From Desulfosporosinus sp. (GTDB taxonomy: Bacteria > Bacillota > Desulfitobacteriia > Desulfitobacteriales > Desulfitobacteriaceae), in the NCBI GenBank assembly GCA_020692355.1, contig JAIMKP010000023.1, positions 1 to 46,478 of the forward strand: 46,478 nt of DNA, in the 5' to 3' direction. This document shows, piece after piece, positions 1-46,478 of this stretch. The notes beneath the pieces were generated by a model, which saw only the letters and a list, made by a program, of their open reading frames with translations, was not told the DNA's origin and ran no database searches. Both the position numbers and the translations under genes were made by a program. The stretch's first letter is position 1; each line of letters opens with the position of its first letter.

Positions 1-120
1 AGTCTCGATGTTCAACTTTAGTTGAACGAGTTCACTTTTTCCAGTAAAACATCCAGGCTTCGGGTGAAGTAGATTCTTTACCTAAAGTGTAAGTGAACGC
101 CCACGTATAGATGCGGACGT

Positions 121-164
121 CTTAGAAAAGGATTAAGCGTGACTTTGCACTCAAAGCCACGCTT
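121..164 (-). terminator. Probable terminator after the CsoR-family gene
   Basis: A 13-bp inverted repeat (arms 135-147 and 152-164) surrounds a 4-base loop. The single mismatch becomes a G-U pair in minus-strand RNA, so the hairpin is complete only in the direction of the upstream regulator gene. The following tract (CCTTTTCT on the minus strand) is only moderately T-rich. Nothing else is recognised in bases 1-120. Confidence 0.45.
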
Positions 165-221
165 TCGTTCGATGTGATTCTGATTGTCTTTGACCCAACT
201 AGGCAATACTGGAAATACGTG

Positions 222-500
222 TCACTGGGTAAGCTTCATGATGGTTTCAATCGCCTTATTTAAAACCTCTTGGCGGTTTTCTCTTTGTTCAAGCGCTTCA
301 AGCAAACAAGTATTGGCATAACGTTGGGCAACCGCTGCAGAGACTTTTTGAATGGAAGAACGGATTGCCAGCAACTGCACTAGGATTTCTTCACAAGTTT
401 TTTCTTCTTCAATCATTCGCTCAACGCCGGCGATATGCCCTCTGGTCGTCTTCAGACGACTCAGAATTTCTTTACTCTCGAACGGATCAATATAATGCAT
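222..500 (-). CDS. CsoR/CstR-family (DUF156) transcriptional repressor
   Basis: A 92-residue all-helical repressor of the CsoR/RcnR/CstR/FrmR family, which binds operator DNA as a tetramer and releases it on sensing a metal or a reactive sulfur or aldehyde species. The ATG at 500 is chosen because GGGGGAAGG lies just upstream and the family length is about 90; the frame stays open to 584. The Cu(I) ligands of CsoR are Cys36, His61 and Cys65. Here Cys36 and Cys65 are present but position 61 is Tyr, so copper sensing is doubtful and a CstR-like persulfide sensor is a plausible alternative (inference). GGGGAAGGTC occurs twice upstream on the coding strand (501-510 and 558-567) and could be part of an operator. 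No copper exporter or sulfur gene lies beside it within the window. Confidence 0.85.
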   Translation of the reverse strand: MHYIDPFESKEILSRLKTTRGHIAGVERMIEEEKTCEEILVQLLAIRSSIQKVSAAVAQRYANTCLLEALEQRENRQEVLNKAIETIMKLTQ

Positions 501-580
501 GACCTTCCCCCAACTGTATAGCATAACCGCTGAGTAACCTGTACCGAACCGTGACCTGACCTTCCCCTGCTTTCCCAGGA

Positions 581-1210
581 TCACCTAAGAAGCGAAAATC
601 GTCCAGAATAATTTAGAGGGAAACTATGTTGAGTATTATGATACAGCATAGTATATTTCCGGTAACTTTTCAAGACGCGTTCCACGTACTGCCTGGTTTC
701 CTGAAAGGGAATATCTTTTTCCTGCATGTTCCCGGGATCAATCTTATCCGCATTAATCCATTCCTTTACATGGCCTCGTCCACCATTATAGGCCGCGATA
801 ACAAGCACTGGGTTCCCGGAAAACTCCTTTTGGAGATTGGCCAAATACCAGGTGCCGTACTGAATGTTCTTGTCTGGTTTGAGCAAATCATCAAGTTGAA
901 ATGCTGTATCCCCCAAATTCCCTGCTATCCAGCGAGCCGTATCCGGCATGATCTGCATCAGTCCTTTGGCTCCTTTACGGGATTCCGACTGCGGCAGGAA
1001 CTTGCTTTCCTCGCGCATAACGGCCATTACCAGCAAGGGATCCACCTGATAAAGGCTAGCATATTTTTCCACCACGGAGCGATGCGGATAAGGATAAAAA
1101 AGTTTCTGCACCGAAGTTGCATGTCCGGTTCCCAAACCAACAAAAACCAGCAGGAGTACCACTGCCAGCACCTTTAGCAACGATATCTGCTTCCCTAAAC
1201 GAATCTTCAT
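581..1210 (-). CDS. Secreted lytic transglycosylase (SLT domain)
   Basis: A 209-residue cell-wall hydrolase that should cleave the MurNAc-GlcNAc bond of peptidoglycan to give 1,6-anhydro ends. The N-terminus (KIRLGKQ followed by about 20 hydrophobic residues) is a signal peptide or anchor. The SLT domain spans roughly residues 45-190, with the catalytic Glu68 in REESKF, then GAKGLMQIMPDTA and the AYNGG motif. The ATG at 1210 is preceded by AAGGGGAATGGA; the frame continues upstream to 1306 but those residues show no family resemblance and cover an inverted repeat. It lies downstream of coaE and ends 80 bases before the CsoR-type gene. The short SLT-only form is common next to coaE in clostridia. 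Confidence 0.88.
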   Translation of the reverse strand: MKIRLGKQISLLKVLAVVLLLVFVGLGTGHATSVQKLFYPYPHRSVVEKYASLYQVDPLLVMAVMREESKFLPQSESRKGAKGLMQIMPDTARWIAGNLGDTAFQLDDLLKPDKNIQYGTWYLANLQKEFSGNPVLVIAAYNGGRGHVKEWINADKIDPGNMQEKDIPFQETRQYVERVLKSYRKYTMLYHNTQHSFPLNYSGRFSLLR

Positions 1211-1256
1211 TCCATTCCCCTTCAGTGAACTGAATTTGCCAAAGCAAAAGATCGGG

Positions 1257-1312
1257 ACTTCAGGTGGAGACTCTACTCCACCTGAAGTTATTGAATCAAC
1301 GCCCACCTGAAG
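1257..1312. repeat. Perfect 13-bp inverted repeat with a third half-copy
   Basis: ACTTCAGGTGGAG at 1257-1269 is mirrored exactly at 1276-1288 across a 6-base loop, and CCACCTGAAG recurs directly at 1303-1312. It sits between coaE and the lytic transglycosylase start. A hairpin here could terminate coaE transcription (weak T-tract, CTTTTGCTTT, on the minus strand), act as an operator, or be a dispersed repeat. Confidence 0.55.
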
Positions 1313-1348
1313 AAGTGGTCGTCTTGAACCGGGATAAAGTGTACTTGT

Positions 1349-1972
1349 TTAATCTATAGCTAAATCATGCCGGACATTCCTCTTCAACAAACCCGCCCAG
1401 TATTTTTCAAGCTGTTTTTCCGTTTCAGCCCAGCTCCGGGAGTTATCGATCACGACATCGGCCAGCTGAACTTTCTCCGCTAATGGCATTTGGGCCTGAA
1501 CGCGGGCCATGATCGCCTCGGCATCCAGCCCATCTCGCGTACTAGCTCTGGCTATTTGTGTCTCCAAGGGCACCCAGACCAGCATGGTTTCCTGAACCAA
1601 AGCCTGGAGGCCTTTCTCAAAAAGGAGTGGGATGTCCCAGACACAAACAGCCTCCCCCGCTTTCTCCAAACGTTCAAGTTCTTCTAGACGAAGTTTTTCA
1701 ATACGCGGATGGATAATCCCCTCGAGCCTCAGTAGCTTCGATTCATCAGCAAAAATGATTTGGCCTAACACGGGTCGATTCACAGTGCCGTCTGGCGTTA
1801 TGGTCTCAAGGCCAAATTCCCCACGGATAAGCGCAATGGTTTCCGCATCCTCGTTCAGCAGTTTCCGGACACTCGCATCAGCATCGAGAACAGGAACCCC
1901 CCTTTCTCGAAACCAGCGCGCGACGCTGGACTTGCCGCTGCCAATCCCTCCTGTCAGGCCGATCAACCACAT
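1349..1972 (-). CDS. coaE: Dephospho-CoA kinase
   Basis: Catalyses the last step of coenzyme A synthesis, ATP-dependent phosphorylation of the 3'-hydroxyl of dephospho-CoA ribose. The P-loop GGIGSGKS lies near the N-terminus, followed by the DADA substrate-binding motif and a lid region containing IPLLFEKGL. At 207 residues the length is normal. The ATG at 1972 is preferred to a GTG three codons upstream because AGGATG sits 8 bases before it. The start is 12 bases from the ytaF stop, so the two are probably cotranscribed. The last enzyme of CoA synthesis is here, and the preceding one (coaD) is found 9 kb away. Confidence 0.95.
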   Translation of the reverse strand: MWLIGLTGGIGSGKSSVARWFRERGVPVLDADASVRKLLNEDAETIALIRGEFGLETITPDGTVNRPVLGQIIFADESKLLRLEGIIHPRIEKLRLEELERLEKAGEAVCVWDIPLLFEKGLQALVQETMLVWVPLETQIARASTRDGLDAEAIMARVQAQMPLAEKVQLADVVIDNSRSWAETEKQLEKYWAGLLKRNVRHDLAID

Positions 1973-1984
1973 GATTTCCACATC

Positions 1985-2677
1985 CTAAACTAGTTTTCCC
2001 AATCCAACCAAAATCAGAACCGCTCCAGGCAAAAGATCCGCTCTTGCTAAAAATTCTTGAGGAATCTTACCGGCGAACGTCTGCCCTAAACGCAGCATCG
2101 CTAATTGAGTTAAGGCGACAACCGCAATCACTGACAAACCCATCCCCGCCATCGCGGCCCCCATGCCGGAAGCAAAAGCATCCATCGCCAAGGCACTTCC
2201 CAGCAAAAGGCTTTCCTTTAGGCTGATCCCACCGGACCGATCGACATCCGCTAAATCCGGGGTACGCAGCACCTGAACCACAAGCCCCAAGGCCCTTAGA
2301 TTGATGTTGAGCACGGGTTCCAGCATAGCGGTGGCATCCACTGTGGCCATAACCGGAGCTAGTTCCTCCTCATCTTCTTCAGTCCCGAATGAGGCTTCCG
2401 ACACTTGACTGCGCCTGCGCACTGCCTGAATGAGTTGAAAACCGCCAAGCCCCATTAGGATCATGGAACCGAAAATGCGTGTCGGGATAATCGTCAACCA
2501 ACGAACCAGCCAATGCCCAAACAACATAGACGTCCCCATCGCAGCCACCGTACATAAAGCGATGACAATCAGGGATGCAAACGGAATGCGAATCCGTCTC
2601 AACCCATAGGTTAAACCTACGCCGAACCCATCCAAACTGAGCGCAATTGCCATAAGGAATGAACTCACTAGGCTCAC
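1985..2677 (-). CDS. ytaF: Sporulation membrane protein YtaF (MntP-like fold)
   Basis: An integral membrane protein of about 230 residues in the MntP/YtaF family. Two halves each carry three hydrophobic helices. Each half has a conserved acidic signature (ALSLDGFGVG in the first, SALAMDAFASGMGAA in the second), separated by a cytoplasmic acidic loop (EEDEEEL). In Bacillus the gene is induced in sporulation; its exact role is not settled. The GTG at 2677 is chosen because GGGGTGGGGGG lies 7 bases upstream; the open frame begins at a TTG at 2704 that would place this ribosome site inside the gene. The neighbouring order ytaF-coaE is common in clostridia. Confidence 0.85.
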   Translation of the reverse strand: MSLVSSFLMAIALSLDGFGVGLTYGLRRIRIPFASLIVIALCTVAAMGTSMLFGHWLVRWLTIIPTRIFGSMILMGLGGFQLIQAVRRRSQVSEASFGTEEDEEELAPVMATVDATAMLEPVLNINLRALGLVVQVLRTPDLADVDRSGGISLKESLLLGSALAMDAFASGMGAAMAGMGLSVIAVVALTQLAMLRLGQTFAGKIPQEFLARADLLPGAVLILVGLGKLV

Positions 2678-2758
2678 TATGTATCCCCCCACCCCTTTTT
2701 TCAAGGTTAATATATGGGGTGAGGTGAGAAATGGTTAAAGTTCCTCAATGTTCGTTTG

Positions 2759-4579
2759 CTAAGGCTCACTGGCGGAAACCCAGTCCGCATAGGCTTCATC
2801 CAACAGAGTGCGCACACGTTCGCTCTCTGCATGCAGTTCCATTGCCTTCGCATAATCGGATGCACACTCACCGAGTTCCCTTTCGGCTATGGCTAGCCTT
2901 TGCTCCAATTCGGCAATCTCGGATTCCAGTTGCTGGATGCGACGCAACCGTTTTTGCTCAGCGCGGGTTTCTTGCTGGTAGTCCTTATTTCGACTCTCGA
3001 CCTGTTCCACCTCTGGCTGTCGGTTTTCACGATAGCCGGTGTAATTTCCTTCATAAGTGACCAACCCCTTGGGCGTTAATTCCAGGACTTTATTCACAAG
3101 TTTATCAAGAAAATAACGGTCATGAGATACGACCAGGAGCGTACCCTCAAACTCATGCAAGGCCTCCTCCAAGACTTCCCGTGTATTCCCATCAAGGTGG
3201 TTTGTCGGCTCGTCAAGGAGAAGAAAGTTTGCCTTGACTAAAAAAAGCTTACAAAGTGCCAGACGGCTCTTTTCGCCACCGCTCAAGACTCGAACCGGTT
3301 TGAACACTTCCTCCCCCACAAAACCGTAGCGAGCCAGCAAGGAGCGAATGTCCGGATCATACAATTCAGAGGCTTGGCGGATCTCATCGATCACCGTATT
3401 TAAAGGGTTGAGGCCTTCATGTTCTTGAGAATAATATCCGATGACCACGTTTGCCCCCAAACGAATCGTTCCTCGTGCCGGAACTTCCTGCATTAGAGAC
3501 TTCAATAACGAGGTTTTGCCCACCCCGTTGCGGCCCAAAAGAGCAGCCCGCTCTCCCCGGAGCAGTTCCAAATTCACCCCTTGAAAGATCGGGCGCGAGC
3601 CATAAGCGAGAGACAGGTTCTCAACGGCCAGCACTCGGTCTCCGCTACGCGTGCCTCCAGCTAAGGCCATGTGCAATTCTTTTTCCTTCTGGGCTAGCTG
3701 AACAGGTTCCAGCTTCTTCAGCTGAGCTTCGCGGCCTCGGGCTTGCCTGGCATTAACCCCTGCCCGGTTCCTGCGGATATACTCCTCCAAACGGGCGATT
3801 TTTTTTCCTAGCTTCTCTGCTTCACGTGCCCGTGCCGTTTCTTCGAGGGCCCGCTGTAGTTCGTATTGGGTGAAGTTACCCGGATACGCTTGGATCTGGC
3901 CGTTTTCAAGGTGGAAAATACGTCCAGCGACCCGGTTGAGGAAATAGCGATCATGGGAAACCACCAAGACCGCCCCCGCATAATCCCGTAAAAAGCTCTC
4001 AAGCCATTCCAAGGCTGCAATATCCAAATGATTCGTGGGTTCGTCCAGCACCAACAGTTCAGGTGAGCGCAAAAGCAGTTTTCCCAAAGCCAAACGGGTC
4101 TTCTGACCTCCGCTCAAGCGTTCGACGAGGGTATTCCCCTCCTCGGACAGATCTAGACCCGCTAAAATCTTGCGGATCTGAGCCTCAAGGGCATAGCCGC
4201 CTTCCCGCTCAAAGCGTTCCGTAAGCTCAGCGTATCGGCTCAACAATTTTTCATCGGTTCCCATTTTTTGTTCAACAAGACGCAGTTCGTCTTGCATTTG
4301 CACAAGATCCGTGCGTTCTTCGAGCATGGCCTCGAACACAGTTCCTCCTTCATGTAAGGAAGGGTTTTGCGGTAAATAGCCTACCGTTGCCGACAGATGA
4401 ACCTGACCACTTTCTAAAGGCCACTTTCCCAGAAAAGCCTTGATCAAGGTCGTCTTGCCCGCTCCGTTCGGCCCAACTAAACCGGCCTTATCTGTTGCTT
4501 CCAAGGCAAAGGTAATGTTTCTCAACAGCGCTTCCCCTGCGATATCCACGCTACAACCCTGACAATAGAGTATACTCAT
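2759..4579 (-). CDS. ABC-F family ATPase (ribosome-associated)
   Basis: A soluble protein of 606 residues with two ABC ATPase domains and no membrane segments. Domain 1 has Walker A GPNGAGKTT, signature LSGGQKTR and DEPTNHLD. Domain 2 has GRNGVGKTS, LSGGEKSR and DEPTNHLD. Between them lies the Arg/Lys-rich linker typical of ABC-F translation factors, and the C-terminus (after about residue 520) is a charged coiled coil. The layout matches YdiF-type ABC-F proteins, which act at the ribosomal E site. Whether it is a housekeeping factor or an antibiotic-resistance member cannot be told from sequence alone. The ATG at 4579 has AGAGGT upstream. Confidence 0.9.
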   Translation of the reverse strand: MSILYCQGCSVDIAGEALLRNITFALEATDKAGLVGPNGAGKTTLIKAFLGKWPLESGQVHLSATVGYLPQNPSLHEGGTVFEAMLEERTDLVQMQDELRLVEQKMGTDEKLLSRYAELTERFEREGGYALEAQIRKILAGLDLSEEGNTLVERLSGGQKTRLALGKLLLRSPELLVLDEPTNHLDIAALEWLESFLRDYAGAVLVVSHDRYFLNRVAGRIFHLENGQIQAYPGNFTQYELQRALEETARAREAEKLGKKIARLEEYIRRNRAGVNARQARGREAQLKKLEPVQLAQKEKELHMALAGGTRSGDRVLAVENLSLAYGSRPIFQGVNLELLRGERAALLGRNGVGKTSLLKSLMQEVPARGTIRLGANVVIGYYSQEHEGLNPLNTVIDEIRQASELYDPDIRSLLARYGFVGEEVFKPVRVLSGGEKSRLALCKLFLVKANFLLLDEPTNHLDGNTREVLEEALHEFEGTLLVVSHDRYFLDKLVNKVLELTPKGLVTYEGNYTGYRENRQPEVEQVESRNKDYQQETRAEQKRLRRIQQLESEIAELEQRLAIAERELGECASDYAKAMELHAESERVRTLLDEAYADWVSASEP

Positions 4580-4625
4580 GCATCAGACCTCTCATTTGCT
4601 TCTAGTCGCACCGTTTTCGCAAAGC

Positions 4626-5447
4626 CTAGTGCTGGCATTCTGGACAGAAAACGGTTGTCCTCCCGCTGAGGCGGCTTTTGGTCAGTGGCCGCCCACAAAC
4701 CTGACAAGGTTCATTCGCACGTCCGTAGACTTGCAGTGCTTCCTGAAACGCTCCCTTTTCTCCATTGGCATCCCGATAATCCCGAAACGAGGTACCCTGC
4801 GCCTCGATTCCCGCTTGAAGAACCGTTACAATCGCCCCATGAAGAACTTGGATTTCTTTCTCATTCAGACTTTGCGCCGCGCGCGAGGGATTTAGCCGAG
4901 CGAGAAAAAGGGCCTCATCCGTATAAATATTTCCCAGGCCTGCCACAACGTCCTGATCCAAAAGCGCCGCTTTGATCGGTCGCTTTTTCCCTGCCAGCCT
5001 CTGATACAACACCGTGGGAGTAAATCCAGCCTCCAGGGGCTCCGGGCCAAGCCTGGCAAGAGACGGGATCAGCATCTGTTCATCCGTCGGCACCGCCAGA
5101 ATCCGACCAAATTTACGCACATCATTAAAATGCAGTTCACCCTGATCGAACCGAAACACCACATGCGTGTGCTTCTCGGCGGGCTCCGGTTGCGCATAAT
5201 ACAAGAGTTTCCCCGTCATGCGCATGTGGGCAATCAGGGTCCAGCCTTGTTTCAGAGCAATGAGCAGGTATTTTCCCCGTCTTCCGATACCCTCGATCAT
5301 TTGGCCTTGAACGATGTCTGTAAATTCGCTGTCCTGCCATCCCAGAAGCGCACCCGGCCAGCGAACCTCTAGCGTTTCAATGGTTCGGCCCGCCACGTGC
5401 CCTACCAACGTGCGGCGGATTGTTTCTACTTCTGGTAGTTCGGGCAT
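4626..5447 (-). CDS. mutM: Formamidopyrimidine-DNA glycosylase (Fpg)
   Basis: A base-excision repair enzyme that removes 8-oxoguanine and formamidopyrimidines and nicks the abasic site. The mature N-terminus PELPEVET provides the catalytic Pro and Glu. The C-terminal zinc finger has CQVC and, 17 residues on, CPEC. At 273 residues the length is normal. The ATG at 5447 lies 9 bases after the polA stop, with AAGGTGAT at the junction, so mutM is translated from the polA transcript. The polA-mutM-coaE grouping (here with an ABC-F gene and ytaF between) is typical of Gram-positive genomes. Confidence 0.96.
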   Translation of the reverse strand: MPELPEVETIRRTLVGHVAGRTIETLEVRWPGALLGWQDSEFTDIVQGQMIEGIGRRGKYLLIALKQGWTLIAHMRMTGKLLYYAQPEPAEKHTHVVFRFDQGELHFNDVRKFGRILAVPTDEQMLIPSLARLGPEPLEAGFTPTVLYQRLAGKKRPIKAALLDQDVVAGLGNIYTDEALFLARLNPSRAAQSLNEKEIQVLHGAIVTVLQAGIEAQGTSFRDYRDANGEKGAFQEALQVYGRANEPCQVCGRPLTKSRLSGRTTVFCPECQH

Positions 5448-5456
5448 ATCATCACC

Positions 5457-8129
5457 TTATTTCTCTAAAGGCTGCATCTCATACCAATTCGGCCCCGTCT
5501 TACATTCAACTTTCAAAGGAACCGACAGAGGCAGAGCCTGCTCCATCTCTTCCACTAAGACAGCGGCCACGGCCTTCAAATCCTCGGGGGCCACTTGCAG
5601 CACCAGTTCATCGTGCACTTGAAGCAAACAATCGGCTTGGTACGCTTTCATTCGTGCTGCGACAGCAACCATGGCTAATTTCATGATATCAGCAGCCGTC
5701 CCTTGTACGGGGGTATTCATGGCAATGCGTTCCCCAAACTGGCGCTGCACCCGGTTTGGATGATAAAGCTCCGGAATCCGTCTCATTCGGTTTAAAAGTG
5801 TCCGCACCTGACCTGCCGCCTTCGCCTTGGCCACCACCTCTTCGAGGTAGCGCTTGACCCCACTGTAGCGGGCAAAATATTGCTCAATATAAGACTTGGC
5901 TTCGCGGCGCGGGATACCCAAGTCACGAGCAAGTCCAAAGTCGGTCAAACCATAGACTAACCCGAAATTTACGGCTTTAGCTTTGCGTCTTAAATCGGAT
6001 GTCACTCGGTCGAGCGGCACACCAAACACTTCCGCTGCCGTGCGGGTATGCACATCCTGACCCAGTGAAAAGGATTCACACAAGAGGGGATCCTGGGAAT
6101 AATGTGCCAAGATCCGGAGTTCAATCTGGGAATAATCTGCAGAAAGCAGCAGCCACCCCTCATGAACCGGACGAAACACCCTCCTCAATTTCCGACCGTA
6201 GTCCAAACGAATCGGAATGTTTTGCAGGTTCGGCTCGGTACTTGAAAGCCGTCCGGTGGCCGTCACCGTCTGCTGGAAAGTCGTATGAATGATCCCTTCC
6301 CGGCTTTGGGATAAAAGCCCATTGACATAGGTGGACATGAGCTTGCTTAATTGCCGGTAATCGAGGAGCTTTTCAATCAGGGGATGGGCTTCCCGCAGCT
6401 CTTCCAAGGACTCTGCATCCGTGGAATACCCCGTCTTGGTCTTTTTCACAGGGGGAAGCCCTAATTTTTCAAAGAGAATGCCGCCCAGTTGCTGAGTTGA
6501 GTTGATATTGAACGACTCGCCCGCGAGTTCATAGATCTCCACTTCCAGACGTGCTAAGAGTCCTTTTAATTCCCCCCCGAACCGTTCCAGTTCATTGATA
6601 TCCACCCGGATACCGACCCGCTCCATCTCAGCGAGAACCGGACTTAAGGGTTCTTCCACGTTGTGGAGCAGGGATGTTAAACCGAGTTTCTCCAATTCGG
6701 ATTCCATGCTTACGGCTAACTGCACCAGTCCCCCCGCTTGCTCGTGTAAAGACAACTCCCCGATTCCCGGAAAATAATCCTGCAGCAGGTCAAGCGGAGT
6801 AAACTTGGTTCGTGCCGGATTGAGGAGATAGGCCCCTAAGGCAAGGTCAATCTTCAACCCTTGCAGCGAAAGCCCGTCGTTGGCTAGCAGGGCAGTTAAG
6901 GCTTTGACATCAACCACTGTTTTGTGGGCCTCGAGATTTTGTAGAAGTTCATGCCAGGCTTCGATGACCCGAGCAGAAACTTGATCTCGCTTGAGGCAAT
7001 AAACCTCTCCCTTGCGGCCAATTCCAAAAGCTTTCCAGGTTGCCCAGTGTGGGCTCAGCCCTTCATATTGAACCGTTAGCGCCAAATCTTGCCGCTGCCA
7101 GGAATGGATGTGTTCTAACCATTCGGCCTCATCGAGGGTTCGCTCCGGCCAGCGTTCGAAAGCCAACTCCGCTTCATTGCCGCGTAACGGGCTTTGCACT
7201 TCTCCGCCAGCCAGACGGGTTACCGCAGCCGCACTGCTGCGGTTTTCCCAAAGTCTATCGTTCTTCGTTCGTTCTTCCCAAATCCGAGCCACATTACGCA
7301 GTTCGTACTTGTGCAAAACCGGCAAAGCCATGTCTCGGGACGGGTCGTGATAGAGAAAATCGTGCAAAGAAAAGGAAACAGGCACATCTTTAACCATCGT
7401 CGCCAGGCGCTTGCTCAACAGCGCCTGTTCCTGATACTCCTCCAAGACTTGGCTTAGTTTCTTGCCGGAAACTTCCTGACGATGAGCCAGGACTTGTTCC
7501 ACACTCCCAAACTGCCATAACAATTTAAGTGCCGTCTTCTCGCCAACCCCAGGAACTCCGGGGATGTTATCCGAGGCATCCCCCATAAGGCCCTTCAGAT
7601 CAACGATCTGGTGAGGCTTCAGTTGATATCGGTCCCAAAGCGCCTGTTCATCATAGCATTCGACTTCGCTGATCCCTTTCTTCGTCAAGAAGACATGTGT
7701 CTGGGGAGAAATTAATTGTAGAGCATCTCGGTCCCCGGTATAAATCTGAATCTCCCAGGCTTCCTTTGCAGCCTGAGTGGCGATCGTAGCAATCAAATCA
7801 TCCGCTTCAAAACCAGCCAGTTCGAGCATCGGCACGCTGAAACCGGTGAGTACCTCTTTAAGAAAATCGAATTGGGGCTTGAGACCGTCTGGCGTCCCTT
7901 TGCGATGGGCCTTGTACTCTGCATACTGTTCTATGCGCACGGTCGCTTTGGTTTTGTCAAAAGCCACAACCCAGTAGTCGGGTTTCTGCTCCTGTCTCAG
8001 CCGCAAAAGCATCGTCATAAACCCGTGCAGCACATTGGTCGGGCGGCCATCGCTCGCCGTCAAAGGCGGCAAAGCATAAAAGGCCCGATTTGCCAAACTA
8101 TTTCCATCCAGAATTAACATGCGGGGCAT
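5457..8129 (-). CDS. polA: DNA polymerase I
   Basis: An 890-residue family A polymerase for Okazaki-fragment processing and repair. Residues 1 to about 290 form the 5' nuclease domain (begins LILDGNSLANRAFYA; GLMGDASDNIPGVPGVG for DNA binding). The middle region has the exonuclease fold, but where Escherichia coli has the metal-binding DTE motif this protein reads ALTVQYEG, so 3'-5' proofreading is probably absent, as in Bacillus PolI. The polymerase domain has motif A DYSQIELRI, motif B RRKAKAVNFGLVYG and motif C QVHDELV. The ATG at 8129 follows AAGGGGGGG at a spacing of 6. A terminator after the tRNA lies about 25 bases upstream, leaving little room for a separate promoter, so some read-through is likely. 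Confidence 0.97.
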   Translation of the reverse strand: MPRMLILDGNSLANRAFYALPPLTASDGRPTNVLHGFMTMLLRLRQEQKPDYWVVAFDKTKATVRIEQYAEYKAHRKGTPDGLKPQFDFLKEVLTGFSVPMLELAGFEADDLIATIATQAAKEAWEIQIYTGDRDALQLISPQTHVFLTKKGISEVECYDEQALWDRYQLKPHQIVDLKGLMGDASDNIPGVPGVGEKTALKLLWQFGSVEQVLAHRQEVSGKKLSQVLEEYQEQALLSKRLATMVKDVPVSFSLHDFLYHDPSRDMALPVLHKYELRNVARIWEERTKNDRLWENRSSAAAVTRLAGGEVQSPLRGNEAELAFERWPERTLDEAEWLEHIHSWQRQDLALTVQYEGLSPHWATWKAFGIGRKGEVYCLKRDQVSARVIEAWHELLQNLEAHKTVVDVKALTALLANDGLSLQGLKIDLALGAYLLNPARTKFTPLDLLQDYFPGIGELSLHEQAGGLVQLAVSMESELEKLGLTSLLHNVEEPLSPVLAEMERVGIRVDINELERFGGELKGLLARLEVEIYELAGESFNINSTQQLGGILFEKLGLPPVKKTKTGYSTDAESLEELREAHPLIEKLLDYRQLSKLMSTYVNGLLSQSREGIIHTTFQQTVTATGRLSSTEPNLQNIPIRLDYGRKLRRVFRPVHEGWLLLSADYSQIELRILAHYSQDPLLCESFSLGQDVHTRTAAEVFGVPLDRVTSDLRRKAKAVNFGLVYGLTDFGLARDLGIPRREAKSYIEQYFARYSGVKRYLEEVVAKAKAAGQVRTLLNRMRRIPELYHPNRVQRQFGERIAMNTPVQGTAADIMKLAMVAVAARMKAYQADCLLQVHDELVLQVAPEDLKAVAAVLVEEMEQALPLSVPLKVECKTGPNWYEMQPLEK

Positions 8130-8151
8130 GGTTGCCCCCCCTTTCTACCCA

Positions 8152-8194
8152 TAAAACCAAAAAAGCTTTTAGCAAAACTCAAACGCTAAAAGCT
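8152..8194 (-). terminator. Intrinsic terminator after tRNA-Leu
   Basis: A 10-bp perfect stem (8164-8173 with 8185-8194) with an 11-base loop, followed on the minus strand by TTTTTGGTTTTAT. It lies 15 bases past the 3' end of the tRNA and upstream of polA. Confidence 0.75.
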
Positions 8195-8208
8195 ATCATA
8201 ACTCAAGT

Positions 8209-8295
8209 TGGTGCCGAAGGCCGGGGTCGAACCGGCACGGTCGTTAAACCATCGGTTTTTGAGACCGACGCGTCTGCCAATTCCGCCACTTCGGC
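8209..8295 (-). tRNA. tRNA-Leu (anticodon CAA)
   Basis: An 87-base class II tRNA on the minus strand. The acceptor stem pairs GCCGAAG with CTTCGGC, and the 3' CCA is encoded. The anticodon loop CUCAAAA is closed by UCGGU/ACCGA, giving anticodon CAA (reads UUG). A long variable arm follows, and the T loop is GGTTCGACCCC. The 5' end is only 6 bases from the accA stop codon, so the tRNA is very likely processed from the acc transcript unless a promoter lies inside accA. Confidence 0.96.
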
Positions 8296-8301
8296 AACAA
8301 A

Positions 8302-9324
8302 TTACTCTGTTATCTTAACATCCTCGTCTAAGTTCGTCAAGGTTTCACTTACACTTTGGTCTAACCTTTGTTTTTCTTGAAAAATACCAATAGCCCTTAA
8401 TTTATCATAGCGTTTTTGCCGCAAAACCTCGGGGGCCTCCCCTCTTAAGCGAGAAAGATGTTTTTCCAGCACACGTGCCAGTTCCTCTCCCGCCCTGTGG
8501 GCATCCTTATGTGCCCCACCCAGGGGTTCTTTGACAATCTCATCGGCTACCCCTAAACGTAGGCAATCCTCTGCCGTAAACTTCAAGGCGGTCGCGGCTT
8601 CTTGCGCTTTGGACGGATCCTTCCACAAGATCGAGGCACAACTTTCCGGGGCGATGACGGAATAAAACGTATGCTCAAGCATCAAGACAACATTGCCCAC
8701 ACCCAAGGCTAAAGCACCGCCGCTACCGCCTTCGCCCATGACAGTCGAAATGATCGGCACATGATACCCAGCCATGGCCACAAGGCAACGGGCGATCGCT
8801 TCCCCTTGACCCCTCTCTTCCGCAGCCAGGTCACAGGCGGCACCCGGGGTATCAATGAAGGTGAGAATCGGGCGGTGGAATTTTTCCGCCTGCTCCATCA
8901 AGCGCAAGGCCTTGCGGTATCCTTCCGGGTGAGGCATGCCAAAATTCCGCTGCAAGTTCTCTTTAGTGTCTTTGCCTTTGACTTGGGCGATCACCGTGAC
9001 GGGTACTCCCTTAAAGAGGGCAACCCCGCCCACAATCGCCCGATCATCCGCAAAAAGCCGATCCCCACGCATTTCGATAAAATCCTCAAACAGCAGCTGG
9101 ACATAATCATAAAAATTAGGTCTTTCGGAATGGCGGGCAATCTGCACCTTTTGCCAAGGCTGTAGGCGACCATAAATGTTCTTCTTGAGAACCACCGCTT
9201 TATGTTCAAGTGTCGTTATCTCAACCGATAAATCGATTCCCTTCTCCGCAGAGAACTTCTGTAATTCAAGGATTTTCTGTTCTAATTCCAACAGCGGTTT
9301 CTCAAATTCTAACGGCTGAGCCAT
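8302..9324 (-). CDS. accA: Acetyl-CoA carboxylase carboxyltransferase subunit alpha
   Basis: The alpha subunit of the carboxyltransferase that moves CO2 from biotin-carboxyl carrier protein to acetyl-CoA, the first step of fatty acid synthesis. At 340 residues it begins [15 protein letters not shown]. The crotonase-fold core contains [23 protein letters not shown] and [12 protein letters not shown]. The ATG at 9324 overlaps the end of accD by 23 bases, indicating coupling of the two subunits. The open frame upstream (to 9402) lies inside accD and is not family-like. The stop is 6 bases before tRNA-Leu. Confidence 0.96.
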
Positions 9325-10222
9325 AACCCGCCCCTTCCTGATGATACCTGAGCAAACGTCCCAGGAGAGAACGCATCTGGGAGCGTTCAACAACAAGGTC
9401 AATAAGGCCGTGCTCTTGGTTAAATTCCGCAGTCTGAGCCCCCGGTGGAAGCTCTTGCCGAATGGTCTGTTTAATCACCCGCGGGCCAGTAAACCCAATC
9501 AACGCTCCTGGCTCCGCAATGAGAATATCCCCCAAGGAAGCATAGCTGGCCGTCACCCCACCAAAGGTGGGATCCGTCAGTACGGAAATATAGAGCAGAC
9601 CCGCTTCAGCCAATCGGGTTAACGCCGCGCTCGTCTTCGCCATTTGATAAAGCGAAAGGATCCCTTCCTGCATCCGTGCCCCTCCCGATGTGGAGAAAAT
9701 AATGACGGGAAGGCGCAGGTCAATGGCCCGCTCGATCGCTCGGGTGAACTTTTCACCCACCACCGAACCCATACTTCCCATCATAAAAGCACCCTCATTG
9801 AAGCACAGGACAACTGGGACTCCCTCAATCACGCCTCGGCCTGTTAACGCACCCTCAGGCATCTGGGCCTTCTCCCGCGCTTCAGCTAGTTTTTCCGAAT
9901 ACCCGGGGAATTCCAACACATCCACGGTCTGCAGGTCATTATCCCATTCTGCGAACGTACCTTCATCCACGAGCAACTCAAGACGTTCCCGAGCAGAAAT
10001 TCGAAAATGATAGCTGCATTTTGTGCAAACCTTGGCATTCTTTTCGAGGTCTTTTGTAAACAGAACCTCCCCGCATTTTGGGCACTTCACCCAAAGCCCG
10101 TCCGGAAGTTCTTTCCGGATCATAACCGTTTCCGGAGCTGCTTCCGGTGCAAGCCGCCTCGGCGCAGGGACAGAACTTATCGTTACATACTTTGTCTTAC
10201 GAAATATATCTTTGAACATCAT
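9302..10222 (-). CDS. accD: Acetyl-CoA carboxylase carboxyltransferase subunit beta
   Basis: Partner of AccA in the carboxyltransferase. A four-Cys zinc ribbon (Cys47, Cys50, Cys66 and Cys69 in CPKC...CTKC) precedes the crotonase-like domain, with [24 protein letters not shown] and [18 protein letters not shown]. At 306 residues it is of normal length. Two adjacent ATGs at 10222 and 10219 follow GGGGAG, and the first overlaps the stop of the preceding small gene (TAATG). The order here is small gene, accD, accA, tRNA-Leu. Confidence 0.96.
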
Positions 10223-10422
10223 TAGCTCCCCATGGCGTTCGTGATGATCTCATGGGCCTCTTCCGCTTCCGACTCCGGCACGAGAATCTCAACCGAGGCA
10301 TGCTCACCGAAGTGAGAAGACCCTACTTGCCTCAGTTGTACCAGCATTCCCTCATCCGCAAGGACTTTCTTATACTTTTCGGCCACTGCCTTGTTTGGTG
10401 CAATATAGATCACAGTCCACAT
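10222..10422 (-). CDS. Small DUF2007-like protein upstream of accD
   Basis: A 66-residue protein starting [18 protein letters not shown]. The pattern (short beta-alpha-beta, Leu-Val-Gln-Leu-Arg in the middle, [17 protein letters not shown] near the end) resembles DUF2007 'putative signal-transducing' domains; function is unknown. The ATG at 10422 is fixed by a perfect AAGGAGGT at a spacing of 8. The frame runs open further upstream, but through a terminator. The stop overlaps the accD start, so it is in the acc operon. Some genomes label similar genes as decarboxylases without evidence. Confidence 0.75.
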
Positions 10423-10439
10423 TCTACCAAACCTCCTTG

Positions 10440-10530
10440 GATAAAGAAAACTTGGCTGGTGCCAAGCCTTTGGCGACGGCGGCCGCCTAGTTGCCCTTAT
10501 GCACCCACAAATTACTTTCTGATATGCTGA
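10440..10530. repeat. Dispersed terminator-bearing repeat, copy A
   Basis: About 90 bases that align over most of their length with the opposite strand of 25310-25401. Shared segments include GCCTTTGGCGACGGC, CTTATGC and CTTTCTGA. The hairpin arms differ in a compensated way (CTTGGC/GCCAAG here, CTCGGC/GCCGAG in copy B). It lies between mtrB and the DUF2007-like gene, in the same orientation relative to upstream transcription as copy B. Confidence 0.7.
10441..10466 (-). terminator. Intrinsic terminator after mtrB (inside repeat copy A)
   Basis: On the minus strand CTTGGC, loop ACCA, GCCAAG, then TTTTCTTTAT. It ends right before the AAGGAGGT ribosome site of the small gene that opens the acc operon, so mtrB is separated from it, unless the upstream part of the repeat can form a competing structure. 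Confidence 0.7.
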
Positions 10531-10561
10531 AAAAAGAGAAACATACCCGCTCCGGATATGT

Positions 10562-10789
10562 TTAGCCCGCGCTGACTTCTCCATGTTTCGTATAAACAAC
10601 GGCTTGGCCTCGTATCTTCATAGCCGACGTATGTTCAGTAAATTGGGCAATCATAACCTCGCCTTTATCCAGTTTCTCGGAGTGATGAAACTTTGTGTCC
10701 CTCCCCCGGGTCAATCCTATGAGCGTGACTCCGTTTTCTAAAGCCTTGATCACAATATACTCACTTCCGGTTTCATTGGGCTCAGACAT
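10562..10789 (-). CDS. mtrB: Tryptophan RNA-binding attenuation protein (TRAP)
   Basis: A 75-residue subunit of the 11-mer ring that binds tryptophan and wraps trp leader RNA on GAG/UAG repeats to cause termination. It is very close to Bacillus Mtr[21 protein letters not shown] and [17 protein letters not shown], including the RNA-binding Lys of EKLDKGE and the Lys/Arg of KIRG, and the Thr-rich Trp pocket. The ATG at 10789 is chosen because GAGGTG lies 6 bases upstream; a GTG three codons earlier would place the ribosome site too close. No trp biosynthesis gene is in the window, so its targets are elsewhere. Confidence 0.95.
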
Positions 10790-10822
10790 TCTGAACACCT
10801 CATCCCCAAATTTATCGATTTC

Positions 10823-10851
10823 ATGATATCATAGCCTGGAATAATGTGCAA
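10823..10851 (-). promoter_or_regulatory. Possible sigma-A promoter for mtrB
   Basis: On the minus strand TTGCAC (10846-10851), a 17-base spacer and TATCAT (10823-10828). The -10 matches 5 of 6 and the -35 only 3 of 6. The expected start of RNA is about 25 bases upstream of the mtrB ATG. Confidence 0.35.
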
Positions 10852-10874
10852 GAAACCATGCGCATTAGCATCCT

Positions 10875-11363
10875 TTACCCTTTTTTACTAAATTTCTGCT
10901 TGAGCGCGTGTCCCACATGAGGCGGTACAAAATCCGTAACCTCGCCCTGCAAACTGGCGGCCCACTTGATAGCGCTCGAACTAATAAAGGAATAATCACT
11001 TTTGGTCATTAGAAATACGGTTTCAATATCAGGAGCAAGCTTTTTGTTCATCAAGGCTAGCTGAAACTCATACTCAAAATCAGACATCGCCCTCAAACCC
11101 CTGATAATCGCGACGGCCCCACAGTGATGGGCGAAGGCAACCGTTAATCCGTCGAAAGCCGACACCTTAACATTGGGCATTCCTTCTGTCGCCTCCAACA
11201 AAAGCTTGAGGCGTTCATCCAGGGAAAAAAGCGGGGACTTATTGCTGTCAGACGCCACAGCAATAATCACCTGGTCAAAGACACTCACGGCCCGTTGCAG
11301 AATGTCTAAATGACCGTTGGTCACAGGATCGAACGTTCCTGGATAAATTGCTGCACGCACCAA
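10875..11363 (-). CDS. coaD: Phosphopantetheine adenylyltransferase
   Basis: Transfers AMP from ATP to 4'-phosphopantetheine, the step before CoaE in CoA synthesis. The nucleotidyltransferase signature is YPGTFDPVTNGHLD; RGLRAMSDFEYE and YSFISSSAIKWAA are the other conserved blocks. At 162 residues it is of normal length. The start is TTG at 11363 or GTG at 11360; AAGGAGAT lies at a good distance for either. It is followed after about 85 bases by mtrB. Confidence 0.95.
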   Translation of the reverse strand: MVRAAIYPGTFDPVTNGHLDILQRAVSVFDQVIIAVASDSNKSPLFSLDERLKLLLEATEGMPNVKVSAFDGLTVAFAHHCGAVAIIRGLRAMSDFEYEFQLALMNKKLAPDIETVFLMTKSDYSFISSSAIKWAASLQGEVTDFVPPHVGHALKQKFSKKG

Positions 11364-11558
11364 ACTAATCTCCTTTTCTCTCTTAAATCTCCTCTCCTGA
11401 AACCCATTGCACTGAGCTGTACAATGCTGTAGCGGCTACGGTTGGTTCGCTCATAGGTATTGTTAGTCAACGCCTCTAATTTTAGTCTCATTCGCGCTTA
11501 GCGCACCATTATCCTGCTAGCGGGGAAATTTTTATCCATAAGGATGCTCAGGAAGCCT

Positions 11559-14500
11559 TTACTCCGCCGCTTTCCAGGCCACATTCTTCTCCCCGAGGAT
11601 CTGCGCCAATGCTCGGGAAAGCTCCGCACGGTTATCTACCCAATACTCCTGATTTCCCACTATGAGCTTACGCTGGTCCGCAAAGTAGAAATATACCGGG
11701 CAGGACCCCCTAAACTTTTGTAAAAGTGGGAGCACGGTCGCCATGAGTGGACTTCCTTCATTCTGGATCTGCAGATACAGTTTCTCCCCCACTCCCTGTA
11801 CAGCAATGGGGGCCACTGCTCCATCGGTCTTCACTCCAGAGGCTCCAATAGACTCCACTTTCGGACTTCTTCTCTGTGCGTTATTGGAAAAAGCCCGCTG
11901 TTCAGGCAAATAGTTTTCTAATAATGAAACCCGTTCGGCAAAAATCTTTTTGTCATCCTCCCGCACGCTATAGCGCCCTTCGACCACGACCACCGCATCA
12001 TTCTGCAGCGCGTAGATTTGGGGAAAGACCCGTGGAAAGACCAGAACTTCAATACTCCCCCCGAGATCTTCGAGTTGGAAGCTTCCCATCATTTCCCCTT
12101 TCTTCGTCACGTTTTGACGCAAACCCGTAACTAAACCAGCCAAAATAACCCTGTGTTCATCCTCCCGCTCTAAACACTCCAAGATATCCGAACTCCGCAC
12201 TTGCGCCAGTCTCTCTGCGACCTGTGACAAGGGGTGCCCACTTAAATAGAGGCCCAGATACTCTTTCTCCATAGCCAAAATCTCGCGCTGGGGAAGCTCC
12301 GGTTTTTGGGGAAGAGAAAAGCCTTCGTCCACATCTGTCCCGAAATCAAATAGGGAAATCTGCCCGGACTCCCGTTCTTTTTGACGGCGGTGCGCCAGTT
12401 CCAAGGCATCCTCAAATACAGCCAAGGCCTGGCTCCGATCACAGAGGGAATGGAACGCCCCTGCCCTGATTAAGCTTTCTAAAACCCGTTTATTGAGGAC
12501 TTTATTATCAACCCTCAGACAAAAATCATAGAAGGATTTGAAGGGTTCTTCTTCTCTTGCTTCTAAGATTTTCTCCACTACATTCAAGCCGACATTCCGA
12601 ATCGCACCGAGCCCAAAGCGGATTGCCTGCTGTTCGAGGGTAAAACCGATGCCACTTGACTGGACATCAGGCGGGAGAATTTCAATTCCGCTGCTGCGGG
12701 CTTCCTGGATGTAAAATGAAACCTTGTCCGCTGAACCCATGACTGATGTCAGGACAGCCGCCGTGAATTCCAGCGGATAATGGGCCTTTAGATAGGCCGT
12801 CTGATAGGAAATCACCGCATAAGCCGTAGCATGCCCTTTGTTAAACCCATACTCGGCGAACTTAGCCATCAGGTCGAAAATTTCTCCGGCTTCCCTTTCG
12901 CTGAGCCCCCTCCGGAGCGCCCCTTCAATCAGTAATTCCCCATCTTTGCCCTTAAGGCCCTGGATGAAGTGGTGCCGCTCTTCCTCCATGATCTCCTTTT
13001 TCTTTTTCCCCATCGCCCGCCGTAAGAGATCCGCGCGTCCCAGAGAATAGCCCCCTAAATCCCGGGCAATCTGCATCACTTGTTCCTGGTAGACGATGAT
13101 CCCATAGGTCGAACGCAAAATCGGTTCCAGTTTCGGGTGGAGATAGGTGGTTGTCCCCCCGTGCTTGCGCCGGATAAACTCAGGGATCTGCTCCATTGGA
13201 CCCGGCCGATAGAGAGCCAACACGGCGATGATGTCCTCAAAACAGGAAGGCTTCAGATCCTTGAGGATCCCCCGCATACCCCCGCTTTCCAACTGAAAGA
13301 GCCCCGTACTGTTCCCCGAGGCAAGTAAGGCATAGGTTTGCATGTCATCCAAGGGCAAAGTGCGCAAATCCAAATCGATTCCACACGTATCTTTCACTCG
13401 CCGCACCGTCTCTTGCAGGATGGTGAGGTTGCGCAGACCGAGGAAGTCCATTTTCAAAAGCCCAATTTCCTCTACTGTCTTCATCGGAAACTGGGTCATT
13501 AATAAGCCGTCAGGCACTCTTTGCAGCGGTAAATAGTGGGTCAAGGGCTCTTTCGCGATCACGACGCCGGCCGCATGGGTAGATGCATGCCGCGGCATCC
13601 CTTCCAAAGCACGGGCTAAATCGTACAAACGCTTGACTTCGCCATCTTCTTCGATCATCCGGGCTAAATCCGGGGACAGTACAGGAGCCTTCTCTAGCGT
13701 CATCCCCAATTCATTGGGAATCGCCTTGGCTACTTTATCCACTTTTCCCAAGGGGAGCCCCAAAACCCGTCCGACATCACGAATCGCGGCCTTCGCACCC
13801 ATCGTTCCAAAGGTAATGATCTGACAGACCTTATCCGCCCCGTACTTTTCCGTGACATAGCGGATGACGCGCTCACGCCCTTCTGGGTCAAAGTCAATAT
13901 CAATATCCGGCATGCTCACCCGTTCTGGGTTCAAAAAGCGTTCGAAGAGCAGATCATGCTGGAGCGGCTCCACCGAGGTGATTCCCAGTAAGTAAGCCAC
14001 CATGCTGGCGGCCGCCGAGCCCCGCCCAGGCCCCACGACAACCCCATGTTCCCGCGCATATTGGCAAAAATCGGCAACAATGAGAAAGTAACCAGAAAAC
14101 CCCGTCTGGGCAATCACCTTCAACTCATACTCCAGGCGTTCCCGTTGCACAACCGTCATCTGCGGATAATAGGCAGGAAAGGCCTCTTGGCACTGTTCGA
14201 CCAAATAGGAATTAAGGGTATACCCCTCGGGAACTTCGAAAACAGGGAGAAAGTTCTCCCCAAAGTGGAACTCCACCTGGCAGCGTTCGGCAATCTTCAA
14301 ACTATTATCCAGAAGTTCAGGGTGCTCCCCAAAAAGCAAAGCCATCTCCGTTTGGGATTTTAGGAAGAATTCCTGACTGGAAAAGCTCAAGCGGGAGACA
14401 TCTGCCAAGGTTTTCCCCGTTTGAATGCAAAGCAGGGCATCCTGAACAAATGCATCCTCGCGGTTGACATAGTGTACATCATTCGTAGCCACCAGCGGAA

Positions 14501-15119
14501 TGCCCGTCGCCTCGTGTACCTGCCACATCCCGGCATTGACTTTGCGCTGATCGCTTAAACCGTGATCCTGCATTTCAAGATAAAAATTCCCTTTGCCGAA
14601 AATATCCTCATAGTCCCTGGCCGCCTGACAAGCCGTTTCCAGTTGCTCATGCGCAATCAGTTCAGAAACTTCCCCGGCCAAACAAGCACTCAACGCGATG
14701 AGCCCATGCGCATGCTGGCGCAAGAGATCCTTGTCCACTCGCGGCTTATAATAAAACCCCTCGATATAGGCCTGGGAAACGAGATAGATTAAATTCTTAT
14801 ACCCTTCCTCATTTTCTGCCAGAAGAACCAGATGGTAGTTGCTGTCATCCCGCCCTGGTTCCCGATTCGATCGCTTTCTCGGAGCCACATAAACTTCGCA
14901 GCCGATGATGGGTTTGATCCCAGCTTTCTGACACGCTTTATAAAAGTCAATCACGCCATACATCACACCGTGATCCGTGATCGCCAACGCTGGCATGCCA
15001 AGTTCCTTGGCCCGCGCCACCACTTTCTCAATCCGAGCGGCTCCGTCCAACAGGCTATATTCTGTATGTACATGGAGGTGAACGAAAGGAATTTCGTTCT
15101 TCCCAAATTCTTCTGTCAA
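11559..15119 (-). CDS. dnaE: DNA polymerase III subunit alpha (DnaE type)
   Basis: An 1186-residue family C replicative polymerase. The PHP domain is at the N-terminus (FVHLHVHTEYSLLDG), with its metal-binding His residues in place. The palm contains MPDIDIDFDPEGRERVI; a helix-hairpin-helix region and a C-terminal OB-fold (about residues 985-1070, VILAGLVTGLRQ) follow. Firmicutes usually carry both PolC and DnaE; this is the DnaE-type enzyme and lacks the PolC exonuclease insertion. The start is TTG at 15119 with AAGGATG upstream. The promoter region (15120-15286) contains a 7-bp tandem repeat. Confidence 0.97.
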   Translation of the reverse strand: MTEEFGKNEIPFVHLHVHTEYSLLDGAARIEKVVARAKELGMPALAITDHGVMYGVIDFYKACQKAGIKPIIGCEVYVAPRKRSNREPGRDDSNYHLVLLAENEEGYKNLIYLVSQAYIEGFYYKPRVDKDLLRQHAHGLIALSACLAGEVSELIAHEQLETACQAARDYEDIFGKGNFYLEMQDHGLSDQRKVNAGMWQVHEATGIPLVATNDVHYVNREDAFVQDALLCIQTGKTLADVSRLSFSSQEFFLKSQTEMALLFGEHPELLDNSLKIAERCQVEFHFGENFLPVFEVPEGYTLNSYLVEQCQEAFPAYYPQMTVVQRERLEYELKVIAQTGFSGYFLIVADFCQYAREHGVVVGPGRGSAAASMVAYLLGITSVEPLQHDLLFERFLNPERVSMPDIDIDFDPEGRERVIRYVTEKYGADKVCQIITFGTMGAKAAIRDVGRVLGLPLGKVDKVAKAIPNELGMTLEKAPVLSPDLARMIEEDGEVKRLYDLARALEGMPRHASTHAAGVVIAKEPLTHYLPLQRVPDGLLMTQFPMKTVEEIGLLKMDFLGLRNLTILQETVRRVKDTCGIDLDLRTLPLDDMQTYALLASGNSTGLFQLESGGMRGILKDLKPSCFEDIIAVLALYRPGPMEQIPEFIRRKHGGTTTYLHPKLEPILRSTYGIIVYQEQVMQIARDLGGYSLGRADLLRRAMGKKKKEIMEEERHHFIQGLKGKDGELLIEGALRRGLSEREAGEIFDLMAKFAEYGFNKGHATAYAVISYQTAYLKAHYPLEFTAAVLTSVMGSADKVSFYIQEARSSGIEILPPDVQSSGIGFTLEQQAIRFGLGAIRNVGLNVVEKILEAREEEPFKSFYDFCLRVDNKVLNKRVLESLIRAGAFHSLCDRSQALAVFEDALELAHRRQKERESGQISLFDFGTDVDEGFSLPQKPELPQREILAMEKEYLGLYLSGHPLSQVAERLAQVRSSDILECLEREDEHRVILAGLVTGLRQNVTKKGEMMGSFQLEDLGGSIEVLVFPRVFPQIYALQNDAVVVVEGRYSVREDDKKIFAERVSLLENYLPEQRAFSNNAQRRSPKVESIGASGVKTDGAVAPIAVQGVGEKLYLQIQNEGSPLMATVLPLLQKFRGSCPVYFYFADQRKLIVGNQEYWVDNRAELSRALAQILGEKNVAWKAAE

Positions 15120-15168
15120 GACACCACATCCTTAAATCTAAATGTTGCGGTTCAGGTATTCGGAATTA

Positions 15169-15216
<48 letters not shown>

Positions 15217-15286
15217 GTATTATCCTCTCTTTCCCTACCTTGAGACAAGACCTTTTCGCTGTTTTCCACCGATTTTGCTGTAACGC

Positions 15287-15309
15287 GAAAAAAACCTGGC
15301 TAAGCCAGG
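15287..15309 (-). terminator. Intrinsic terminator after the ytoI-like gene
   Basis: On the minus strand CCTGGC, loop TTA, GCCAGG, followed by an unbroken run of seven T. It is 37 bases after the stop codon of the regulator. Confidence 0.88.
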
Positions 15310-15345
15310 GGGAGTTCGTTTTAGATCATTTCTAGATAGTCTCAT

Positions 15346-16665
15346 CTACGCAAGCTTCTTGTCCCCGATCCGGGCGGTCATCAGGCCTTTGGCCAGAAGT
15401 TCACCTTCTTTGCTTGCGACCTCGATCTCAATGTTACAGTGCTTCTTGGCTACGAGCAGGAGTTGAGCGGACACTCTAATTTCCCTACCCACTTCAATCT
15501 GCTGTAGTTGATAAAGCGTGAAGTTCTCCGTAATCGCATCCAGACGGTATTGTTTGCGCAAAGCAATATAGCCGACCATGTTCATCACCGTGACCAAAAC
15601 ACCACAGCTCATCGAGCCGAATTCATTGATCATGAAGCGGGTGATTTCCCCTTCAATGGTCAACTTCTCCGAATTCTCAACATAGCGAAAACCGCTGAGA
15701 ATAAGGTTATCCACCGTTTCACCAAACTGGGGCTGCTTCTGTACTTGTTGATAAGCCTCGATCACGTCCTGCAGGCTGATGATCCCAATAAGCTTGCTCT
15801 GCTCGGTGACGACCGCATTCTCCCATCCTTCCCAGACCATGATCCGGGAAATGTGGGTCACAGAATCATCCCTACCCACCACAAAAGGTTGGGAATTCAT
15901 CACTCCCGTTACAGGCGTCGAGCTTTCTGCTCCGGCCACTTCGACGGCGGTAATCAGACCCATTACATTCATATCCTGATCCACAACCGGGAAGCGGCTG
16001 TGACCACTCGACTGTGAAAGTTCATGCCAATCCCCGACCGTTGCTTTATCGGTTAGATACTGGACATCTCGAACCATCACATCTTCAACTAAAATCAATT
16101 CCTTTTCAATCAACCGATCATACAAAGCTCGATTGATCATTGTAGTGACAGCAAAGGTGTCGTACGGGGATTGGATGATTACTAACCCCTTTTCACGCGC
16201 GTAACGAACCACATCATCTTCGACTTCCAACCCTCCGGTGATAAGCAACGGTGCACCGTGCTCCAAAGCCAGCAACTGAGCATCATGGCGGTTGCCGACA
16301 ATACACAAGGCATTTTCCTCCAGATATCGCTTCATCGGCTCCAGTTCCATGGCAGCGACGATAAACTTACTTGGCGATTGATCCAATTGTTCTAAGCCAC
16401 AGGTCACGATCCCTTCCACTATCTGCGCGACTTCCTTCAGCGTGAGATCCTCGATCAGACGTTCCTTAACCCCTTCAATCCGGATCGTACCGACCTTCGG
16501 GATAGAACGCACAAAGCCCTTGGCTTCCGCTTCTTTGATCGCTCTGTAAGCCGTCCCTTCGCTCACATCCAACTCTTTAGCGATAAAACGCACAGACACT
16601 TTGCTTCCGATAGCAAGGTTCTCGATAAAACTCAGAATTTGTTGATGTTTCGTTATCTGACTCAA
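15346..16665 (-). CDS. ytoI: YtoI-like regulator: HTH, DRTGG, paired CBS, hotdog
   Basis: A 439-residue cytoplasmic protein. Residues 1-65 form a winged helix (VSVRFIAKELDVSEGTAYRA); about 85-190 a DRTGG domain; about 195-310 two CBS motifs (RFPVVDQDMNVMGLITAVEV and a second ending IGIISLQDVIEAY) that usually bind adenine nucleotides; and about 325-435 a thioesterase-like hotdog domain. The order matches Bacillus YtoI, whose function is unknown; nucleotide-responsive transcription control is inferred. The start is TTG at 16665, fixed by GGGGAGAG seven bases upstream. Confidence 0.88.
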   Translation of the reverse strand: MSQITKHQQILSFIENLAIGSKVSVRFIAKELDVSEGTAYRAIKEAEAKGFVRSIPKVGTIRIEGVKERLIEDLTLKEVAQIVEGIVTCGLEQLDQSPSKFIVAAMELEPMKRYLEENALCIVGNRHDAQLLALEHGAPLLITGGLEVEDDVVRYAREKGLVIIQSPYDTFAVTTMINRALYDRLIEKELILVEDVMVRDVQYLTDKATVGDWHELSQSSGHSRFPVVDQDMNVMGLITAVEVAGAESSTPVTGVMNSQPFVVGRDDSVTHISRIMVWEGWENAVVTEQSKLIGIISLQDVIEAYQQVQKQPQFGETVDNLILSGFRYVENSEKLTIEGEITRFMINEFGSMSCGVLVTVMNMVGYIALRKQYRLDAITENFTLYQLQQIEVGREIRVSAQLLLVAKKHCNIEIEVASKEGELLAKGLMTARIGDKKLA

Positions 16666-16697
16666 AGAAAACTCTCCCCACTCGAATTAATACTTGT

Positions 16698-16706
16698 ATT
16701 ATAACA
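16698..16706 (-). promoter_or_regulatory. Extended -10 promoter for the ytoI-like gene
   Basis: TGTTATAAT on the minus strand: a perfect TATAAT (16698-16703) with the TG of an extended -10 element. No good -35 is seen. The predicted RNA start is about 25 bases upstream of the TTG start. Confidence 0.55.
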
Positions 16707-16728
16707 CATTCCCCACCGGAGGGCATTA

Positions 16729-16923
16729 TTATAGTTTCCTTTCTTTGCGCCTTCGCTGCGTCATGATCCCTCCGATGCGGCCCGCATCTCTCGCACTCAA
16801 AGAATGCCAGCCCTGCTCTTTCGCTTGCTCCAAAAGCCCAAGTTCGGCTGCAATTTCCATCTTCATAGGCTCAAGAGGATCCACTTTCTTGACGCGCGAT
16901 TTGGCTGGTTTCGCTTGCTTCAT
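16729..16923 (-). CDS. Alpha/beta-type small acid-soluble spore protein
   Basis: A 64-residue DNA-coating spore protein. The conserved core MKMEIAAELGLLEQAKEQGW is followed by LSARDAGRIGGIMTQR, which matches the two SASP signatures (the region around the GPR protease site and the C-terminal GRxGG.M helix). These proteins saturate spore DNA and protect it from UV and heat, and are expressed in the forespore. The ATG at 16923 has GGAGGTGG upstream and overlaps the stop of the preceding 47-residue gene as ATGA. Confidence 0.88.
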   Translation of the reverse strand: MKQAKPAKSRVKKVDPLEPMKMEIAAELGLLEQAKEQGWHSLSARDAGRIGGIMTQRRRKERKL

Positions 16924-17063
16924 TGCACTCCACCTCCGAGGTATCCGTAACTGTTGGCTTCATAATGCGGACATACCGCTCCCCGCTCCCCATGCCGATG
17001 TTCTAAGCGGCAACGGCCATCGACTGCGTACATACAACTAAATCGACATAGTCTTTCTGTCAT
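16920..17063 (-). CDS. 47-residue Cys-rich protein coupled to the spore protein
   Basis: A short gene with a strong ribosome site (GAGGAGATG, 6-7 bases before the ATG at 17063) whose TGA overlaps the start of the SASP gene (ATGA). The product contains Cys6, Cys10, Cys18 and Cys31 within LCRFSCMYAVDGRCRLE and AVCPHYE, a spacing that suggests a small zinc or iron-sulfur knuckle, loosely like DUF1540 spore-associated peptides. The coupling predicts forespore expression. I do not recognise a named family. Confidence 0.7.
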   Translation of the reverse strand: MTERLCRFSCMYAVDGRCRLEHRHGERGAVCPHYEANSYGYLGGGVQ

Positions 17064-17100
17064 ATCTTCATCTCCTCAGTTTAAGTTTTACCGAATTGGC

Positions 17101-17132
17101 AAAAAAATATCCCGCCGGGACTTCCCGGCGGG
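17101..17132 (-). terminator. Intrinsic terminator after the UPF0173 hydrolase
   Basis: CCCGCCGGG (17111-17119), a 4-base loop and CCCGGCGGG (17124-17132), followed on the minus strand by ATATTTTTTT. A textbook terminator 20 bases after the stop codon. Confidence 0.93.
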
Positions 17133-17151
17133 CAAGGATCCTTTAGCTTTT

Positions 17152-17856
17152 TCAGATGTCTAAATGTTCCCCGGGCTTGAGCGGATAGCCCTTGGTTTCT
17201 GGGGTCTTCCGGCGCAATGCACTCACAAACTCGTCCACGTCCTGTTCGATGAGCCCAAAGGTATTATAATGCATCGGAATGAGCATTTTCGGTCTCAAAA
17301 GGCGAGCGGCATAGACGGCATCCTCAGGCCCCATGACATAATTATCCCCAATCGGGAGCATGGCCAGCGCCAGCGGGTGTCTACGTCCGATCAGCTGCAT
17401 GTCCCCAAACAAGCCCGTATCACCCGCGTGATAGAGCCATTTCCCGTCCATCTGCAGTAATATTCCGCAGGGTGATCCGGCATAGCGCATCTGGTCTGGC
17501 TCCTCTGGCGTTTCAAAGCCTGAGCCATGCCAAGCCTGGGTCAGCTTGACCGTGCCAAAGGAAAATTCGTGCTTTCCCCCGATATGCATGGCGTGAACCT
17601 TAGCCCCCAGGCGCTGGCAGTGCCAGGTCAGCTCATACGTACCAATGATCGGCGCTCCCGTACGTTTCGAGATCTCAATCGCATCTCCCAAGTGATCCCC
17701 ATGACCATGGCTGACCAAAATGGCATCCAATTGGGTAAAGTCCTCTGGCAAAACATCAGCCAGCGGATTTTCCTTCAAAAAAGGATCGACGAGAACCGTT
17801 CCTTTTTCTCCCACGATCTCAAAACATGAATGGCCATGAAAATACACACGCAACAA
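17152..17856 (-). CDS. Metal-dependent hydrolase, UPF0173 family (MBL fold)
   Basis: About 234 residues, close to Bacillus YtkL. The metallo-beta-lactamase fold is shown by YFHGHSCFEI at the N-terminus, the metal site SHGHGDHLGDA, further ligands in QAWHGSGF and YHAGDTGLFGD, and PMHYNTFG near the end. The substrate is unknown. The frame is open to a GTG at 17862, but GGAGG abuts that codon; a TTG at 17856 has a 6-base spacing and is preferred. The stop is followed by a strong terminator, and the start lies beside a 7-bp tandem repeat. Confidence 0.88.
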   Translation of the reverse strand: MLRVYFHGHSCFEIVGEKGTVLVDPFLKENPLADVLPEDFTQLDAILVSHGHGDHLGDAIEISKRTGAPIIGTYELTWHCQRLGAKVHAMHIGGKHEFSFGTVKLTQAWHGSGFETPEEPDQMRYAGSPCGILLQMDGKWLYHAGDTGLFGDMQLIGRRHPLALAMLPIGDNYVMGPEDAVYAARLLRPKMLIPMHYNTFGLIEQDVDEFVSALRRKTPETKGYPLKPGEHLDI

Positions 17857-17870
17857 AACCACCCTCCAAT

Positions 17871-17896
17871 TCAGAAGTCAGAAGTCAGAAGTCAGA
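17871..17896. repeat. 7-bp tandem repeat, TCAGAAG x 3.7
   Basis: Three perfect TCAGAAG units and a partial fourth between the GH18 gene and the UPF0173 hydrolase. The GH18 stop codon (17892-17894) lies inside the array, so the repeat abuts and overlaps the gene end. Confidence 0.95.
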
Positions 17897-18845
17897 CGTA
17901 TTCACGGAGGACTTCCCAGAATTCGGGATAGCTCAAGTTCATCTCCCAAATCGCCACACCCTTGATCCCTTTTCTACGCGCCAAATCGAGTTTCTCCCTG
18001 GTGCTCCGGGGATCTTCAAAATATACGGTATGCCTTCTCCCTCGGTTTTCATAGGTAAAATAAGTACTATGCTGATCATCATCCCAGCGCGAAGTGGCTC
18101 CAAAACGCTGGGCGACCTCCAGAGCCCGCCGGTGGCTAATCACTTGGGCTCCACCGCCCTCAGTCCAATCATACCCATAAAGGGGTAGTCCCATGTAGAT
18201 TTTATTCGCTGGCATATTGGCAAGGGCATAATCCAATACCCGCGTCACCCAGCCTAACGAGGCCACCGAACCCGGAGAGCTTCCCGGCCAGTGTTCTTCA
18301 TAAGTCATTAATACAATTGCATCGAGTTTTTGGCTAATGCTGTGGTAATCAAACGGCCCGCTCCAAGCTTTAGCAGGTTCATCTTTGAATTTAGCTGGGA
18401 CATCCATGCTCACAAAAAGGTTTTGCCGTTGGAAACGTTCCCCCCAGTTGTCAACAAAACGGGAAAAAAGCGTTCGGTCTTCCGACCTGGCCCTTTCCAG
18501 ATCCAGATTCACCCCATCACACTGATGACTCACTACATAGTCGCGAATATTTAGCCAAACTAAATCTGAAAATTGTGGTTCCCGAATCATCCGAGTAATT
18601 AATGGAGTGGAAAACTGCCCCTGGATGTTTAAATTACTGAACACTAGAAGCACTTTAATACCCATCGCATGGGCATCACGTACTAGATTCTGGCTTAGTG
18701 CCCCGCTCAAGCTTCCGTTTTCCCGAATCCCAATTTGAAACACAGCCAGGTAATCTAAGAGGCTCCCATATCGCCGTAAATAAGTATATCCTCTTGCCTG
18801 CTCATTTAGACCATTATAAAAGCCTATAACATTTAATGCCACCAT
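17892..18845 (-). CDS. GH18 glycoside hydrolase (spore-germination type)
   Basis: A 317-residue TIM-barrel hydrolase of family 18. The family motif appears as CDGVNLDLERA, in which the final Glu is the acid catalyst; the middle Asp is kept, while the first Asp is shared with DG. Other family blocks are IVLMTYEEHWPGSSPG and YMGLPLYGYDW. There is no signal peptide and no LysM domain, unlike YaaH/SleL. It is closer to the bare-catalytic-domain YvbX type and presumably acts on spore cortex peptidoglycan (inference). The ATG at 18845 follows AAGGGGGGAAGA; the upstream ten codons of open frame are dropped. Confidence 0.85.
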   Translation of the reverse strand: MVALNVIGFYNGLNEQARGYTYLRRYGSLLDYLAVFQIGIRENGSLSGALSQNLVRDAHAMGIKVLLVFSNLNIQGQFSTPLITRMIREPQFSDLVWLNIRDYVVSHQCDGVNLDLERARSEDRTLFSRFVDNWGERFQRQNLFVSMDVPAKFKDEPAKAWSGPFDYHSISQKLDAIVLMTYEEHWPGSSPGSVASLGWVTRVLDYALANMPANKIYMGLPLYGYDWTEGGGAQVISHRRALEVAQRFGATSRWDDDQHSTYFTYENRGRRHTVYFEDPRSTREKLDLARRKGIKGVAIWEMNLSYPEFWEVLREYV

Positions 18846-18906
18846 TCTTCCCCCCCTTTTCCACATGTTATGCATGGGTTAAAGAGAAGGTTAAAATCCG
18901 CCCTCC

Positions 18907-19935
18907 CTACTTCGATTGGCGGCGGCTTAAAGCCGTGAGGAGTGCTGTCCGCCGTAATAAGATCGTCAACAAGAGCGAAAAATCAGCGACAAGCAACGCC
19001 AACGCGCCAGCCCAATACCCTGTCGCTCCCAAAACAGCAGTTAACCCGAAACAAGCACTGATCCCGTACATCAAAATCACCGCTTGCCGCTGGCTCAGCC
19101 CCGCATCCAACAAGCGGTGGTGCAAATGCCCCCGATCTGCTGAAGAAATCGGCTGTCCCCGTAGTTTGCGGCGAATGATGGCAAAAGTCAAATCCGTTAA
19201 CGGCATACCCAAAACCAGGAGCGGAAACACCAGCCCCAAGACCGTCGCTGTCTTAAGCAGTCCCGCAATGGAAATCCCGCCGATAATATAGCCCAAAAAC
19301 ATGCTTCCCGAATCCCCCATGAAAACACGGGCCGGGTGAAAATTGAAAAAGAGAAACCCCAAAGATGCCCCAGCCAAGGCTAGGGTTAAATGCGCTGCTG
19401 GAACCTGATGGATCCGATTCGCTGACCAAAAGAGAATGAGTGCGGTTCCAAAACAAATCCCCGCCGCTAAACCGTCCAGCCCATCCGAAATATTCACGGT
19501 ATTGACAAGCCCTATCACCCAGAACACAGCCAACCCTAAGCCCAGTGTACCTAGATTGATCCTACCGATGAACGGCAAGGAGATCTGATCCATCGAAAAG
19601 CCGTAAAAGAGCAAAATACTCGCCGCAATCACCTGCCAAATCAGTTTGGTCAGCGGCCGCATCCCTTTGACATCATCCCATATACCAACCAACAGGATGA
19701 GCGTACTCCCATAAAACAAACCCCAAAGCGTGTCATCCCACTCCCGCGTCGCCAAGGCCGCTAGCCAAAAAGCGAGATAAATAGCTACCCCCCCAAGCCG
19801 GGGAATCGGCTGTTTATGAACCCTGCGTCCCCCCGGATAATCAATTGCACCGAGTCTTTTCGCCAAGCTTATCGAAAACGGGGTCGCAATCACTGCAATC
19901 GCTAACGCAATCGCAAAGGTAATCAAATAACTCAT
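18907..19935 (-). CDS. Undecaprenyl-phosphate GlcNAc-1-P transferase (WecA/TagO/MraY family)
   Basis: A 342-residue polytopic membrane enzyme that transfers a sugar-1-phosphate to undecaprenyl phosphate and so starts teichoic acid or polysaccharide synthesis. Diagnostic blocks are RVHKQPIPRLGG, WDDVKGM, NISDGLDGLAAG, FMGDSGSMFLGY and the sugar-specificity loop DRGHLHHRLLDAG, which points to WecA/TagO rather than MraY. About ten transmembrane helices are apparent. The ATG at 19935 follows GGAGGAGTAAGA and lies 2 bases after the phosphorylase stop. Confidence 0.92.
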   Translation of the reverse strand: MSYLITFAIALAIAVIATPFSISLAKRLGAIDYPGGRRVHKQPIPRLGGVAIYLAFWLAALATREWDDTLWGLFYGSTLILLVGIWDDVKGMRPLTKLIWQVIAASILLFYGFSMDQISLPFIGRINLGTLGLGLAVFWVIGLVNTVNISDGLDGLAAGICFGTALILFWSANRIHQVPAAHLTLALAGASLGFLFFNFHPARVFMGDSGSMFLGYIIGGISIAGLLKTATVLGLVFPLLVLGMPLTDLTFAIIRRKLRGQPISSADRGHLHHRLLDAGLSQRQAVILMYGISACFGLTAVLGATGYWAGALALLVADFSLLLTILLRRTALLTALSRRQSK

Positions 19936-19937
19936 TC

Positions 19938-20780
19938 TTACTCCTCCGCAGCCTGCAAACGCTCACTCACACGCAGCATGGTTGGCTTTCTCAACTCTGT
20001 ACATGAACAACTGAAGGCCTGGGGAATCTTGCGCAGGGCGTTAAGCAGAATTCTCCCGGAGGCCACAGCCTCGCGATAAAAAATATCCGCTAACTCTGCA
20101 TGTTCCCAATCCTTAACAATCCCTTCAGCATGATTAACAACAAGCTGAACGCTCGCATAGTGAGCCCCAATCTCACGGGTCAGATAAACCTCTGGAACAA
20201 CCGACTGCCCCACAATATCCGCCCCTAGCTGCTTAAACATCTGTACTTCAGCCGGGCTTTCAAAGTGGCGGCCATCAGTACAGGCGTACACCCCTCGCGG
20301 AAACACATAAGCTTCCGGAAGATTCTCGCGCACGCTTTCATACAGGGCTTGTGATAGATCGGGACAAAACGGCTGGCGCATCGTTAGGAGATAGGGCAGT
20401 CCTAAACTCACATCTTTGCGCACCGTGAAATCCAAATAGTCGGTCGGAATCACCACATCCCGAGGCTTCAATAGATGATTGATCCCACCCACACCCCCTT
20501 CAGTGAGGACAACCTTAACTCCTGCCTCGTGAAATACCCAAAAAATCTGCCGCGAGGCATCCGCGCGACTCACGCCTTGCCTCCAGCCATGCATCCGACA
20601 GGTGAGGGCCTCTTTTTCGGCATATCTGAACAGCGTAAACTCAGGCGAATCCCCATAAGGTGTTTTAAAAACGAGCCCTTCGGACCGCACTTCCACACCC
20701 GGATCCCTCAGATCGCGCGGAAACAAAATGGCATTCGTGCTGGAACCACCGATCAGTCCGACATCAACCTTCGGTATCAT
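19938..20780 (-). CDS. MTA phosphorylase / purine nucleoside phosphorylase family (MtnP-like)
   Basis: A 280-residue phosphorylase that should split 5'-methylthioadenosine or a purine nucleoside with phosphate. Family blocks are VGLIGGSS at the N-terminus, EGGVGGINHLLKPRD, IPTDYLDFT, CTDGRHFESPAE and QLVVNHAEGI. The usual GMT..PE..LARE stretch reads VGQSVVPEVYLTREIG, so substrate preference is uncertain. The ATG at 20780 has TAGGAGGT at a spacing of 7. It is 11 bases after the trmL stop and 2 before the transferase, so trmL, this gene and the transferase form one operon. Confidence 0.85.
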   Translation of the reverse strand: MIPKVDVGLIGGSSTNAILFPRDLRDPGVEVRSEGLVFKTPYGDSPEFTLFRYAEKEALTCRMHGWRQGVSRADASRQIFWVFHEAGVKVVLTEGGVGGINHLLKPRDVVIPTDYLDFTVRKDVSLGLPYLLTMRQPFCPDLSQALYESVRENLPEAYVFPRGVYACTDGRHFESPAEVQMFKQLGADIVGQSVVPEVYLTREIGAHYASVQLVVNHAEGIVKDWEHAELADIFYREAVASGRILLNALRKIPQAFSCSCTELRKPTMLRVSERLQAAEE

Positions 20781-20791
20781 GCTTATACCTC

Positions 20792-21262
20792 CTAAACTAG
20801 CCCTGGGTAGCCCCATTGCCGTAAGGCTTCATAGGCGACCACCGCGACCGAATTGGAAAGATTAAGCGAACGCGCTCCCGAAATCATCGGCAGGCGCATC
20901 AATCCATCCGGATACCTGGCCAGGATCTCCGGAGCTAGCCCCTTCGTCTCTTTCCCGAACAAAAAGTAGCTCCCCTTGGCAAAAGTAAAGTCTGAGTGCG
21001 CCGTCCCGCCCTTGGTGGTAGCCAAATAACGCCGACCATCAGGATTTTTCATTTCAAACTCAGCAAAATTTTCATACACATGAATCTTTAAGAGATGCCA
21101 ATAATCAAGACCGGCCCGCTTTAGATACTTATCATCCAAACTAAACCCGAGCGGCTTCACCAAATGCAGAACCGCTCCCGTCGCTGCACAGAGACGAGCA
21201 ATATTTCCTGTGTTCGGCGGGATTTCCGGCTCGACCATGACAATATTCAACATCGTCGTCAA
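20792..21262 (-). CDS. trmL: tRNA (cytidine/uridine-34 2'-O)-methyltransferase
   Basis: A SPOUT-class knotted methyltransferase that 2'-O-methylates the wobble base of tRNA-Leu isoacceptors. It begins with IVMVEPEIPPNTGNIARLCA and ends with the SAM-binding knot blocks LFGKETKGLAPEIL, RLPMISGARSLNLSNSVAVV and YEALRQWGYPG. At 156 residues it has the minimal family length. The TTG at 21262 has GGAG 5-6 bases upstream; an ATG three codons in is too far from it. The window also encodes tRNA-Leu(CAA), a known substrate type. Confidence 0.93.
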   Translation of the reverse strand: MTTMLNIVMVEPEIPPNTGNIARLCAATGAVLHLVKPLGFSLDDKYLKRAGLDYWHLLKIHVYENFAEFEMKNPDGRRYLATTKGGTAHSDFTFAKGSYFLFGKETKGLAPEILARYPDGLMRLPMISGARSLNLSNSVAVVAYEALRQWGYPGLV

Positions 21263-21298
21263 ATGTTCTCCTCACAATCACTATATCCGCAACAAAGG

Positions 21299-21323
21299 AG
21301 CACGGGGACGGTTCTTTTGCTTC
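21299..21323. repeat. REP-like fragment (GGGACGGTTCTT family)
   Basis: This 25-base stretch matches the reverse complement of 34807-34831 at about 22 positions. Such GGGACGGTTC fragments are dispersed in many Firmicutes and are often linked to IS200-like REP transposases (general knowledge). It is followed directly by a 7-bp tandem repeat. Confidence 0.6.
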
Positions 21324-21348
21324 CTGACTCCCGACTCCCGACTCCTGA
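21323..21348. repeat. 7-bp tandem repeat, GACTCCC x 3.3
   Basis: Two perfect GACTCCC units and one GACTCCT from 21326, with partial units on both sides, between trmL and aconitase. The remaining gap (21349-21556) holds a 10-codon ORF with a strong ribosome site on the minus strand (21419-21448) and the leader of aconitase; no convincing promoter was found. Confidence 0.9.
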
Positions 21349-21556
21349 ATAGTTACCCGATATCCTATCTATTATAACCTGAAAGCTTAGACAAACCCAA
21401 GGATTGTTTCTACTTTTTTTAGCTAAAACCCCTTCCCGTAAGTGTCATATTAGAGATTCACCTCCTATTTACAGATATTCTGTATACTTTTTGCAATTCC
21501 CTGGATGTTTTTCCGCCTTTTTGATAGAGTAAAACTATATTAAGGAGGGAAAATCC

Positions 21557-23491
21557 ATGGGACAAAGCTTGACACACAAGATCCTTACTGCACATCTCCA
21601 CTCCGGCCGTTTGGATGAGGGAGAGGAAATCGCGATCCGCATTGACCAAACCTTGACCCAGGATGCCACAGGCACCATGACCTATCTGCAATTTGAAGCT
21701 ATGAACCTTCCGCACGTTAAAACGGAATGCTCAGTCAGCTATGTCGACCATAACACGCTGCAAAATGGATTTGAAAACGCAGATGACCACCTTTTCCTGC
21801 AAACCGCAGCCGAACGCTTTGGTGCCTATTATTCGCGCGCTGGCAACGGGATCTGCCATCAAGTCCACTTAGAGCGTTTCGCCAAGCCAGGTAAAACCTT
21901 GTTGGGAGCGGATAGCCATACCCCGACCGCAGGAGGCATGGGGATGCTGGCGATTGGGGCTGGAGGACTCGATGTCGCCGTCGCCATGGGAGGCGGAGCC
22001 TATTATCTGCCCCGGCCACAGGTACTACGCATAACCCTCACAGGGGAACTCGCCCCTTGGGTCTCTGCCAAAGACATCATCCTCGAAGTACTTCGCCACT
22101 TATCTGTTAAGGGCGGGGTAGGCAAGATCATTGAGTATGGCGGGCCAGGGGTAAAAACCCTAAGCGTTCCTCAGCGGGCCACGATCACCAACATGGGAGC
22201 AGAACTTGGCGCAACCACCTCGATCTTTCCGAGTGATGAACAAACCCTTACTTTTTTACGGGCCCAGGGCCGGGAAGAGGACTGGAAACCTTGGGCAGCT
22301 GATGAGGATGCGGTGTATGATCAAGAACTCACCCTTGATTTAGCTACACTGGTCCCTCTCGTCGCCAAACCGCATAGTCCTGACAACATCGCCCCTGTCG
22401 TAGAAAGCGTTGGGACTTTAGTCCAACAAGTTGCGATCGGAAGCTGCACCAACTCCTCTTATGTGGATCTCATGCGGGTCGCAGCCATCTTAAAAGGGAA
22501 ACACGTTCATCCTCGCGTAAGCTTGGTTATCTCACCCGGTTCGCGCCAAGTCCTTACCATGTTAGCAGCCAATGGCACTCTTGCGGATCTAATCAATGCC
22601 GGAGCCCGCATCTTAGAATCCGCCTGTGGCCCCTGCGTCGGTATGGGGCAAGCCCCCTCCTCCGGGGCGGTTTCGGTACGCACATTTAACCGCAACTTTG
22701 CCGGTCGCAGCGGTACCAACGATGCCCAAGTCTTCCTAGCCAGCCCGGAAACAGCAGCCGCCTGCGCCCTGACTGGGAGCATCACGGATCCCCGTACCTT
22801 GGTGAGTGATTTTCCCAGGATACCTTTCCCGGCAACCTTCTGGCTGGATGATTCTATGATCATACAGCCAACAAATCCTGCCCAGGCGACACATACCATC
22901 GTCAGAGGACCAAATATCCAGCCCCTGCCCTTAGCAAAGCCCCTTCCAGATACCTTAGCACTTCCGATTTTACTCAAGGCAGGGGACAATATCACAACCG
23001 ATGATATCATGCCGGCAGGCTCCAAAGTGCTGCCTCTGCGTTCCAATATCCCCGCTATTTCCGAGTATGTGTTTTATAAAATTGCCCCCGGATTCGCCGC
23101 CAAAGCTAAAGCAGCCAAACAAGGGCTCATACTTGCCGGGCAAAACTATGGCCAAGGATCGAGCCGTGAACATGCGGCTTTAGCCCCCATGCACCTGGGC
23201 ATCCGAGTGGTACTGGCGCAAAGCTTCGCCCGCATCCATCGGGCCAACCTCATCAACTTCGGCATTCTTCCCTTGACCTTCGTCAACCCAGAGGATCTGG
23301 GGCGCTTGAGCGAAGGCCAGACCCTGACACTCTCCGTTCTCAGAGAGCGGATCCAGCACCCCGAACCCTTTCCCATTTTCATCGGGGGCGAACAGAAGCC
23401 CATTTGGGTTCAACACGATCTAACTGAACGCCAGGCCAAAATCATCCGGGCCGGTGGCCTCCTCAATGCCACCAAAAACAAGGTTCTTTAA
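21557..23491 (+). CDS. acnA: Aconitate hydratase
   Basis: A 644-residue [4Fe-4S] enzyme interconverting citrate and isocitrate, of the shorter mitochondrial/anaerobe type. The cluster ligands are Cys297 (AIGSCTNSS) and Cys357 and Cys360 (ACGPCVGMG). LLGADSHTPTAGGMGML and NRNFAGRSG are substrate-binding blocks, and the C-terminal swivel domain has GQNYGQGSSREHAAL. The ATG follows TAAGGAGGG. It is the first plus-strand gene, divergent from trmL. A homologous 3-isopropylmalate or homoaconitate dehydratase would normally be split or shorter, so aconitase is the best call. Confidence 0.93.
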   Translation: MGQSLTHKILTAHLHSGRLDEGEEIAIRIDQTLTQDATGTMTYLQFEAMNLPHVKTECSVSYVDHNTLQNGFENADDHLFLQTAAERFGAYYSRAGNGICHQVHLERFAKPGKTLLGADSHTPTAGGMGMLAIGAGGLDVAVAMGGGAYYLPRPQVLRITLTGELAPWVSAKDIILEVLRHLSVKGGVGKIIEYGGPGVKTLSVPQRATITNMGAELGATTSIFPSDEQTLTFLRAQGREEDWKPWAADEDAVYDQELTLDLATLVPLVAKPHSPDNIAPVVESVGTLVQQVAIGSCTNSSYVDLMRVAAILKGKHVHPRVSLVISPGSRQVLTMLAANGTLADLINAGARILESACGPCVGMGQAPSSGAVSVRTFNRNFAGRSGTNDAQVFLASPETAAACALTGSITDPRTLVSDFPRIPFPATFWLDDSMIIQPTNPAQATHTIVRGPNIQPLPLAKPLPDTLALPILLKAGDNITTDDIMPAGSKVLPLRSNIPAISEYVFYKIAPGFAAKAKAAKQGLILAGQNYGQGSSREHAALAPMHLGIRVVLAQSFARIHRANLINFGILPLTFVNPEDLGRLSEGQTLTLSVLRERIQHPEPFPIFIGGEQKPIWVQHDLTERQAKIIRAGGLLNATKNKVL

Positions 23492-23608
23492 ACCAATCCC
23501 CATAGTTAGTGACAACAGATCATCAGGGAATCACCAAGAATTCTACTGTATTCTGTTACACAATTTTATGATATGATTTGTTATAGTAAACTAAAAGGGG
23601 ATGAACAA

Positions 23609-24106
23609 ATGCTCTCTGACCACGATCACCGTCTGCTTAAGCTCATTCAGCAAGACTGCCGTTTGACGCCTGAAGAGCTGGCCATTCAAACGGGATTAAC
23701 CGTCGAAAACATTACCCATAAAATCCGGGAATGGGAAGACCAAAACGTCATCGTCCAGTATCGCCCACTCATCAACTGGGAACGGGCCGGGCATGAAAGC
23801 GTTTCCGCCCTGATCGATGTTAAAGTCTTGCCTCAGCGGGGTTATGGCTTTGACAAGATCGCCCGCCGCCTGCAAAAATTTCCGGAAATCAAAGCCGTGT
23901 ACCTAATGTCAGGAGGATATGACCTCTCCCTGCTTATCGAGGGCAGAACCATGCAGGAAGTCGCACTGTTCGTTGCGGAGAAGCTGGCTCCCCTCGAACA
24001 CATTCAAAGTACAACCACCCATTTTGTCCTCCGTCGTTACAAGCAAGACGGTATCGAACTGATCAGTGGAGACGAGGCACCTCAACGCCTCATGATCTCC
24101 CCGTGA
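23609..24106 (+). CDS. Lrp/AsnC-family transcriptional regulator
   Basis: A 165-residue regulator with an N-terminal helix-turn-helix (about residues 4-60, LTPEELAIQTGLTVENI) and a C-terminal RAM ligand domain (YLMSGGYDLSLLIEG is the typical beta-hairpin). The ATG at 23609 follows AAAGGGGATG. Its TGA overlaps the GTG start of the aminotransferase by 4 bases. The pair has the order and lengths of Bacillus yugG-yugH (alaR-alaT), so it probably controls alanine or other amino acid transamination through its neighbour (inference). Confidence 0.9.
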   Translation: MLSDHDHRLLKLIQQDCRLTPEELAIQTGLTVENITHKIREWEDQNVIVQYRPLINWERAGHESVSALIDVKVLPQRGYGFDKIARRLQKFPEIKAVYLMSGGYDLSLLIEGRTMQEVALFVAEKLAPLEHIQSTTTHFVLRRYKQDGIELISGDEAPQRLMISP

Positions 24107-25263
24107 AACGCTTCTTGAATCCTACCGTAGCAAGCTTGCCCCCTTCGGGAATCCGCAAGTTTTTCGACCTGGTCGCGACGATGAAAGATGTGATCTCGTT
24201 AGGGGTCGGGGAACCGGATTTTATCACCCCTTGGACCGTGCGGGAAAGCGGCATCTTTTCCCTGGAACAAGGACAGACCATGTACACCAGCAATGCCGGG
24301 ATTCTCGAACTTCGTCAAGAACTGACCCGCCACTTGGCGTTGACGCTTGGCCTCATTTATAATCCGGAATCCGAGATCCTCGTCACCGTCGGAGCGAGTG
24401 AAGCCGTTGATCTGGCCATGCGCGCCCTGCTTGCCCCTGGGGATGTCGCCCTTGTTCCCGATCCCTCCTACGTCTCCTATGCGCCCTGTGCCATCATGAC
24501 CGGTGCAGACGTCCGCTACGTTCCGACCCGGGCCTCCGAACAGTTTCGTCTGCGCGTCGAAGACTTAGCCGAGGCTTATACGCCTGAAGCCAAACTATTG
24601 GTTCTTTCCTATCCGAACAATCCCACGGGTGCTATTATGACCCGAGAGGATCTCCTTCCCATTGCGGAGTTTGTCAGAGAGCATGATCTCTTGGTTCTGT
24701 CGGATGAAATCTACTCTGATCTCACCTACGAAGGGAGCCATACCGCTTTTGCCTCCCTCCCAGGCATGTGGGAACGCACCCTGCATTTGAGCGGCTTCTC
24801 CAAATCCTACGCCATGACCGGCTGGCGCATCGGCTATGTCGGCGGCCACCCGGATCTCATCCAAGCCATGACGCGCATCCACCAGTATACAATTCTCTGC
24901 GCCCCGATTACCGCCCAGGTTGCAGCGATTGAAGCCCTGCGTTCCGCAGAAACGGCAAAACAGGAGATGGTTGCGGCCTATGATCGGCGGCGGCGGCTCC
25001 TCGTGCATGGGTTTCGGGAAATGGGGCTGTCCTGTTTCGAACCCTTAGGCGCTTTTTATGTATTTCCAGATATCACCGCTACAAAGCTTAGTTCAGAGGA
25101 ATTCGCCGAGCAGCTCCTCCATGAGGAAAAGGTCGCCGTCGTTCCCGGCACTGCCTTCGGGCCCTCTGGCGAAGGGCATATCCGCTGTTCTTATGCCTAT
25201 TCCACAGAGCAGCTGAAAGAAGCTTTGGAGCGCATTTCGCGCTTTGTCTGGAGGCGACTGTAG
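24103..25263 (+). CDS. PLP-dependent class I aminotransferase
   Basis: A 386-residue fold-type I aminotransferase. The PLP Lys is Lys234 in SGFSKSYAMTGWR; YPNNPTGA and SDEIYSDL bind the cofactor ring, and GEGHIRCSYA holds the Arg for the substrate carboxylate. The length and the coupled Lrp-type regulator match alanine aminotransferase AlaT (YugH) of Bacillus; the substrate is inferred. The GTG start overlaps the regulator stop (GTGA). It is followed by a degenerate 7-bp repeat and a terminator. Confidence 0.92.
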   Translation: MKRFLNPTVASLPPSGIRKFFDLVATMKDVISLGVGEPDFITPWTVRESGIFSLEQGQTMYTSNAGILELRQELTRHLALTLGLIYNPESEILVTVGASEAVDLAMRALLAPGDVALVPDPSYVSYAPCAIMTGADVRYVPTRASEQFRLRVEDLAEAYTPEAKLLVLSYPNNPTGAIMTREDLLPIAEFVREHDLLVLSDEIYSDLTYEGSHTAFASLPGMWERTLHLSGFSKSYAMTGWRIGYVGGHPDLIQAMTRIHQYTILCAPITAQVAAIEALRSAETAKQEMVAAYDRRRRLLVHGFREMGLSCFEPLGAFYVFPDITATKLSSEEFAEQLLHEEKVAVVPGTAFGPSGEGHIRCSYAYSTEQLKEALERISRFVWRRL

Positions 25264-25264
25264 A

Positions 25265-25299
25265 CCGAGGTTCGAGATCCGAGGTCCGATATTCGATGT
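25265..25299. repeat. Degenerate 7-bp tandem repeat x 5
   Basis: Five consecutive heptamers fit YCGAKRT (CCGAGGT, TCGAGAT, CCGAGGT, CCGATAT, TCGATGT), starting 2 bases after the aminotransferase stop. It is the most diverged of the four 7-bp arrays. Confidence 0.75.
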
Positions 25300-25309
25300 A
25301 GGTTTTCTT

Positions 25310-25417
25310 AGCTATTCAGAAAGTATAACTTTCACGGCGCATAAGAAAACTAGCGGTGCTGCCGTCGCCAAAGGCTCGGCACCAGCCGAGTTTTCTTTAT
25401 CCCGTCAGAAAGTATAA
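25310..25417. repeat. Dispersed terminator-bearing repeat, copy B
   Basis: Reverse complement of copy A at 10440-10530 over about 90 bases. It is bounded by a 13-bp direct repeat (TCAGAAAGTATAA at 25316-25328 and 25405-25417). AAGAAAACTAG upstream of the hairpin can pair with the descending arm and T-tract (GAGTTTTCTT), which would compete with the terminator. Confidence 0.75.
25375..25400 (+). terminator. Intrinsic terminator after the aminotransferase
   Basis: CTCGGC (25375-25380), loop ACCA, GCCGAG (25385-25390), then TTTTCTTTAT. It lies within repeat copy B, in sense with the upstream operon. Confidence 0.75.
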
Positions 25418-25482
25418 GTCTGCCATGAGAATGTATGGCTACTCAGACAAAAGCACATCATCTCGGGCATTCGCTCATGCTT

Positions 25483-25764
25483 TCATCTGTTCTGTGTAGC
25501 CGTTGATACTGAAAAAGATGAAATATTCACGGCGGTTATCCTTTTTCCAGGTAACCGCTCGTTACTCAACGCCATTGGCGATGGTTTGCTTACCGCCAGG
25601 GAGCGTGAACCGCTACACTCATCCGCTGCAATATCCGTGGATTTTGCGGTCTCAGTCACCGTCTGCTCAATACTGGCACAGTCGTAGCGGTTTGTAAGGA
25701 ACCCGCCAATCGGGCATTTCGTGATGAATTCGTCTGCAATGCGTACAATATAGTCTCCGAATGA
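25483..25764 (-). pseudogene. Open frame without a start, possible gene remnant
   Basis: A 93-codon minus-strand frame, open from a TGA at 25765 to a TGA at 25483, with no ATG, GTG or TTG near its 5' end. It begins SFGDYIVRIADEFITKCP and has several Cys. The composition looks coding-like, but I recognise no family. It could be chance or the tail of a decayed gene. The rest of 25418-25815 holds nothing else I can support. Confidence 0.2.
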
Positions 25765-25815
25765 TCAATACCTTGGTTTTTCCATCACTATTCTTACATT
25801 TGCGTTTTTTGTTTT

Positions 25816-26244
25816 TCACTTCTTGCGCTGCAGGACGACCGTGTGCCGGGCCACTAAGACGTATTCCATATTGTTTATAAACACTTTGGTGTAACGTTCC
25901 AGATTGGACGTTTGAGCAAAACCATAGTCACTAATCTCATTCCCTAGTTCCGCCAATCTCCTCAATTTTGACCTGTTCTCTATCAATTTCTTGTTGCACA
26001 GCCGTTTGATACTGCGTATTTTGTGACCAGTGATCATAATTCCCTGCCTCTGATCCGAAACGGCGGTAATGGAGTGGATCTCACCCAGATCTATGGCCGC
26101 CATTCCCAGATTCGCATTTTCTTCAGGACAATTCCATTTTTCCTGCAATTGTTTGAATCTTTCCTCTGCAATGTAAGCCACTTCTTTCAATTCACCGAAC
26201 ACTACCATGTAATTTGGTACGGGACCAAGACTGAATCTCTGCAA
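25816..26244 (-). pseudogene. Truncated TnpB-like (IS200/IS605) remnant
   Basis: A 142-codon frame whose middle (GMAAIDLGEIHSITAVSD, then TGHKIRSIKRLCNKKL) matches the first RuvC motif region of TnpB RNA-guided nucleases. The later RuvC Glu and Asp motifs, the zinc ribbon and the long N-terminal domain are missing; the usual TnpB length is near 370-420. The first 40 codons duplicate a segment found again at about 27870-27967. Start TTG at 26244. A decayed fragment, very unlikely to be active. Confidence 0.65.
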
Positions 26245-26269
26245 CCTTATCCAGATTCAACTCTTTACA

Positions 26270-26821
26270 TTACTTGTTTTGGCCTTTTGAATATTTAAAC
26301 GGAATTTCCTCTTTGTATGCCCTCGTAAACCTGTCTATTAAGTCGTTCTTTTTTACATCGTTATCGACACGTATATCGCCGTACACAGGAACAAGGGTAT
26401 TCCATTTTTGTTCTTGATTAACGCGAGTAGCAAATAAATAAGTTCTTCCCACTTCCAAAAGGCTATCCCCTTCAACTAGAATTAATGAACCGCTGTCATT
26501 TCCCCCTTGCTGATTGACCGTCACCGCACCTATTAAAGATCCTTTAATATTCTGAATGACTTCAACTTTGAATTGTGATTCAGGAACTTTATCTTGCTTT
26601 TTGTTTCCTAGTTGTGCCTTTACCTCACCAATAAATATATTATCAGCAATACCTGCTAATTTGCTATCATTACTAACATCGGTTACATAGGATGGGCTTA
26701 TATAAACTATCTTGCCAGGAGAGGATGAATCCCTATTTATAAGGGAAAAAGCATATATAAAAAACATAGTAACAAGGATAAGAGTTGCGACTCCCATTTT
26801 TTTTGATAATATGTTTTGCAT
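26270..26821 (-). CDS. Membrane-anchored exported protein of unknown function
   Basis: A 183-residue protein with one N-terminal membrane segment (residues about 9-28, VATLILVTMFFIYAF) and a polar extracellular part rich in Asn, Asp and Lys. The segment DNIFIGEVKAQLG and the later GRTYLFATRVN recall small exported proteins that often sit beside secreted metalloproteases in bacilli, but I know no characterised homologue. The ATG at 26821 follows GGGAGGATTAAAGA. It is 18 bases downstream of the metalloprotease gene and presumably cotranscribed with it. Base composition is AT-richer than the core genes. Confidence 0.7.
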   Translation of the reverse strand: MQNILSKKMGVATLILVTMFFIYAFSLINRDSSSPGKIVYISPSYVTDVSNDSKLAGIADNIFIGEVKAQLGNKKQDKVPESQFKVEVIQNIKGSLIGAVTVNQQGGNDSGSLILVEGDSLLEVGRTYLFATRVNQEQKWNTLVPVYGDIRVDNDVKKNDLIDRFTRAYKEEIPFKYSKGQNK

Positions 26822-26839
26822 TCTTTAATCCTCCCTACA

Positions 26840-27375
26840 TCACCATTTAAACTCATAGTTGTCTATATCAGACGATGTAATACCGTTGGGTCGGGCATCG
26901 GTATAACCGTACATCACTGATGGCCATGGACCATATATACTATAATCGGGGTCATAGATATCCGCTAATGATAACGCATGACCAAGTTCGTGGGTAAAAA
27001 CCCCCGTTCTAACGATAGTGTCATACTTATCAAGATAGTAGTTGTTCACTTGTATCGTATCTGTTAACACAGGATAATTGGTGTACAATCCATCCCAGGT
27101 GAGATCGCTTCGATTAACATCACTAAAGTGTAGGTCTTCAAATGTATAGACAGTATCTGGACCAATATAGATTGTTCCAAGACCATTCCAACTCGAAATA
27201 GCTGAGGTCCGCTCACTAGAATACCAATTTGAACCATCCCATCTAATCTCACCCGCATCCACAGAATATAAGTCAGAAGATGATACGTCCAATCAGCTGC
27301 TAAGGTTGTTGTTGGTAATATAAGAATACTCGACAAAAGCATAAACAAGAATAGTTTTGCTTTAACTCTCTTCAC
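26840..27375 (-). pseudogene. Frameshifted secreted metzincin protease (M7/matrixin-like)
   Basis: Two overlapping frames together encode a small zinc protease. The first (GTG at 27375, GGAGGT six bases upstream) gives a signal peptide ending PTTTLAADW. The second, in another frame from about 27300, gives the catalytic part with HELGHALSLAD, a HExxH motif whose third ligand position is Asp as in snapalysin-type enzymes, followed by the Met-turn SVMYG. The shift lies near 27280-27300. The motifs are intact, so the break is recent, or the reading frame is restored in some way not visible here. Confidence 0.7.
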
Positions 27376-27451
27376 GCTAATACCTCCTCGTAGAATGAAT
27401 TTAGTTCCTGCCCCCACGAGTCCGAAATCTAAGGGAACGGGGGGAATTTTA

Positions 27452-27652
27452 ATGACAAAAGATAACTGGAAATTCAGTAGGTTACGGTCAACAGCAACAA
27501 GGTGCGCGCAGGATAACGCATGCCCCATGCAGTCGTCGAAGGTGTGCGGGATGTACCGTTGTCGGTCTGGCTGTGAGCAAGTTGCCCGATATCTCGAGTA
27601 TGACTACAATAAAAGTGAGCCAAAGATAGAAGAAACGCTAGGAAAAAAATGA
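27452..27652 (+). CDS. Orphan 66-residue Cys-rich protein
   Basis: A plus-strand ORF starting MTKDNWKFSRLRST, with GGGGGG 8 bases upstream. Cys residues are clustered in TRCAQDNACPMQ and VCGMYRCRSGCE, suggesting a small metal-binding fold, and the C-terminus is charged. It is divergent from the metalloprotease gene. I recognise no family, and a chance ORF is possible. The following 27653-27829 holds degenerate TCTCGTTT repeats and no clear gene. Confidence 0.4.
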   Translation: MTKDNWKFSRLRSTATRCAQDNACPMQSSKVCGMYRCRSGCEQVARYLEYDYNKSEPKIEETLGKK

Positions 27653-27829
27653 GCCACTTCTAATAAAAAATTTAATCCATCTCTGCCCCCCTTTCTACTT
27701 TCATCAAGAGATTTGTTTTTATGAGGATTCTCGGAAAAACATCCTTCTTCTCTCTGCCTTGTCTGAACTCTCGTTTTAGCTGTCTAAAGTCTCGTTTGCC
27801 GTATCTGAATTTGCAAACCCCAGACTGTA

Positions 27830-27864
27830 AAAAGGAAAAATAAAACCCGGGAATCTTCCCGGGT
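27830..27864 (-). terminator. Intrinsic terminator downstream of queG
   Basis: ACCCGGGAA paired with TTCCCGGGT (27845-27864), followed on the minus strand by TTTTATTTTT. It closes the cca-queG transcription unit. Confidence 0.9.
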
Positions 27865-27869
27865 AACAC

Positions 27870-27956
27870 TCAATTCAAATTTAATCTTTCCTGCAGCTCT
27901 TTGAATCTTTCCTCTGTCATGAAAGCCACTTCTTTCAAGCCACCGAAAACCACCAT
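27870..27956 (-). pseudogene. 28-codon ORF duplicated in the TnpB remnant
   Basis: MVVFGGLKEVAFMTEERF and ten more residues, ending 5 bases before the queG terminator. About 76 of 92 bases match the 5' part of the TnpB-like frame near 26140-26235, where the peptide reads VVFGELKEVAYIAEERF. There is no ribosome site. It may be a short coupled gene or a duplicated remnant. Confidence 0.35.
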
Positions 27957-27987
27957 ATAGTTGATACGCTCAATGCACACGGGAACC

Positions 27988-28962
27988 TTATTTGGAATTG
28001 TTTCTCAACGCGATCAATGCATTCCGCTGCAAAATCCCCTTGCCACGCCAAGCGGCTGCCGTATGGCCGAAACGCACTTTAAAGCCGCTCCCGGTCAGAT
28101 TCAAGATTTCCAGCAAATCAAGGCCTCGGGTTAAACCCTCCCACACGCCTTCTGCACCAGAAGCTTCAGAGCCATCCGACCCCGCCCATGCGAGTTGCTC
28201 CTGCTCTAACCGCTCCCGATTATAGGGGCAGGCCTCTTGACAGGTATCACAACCAAAGATCCGGTTTCCCATTAACCGCGTTTGTTCCGGAGTGAATTCC
28301 TCTTTACTCTGAGTAAGGTAAGACAAACATTGCTCACCCCGAAACGGCGTATTGCTAAGCAACTGCACTGGACATGCTGCAACACAGCTCCGACACTCCC
28401 TGCAGCGTTCAGGGAGCGGTTGATCCACTGGCAGAGCTTGATCCAAAAGAAGCAAACCAAGCGCAACAAACGAACCATACCCAGGCACAATGAGCTGCTG
28501 GTTGCGGCCAATCCAACCAACTCCGGCTCGCGCCGCGAAACCCCGTTCATTGAGGGGTCCTGTATCCACCTGCACATACCCGGCCATATCGGGCCAACCC
28601 TCATCCTGGATGAATTTCAGCAGCCGGTCAAGCTTTCCTCGAAGAACCCGATGATAATCCTCCCCCACGGCTGAGCGGGCTAACACCCCTTCGCCAACCT
28701 GGGGATGCCGACTGAAAGGGAGCGGGTAAGCCAAAGCGACCACCGTCTTACACGCTGGCCATACCGCCTTGGGCTCGGTACGTTCCATCGGGGTATAAGC
28801 AACGAAAGGCGTGGCTATGCCCAGCATTTCATTTTCAACCAAGATTTTGGCGAGGTTCGGATGCCCATCAGCCCCCGTGAAACCTATGCTCACAAACCCT
28901 AATTCTTTAGCCCAGACTTTGATCTGTTCTTTCCATTTCTGCGCGAATCGAATATCCATCAT
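27988..28962 (-). CDS. queG: Epoxyqueuosine reductase
   Basis: The cobalamin-dependent, two [4Fe-4S] enzyme that reduces epoxyqueuosine to queuosine in tRNA. It is 324 residues from the ATG at 28962. Cluster motifs are CRECRSCVAACPV and, after GNRIFGCD, CDTCQEACPYN. DTGPLNERGFAARAGVGWIG is the family's central block. The C-terminal HEAT-like part ends RGKGILQRNALIAL. Its start overlaps the TGA of a 12-residue ORF (ATGA), which itself overlaps cca; an alternative in-frame ATG at 28983 lacks a ribosome site. Confidence 0.93.
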   Translation of the reverse strand: MMDIRFAQKWKEQIKVWAKELGFVSIGFTGADGHPNLAKILVENEMLGIATPFVAYTPMERTEPKAVWPACKTVVALAYPLPFSRHPQVGEGVLARSAVGEDYHRVLRGKLDRLLKFIQDEGWPDMAGYVQVDTGPLNERGFAARAGVGWIGRNQQLIVPGYGSFVALGLLLLDQALPVDQPLPERCRECRSCVAACPVQLLSNTPFRGEQCLSYLTQSKEEFTPEQTRLMGNRIFGCDTCQEACPYNRERLEQEQLAWAGSDGSEASGAEGVWEGLTRGLDLLEILNLTGSGFKVRFGHTAAAWRGKGILQRNALIALRNNSK

Positions 28963-28997
28963 AACAAACCGCAAACGACACATTGCCACTTTTTCAT
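28959..28997 (-). CDS. 12-residue CxxC peptide bridging cca and queG
   Basis: MKKWQCVVCGLL, starting 4-5 bases after GGGGAGGA. Its ATG overlaps the cca stop (ATGA) and its TGA overlaps the queG ATG (ATGA), so ribosomes could pass along all three frames. The sequence looks like the first knuckle of rubredoxin (MKKW.C.VCG), then stops. It could be a true peptide, a leader that sets queG translation, or a vestige. Confidence 0.4.
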   Translation of the reverse strand: MKKWQCVVCGLL

Positions 28998-30625
28998 GTT
29001 GTCCTCCCCTGGCGTTGTCTCCGTTTTCTTCGCAGGGGTTGTTTGTTCGTTTCCTTAAGGAAACGGGCATATTCCCGTTCCAGTTCAGACCCCTCGAGCA
29101 GCACCTTCCCCGACCTCAGAACAGCCTTTTCCATGACCTGAGCTTTAAACGTTCCATAATCCTCTCCGGCCAGCTCCCGGCCTTGCGCAAACGTATGGAA
29201 CTTCTCCCAGTCCAAGGTCTGCCAGCGCTGCGCCAACACGAAAGCAGCCTCCCGAATCGCGGCCTGTACAACAAGAAAACGTTCCTTGTCTCCCTCTTCC
29301 CGTTGCTTGCCACCGAAAAAATCAGCCTGCCAAATGGCTAATAGGTTCTCGAGCCGATCCGTTCGGTAATCTCTCCCGTCCCAGCCCATCGTCCAGGCAA
29401 AACGTTCCGCCTTTTCCCGGATCTTCTCGCCCTTCCCTTCTCCTCTCAACTCGTCCATAAAGGCCAGGGTGCCCCCCATGTGGTTCTCGATCAAAAAAAG
29501 TAGTTCCTTCTCCCCATTTCCTGTAGGCACCCGCAGAACCATTGACCAAGCGAAGCGTGGCAGGATCTGTTTGGCCAGACGGGCACTTTCCCGTTCATGA
29601 CTTAGAAAATGACGTTTCCCCTCAAGAACCCACTCAAACCCTGACTGCCTTCGATACGACGAAAAAATCCGCTTGATCACCACCCGCTCCGGATGATGGT
29701 CCAAGCGCCCACCGAGCACTTCAACATACTGGCCTTTCCAGCGCTCAATCCCCTTCCCTTGAACAACAAATTCGCCAAGGGCAAACTCTTTCCCCTTGGA
29801 TTCCATCTTTCCCCAAACCCGGCATTCCCGGCTCGCAGTATCCCACTTGCCCAGATCGTGCCAAAGAGCTGCCAAACGCAGGATCAACACCGGAGGCGTA
29901 TTCGCAACGACGTGGATGGTATGCTCCCAAGCATCCTTGGTATGGTAACGATTTTGAACAAGGCCTTTTAGCCGGGCTAATTCCGGAAGGTAAGCCTGGA
30001 AATAGCCCAGTTCGTCCAGCTTTCGCAGTCCTGCTTCGACCTCCGGGAGGATGAGAATCTTTCCCAGTTCCTCCGTAACTCTCTCTTTAGCGGCTTCAGC
30101 GAGGGTGGGCAAGACCACGCCTGCAGCTTCCCACGTCCTCTCCTCAATCCGAAACCCATACTTTACCGCGAAACGAACCATGCGCAGCACTCGAATCGGA
30201 TCCTCCGCAAAACGCTCGCCAGGATCACCGCAGGCCCGCAGAATCTTTGCCTCAAGATCCTGTTCACCCCCGCATGGATCAAGGCGTTCTCTACTCCCAA
30301 TCCGATAGTACATAGCATTGATCGTGAAGTCACGCCGGGCCGCATCCTTAAACAACTCGCCCTCAAGATGCGTAAAGTCCAGACGATCCCCATCGTCAAA
30401 CAAGGTAATGGTCAGCTGTCTCTGACCCAGCCGATGCGGGTAGTACCCCCATTCCCTCAGTTTTTCTTCCAACGTCTCATGGGAAAGAGCCGTGACTGCA
30501 TCCACATCATGTCCAGGAATCCCAAGCATTTGATCGCGCACCGCTCCGCCCACCACATACACGGGGCTCAGCGCGTCCAGGCGCTCTAACACCTTCTGTT
30601 GAAACGGGCTGCCAAACAAACGCAT
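28994..30625 (-). CDS. cca: CCA tRNA nucleotidyltransferase with HD domain
   Basis: A class II nucleotidyltransferase that adds or repairs the 3' CCA of tRNA. The head domain has VYVVGGAVRD and the catalytic GHDVDAV, then RRDFTINAMYY and the neck block RFAEDPIRVLRMVRFA. An HD motif (LAALWHDLGKWD) follows. At 543 residues it is longer than Bacillus Cca (about 400), because of the HD part and a basic C-terminal tail (RRKRRQRQ). Whether it adds C, A or both cannot be decided by eye. The ATG at 30625 abuts GGGAGGG; a TTG two codons later is better spaced. Confidence 0.87.
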   Translation of the reverse strand: MRLFGSPFQQKVLERLDALSPVYVVGGAVRDQMLGIPGHDVDAVTALSHETLEEKLREWGYYPHRLGQRQLTITLFDDGDRLDFTHLEGELFKDAARRDFTINAMYYRIGSRERLDPCGGEQDLEAKILRACGDPGERFAEDPIRVLRMVRFAVKYGFRIEERTWEAAGVVLPTLAEAAKERVTEELGKILILPEVEAGLRKLDELGYFQAYLPELARLKGLVQNRYHTKDAWEHTIHVVANTPPVLILRLAALWHDLGKWDTASRECRVWGKMESKGKEFALGEFVVQGKGIERWKGQYVEVLGGRLDHHPERVVIKRIFSSYRRQSGFEWVLEGKRHFLSHERESARLAKQILPRFAWSMVLRVPTGNGEKELLFLIENHMGGTLAFMDELRGEGKGEKIREKAERFAWTMGWDGRDYRTDRLENLLAIWQADFFGGKQREEGDKERFLVVQAAIREAAFVLAQRWQTLDWEKFHTFAQGRELAGEDYGTFKAQVMEKAVLRSGKVLLEGSELEREYARFLKETNKQPLRRKRRQRQGRTT

Positions 30626-30691
30626 CCCTCCCAGAATCCCTTTTTTCCCATGCCCATACTATTTTCCTAAAGCCCACGTTTTATGCCGACA

Positions 30692-31576
30692 TCAGTAAAA
30701 AACGGAAATCTTGGGGCCGACGCTCAAATCCCACGGGCTCTTCGGGCCCCATTCTCCATCCAAATCCGAATCCATCGGGCGTTCCGCCGTAATCCGCAAA
30801 CCCTTGGTTTGAAACATCATGATCTGATCCATATTGGCCTTTTCTCCTCGCAAAAGGCCAAAGAGCAAGCGCAGGGTTTCCGGCCAACCACTTTGGCGAA
30901 TGAGCACAATATCCAGCAATCCGTCGCTAAGGGACGCTTGGGGGACAAATTTGCGCAAGCCCCCGACCGAAATTCCATTGAGCGCCAGAAATAAGAGGAT
31001 TTCTTCCTCTCGTTTCTGCCCTTCGTACGTAAACTGCACCCGGAAAGGACGGAAAGAGGGCAAGGCCTCCAGCCCTTTGAGATAATACGCCAGCTGACCG
31101 AGCGTATTTTTTACCCGCACATCAACTGTTGGAGAAACATCGGTGAGTAGCCCGGCGCTGGCGACATTGACAAAATAACGATCATTGAGCTGACCCACAT
31201 CCATATCAAAAATCCGTCCACGGGCGATCACCTCACAAGCCTCGCGAATCGTCTTCGGCAAACGCAAGGCATAAGCCAAATCATTGGCTGTTCCCACCGG
31301 CAGGATACCGAGTACCGGACGCTCACCAGAGGGGATCTTCATGAGGCCGTTGACAGCCTGATAAATCGAGCCATCCCCGCCCGCGACCACTACCCGGTCG
31401 ACTCCCCTCTGCCGGGCTGCGGCTTCCTCAATATCCTGGGGGGAGTTGGCTCGGTGGACACAAACTTCACACCCACTCTCCTGAAAGATGCGTACAACCG
31501 TATCGAGTTGGTTGAGCAAGCGGCGACGCCCCGCATAGGGATTATAGATAAGACTTAGCCTGAACGTATCGCTCAT
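30692..31576 (-). CDS. Diacylglycerol kinase-family lipid kinase
   Basis: A 294-residue YegS/DgkB-type lipid kinase that should phosphorylate diacylglycerol or a related lipid. The nucleotide motif is VVAGGDGSIYQ, followed by LGILPVGTANDLAYAL; the C-terminal sandwich domain has LSDGLLDIVLI. The ATG at 31576 follows AGGGAGATTTCC. It is 66 bases upstream of cca on the same strand and 35 bases downstream of the dehydrogenase. Sphingoid or fungal-type substrates are unlikely in this host. Confidence 0.88.
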   Translation of the reverse strand: MSDTFRLSLIYNPYAGRRRLLNQLDTVVRIFQESGCEVCVHRANSPQDIEEAAARQRGVDRVVVAGGDGSIYQAVNGLMKIPSGERPVLGILPVGTANDLAYALRLPKTIREACEVIARGRIFDMDVGQLNDRYFVNVASAGLLTDVSPTVDVRVKNTLGQLAYYLKGLEALPSFRPFRVQFTYEGQKREEEILLFLALNGISVGGLRKFVPQASLSDGLLDIVLIRQSGWPETLRLLFGLLRGEKANMDQIMMFQTKGLRITAERPMDSDLDGEWGPKSPWDLSVGPKISVFY

Positions 31577-31611
31577 GGAAATCTCCCTGTCTTTCAAACT
31601 GTACCCGCCAA

Positions 31612-32550
31612 TCAGTATCCTCTCCTAAGATCAATGACATTTGCCATCTGTTCCCGCTCCGGATAGGCGCGCAAGTTCTTTAAAAAGATTTCAAAGGTTC
31701 GGCGGCTATAATACGGCGAGCGCCCTCCGATATGTGGGGTGATCACCACGTTTGGCATGGACCATAAATGGCTCTCTTCTGGCAACGGCTCCTTAACAAA
31801 GACATCTAACGCGGCGGCCCCCACTTGGCCTTTTTCTAAGGCCGCAGCCAACGCTTCTTCATCTACGACAGGTCCCCGCGCGACATTGACAAAATACGTG
31901 CCCCGTTTGATCGCTGCAAAACGCTTGGCATTAAAGAAACGCTCCGTTTCCTGCGTGAGCGGCAAAAGCACAACCACGGCATCACTCATCCCTAAGAAAG
32001 CATCCAATTCCTGCAGATCCCCCACCCGGTCGTAGGCAGGATGGCTGGTTCCGCTTTTAGAAATTCCCAACACCGTCATCCCAAAACCCTGGCATTTCTC
32101 GGCAACCGCTTCCCCGATCCGTCCGGCCCCCACGATACATACCGTCTTACCATACATTTCATCGAGCTTCACCCCGGAATTCCAGACCTTCTGCTCCTGT
32201 TGGCGAATATAGACATGTGCTTGTCGAAACAACGTGAGCAGGCTCCACATGACATGTTCTGTCATCTGCACCTGGTGAGCTCCACGGGCATTGGTCAGGA
32301 TGATCCCTCGCTTGGCCAACTCAGCCAAAGGAAGATTGTCGACCCCAGCCGACATCATTTGGATCCAGCGCAGATTCGGGTAATTTCCAAGTTCTTCGGC
32401 ACGCAGTGGCTTGGCAAAGACTACTAAGATTTCCGCCTTTTCGTCATGCTCCTTAAAATTTTCAATGTGCAGGTATTCCGCTTCTTGCTTAATTCCTTGA
32501 ACCTCGGCCCTCTGCTCATCTTTAATCGGTAGTGTACTCAAAATCCTCAT
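31612..32550 (-). CDS. D-2-hydroxyacid dehydrogenase (NAD-dependent)
   Basis: A 312-residue enzyme of the D-isomer 2-hydroxyacid dehydrogenase family. The Rossmann motif is VCIVGAGRIGEAVAEK. The catalytic Arg is in VNVARGPVVDE, Glu in VKEPLPEES and His in VITPHIGG. The N-terminal substrate domain has MMSAGVDNLPL and RGAHQVQMTEHVMW, typical of the GhrA-like subgroup that acts on glyoxylate, hydroxypyruvate or branched 2-keto acids. The exact substrate is not determinable. Start ATG at 32550. Confidence 0.9.
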   Translation of the reverse strand: MRILSTLPIKDEQRAEVQGIKQEAEYLHIENFKEHDEKAEILVVFAKPLRAEELGNYPNLRWIQMMSAGVDNLPLAELAKRGIILTNARGAHQVQMTEHVMWSLLTLFRQAHVYIRQQEQKVWNSGVKLDEMYGKTVCIVGAGRIGEAVAEKCQGFGMTVLGISKSGTSHPAYDRVGDLQELDAFLGMSDAVVVLLPLTQETERFFNAKRFAAIKRGTYFVNVARGPVVDEEALAAALEKGQVGAAALDVFVKEPLPEESHLWSMPNVVITPHIGGRSPYYSRRTFEIFLKNLRAYPEREQMANVIDLRRGY

Positions 32551-32590
32551 GTTCGCCCACTCTCCTTAGCTTATCTACCTTGTATAGAGT

Positions 32591-33706
32591 CTATTTTAGG
32601 TTTTCCGGATTTAACCCTTCAAGTTCCGGTAGAACAAAGCGCCCATCTCTCCGCACCAATACCCCGTCAAAATAAATCTCGCCGCCGCCGTATTCCGGAC
32701 GCTGGATCGTCACCAAATCCCAATGGATCGCTGATTTGTTCCCGTTGTTGCAGTCATCATAGCAAGATCCTGGTGTAAAGTGAAAACTCCCCTCAATTTT
32801 TTCGTCAAATAAGGTGTCTTTCATTGGTGTGAGGATATACGGATTGACTCCGATGGCAAATTCCCCGACATAGCGTGCCCCTGCATCCGTATTGAATACC
32901 GCCTCGATCCGAGCTTGATCGTTCGCCTCCGCTTTGACGATCTTACCCTTGTCAAAATGCAGGATGATATTTTCGTAAGTAAACCCTTGATATATGGCTG
33001 GGGTGTTATAGGAAATAACCCCATGCACCGAGTCCTTCACCGGAGCCGTGAAGATTTCCCCATCCGGAATGTTGAGCTGTCCGTCACACTTGATGGCTGG
33101 CAATCCCTTGATCGAGAATTCCAGATCGGTTCCCGGACCGACGAGATGCACTTTGTCTGTCCGTTCCATTAAGGCTTGCAACGGATCCATCGCTTGGGAC
33201 ATCTTTCCATAATCCAGATTGCAGACATCAAAATAAAATTCCTCAAAACCCTCAATACTCATGTTAGCCAGCTGAGCCATAGACGCATTCGGATAACGCA
33301 GAACACACCAGCGTGTATGAGGCACCCTTTGATCCGTATGCACGGGTTTCGAGTAATGCGCTTGATAAAGTCGAAGTTTTTCATTGGGAACATCCGCCCA
33401 TTCATTGACATTTTCCCCCGAGCGGATGCCAATATAAGCCTGCATCTCTTTCATCCGCGCTAAGTCCCAGCGCGTCATGGCCTCTGCTTGTTCCAAACTG
33501 AAACCTTTTAAAATTTCCCGCATAAGCGTATGATTAGTAATAGAGAGAAATGGCAAGGCCCCCGCCTGGTAAGCCATCCTCACCAACGCCTGGGCCAAAG
33601 GAATCTCAAGTCCAACCACATCAATGAGAACCTTCTCCCTTGGCTGGAGTTTAAGCGAATAATGGATCAATGTGTCTGCCAACTTTTCAATACGGGGATC
33701 TTTCAT
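32591..33706 (-). CDS. M29-family (AmpS-type) aminopeptidase
   Basis: A 371-residue metallo-aminopeptidase, cytoplasmic, removing N-terminal residues from peptides. Family blocks are GSGEN-like IGIRSGENVNEWADV, VGPGTDLEFSIKG, PDGEIFTAPVKDSVHG, EFAIGVNP and the late metal-binding segment SAIHWDLV, with the Glu and His residues of the M29 site present. The ATG at 33706 follows AGAGGTGCAAAG. It is transcribed with the downstream dehydrogenase. Confidence 0.92.
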   Translation of the reverse strand: MKDPRIEKLADTLIHYSLKLQPREKVLIDVVGLEIPLAQALVRMAYQAGALPFLSITNHTLMREILKGFSLEQAEAMTRWDLARMKEMQAYIGIRSGENVNEWADVPNEKLRLYQAHYSKPVHTDQRVPHTRWCVLRYPNASMAQLANMSIEGFEEFYFDVCNLDYGKMSQAMDPLQALMERTDKVHLVGPGTDLEFSIKGLPAIKCDGQLNIPDGEIFTAPVKDSVHGVISYNTPAIYQGFTYENIILHFDKGKIVKAEANDQARIEAVFNTDAGARYVGEFAIGVNPYILTPMKDTLFDEKIEGSFHFTPGSCYDDCNNGNKSAIHWDLVTIQRPEYGGGEIYFDGVLVRRDGRFVLPELEGLNPENLK

Positions 33707-33798
33707 CTTTGCACCTCTTTCTAAAAGTGTCACAACTATCTGCCGAATCTATTTCTTCATTAAACGTAATTTTCCTTTTTTCCCTGAGGTTTATGTGA

Positions 33799-34689
33799 TC
33801 ATTCCTTATAAAAATAGCACTTACCCCCCACAATACTCTTTTCGAGTTCGTGGCGGTTGGCTAAATAGCTCAGGAAGGCCCCGGCAGTTGCGAAAGCCAT
33901 ATGATACCCGGGAATATCCGCCTCTGTCCCGGCCGCAAGCAAAATCTGCTCAGTCACATCTTCCCGTGTGAGCGGCTGGTTACACCCGTCACCAATCATC
34001 TCCAGATACTCCTCAATTCGCTCCCGGTTCTTGGCACACAGTTCTTTGATCGACGAATAGGGCTCTTTGCCATGAGAAAGGACTACGGCTTGAACCTCCA
34101 GTTCCTCCAAGTTCTTGAGGGTTTGCAGCTCTGCCTCGACATCAAGCAAAAAGGGGAAAGCATACTTTTCCATGATCGCTTCACTGAACAAACTATCTCC
34201 GGCAAACAGCACCCCGTCGCCGGTCAAAACCCCAATCTGATGAAAGGTATGCCCTGGCAGAGCAATGATCTGGAAGCGTTTCTCACCCAGTTCGACTACC
34301 CCTGGCTTAAGAAAATTCTCTACCTCAATCGCCGGGCCTTTCAGGAAACGCCCTTCCAACTCTCTTAGCGGGCTCGCGCCATACAAGGCTTCACTCTCCA
34401 ACCGATGATACTTCATATACATGGCTTCCTCTCCACTAGCATAGCGCAGAAGGCCAGTATACTGTTCCTTAAGCCACTTCGCGGCTCCGAAATGGTCCGG
34501 ATGGGCATGGGTAAGGATCAGGTATTTGGGCTTCAACCCTTCGGCCTCCAGCGCCTGGGCCAGCCCTCTCCCTGCTGTGCTGTCTATCCCGGCATCAACT
34601 AACAGGGCCATCCCGTTCTTATAGCGAACCACCCCAATATTCGTTGGCCCAGGACAATAATAGGTTTGTCCGTTAACCTTTTGCAACAT
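33799..34689 (-). CDS. MBL-fold metallohydrolase
   Basis: A 296-residue hydrolase with the metal-binding motif THAHPDHFGAAKW near residue 60, ALPGHTFHQIGV for the third His, FAGDSLFSE for the bridging Asp, and LSHGKEPYSS for the last His. The pattern is of the glyoxalase II/lactonase-like group. The substrate is unknown. The ATG at 34689 follows TGGAGTAAATC. The 33707-33798 gap before the aminopeptidase has no clear terminator. Confidence 0.85.
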   Translation of the reverse strand: MLQKVNGQTYYCPGPTNIGVVRYKNGMALLVDAGIDSTAGRGLAQALEAEGLKPKYLILTHAHPDHFGAAKWLKEQYTGLLRYASGEEAMYMKYHRLESEALYGASPLRELEGRFLKGPAIEVENFLKPGVVELGEKRFQIIALPGHTFHQIGVLTGDGVLFAGDSLFSEAIMEKYAFPFLLDVEAELQTLKNLEELEVQAVVLSHGKEPYSSIKELCAKNRERIEEYLEMIGDGCNQPLTREDVTEQILLAAGTEADIPGYHMAFATAGAFLSYLANRHELEKSIVGGKCYFYKE

Positions 34690-34749
34690 GATTTACTCCA
34701 TTTTCTGTTGGAAATATGCCCAACCGGTTCGCTTCCGCTTACGTCACCC

Positions 34750-34831
34750 GGGGTCTGACCCCAACACAATTTAGACACAATTTAGTAGGACTAGCACCAA
34801 AAACATGGAAGCACAAGAACCGTCCCTTTGC
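34750..34831. repeat. REP-like cluster: palindrome, 11-bp tandem, GGGACGGTTC fragment
   Basis: GGGGTC-T-GACCCC palindrome (34750-34762), two tandem copies of ACACAATTTAG (34764-34774 and 34775-34785), and a 25-base segment at 34807-34831 matching the reverse complement of 21299-21323. It lies between two divergent genes. A shorter GACCCCAAACACAA relic is near 38641. Confidence 0.6.
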
Positions 34832-34863
34832 TTACATGATATGCTGAAAAAGGAGATATAACT

Positions 34864-35775
34864 TTGAATGAATACTGGGAATATATCTTACAGCCAGAAG
34901 ACGATGGGAAAAAGTATCAGGAAATTTTATCACGCCGCTTTCATTTTTCGCACCGCCTCCTGCAAACCCTGAAACAGGGCGAGCGGGTTTGGGTTAATGA
35001 TAAGTTCACCTATTTAACGGCTCGGGGAAAAACGGGTGAAAAACTGGCCCTAGCGCTCCAGTTGAGAGAAGAAAGCCAAATTCGAGGGGAGAACCTTCCC
35101 CTCGACATCCTCTATGAAGACGACTACCTCCTTGCAGTCAACAAACCCGCTGGCCAAGTGGTTCATCCCATCCCCCGCTATCCTGAGCACACCTTGGGAA
35201 ATGCCGTAACCGGATATTGGGAAAGGCAAGGCGAGCCTCGCCCCTTTCGACCCGTCCACCGGATTGATCGCAATACCTCCGGCGTAGTCCTCATCGCCAA
35301 AAACCATTTTGCCCACCAGCAACTCGCCTGGCAGATGGAGCACGGCCTCGTGGAGAAAATCTACCTGGGCTTTATCCATGGTCATCTTCTCGAACCCCAA
35401 GGAATATGGAATGGCCCCATCGGGCTTGCCGAAGGTAGCTATATCCAACACGCAGTTCGCAACGATGGCCTGCCAGCCCTCACACACTATCGCATCTTGA
35501 AGACATACGCAGAAGTATCCCTCGTTGAATTCATCTTAGCCACCGGGCGGACACATCAAATCCGGGTACACTGCCAGTTTTCCGGACATCCCTTGCTCGG
35601 AGATGATCTCTACGGCGGCGACACGGCTTCGATTGTACGTCAGGCCCTCCACTCTTTCTGCTACCGCTTCCATCATCCAGCCACCGGGCAAGCGTTTGCC
35701 ATAAAAGCTCCATTGCCGACGGACTTGCGCAACCTAGGACATTTACTAATGAGTCAACATCGCGTGAGCAGGTGA
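34864..35775 (+). CDS. RluA-family pseudouridine synthase with S4 domain
   Basis: A 303-residue enzyme that isomerises uridine to pseudouridine in rRNA or tRNA. An S4-like RNA-binding segment (about residues 15-60) precedes the catalytic domain, which has VNKPAGQVVHP, the catalytic Asp in HRIDRNTSGVVLIAK and the late GRTHQIRVHCQFSGHPLLGD. The start is TTG at 34864 with AAGGAGATATAAC; GATATGCTGAAAAA in its leader also occurs at 10521-10534. It is the last core gene before the cassette region. Confidence 0.9.
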   Translation: MNEYWEYILQPEDDGKKYQEILSRRFHFSHRLLQTLKQGERVWVNDKFTYLTARGKTGEKLALALQLREESQIRGENLPLDILYEDDYLLAVNKPAGQVVHPIPRYPEHTLGNAVTGYWERQGEPRPFRPVHRIDRNTSGVVLIAKNHFAHQQLAWQMEHGLVEKIYLGFIHGHLLEPQGIWNGPIGLAEGSYIQHAVRNDGLPALTHYRILKTYAEVSLVEFILATGRTHQIRVHCQFSGHPLLGDDLYGGDTASIVRQALHSFCYRFHHPATGQAFAIKAPLPTDLRNLGHLLMSQHRVSR

Positions 35776-35853
35776 TACAAAGCTATTGCTCCACTAAATA
35801 TACCCGGAAAGGCACTCATAGTAGAACCACTCTTTGGCGCGCCAATGGGGTTC

Positions 35854-36093
35854 TCAGTGAATTACCGCGATATCTTTATGTAGAACACTTCGCCATAGAC
35901 GCTGTTTCTTCCTGCCAGATATCATCCGTAAGCTATCACTGTAGTGTCTCAATGGAAGGTACTTGCCGAAGAAAACTTTCTCCGATTCCCACAAACCAAT
36001 GTCAGTCACTGCAGATGAATATTGTGATAGTGTCCCTTCGGTAGAAAAAGAGCTGATGACAAACTCTTTATTAACTTTAACTGTCCCTGTCAT
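35854..36093 (-). CDS. Hypothetical 79-residue protein at the array edge
   Basis: Begins MTGTVKVNKEFVISSFST; no family recognised. The ATG at 36093 has GGGGG 7 bases upstream. It lies 40 bases past the left end of attC-like site 1, where the next cassette gene would be expected, but no further repeat follows on its other side. The C-terminus (GRKKQRLWRSVL) is basic. It may be a truncated cassette gene. Nothing else is supported between 35776 and 36130. Confidence 0.35.
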   Translation of the reverse strand: MTGTVKVNKEFVISSFSTEGTLSQYSSAVTDIGLWESEKVFFGKYLPLRHYSDSLRMISGRKKQRLWRSVLHKDIAVIH

Positions 36094-36132
36094 ACTCAGA
36101 CCCCCAAAACTCTTCATTCACGCCATGGTTTC

Positions 36133-36205
36133 GTCTAACGTTCTGCGTATTCCCGGCGCGTCATACTACATCCATCTCGGCAAGTTTCGTAAATGCCCTG
36201 TTATC
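36133..36205. other. attC-like site 1 (right arm degenerate)
   Basis: Left end GTCTAAC (36133-36139) followed by GTTCTGCGTATTCCCGGCGCG-type sequence; right end GTTATC at 36200-36205. The left arm matches sites 2, 4 and 5, but the right arm no longer pairs with it. Read on the minus strand it ends GTTAGAC, a perfect GTTRRRY. It lies 12 bases after the stop of the Tam-like methyltransferase. Confidence 0.6.
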
Positions 36206-36217
36206 TTCTGTTGCGTC

Positions 36218-36997
36218 TTACTTTCTTGCAAAAACGTTTATCCGTCTAAAGGTTTCGAAGCAGGTTTCATCGGGTTGAGTGGTTATATCAATCATTTTTC
36301 GTACAACTTCGTTTCTGAACCCGGCCTTTTTTTCCTCGGGGAGGAACTTTAAGAATGGAACAATAGAAGGTTGATCAATCCACTTTACCATATCTTCTTT
36401 AGTACTAAAGTTTCTGTCAGCGTTTTCTTCCCAGACTCTTGATTCCCTAAACTCATATTGTTTGACCAGTTCCTCGTACTCATTATACCTTGGCATGTAC
36501 CAGGGCCATTCGAAGTTTTTGAAATACTCACTGTAAGTCGGATGATCCATTACCTTCCTAATAACCTCGTAGAAATTGGAACAGTTTCCGTCTCCAGCAA
36601 AATTAAAACGCACCACGCCACCTGGCTTCAGGGCTATGTGGCAACTATGTAAGAGCCTCTCATGGTTCCTAACCCAGTGTAGAGCAGCGTTTGAGAATAT
36701 CAAGTCGAACTCATTGGAAAAGGCCATGTCATTTATGTCTTGACAAGCAAAAGACAAATTATGTCCTTCTAGTTCTTTTGCTGTTTCAATCATTCCCACT
36801 GAGGCGTCGATTCCAAGGACCTTCCCTTCAGGAACCAAGTCAGCCAGCAGTTTTGTTAGTACACCATCACCGCAACCAAGATCAAGAATAGCTTCTGCTC
36901 CGGTAAAACTTAATTCGGCTACGATTCTGGTTCCCCACTCTTTCTGATGGCCGGAAGCGGACTTATACTTTTGGCCGTCAAACTCAAAATTCCCCAA
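36218..36997 (-). CDS. SAM-dependent methyltransferase (Tam-like), cassette gene
   Basis: A 259-residue class I methyltransferase. The SAM motif is ILDLGCGDGVLTKLLAD, with the ribose acidic residue in VLGIDASVGMIE. DLIFSNAALHWV and the C-terminal FETFRRINVFARK resemble trans-aconitate 2-methyltransferase. The true substrate is unknown. The start is TTG at 36997 with GGGAGAG upstream, 30 bases after attC-like site 2; the stop is 12 bases before site 1. AT-rich compared with the core. Confidence 0.85.
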   Translation of the reverse strand: MGNFEFDGQKYKSASGHQKEWGTRIVAELSFTGAEAILDLGCGDGVLTKLLADLVPEGKVLGIDASVGMIETAKELEGHNLSFACQDINDMAFSNEFDLIFSNAALHWVRNHERLLHSCHIALKPGGVVRFNFAGDGNCSNFYEVIRKVMDHPTYSEYFKNFEWPWYMPRYNEYEELVKQYEFRESRVWEENADRNFSTKEDMVKWIDQPSIVPFLKFLPEEKKAGFRNEVVRKMIDITTQPDETCFETFRRINVFARK

Positions 36998-37026
36998 ACT
37001 ATTTCTCTCCCTTTTCTAGCAATTCC

Positions 37027-37102
37027 AGATAACGTTTCGCGTATTCCCGACGCGTCCCAACCGCATGCATTATTACCAAGTGTTGGGAATACGCTGTTAT
37101 GC
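37027..37102. other. attC-like site 2
   Basis: Outer ends GATAAC (37028-37033) and GTTATGC (37096-37102). Arms GCGTATTCCCGAC (37039-37051) and GTTGGGAATACGC (37082-37094) pair at 12 of 13 positions around a loop of about 30 bases. The end spacers differ in length (6-7 versus 1-2 bases). It lies between two cassette genes on the minus strand. Confidence 0.75.
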
Positions 37103-37119
37103 GAAGTTGCTACACTAAA

Positions 37120-37743
37120 CTAATTTGCTAGTTCGAATACCCCATTTTGTTTGTTGTAAATATACACTTCACCAGTTTCGATAATGTAATACCAACCATC
37201 TATTGTAAGTGTTTGTTGTGTATACTTATCTCGAATAAATGGGTATGTTAGCAGGTGTTTAAGCTGTTCCACTACGTTAATTTGTTCTGTCATCCATTCC
37301 CGCTTACCTTTTTCGTCCTCTGTAACCTCAGCTAAAACTCTATTTTTAACGTTACCAGCCAACTCCAACCATTTCTTAGTATGCGGTATTGTGTCTAATT
37401 CCTCATCGGGTGAATATAGTGACTTACACCCCCCGCAGTTAGAGTGTCCGCACACAATAATATTCTGTACCTCAAGGACATTTACGGCGTATTCAATTGC
37501 CGCTGTAGTTGCCAAATACTCCTGAGTATTTCTATAAGGTGGAACAATGTTAGCAATGTTTCTTATTACGAATAATTCTCCGGGCAAGGTCTGAGTAATT
37601 AAATTTGGTACAAGTCTAGAATCGGAACACCCAATAAATAAAGTGTGGGGATTTTGTGACCTACTTAGTTTCCCAAAAAGTTCTCTGTGTACTTCGAAAT
37701 CGTTTTTTCTGAACTTAATTAGTCCTTGTAAAAGCTTCTCCAT
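37120..37743 (-). CDS. Beta-class carbonic anhydrase, cassette gene
   Basis: A 207-residue zinc enzyme interconverting CO2 and bicarbonate. The ligands are Cys39 and Asp41-Arg43 of GCSDSR, and His100 and Cys103 of CGHSNCGGC. ELFVIRNIANIVPP is the dimer-interface block. It is complete and of normal length. The ATG at 37743 has GAGGGTGG upstream. The stop is 17 bases before attC-like site 2, and the start is 55 bases after site 3. Confidence 0.95.
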   Translation of the reverse strand: MEKLLQGLIKFRKNDFEVHRELFGKLSRSQNPHTLFIGCSDSRLVPNLITQTLPGELFVIRNIANIVPPYRNTQEYLATTAAIEYAVNVLEVQNIIVCGHSNCGGCKSLYSPDEELDTIPHTKKWLELAGNVKNRVLAEVTEDEKGKREWMTEQINVVEQLKHLLTYPFIRDKYTQQTLTIDGWYYIIETGEVYIYNKQNGVFELAN

Positions 37744-37798
37744 AAATTTACCACCCTCAAACCATTATTCCCACTGTTCACTTGACTTTTGTAATTTC

Positions 37799-37876
37799 GT
37801 CTAACGTTCCGAGGGTTTGCGACGTCGGATTACTGCCCGAAATGTCATCTCCGATGTTGCAAACCCTTTGTTGTAC
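37799..37876. other. attC-like site 3 (divergent sequence, same architecture)
   Basis: GTCTAAC at 37799-37805 and GTTGTAC at 37870-37876. The arms GGGTTTGCGACGTCGG (37813-37828) and CCGATGTTGCAAACCC (37851-37866) pair at 14 of 16 positions. The arm sequence is unrelated to GCGTATTCCC of the other sites, but the ends, spacers and size are the same, so structure rather than sequence is conserved. Confidence 0.75.
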
Positions 37877-38017
37877 GAAGTGTCCAGCTCACAAAACCTT
37901 CTCGCACCAGACCACCCCTCAACTTCATTATATACCACATCATTCCATTCCTACATCTTCTAAGTGGGTAAACTGGGCATAATACTTATTGAATGAATGT
38001 TTAGAAGGTGATATGCT

Positions 38018-38218
38018 ATGGATAAAGAAGAAGATAACAAGATTAAGGAGGGGGACAACTTGAGCGCAGTTGCCAAAGAACAAGGTTATAGAAAATTGTC
38101 CTTATCCCCCAAAAAATTCCAGGAAATTACGGTTCGTCCGGTTATAATTAAAGATGGAAAACTATTATTTGACAAGACGAACAAGGATCATCGTTACATT
38201 GTTGAAGGAGAACAGTAA
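38018..38218 (+). CDS. Putative antitoxin paired with the PemK/MazF toxin
   Basis: A 66-residue charged protein (begins MDKEEDNKIKEGDNL, middle SLSPKKFQEITVRPVI) directly upstream of a PemK/MazF-like gene, 8 bases apart. No DNA-binding family is recognised with certainty; the role rests on position and size. AAGGTGAT lies 7 bases before the ATG. It is in the opposite orientation to most cassette genes, as toxin-antitoxin cassettes with their own promoter often are. Confidence 0.6.
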   Translation: MDKEEDNKIKEGDNLSAVAKEQGYRKLSLSPKKFQEITVRPVIIKDGKLLFDKTNKDHRYIVEGEQ

Positions 38219-38226
38219 AATCAGCA

Positions 38227-38592
38227 ATGTATGAGTTAACTTTAGGTGAGATTTTTTGGCTCGAGGTTGGATATCAGGACAATCCTAGTGAATCAAAAAT
38301 TAGACCTGCAATAATAGTGGCCGAAAAAGACAACTATCTACTAATGTTGGTTGCCACTACATCGGTACCGCCAAATGATCCACCCAAGTACTTTGATCAA
38401 TTTAAGATACCTATTCTTAATTGGCGTAGATCTGGGTTACTAAAACCTTCATGGGTTCAAGGCTTAAGACTAATCCATCTAACAAGAGAACAATTACGAG
38501 CTTTAGTTAGGGAAGAGGACTTTATTGGGCGTATGAACGAACAAGATTTTAATCATTTAGTTGGTGAAATCGAACGAATACATAATGGTTAG
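38227..38592 (+). CDS. PemK/MazF-family toxin
   Basis: A 121-residue protein with the MazF-like N-terminus (LGEIFWLEVGY, then KIRPAIIVAE), a central ATTS strand (LVATTSVPP) and a C-terminal helix (NHLVGEIERI). Family members are mRNA endoribonucleases inhibited by the partner protein. The basic WRRSGLLKPSWVQGLR segment may bind RNA. Its Shine-Dalgarno lies inside the antitoxin gene (GAAGGAG). A terminator follows at once. Toxin-antitoxin pairs are typical of large integron arrays. Confidence 0.75.
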   Translation: MYELTLGEIFWLEVGYQDNPSESKIRPAIIVAEKDNYLLMLVATTSVPPNDPPKYFDQFKIPILNWRRSGLLKPSWVQGLRLIHLTREQLRALVREEDFIGRMNEQDFNHLVGEIERIHNG

Positions 38593-38615
38593 ACCTCCCT
38601 GGTGGGGTCTTTTTC
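38591..38615 (+). terminator. Terminator after the toxin gene
   Basis: AGACC...GGTCT hairpin around CCTGG, followed by TTTTTC. It overlaps the toxin stop region. Confidence 0.75.
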
Positions 38616-38672
38616 ATTCGTCTCCAACCTACATATAGTTGACCCCAAACACAACTTCGAAATGGACATTTC

Positions 38673-38749
38673 AGCTAACGTCCCGTGTATTCCCGACGCG
38701 CCCCAACCGGCTTTCATCTATTCTAAGTGTTGGGAATACGCTGTTGTAC
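38673..38749. other. attC-like site 4
   Basis: AGCTAAC at 38673-38679 and GTTGTAC at 38743-38749. Arms TGTATTCCCGAC and GTTGGGAATACG pair around a loop of about 28 bases. It closes the toxin-antitoxin interval on one side and lies 18 bases past the stop of the next minus-strand methyltransferase. Confidence 0.75.
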
Positions 38750-38767
38750 TAAACCGCTGCACCCTAC

Positions 38768-39523
38768 TTAACTTTTAGTTGCTAAAATCTCAAAACGATA
38801 AGTTGTTATGTAATCATCCCCGAAAGGATAGCGAATTTTACATTCTTCAGATAGGCTACTGAGTATTCGAAAGATTTCTTCCCGACTGTTTTGGTCAGTC
38901 CCCATTCTGTCAAACCACTGTGGCAGCTCATACTGTTCCCTTAACAAAGAAGTTTGATCAATAGTTAAAGGTAGTTCCTTTAATAACTGATGCCATAAAC
39001 ATGGCGAATATGAACACTGGTGTAAACTATCTCTTAATAACTCGATACGATTAATTTCTTTTTCCGGCTCCACCCCATCGAAAACCGAGCAATCAAGAAT
39101 GTATAATTTCCCTCCAGGCTTTAATACCCTACACATTTCCTGAAGGGCTTTCTTTACATCGGAAAAATGATGGGCAGCAAATCTTGATGTAACAATGTCA
39201 AATTGGCAATCTGGAATATTTAAGTTGTGTACATCTTCCGCTCTAAACGTAATATTGCTGATATCTTCTAGACTTGATGCCTTTTCCGCCTCTGCCAACA
39301 TTTCCGGGGTAATATCAATCGCGACTACCTGTTCTACTCGTTTCGCTAACGAAATTGCGGTATGTCCCCCTCCTGTTGCAACGTCTAAAGCAGTCGCTTC
39401 TGAAGGAGGGTTTATAAGATTGATCATCCTTTCCAGATCTGTTGGATTACCGTGAGTAGAACTTAATCTGTATTCCGAAGCTCTTTGCCCAAAATTCTTT
39501 CGAACCTCATCCTAATTGCCCAC
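38768..39523 (-). pseudogene. UbiE-like SAM methyltransferase with an amber codon near the start
   Basis: A class I methyltransferase (ALDVATGGGHTAISLAK, ITPEMLAEAE, VLKPGGKLYILDC). The natural start appears to be GTG at 39523, preceded by GGGGAGGG, but codon 4 is TAG (39512-39514). After it the frame continues as DEVRKNFGQRASEYRLSS, a typical family N-terminus. Initiation at the ATG at 39427 would give a 219-residue protein lacking about 30 residues. It is flanked by attC-like sites 4 and 5. Confidence 0.75.
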
Positions 39524-39553
39524 CCAAATTTCCCTCCCCAAATTAGGCATGTC

Positions 39554-39627
39554 GCATAACGTTCTGCGTATTCCCAACGCGTCATTTCACATGCATACTA
39601 CCAAGTGTTGGGAATACGCTGTTATCT
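39554..39627. other. attC-like site 5 (best conserved)
   Basis: GCATAAC at 39554-39560 and GTTATCT at 39621-39627. Arms GCGTATTCCCAAC (39566-39578) and GTTGGGAATACGC (39607-39619) are perfectly complementary over 13 bp. Total length is 74 bases. The spacer between the outer AAC and the stem is 5 bases on the left and 1 on the right. Confidence 0.8.
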
Positions 39628-39678
39628 GATGCGGTCGCTCCCCAGAGAATGCTCCGACTGTACCACAGGTAATGGAAC

Positions 39679-40131
39679 CTACTTCTTGTGTAAACATATT
39701 AGCTGGGTGTGGTTCCAACTCATGCTTTTGTAGAATTCCAGAGCAGGTGTGTTGTTCCGGTCTGCGAGTAACTGTAAACGCTTTGTGCCTTTTTCAATTG
39801 CCCAATTTTCAAGAGACAATAGTAAGTCCCTTCCTATACCCTTTCGTCTATTCTCCTTGTCCACCACCAAATCTTCGACTAGAGCAACTGATCCGCCCTC
39901 AGAAGTGGATACCAAAATCTGAGCCGTGCACATTCCAATAATCTGTTGATTCATTGCCGCCACGATGATGCAGCGATTGGCGTAATCATCCAGCATCATT
40001 TCGAGACCCTTTCGCTGCTTTGATTCGTCGACTGAAAAATCCTTTTCTATTGAAAACAAGATTTTAAGTAACTCGATGAGCCTGGGAATGTCGGTGTGGT
40101 GAGCCCTTCTGATAATGTAGTTTGACGACAT
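39679..40131 (-). CDS. GNAT-family N-acetyltransferase, cassette gene
   Basis: A 150-residue acetyl-CoA-dependent transferase. The acetyl-CoA pyrophosphate motif appears as KENRRKGIGRDLL, preceded by VALVEDLVVD; the C-terminal strand has ALEFYKSMSW. The acceptor substrate is unknown. The ATG at 40131 has AGAGGG upstream. It ends 51 bases before attC-like site 5. Upstream of it (40132-40263) lies a fragment starting about MEHLVEKEFKSVAGNVNI on the minus strand that seems cut off by the IS91-type element, with no intact attC-like site. Confidence 0.85.
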   Translation of the reverse strand: MSSNYIIRRAHHTDIPRLIELLKILFSIEKDFSVDESKQRKGLEMMLDDYANRCIIVAAMNQQIIGMCTAQILVSTSEGGSVALVEDLVVDKENRRKGIGRDLLLSLENWAIEKGTKRLQLLADRNNTPALEFYKSMSWNHTQLICLHKK

Positions 40132-40263
40132 TTCTAAAAACCCTCTCTTTGTAACGAGACCAAAAACTATACTGATATAAAACACTTACACTGAAGATCA
40201 TAATAAAATTCTGCCCCGACATCTCAGCTACAGTAATATTAACATTTCCTGCAACGCTTTTAA

Positions 40264-40884
40264 ACTCTTTTTCAACAAGGTGCTCCATTACCACTGTCAG
40301 GCGACGTTATCATCCGGCCCAAAAGGCCTAAAAAGCTTCCCTGTGTTCTGTCTAAAAGCGAGATTCTGTCCCTTATTGCTCATGTAGATAATCTTAAGTA
40401 CAAGGTTATTCTCTTGACCACTTATTCTTCCGGGCTGCGTATTAGCGAAACGCTTTATCTCCGCGTCTCAGATATTGATTCAGTACGCATGATGATTAGA
40501 GTCAATCTTGGCAAAGGAAACAAAGATCGGTTAACTGTCCTGTCACTTGAAAACCTAAAAATGCTGAGGGCCTACTGGACACTTTATAGACCCACAGACC
40601 TGCTTTTTCCCGGACTGGTTCAAGGCAAACCCATTTCCGCAAGCAATATTCAACATGTCTTTCAAATCGCCAAAAACAAGGCCGGTATTTTAAAACCGGC
40701 TACGGTTCATACGCTTAGGTATAGTTTTGCTACCCATCTTCTTGACAATAAGACAGACCTTCGTACGATTCAGGTGCTCTTGGGACACAACGATATTTCC
40801 ACGACGGCTCTCTATACTCACCTTTCATCTCAACATATTGCCTCGGTGAGAAGTCCTCTCGACGGATGTGATCCGAATGCCTGA
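40264..40884 (+). pseudogene. Tyrosine recombinase, N-terminally truncated (IS91-associated)
   Basis: The frame is open from 40264 and reads RPKKLPCVLSKSEILSLI before YSSGLRISE, so it extends upstream of the TTG at 40414. The catalytic residues are present: Arg (GLRISE), HTLRYSFATHL, and GHNDISTTALYTH with the Tyr. The N-terminal core-binding domain is missing. It overlaps the IS91-type transposase by 17 bases, and such recombinases are known companions of IS91-like elements. It does not show features of an integron integrase. Confidence 0.8.
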
Positions 40885-41905
40885 ACTTCAGGATATCTTT
40901 AATCAGGTCCGTCTTGATGCGATGTCTCCGGCTCAGGCCAAAGCTTTTAATATGATTCGTCACTGTCGAACCGCAACCCTTGGTTATCATGCGGAAGTTT
41001 GCACGGAGTGCGGCTCGGTCGAGGTTTCTTACAACTCCTGCCGTAACCGGCATTGCCCCAAATGCCAACATGCTGTTCAAGAACAATGGGTTGAAGCTCA
41101 GATGTCCAAGCTGTTGCCGGTCGGCTATTTTCATGTCGTTTTTACGCTCCCCCAGGAACTGAATACCCTCGTTTTCCAAAATCAGAAGCTTCTCTATTCT
41201 ATCCTTATGCAAGCCGCAGGACAGACCTTGCTCGAACTGGCCAAAGACCCTAAATTTCTCGGCGCTACGATCGGAGTGACTTCTGTATTGCATACCTGGG
41301 GCCAGAATCTATCGTTTCATCCTCACGTTCACTGTATTGTTCCGGGCGGCGGCCTTGCCAACGATGGACTTCGCTTCGTCCATTCCAGGAAGAAGTTTTT
41401 TATCCCTGTGAAAGTGATTTCCAAAAAGTTCAGAGGTAAGTTCCTTTACCTTCTCAAGCAGGCCTACGACAAGGGGGAAATGGCCTTCTTTAACAAAGCG
41501 GCCAAACTTGCCTTCAAAAGTAACTTCCTTGCCCTTGTCGACCGTTTATACCGTACCCCCTGGGTGATCTTTGGCAAAAAACCATTCAAGTCTCCAGGGC
41601 ACGTCGTTCGTTATCTGGGGCGTTATACGCACAGAGCCGCGATTAGTAATTCTAGAATCCAGTCGTTTGACGGTCATTCGGTTAGTTTTTCCTGGAGGGA
41701 TTATAAAGACAACAGCCAATCCAAACTGATGACGCTGGATGCTGCTGAGTTTACCAGAAGGTTTCTGCTTCATGTCCTCCCAAATCGCTTTGTCAAGATC
41801 CGCCATTATGGCATCCTTTGCAGCCGGAATATCCATACGTTGCTTTTAAAATGCCTGATACTTGCCGGAAGCAGGCCCCTGACTCCTAACATTAAAAAAC
41901 AATAA
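40868..41905 (+). CDS. IS91-family (Y2 HUH) transposase
   Basis: About 342 residues. An N-terminal zinc motif (CTECGS, then CRNRHCPKCQ) is followed by the HUH motif HPHVHCIVPGGG and the Tyr region YLGRYTHRAAISNSRI. Members cut and ligate single-stranded DNA and move by rolling circle. The frame ends at TAA 41903-41905 just after an A6 run; the -1 frame continues KTCHACGSSDVVTHVFPK to 41979, so the C-terminal zinc knuckle is lost unless a shift occurs. ATG at 40877 or GTG at 40868. Confidence 0.9.
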   Translation: MIRMPELQDIFNQVRLDAMSPAQAKAFNMIRHCRTATLGYHAEVCTECGSVEVSYNSCRNRHCPKCQHAVQEQWVEAQMSKLLPVGYFHVVFTLPQELNTLVFQNQKLLYSILMQAAGQTLLELAKDPKFLGATIGVTSVLHTWGQNLSFHPHVHCIVPGGGLANDGLRFVHSRKKFFIPVKVISKKFRGKFLYLLKQAYDKGEMAFFNKAAKLAFKSNFLALVDRLYRTPWVIFGKKPFKSPGHVVRYLGRYTHRAAISNSRIQSFDGHSVSFSWRDYKDNSQSKLMTLDAAEFTRRFLLHVLPNRFVKIRHYGILCSRNIHTLLLKCLILAGSRPLTPNIKKQ

Positions 41906-42326
41906 AAACCTGTCATGCCTGTGGAAGCTCTGATGTTGTGACGCATGTTTTTCCTAAATATGCGTCTGCAAGTCCATAAACGTTTTGAAACTGAAGATCT
42001 ATTCAAACTGCCCCTCTTGGGGAGGGGGAAGGTCTATCCATTTTCGGGGTTTTACTTCATGCTTTTGATGAAGAAGCGATAAAATCTCGTTGAATCGTCC
42101 TTACCAAGAGAATTTTTGCCCCAATAGAACAGATTGAATTCCCATATAGACTGACTGTCTCTCGGCAACCGGTTTAGTACAACAACAGATTCATGATGTT
42201 CAGTATACTTCTTGGCGTGATTGCTCTTTTTAAAGCCACTGATTTTGATCACTGGCTTTTTCTGTATCTAGGAACATCATAAATCTCTATTAATTATACG
42301 CCGTGACCGTCTCTACTCATTGTGTC

Positions 42327-42929
42327 TTACATGAAAGTAGTTTCTTCTATTCCTGGCAATAAGTTATATATAGGCCTTCCAATTACAGCTTCGAATTTTC
42401 CTTTGATTTCAAAGGTAGCCTTCCATTTTAAAACCGTTAAATCATTGACACCGTACCTTAAAGCCACATCTACCAAGCGTTTCTCTAGTAAACAAAACCC
42501 TTTTGGCGTCGTTAATGCATCACAAAGTTGAATCAATTCGTCATACACAGAGTAGTTAACCCTAACTATATATTCCTTAATAAAGTTAAACTCTTTATCA
42601 TTGCAGTCCTTATTTCCAGAGTACGAACCTAAGTTTTTCAAAGGAAAGGAATGAGTTAGACAAATTCTTGCACAATCTTCGTAACCCCTATGACTTAAAA
42701 AATTGTAACCGTCTATTATATGACGCATATGTGATACTCCATAACGCCTACCGATATCATGAAGATATCCTAATATGTACGCAATTTCCGGATCAATCTC
42801 TTTATGGTAGCTGGCTATATTACGGGCTGCATCGGCAGTAAAAATTGAGTGACTAACCCAAGGTCCAGGATTAAATGTTTCAGCTTCAGACAATAATCGC
42901 TTAGCTTCTTCCATAGACGGAACATTCAT
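42327..42929 (-). CDS. HD-domain phosphohydrolase-like protein
   Basis: A 200-residue protein of the HD superfamily, with AYILGYLHDIGRRYG carrying the HD pair, HIIDGYNFLSHRGY and a late LIQLCDALTT that provides further metal ligands. Relatives hydrolyse nucleotides or phosphate esters; the substrate is unknown. The ATG at 42929 follows GGAGGTTAAC, better than one four codons upstream. It is in cassette orientation, but the flanking sites have been lost to the IS91-type and IS110-type insertions. The 42942-43176 region contains a GC-rich hairpin (near 42951-42971) and no gene. Confidence 0.8.
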   Translation of the reverse strand: MNVPSMEEAKRLLSEAETFNPGPWVSHSIFTADAARNIASYHKEIDPEIAYILGYLHDIGRRYGVSHMRHIIDGYNFLSHRGYEDCARICLTHSFPLKNLGSYSGNKDCNDKEFNFIKEYIVRVNYSVYDELIQLCDALTTPKGFCLLEKRLVDVALRYGVNDLTVLKWKATFEIKGKFEAVIGRPIYNLLPGIEETTFM

Positions 42930-43227
42930 GTTAACCTCCATTCCGCCGCTGCCGCTGGCGGCACAAATAGGAATGAAAAATGGTGCGCAGCTTTTACCAC
43001 CTTGTTATGATTAGTATAGGGGGAAGATACACTACAAAGCACGGTAAGGTGAGTCGTAGACTGCTCTTCTCAGCTTAAATCAGTATGTTAACCAGTGTAA
43101 GAATCGTCTTTCAAGCACAAATAAGTGGTTCTATAAGACCGCACGCTAATCATTGCTTTAGCTAATCGTTAAATGTGTGGCAATTCAGTCAATGTCTTCC
43201 TCCTCAACTATGAAAGGAGGCTGTGCT

Positions 43228-43772
43228 ATGAAAGTTGTTTACCCTATCTGCTGTGGTGTCGATGTGCATAAAACTTTTCTCGTCGCCACTCCCGGAGTTG
43301 ACAGAACTTCTGCAATCACCATCATCTCCGAGATTGGTAATGATATGTCTCAGTTTGCCAATTCTAAGCGTTTATGCTGCTGGGCGGGACTCACGCCTGG
43401 CAACAATGAATCTGCTGGTAAGAAAAAATCTGTTCGTATAACACGTACTGGTGTCTACCTCAAACCTGCATTGGTACAAGTTGCCCATGCAGCCGTGAGA
43501 TCGAACATCTCTCCTTACTACAAAGTCAAGTATGAACGCATTAGTAAAAGAAGAGGCAAAAAAGAGCCATAATCGCTATCGCAAGGATGATACTCACCGC
43601 TGTATACCACATGTTTCTTACGGGTGAAGCGTTCAATCCGAGTGATCTGTATAAAGTTGATATGCCACAGGAAATGGTGGAAAAGCAGAAAGAGAAAGCT
43701 ATTAAACAAGCAGCAAAACTTCTGATTTCCCTTGGTCTAATAAAAGCCACTGACATATCTGTAGCTAGCTAA
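43228..43772 (+). pseudogene. Decayed IS110-family transposase
   Basis: The N-terminal DEDD start (VYPICCGVDVHKTFLVAT) is joined directly to the C-terminal domain (ITIISEIGNDMSQFANSK, then CCWAGLTPGNNESAGKKK), so the middle, about 200 residues, is deleted. A one-base loss in an A-run near 43557-43562 then shifts the frame; the tail continues as AIIAIARMILTAVYHMF in the -1 frame to 43772. The ATG at 43228 still has AAAGGAGG upstream. Confidence 0.85.
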
Positions 43773-43795
43773 AGCTTCATTTTTTTCTGGGCTAT

Positions 43796-44209
43796 CTAAG
43801 GCCTTAGGATTGCCAAAATCACTGGAATAATCATACAAAACGTCAAAACTGACCCATTGTTTACTAAATATATAGGGGAAAAATCAGGAATAGGAACACC
43901 TGAAGTTACATTTACCGGAAACCAAAAAGAAAAAACCGCCATAGGTACTACCCACCAGTTTCCTCGAGATATTTTCTTAAACGTAAAGTGATTTTTGCAC
44001 ACTACTAGTTCCCATACCCAAAATAAAGCTACTATTGTCATAACAATTAGGTTACCCGTAAGAACAGCAAAGCCATAGTCACTAGTTATTGCCGAATTCT
44101 GGAATATTGCAATTGCAAGAAGGATAATTACAACATATGTAGAAAAAATCCGATATCTTGTAACAAAATTGCCTGATAAGAATATACCTGCCACCAACGC
44201 GATTGTCAT
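43796..44209 (-). CDS. Small polytopic membrane protein, cassette gene
   Basis: About 137 residues with four or five membrane helices (TIALVAGIFLSG, VVIILLAIAIF, LIVMTIVALFWVWELVV, MAVFSFWFPV, CMIIPVILAIL). No family recognised. The ATG at 44209 coincides with the end of attC-like site 6 (GTTAATG on the minus strand), so the start codon and the site overlap; a longer start inside the site (to 44251) is less likely. Confidence 0.6.
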   Translation of the reverse strand: MTIALVAGIFLSGNFVTRYRIFSTYVVIILLAIAIFQNSAITSDYGFAVLTGNLIVMTIVALFWVWELVVCKNHFTFKKISRGNWWVVPMAVFSFWFPVNVTSGVPIPDFSPIYLVNNGSVLTFCMIIPVILAILRP

Positions 44210-44274
44210 TAACTTTTCCCGACGCGCCCAAACAACTTTCATCTTTTCCAAGTGTCGGGAATTCTCTGTTATAT
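44207..44274. other. attC-like site 6 (left arm partly deleted)
   Basis: ATTAAC (44208-44213) and GTTATAT (44268-44274) bound a shortened version of the repeat. CCCGAC (44218-44223) pairs with GTCGGG (44254-44259), and the loop keeps the CTTTCATC...CCAAG pattern of site 4. About 8 to 10 bases between TAAC and the stem are missing. Confidence 0.55.
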
Positions 44275-44300
44275 GACGTGTCCACCTTCGAAGGCCATCC

Positions 44301-44330
44301 TGGACAAGATATTTTTGTCCTCGTTATAGA
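44301..44330 (+). promoter_or_regulatory. Possible promoter for the DNA methyltransferase gene
   Basis: TGGACA (44301-44306), an 18-base spacer and TATAGA (44325-44330), about 20 bases upstream of the start. The -35 matches 5 of 6, the -10 4 of 6. Confidence 0.35.
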
Positions 44331-44351
44331 ATATATTAGACAGGGATAAGT

Positions 44352-45737
44352 TTGAAGAACAAGCTTTATTATGGGGATAATCTCGTAATTTTGGGCCAAT
44401 TAGAGGATAACTCTATCGACTTGGTTTATCTTGATCCACCTTTTAACAGTAATAAAAACTACAATTTACTATTTACAAATGAAACTGGCCGTGTATCCGA
44501 TGCCCAAAGACATGCTTTTGATGACACCTGGGAATGGGGATTAGAATCCGAGAAGACTTGGGTCAATATTGTAGAAACATACGACCCGAATATTGTCAAT
44601 TTGTTAGCAGCGTTAAGGCAACATCTTGGTTCGAGTAGCGTAATGGCATACCTTGTAATGATGACACCCCGCTTAAAAGAACTCCATAGGGTACTTAAAC
44701 CTACAGGATCCATCTTCCTCCATTGTGACCCTACCTCTAGCCATTATTTGAAACTATTAATGGACTGTATTTTCTCCCCATCCAACTTCCGAAATGAAAT
44801 TATTTGGTGTTATAGACAAGGTGGTCGGGGTTCTAAACACTTTGCTAGAAAGCATGACACTATATTTTTCTACTCCAAGTCAAACAATTGGACGTTTGAA
44901 GTTAATTCAATTCGAATCCCGTATCACGGAACTGGGGGCTATCAAACAAGTGGCCGGGGTATTAGAAGCAAAAATGGACGTACATACCATCCTCATCCGG
45001 AAGGGAAAATTCCTGAAGATTGGTGGGATATCCCTGCTATTCCGCCTATGTCAAAAGAGAGAATTGGATACCCAACTCAGAAACCGTTAGAGTTGCTTGA
45101 AAGGATTATTCAAGCATGTTCAATGGATGGGCAAGTTGTTTTAGATCCTTTCAGTGGTTGTGGTACTGCCATCGTTGCTTCCGAAAAGTTAAACCGCCGC
45201 TGGATCGGAATTGATATTACTCATCTTGCCATAACATTGGTAAGAACACGTCTTGAGCAATATTTCGGACCACGTCTACACGAATTTGATATTTTGGGAG
45301 CTCCAGTTGATTTGGAAGGAGCTATTTCGTTAGCAAATCAAGATCGCTACCAATTCCAATGGTGGGCATTAGGCTTAATAGGTGCCCGCCCCTTCGAGGA
45401 AAAACGGAAAGGCCCCGACGGTGGTGTCGACGGCTATATTTATTTTAATTATGAACTCCGCTCTTCACATATCGGTAAAATCATAGTACAAGTGAAAAGT
45501 GGAAAAGTATCTGTAACTACTATTAGGGAACTTGCCAGTGTCAGGAGAAGCCAAAAGGCTGAAATTGGCATTCTTCTTACCTTAGAACCACCAACCTCAA
45601 ACATGTTAAAAGAAGCCGCATGCGAAGGAATGTTTACTTGCTTACTCGATGGAAACCGATACCCAATAATCCAAATTATTACTATAGAACAAGCCATTAA
45701 CGGCCAATCTGTTTTATACCCTAAGATATATGTATAA
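44352..45737 (+). CDS. DNA methyltransferase fused to an Mrr-like nuclease domain
   Basis: A 461-residue protein. Residues 1 to about 310 form a beta-class amino methyltransferase, with the catalytic motif first (LVYLDPPFNS) and the SAM motif later (VVLDPFSGCGTAIVA). Residues about 340-430 carry GGVDGYIYF, then IIVQVKSGKVS, the GxDG...QxK pattern of PD-(D/E)XK Mrr-like endonucleases. So modification and cleavage may be joined in one chain. The start is TTG at 44352 with AGGGATAAG. It is oriented opposite to most cassette genes and ends 13 bases before attC-like site 7. Confidence 0.85.
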   Translation: MKNKLYYGDNLVILGQLEDNSIDLVYLDPPFNSNKNYNLLFTNETGRVSDAQRHAFDDTWEWGLESEKTWVNIVETYDPNIVNLLAALRQHLGSSSVMAYLVMMTPRLKELHRVLKPTGSIFLHCDPTSSHYLKLLMDCIFSPSNFRNEIIWCYRQGGRGSKHFARKHDTIFFYSKSNNWTFEVNSIRIPYHGTGGYQTSGRGIRSKNGRTYHPHPEGKIPEDWWDIPAIPPMSKERIGYPTQKPLELLERIIQACSMDGQVVLDPFSGCGTAIVASEKLNRRWIGIDITHLAITLVRTRLEQYFGPRLHEFDILGAPVDLEGAISLANQDRYQFQWWALGLIGARPFEEKRKGPDGGVDGYIYFNYELRSSHIGKIIVQVKSGKVSVTTIRELASVRRSQKAEIGILLTLEPPTSNMLKEAACEGMFTCLLDGNRYPIIQIITIEQAINGQSVLYPKIYV

Positions 45738-45750
45738 CCGTGGACATGTC

Positions 45751-45774
45751 ATATAACGTTGTGCGTATTTCCCC
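45751..45774. other. attC-like site 7, left half only
   Basis: ATATAACGTTGTGCGTATTT matches the left end of sites 1-5, then the similarity stops at the edge of an IS3-type element. The right half is missing from the window and was probably displaced by the insertion. Confidence 0.6.
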
Positions 45775-45849
45775 CTGTGTTAGCATAGTTGTCATAGGAC
45801 TCCAAGAGAAGTATAGTGAGCTAATAAGAAGACTCAGAGGAGGAGACCC

Positions 45850-46338
45850 ATGGCAAAATACAGTGAAGAGTTTAAGTACTCGATCATCATGAAAATGATG
45901 CCGCCGCAGAATCAAGCGGTAAGTATGATAGCTAGAGAAACTGGGCTTTCGGAAGGAACCCTGCATCAGTGGCGGAAACAAGCCAGAGCGAAGGGATTTG
46001 CTGTTCCTAAAGAGGTTGAGCGCTGGAGCACTCAGGATAAGTTCCTGATCGTCGTGGAGACATCTCATCTTAGCGAAGTTGAGTTGGCTGAGTACTGTCG
46101 CAGTAAAGGGCTTTATGTTGAACAGGTTCAGGCCTGGCGTGACGCTTGCATGCAGGCCAATGGCGGTGTTGCGCAGCAAGCCTCACGCCTACAGAAAGAT
46201 TTACGTGATAAGGAGCGTGAAATCAAAAAGTTAGCGCAAGAACTTCGTCGAAAAGAGGCAGCGCTAGCAGAAACAGCGGCTCTATTGGTTCTAAGAAAAA
46301 AAGCCCTTGCGATTTGGGGGGACGGCGAGGACGCTTGA
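45850..46338 (+). CDS. IS3-family transposase OrfA
   Basis: A 162-residue DNA-binding protein. An N-terminal helix-turn-helix (about residues 1-50, VSMIARETGLSEGTLHQW) and a second helical domain (LSEVELAEYCRSKGLYVE) are followed by a coiled coil (KDLRDKEREIKKLAQELR). This matches the long-form OrfA of some IS3 elements. The ATG follows AGAGGAGGAGACCC. The end overlaps orfB (TTGA), which allows coupled translation of the catalytic part. Confidence 0.85.
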   Translation: MAKYSEEFKYSIIMKMMPPQNQAVSMIARETGLSEGTLHQWRKQARAKGFAVPKEVERWSTQDKFLIVVETSHLSEVELAEYCRSKGLYVEQVQAWRDACMQANGGVAQQASRLQKDLRDKEREIKKLAQELRRKEAALAETAALLVLRKKALAIWGDGEDA

Positions 46339-46478
46339 TCAGCGCCTCAGATCGCAACAACGCCATAATGCTGATTGAAGAAGCCACTCAGGCCGGGACC
46401 CGGGAGAAGATGGCTTGCAAAGAAATGGGGATAAGTCTTCGTACGTTGCAGCGTTGGCGAAGTGATGCAGCACCTTTC
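46335..46478 (+). CDS. IS3-family transposase OrfB, 5' part
   Basis: A TTG start at 46335 overlaps the orfA stop by 4 bases. The first 48 residues (ISASDRNNAIMLIEEATQAG, then KEMGISLRTLQRW) form the helix-turn-helix that precedes the DDE domain, which lies beyond the window end. Confidence 0.75.
   Translation, partial: MISASDRNNAIMLIEEATQAGTREKMACKEMGISLRTLQRWRSDAAPF

Follow-up and report, generated by a model that had tools for sequence, protein, structure and literature searches.

A toxin-antitoxin cassette boundary in Desulfosporosinus is an attC-type site in an integron-like system with a candidate XerA-like integrase

The described systems closest to the locus examined here are the integrons. 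The IntI-specific domain of their integrases has been described as defining and necessary, and IntegronFinder recognizes IntI by it (PMC9668308); an earlier classification reported incomplete conservation of the insertion within its integron-like subgroup (PMC8138268). Classical integrases grip extrahelical bases of attC, and cassette deletion by IntI1 and VchIntIA needs these bases, with IntI1 deletion abolished when they were absent from both sites (PMC2727003). Apart from a few CALINs, IntegronFinder 2.0 returned one complete integron in Firmicutes (PMC9024848).

The DNA analysed, hereafter the window, is a stretch of 46,478 nucleotides from Desulfosporosinus sp. (contig JAIMKP010000023.1). 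The system to which it belongs shares with integrons attC-like imperfect palindromes with AAC/GTT boundaries, covarying arms and a bias toward the bottom-strand fold, single-gene cassettes mostly in one orientation, cassette-sized indels, toxin-antitoxin cassettes, and an attI-like site beside a tyrosine recombinase. It differs in a putative integrase that lacks the IntI-specific domain and carries an extra N-terminal domain, in attC stems without conserved extrahelical bases, and in an attI-like site with two palindromic boxes. Because features that define integrons are missing, it is filed here as an integron-like variant and not as a canonical integron. On its own the window contig would be named a CALIN, but related arrays have a linked, different integrase. 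The chromosomal integrons of Treponema have a canonical IntI, specific domain included, whereas the array integrase here is without it. As in Treponema, the integrase gene is read toward the attI site and cassettes and not divergently from them (PMC3607928). In the open-access literature on integrons of Desulfosporosinus, Desulfitobacterium or Bacteroidota, no account of a domain-less integrase was found.

Site 3 and the cassette array

The array runs in the order methyltransferase, carbonic anhydrase, toxin-antitoxin (reversed), methyltransferase, GNAT acetyltransferase, IS91 insertion, HD-domain gene and DNA methylase (reversed), with most genes on the − strand. The attC of every unit is situated left of the gene, which assigns site 3 to the toxin-antitoxin unit. 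The features are as follows.

36131–36208, + strand: terminal attC, an apparent chimera of two stem types (46.2 bits; no fold, z −0.36)
36218–36997, − strand: first methyltransferase cassette gene
37025–37104, + strand: attC of the carbonic-anhydrase cassette (81.2 bits)
37120–37743, − strand: beta-carbonic anhydrase cassette gene (Pro_CA, 1.8e-49; the 772-bp cassette is 37030–37801)
37797–37878, + strand (the cassette bottom strand is the window + strand): site 3, attC-type site of the toxin-antitoxin cassette (62.3 bits, model R1)
37802–37808, + strand: TAACGTT, probable crossover segment (R' box GTTAGAC on the − strand), with the window/G040 breakpoint inside it
37811–37829, + strand: 5' arm of the site-3 stem, GAGGGTTTGCGACGTCGGA
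37850–37868, + strand: 3' arm of the site-3 stem, TCCGATGTTGCAAACCCTT, pairing with GAGGGTTTGCGACGTCGGA
38018–38218, + strand: 66-aa ORF in the antitoxin position, directly upstream of the toxin and reversed relative to its attC
38227–38592, + strand: PemK/MazF-like toxin of the site-3 cassette (Pfam PemK_toxin, 3.3e-5)
38671–38751, + strand: attC of the second methyltransferase cassette (68.5 bits)
38768–39427, − strand: second methyltransferase cassette gene
39552–39629, + strand: attC of the GNAT acetyltransferase cassette (77.4 bits)
39679–40185, − strand: GNAT acetyltransferase cassette gene
40207–41905, + strand: insertion of the IS91 family, carrying a truncated accessory tyrosine recombinase
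44206–44276, + strand: decayed attC of the reversed methylase cassette (45.5 bits)
44352–45737, + strand: cassette gene for a DNA adenine methylase, in reverse orientation to its attC
45750–45776, + strand: left part of an attC, then an insertion with a transposase-like gene next

With its R arms, site 3 spans 37797–37878. Its + strand folds into a 19-pair stem at −17.5 kcal/mol, against a mean of −8.5 kcal/mol for shuffled sequences, and none of 200 shuffles folded as well; the − strand fold is weaker (−14.0 kcal/mol). The hairpin with array architecture that the original prediction placed at 37799–37876 is thereby confirmed, and the flanks said to be kept, TAACGTT on the left and GTT on the right, are found at the other sites too. 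That prediction also gave the other sites of the window a single shared stem, which is true of those at 37025, 38671 and 39552, with paired GCGTATTCCC-type stems, but not of those at 36131 (non-pairing), 44206 (decayed) and 45750 (cut). The wholly different stem ascribed to site 3 is unique in type within the window but ordinary across related genomes, where the inner stem type recurs in 32 of 163 collected sites and the GGGTTTGC outer stem in 35 of 163. An Rfam scan of the site-3 region gave no match to curated RNA families.

Several smaller observations concern the rest of the array. At 36131–36208 the left arm is GCGTATTCCC and the right arm belongs to another stem type (TTTCGTAAATGCCC), so that the arms do not pair; the same chimera is present in the sister genome, G040. 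The 66-aa ORF had no matches in Pfam, NCBIfam or PADLOC. Between the IS91 insertion and the HD-domain gene, 42170–42192 is an inverted copy (87%) of the attC-adjacent segment 38734–38756 and may be an attC remnant. The ends of the reversed methylase cassette (44268–44285 and 45740–45757) are complementary over 18 nt (94%), as expected if an excised circle restores attC. Transposase-like genes occupy 45777–46478, after the attC that is cut at approximately 45776, and reach the contig end. Elsewhere in the same genome, a lone attC with a GNAT cassette can be found (contig G000:C80; L032, 9732–9811).

Comparison with G040 captured differences in cassette content. Site 3 is 100% identical there from TAAC onward and the toxin-antitoxin cassette 97.7% identical, and the 772-bp carbonic-anhydrase cassette (37030–37801) is precisely absent, the methyltransferase flank running straight into site 3. 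The G040 junction falls within the TAACGTT of site 3 and forms a clean three-way junction with the window. As read from the aligned sequences, this clean indel is a signature of cassette recombination at site 3. G040 also differs in having an additional GNAT cassette; here the break lies a few bases to the left of TAAC, off the crossover, and may reflect homologous exchange or mutation; some cassette changes could likewise be explained by homologous recombination between similar sites. At the toxin cassette start (38655–38676) the window reads ATTTCAGCTAAC and G040 ATTTCGTTAAC, the latter fitting the cassette's own R'' arm better. The IS91 end in G040 (L099, 1–196) abuts position 38888 and not 40220, the DNA between being missing there, as in a one-ended deletion.

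Conservation of fold, stem types and the origin of site 3

Sites were collected from related genomes with a strict hairpin finder and a covariance model, a cruder first finder having been dropped for its many chance matches. The covariance model located sites in 57 of the 74 genomes of the order, with up to approximately 60 per genome. Among 398 evenly drawn Bacillota, 25 contained sites, 12 of these being from the window's own order.

Sixty sites from related genomes, chosen for diversity, were aligned by structure and examined for covariation. The stems vary widely, with 45 different words among the 60 sites. In the named structure 84.9% of cells are paired, against 69.1% in shuffles, and paired double changes number 255, against 94.7. 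The covariation score is 0.419, against 0.153; none of 500 shuffles attained any of these values, and slid controls gave a score of 0.087 at most. These values strongly support the earlier claim that fold is conserved over sequence. The central spacer between the R and L boxes is unpaired and asymmetric, with 4–6 nt on the left and 2 nt on the right. On the bottom strand, one G·T pair is kept in 58 of the 60 sites, and with this near-invariant pair left out there are 51 G·T wobbles against 6 A·C mismatches. Wobbles on one strand are mismatches on the other, so selection acts on the fold of the cassette bottom strand; a bottom-strand fold of attC is likewise favoured in integrons (PMC2727003). 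Together, the covariation and the wobble bias support the idea of a recombinase that reads single-stranded hairpins.

Three recurrent stem types, that of site 3 included, are interleaved within arrays across the order. This bears directly on whether the boundary came from another host or array, as first proposed. Site 3 is alone of its type in the window and its inner stem type is common in a sister genus, both of which would suit a foreign origin; against this, most arrays have mixed stem types, the sister species carries the same cassette and site, and the nearest toxin homologues have different sites. A DNA search with site 3 gave matches in 28 of 74 genomes but yielded no direct donor array, and none of the 74 contained a near-identical copy outside the genus. 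The nearest homologous toxin cassettes, from another genus (75–82% aa), include two with a GAGGGTTTGC outer stem and a different inner part, and a third (80%) has an altogether different stem. As homologous toxin cassettes carry various attC types, no donor can be named, and a foreign source for site 3 seems doubtful. The notion that a site type is tied to the toxin gene was rejected on the same variety of attC types.

A dispersed transposable hairpin, such as a REP/MITE or an IS end with its own transposase, would also be repeated in many genomes, as this element is, and insertion sequences do lie nearby. The site-3-type repeats are nevertheless found at the boundaries of single-gene cassettes in mixed arrays, have the same R boxes as the other stem types and fit one structural model together with them, have no Rfam match and have no transposase linked to them. 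An unrelated dispersed family with its own transposase, the finding that was to speak against the original prediction, was thus looked for and is absent, and we regard this explanation as scarcely credible. In these Gram-positive bacteria site 3 is one ordinary boundary site among the cassettes of a large integron-type gene-shuffling system.

The recombinase linked to the arrays

No IntI scoring over the TIGR02249 cut-off was detected in the 74 genomes of the order or in 83 of the class, true IntIs scoring 400–454 bits in the same search as a positive control. Directly upstream of the arrays, a family of XerA-like tyrosine recombinases of approximately 360 residues was found instead. For array recombinases at ≥50% identity, an attC was present ≤1.5 kb downstream in 10 of the 12 loci with enough contig; several further loci end at contig breaks and are outside the 12 counted. 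The gene is transcribed toward the cassettes, and right after its stop codon stands a conserved attI-like element (two palindromic boxes, then GACGTTA) followed by the first cassette, giving the order recombinase, attI-like element, array. In G004 (L096, 9978–10319) the first cassette behind a frameshifted integrase is likewise a reversed ORF for a PemK-like toxin. In the window's own genome the recombinase gene, a candidate integrase gene for the window's array, is found on a different contig, C56, whose end falls within the attI-like element. This copy reads TAG in its N-terminal part where the sister has TGG and, with a stop in the frame of the N-terminal domain, may be inactive.

The spacing from GLR to HxLRH is 91–92 residues in the array recombinases and 127–133 in IntI, from which it follows that the IntI-specific domain of approximately 41 residues is missing. 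Core fold and spacing (91–92) are those of XerA/Xer proteins, with PDB 5hxy and 4a8e among the best matches, but the array recombinases differ from these in their linkage to an attI-like site and cassette arrays, in the extra N-terminal domain and in an IntI-like RSPLD tail. In a phylogenetic tree the IntIs group in a single clade (100/99) that excludes the array integrases, and the accessory recombinases of IS91 elements form a separate clade (98/95) that includes the window's. The tyrosine recombinase at 40207–40884 of the window was accordingly rejected as the array integrase; it is a truncated IS91 accessory gene.

The separate clade also weighs against the array recombinase being itself no more than an accessory to array-targeting elements of the IS91 type. 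IS91 does have a related recombinase beside it in the window and in G018, but the examined array integrases have the attI-like element and then cassettes downstream of them, and in G018, the sole genome with IS91 beside an array integrase, the insertion sequence has a second recombinase of its own. Such an accessory role is considered highly unlikely.

Among attC sites identified in part by the pairing of their stems, no conserved extrahelical base could be seen: 5 of the 60 aligned ones have an inserted base, and 52 of 171 show a gap when the gap penalty is lenient. The missing IntI-specific domain and the missing conserved bulges agree. The N-terminal domain of the recombinase resembles Pfam HARP weakly, with 7 of 18 members matching (best 2.4e-4), and shows weak sequence likeness to SMARCAL1 4o66 (E 0.047). 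Its structural model (pLDDT 89.5) comes nearest in fold to T4 UvsW (Z 6.9) and XPB (Z 6.4), followed by SMARCAL1 HARP (Z 4.2), all below 8, a level at which likeness can reflect a common arrangement. HARP, UvsW and XPB are all from helicases that handle branched or damaged DNA, whereas here the domain is attached to a recombinase. It may recognize the folded site. Domain positions from a full-length model (pTM 0.54) were left unused because of its low confidence.

Relatives of the array recombinase were found in Bacteroidota and elsewhere, through a named scan and one plasmid record. The strict hairpin search recovered 31 attC-like sites in 14 of 51 loci, among them loci from Rufibacter, Flavobacterium, Algibacter and a Chryseobacterium plasmid. 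All 31 lie downstream of the recombinase, in the same sense as in Bacillota, and none upstream. The remaining loci, many with a short downstream stretch or from other recombinase branches, gave no site in this search.

The array could alternatively be an ordinary integron remnant (CALIN), with a canonical IntI that was lost or acts in trans and an adjoining recombinase that is unrelated. The window contig itself carries no integrase, no IntI over the cut-off is present in the 83 genomes of the class, and CALINs have been reported in Firmicutes (PMC9024848), all of which would fit. A remnant does not explain why one recombinase family and an attI-like element stand at the array start, in one orientation, across many genera and in Bacteroidota, nor why the attC sites are without the extrahelical bases on which deletion by IntI1 and VchIntIA depends (PMC2727003), and this reading is judged improbable.

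We therefore favour, with a probability of roughly 0.8, the reading in which a mobile toxin-antitoxin cassette has site 3 as its attC-type site and is recombined as a hairpin by a XerA-like array integrase that is not an IntI. The tyrosine recombinase would fold or capture the bottom strand of the cassette (the window + strand) as a hairpin and exchange it at the TAAC/GTT boundary, leaving the letters of the stem free to drift provided that both arms change together. The enzyme would be the XerA-like array integrase with a HARP/UvsW/XPB-like domain at its N terminus in place of any IntI-specific domain, encoded just upstream of the attI-like element and transcribed toward the cassettes. The linked recombinase presumably carries out the recombination, and its N-terminal domain would take over the recognition of DNA structure.

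Implications for integron diversity

Integrons are defined and detected by an IntI with the extra domain, and arrays of the present kind are consequently filed as integrase-less or missed. The evidence fits a domain-less integron lineage overlooked, or filed as integrase-less, by integron finders. Somewhat less firmly, the arrays of Bacillota and Bacteroidota probably represent a second lineage of working integrons, in which a XerA-like integrase with a helicase-type N-terminal domain and bulge-free attC hairpins replace the IntI-specific domain and the extrahelical bases. Should the linked recombinase act on the arrays, integrons would reach well into the genomes of Gram-positive bacteria and Bacteroidota. 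What the IntI domain and the bulged bases each do in single-strand recombination could then be tested by comparing two independent solutions.
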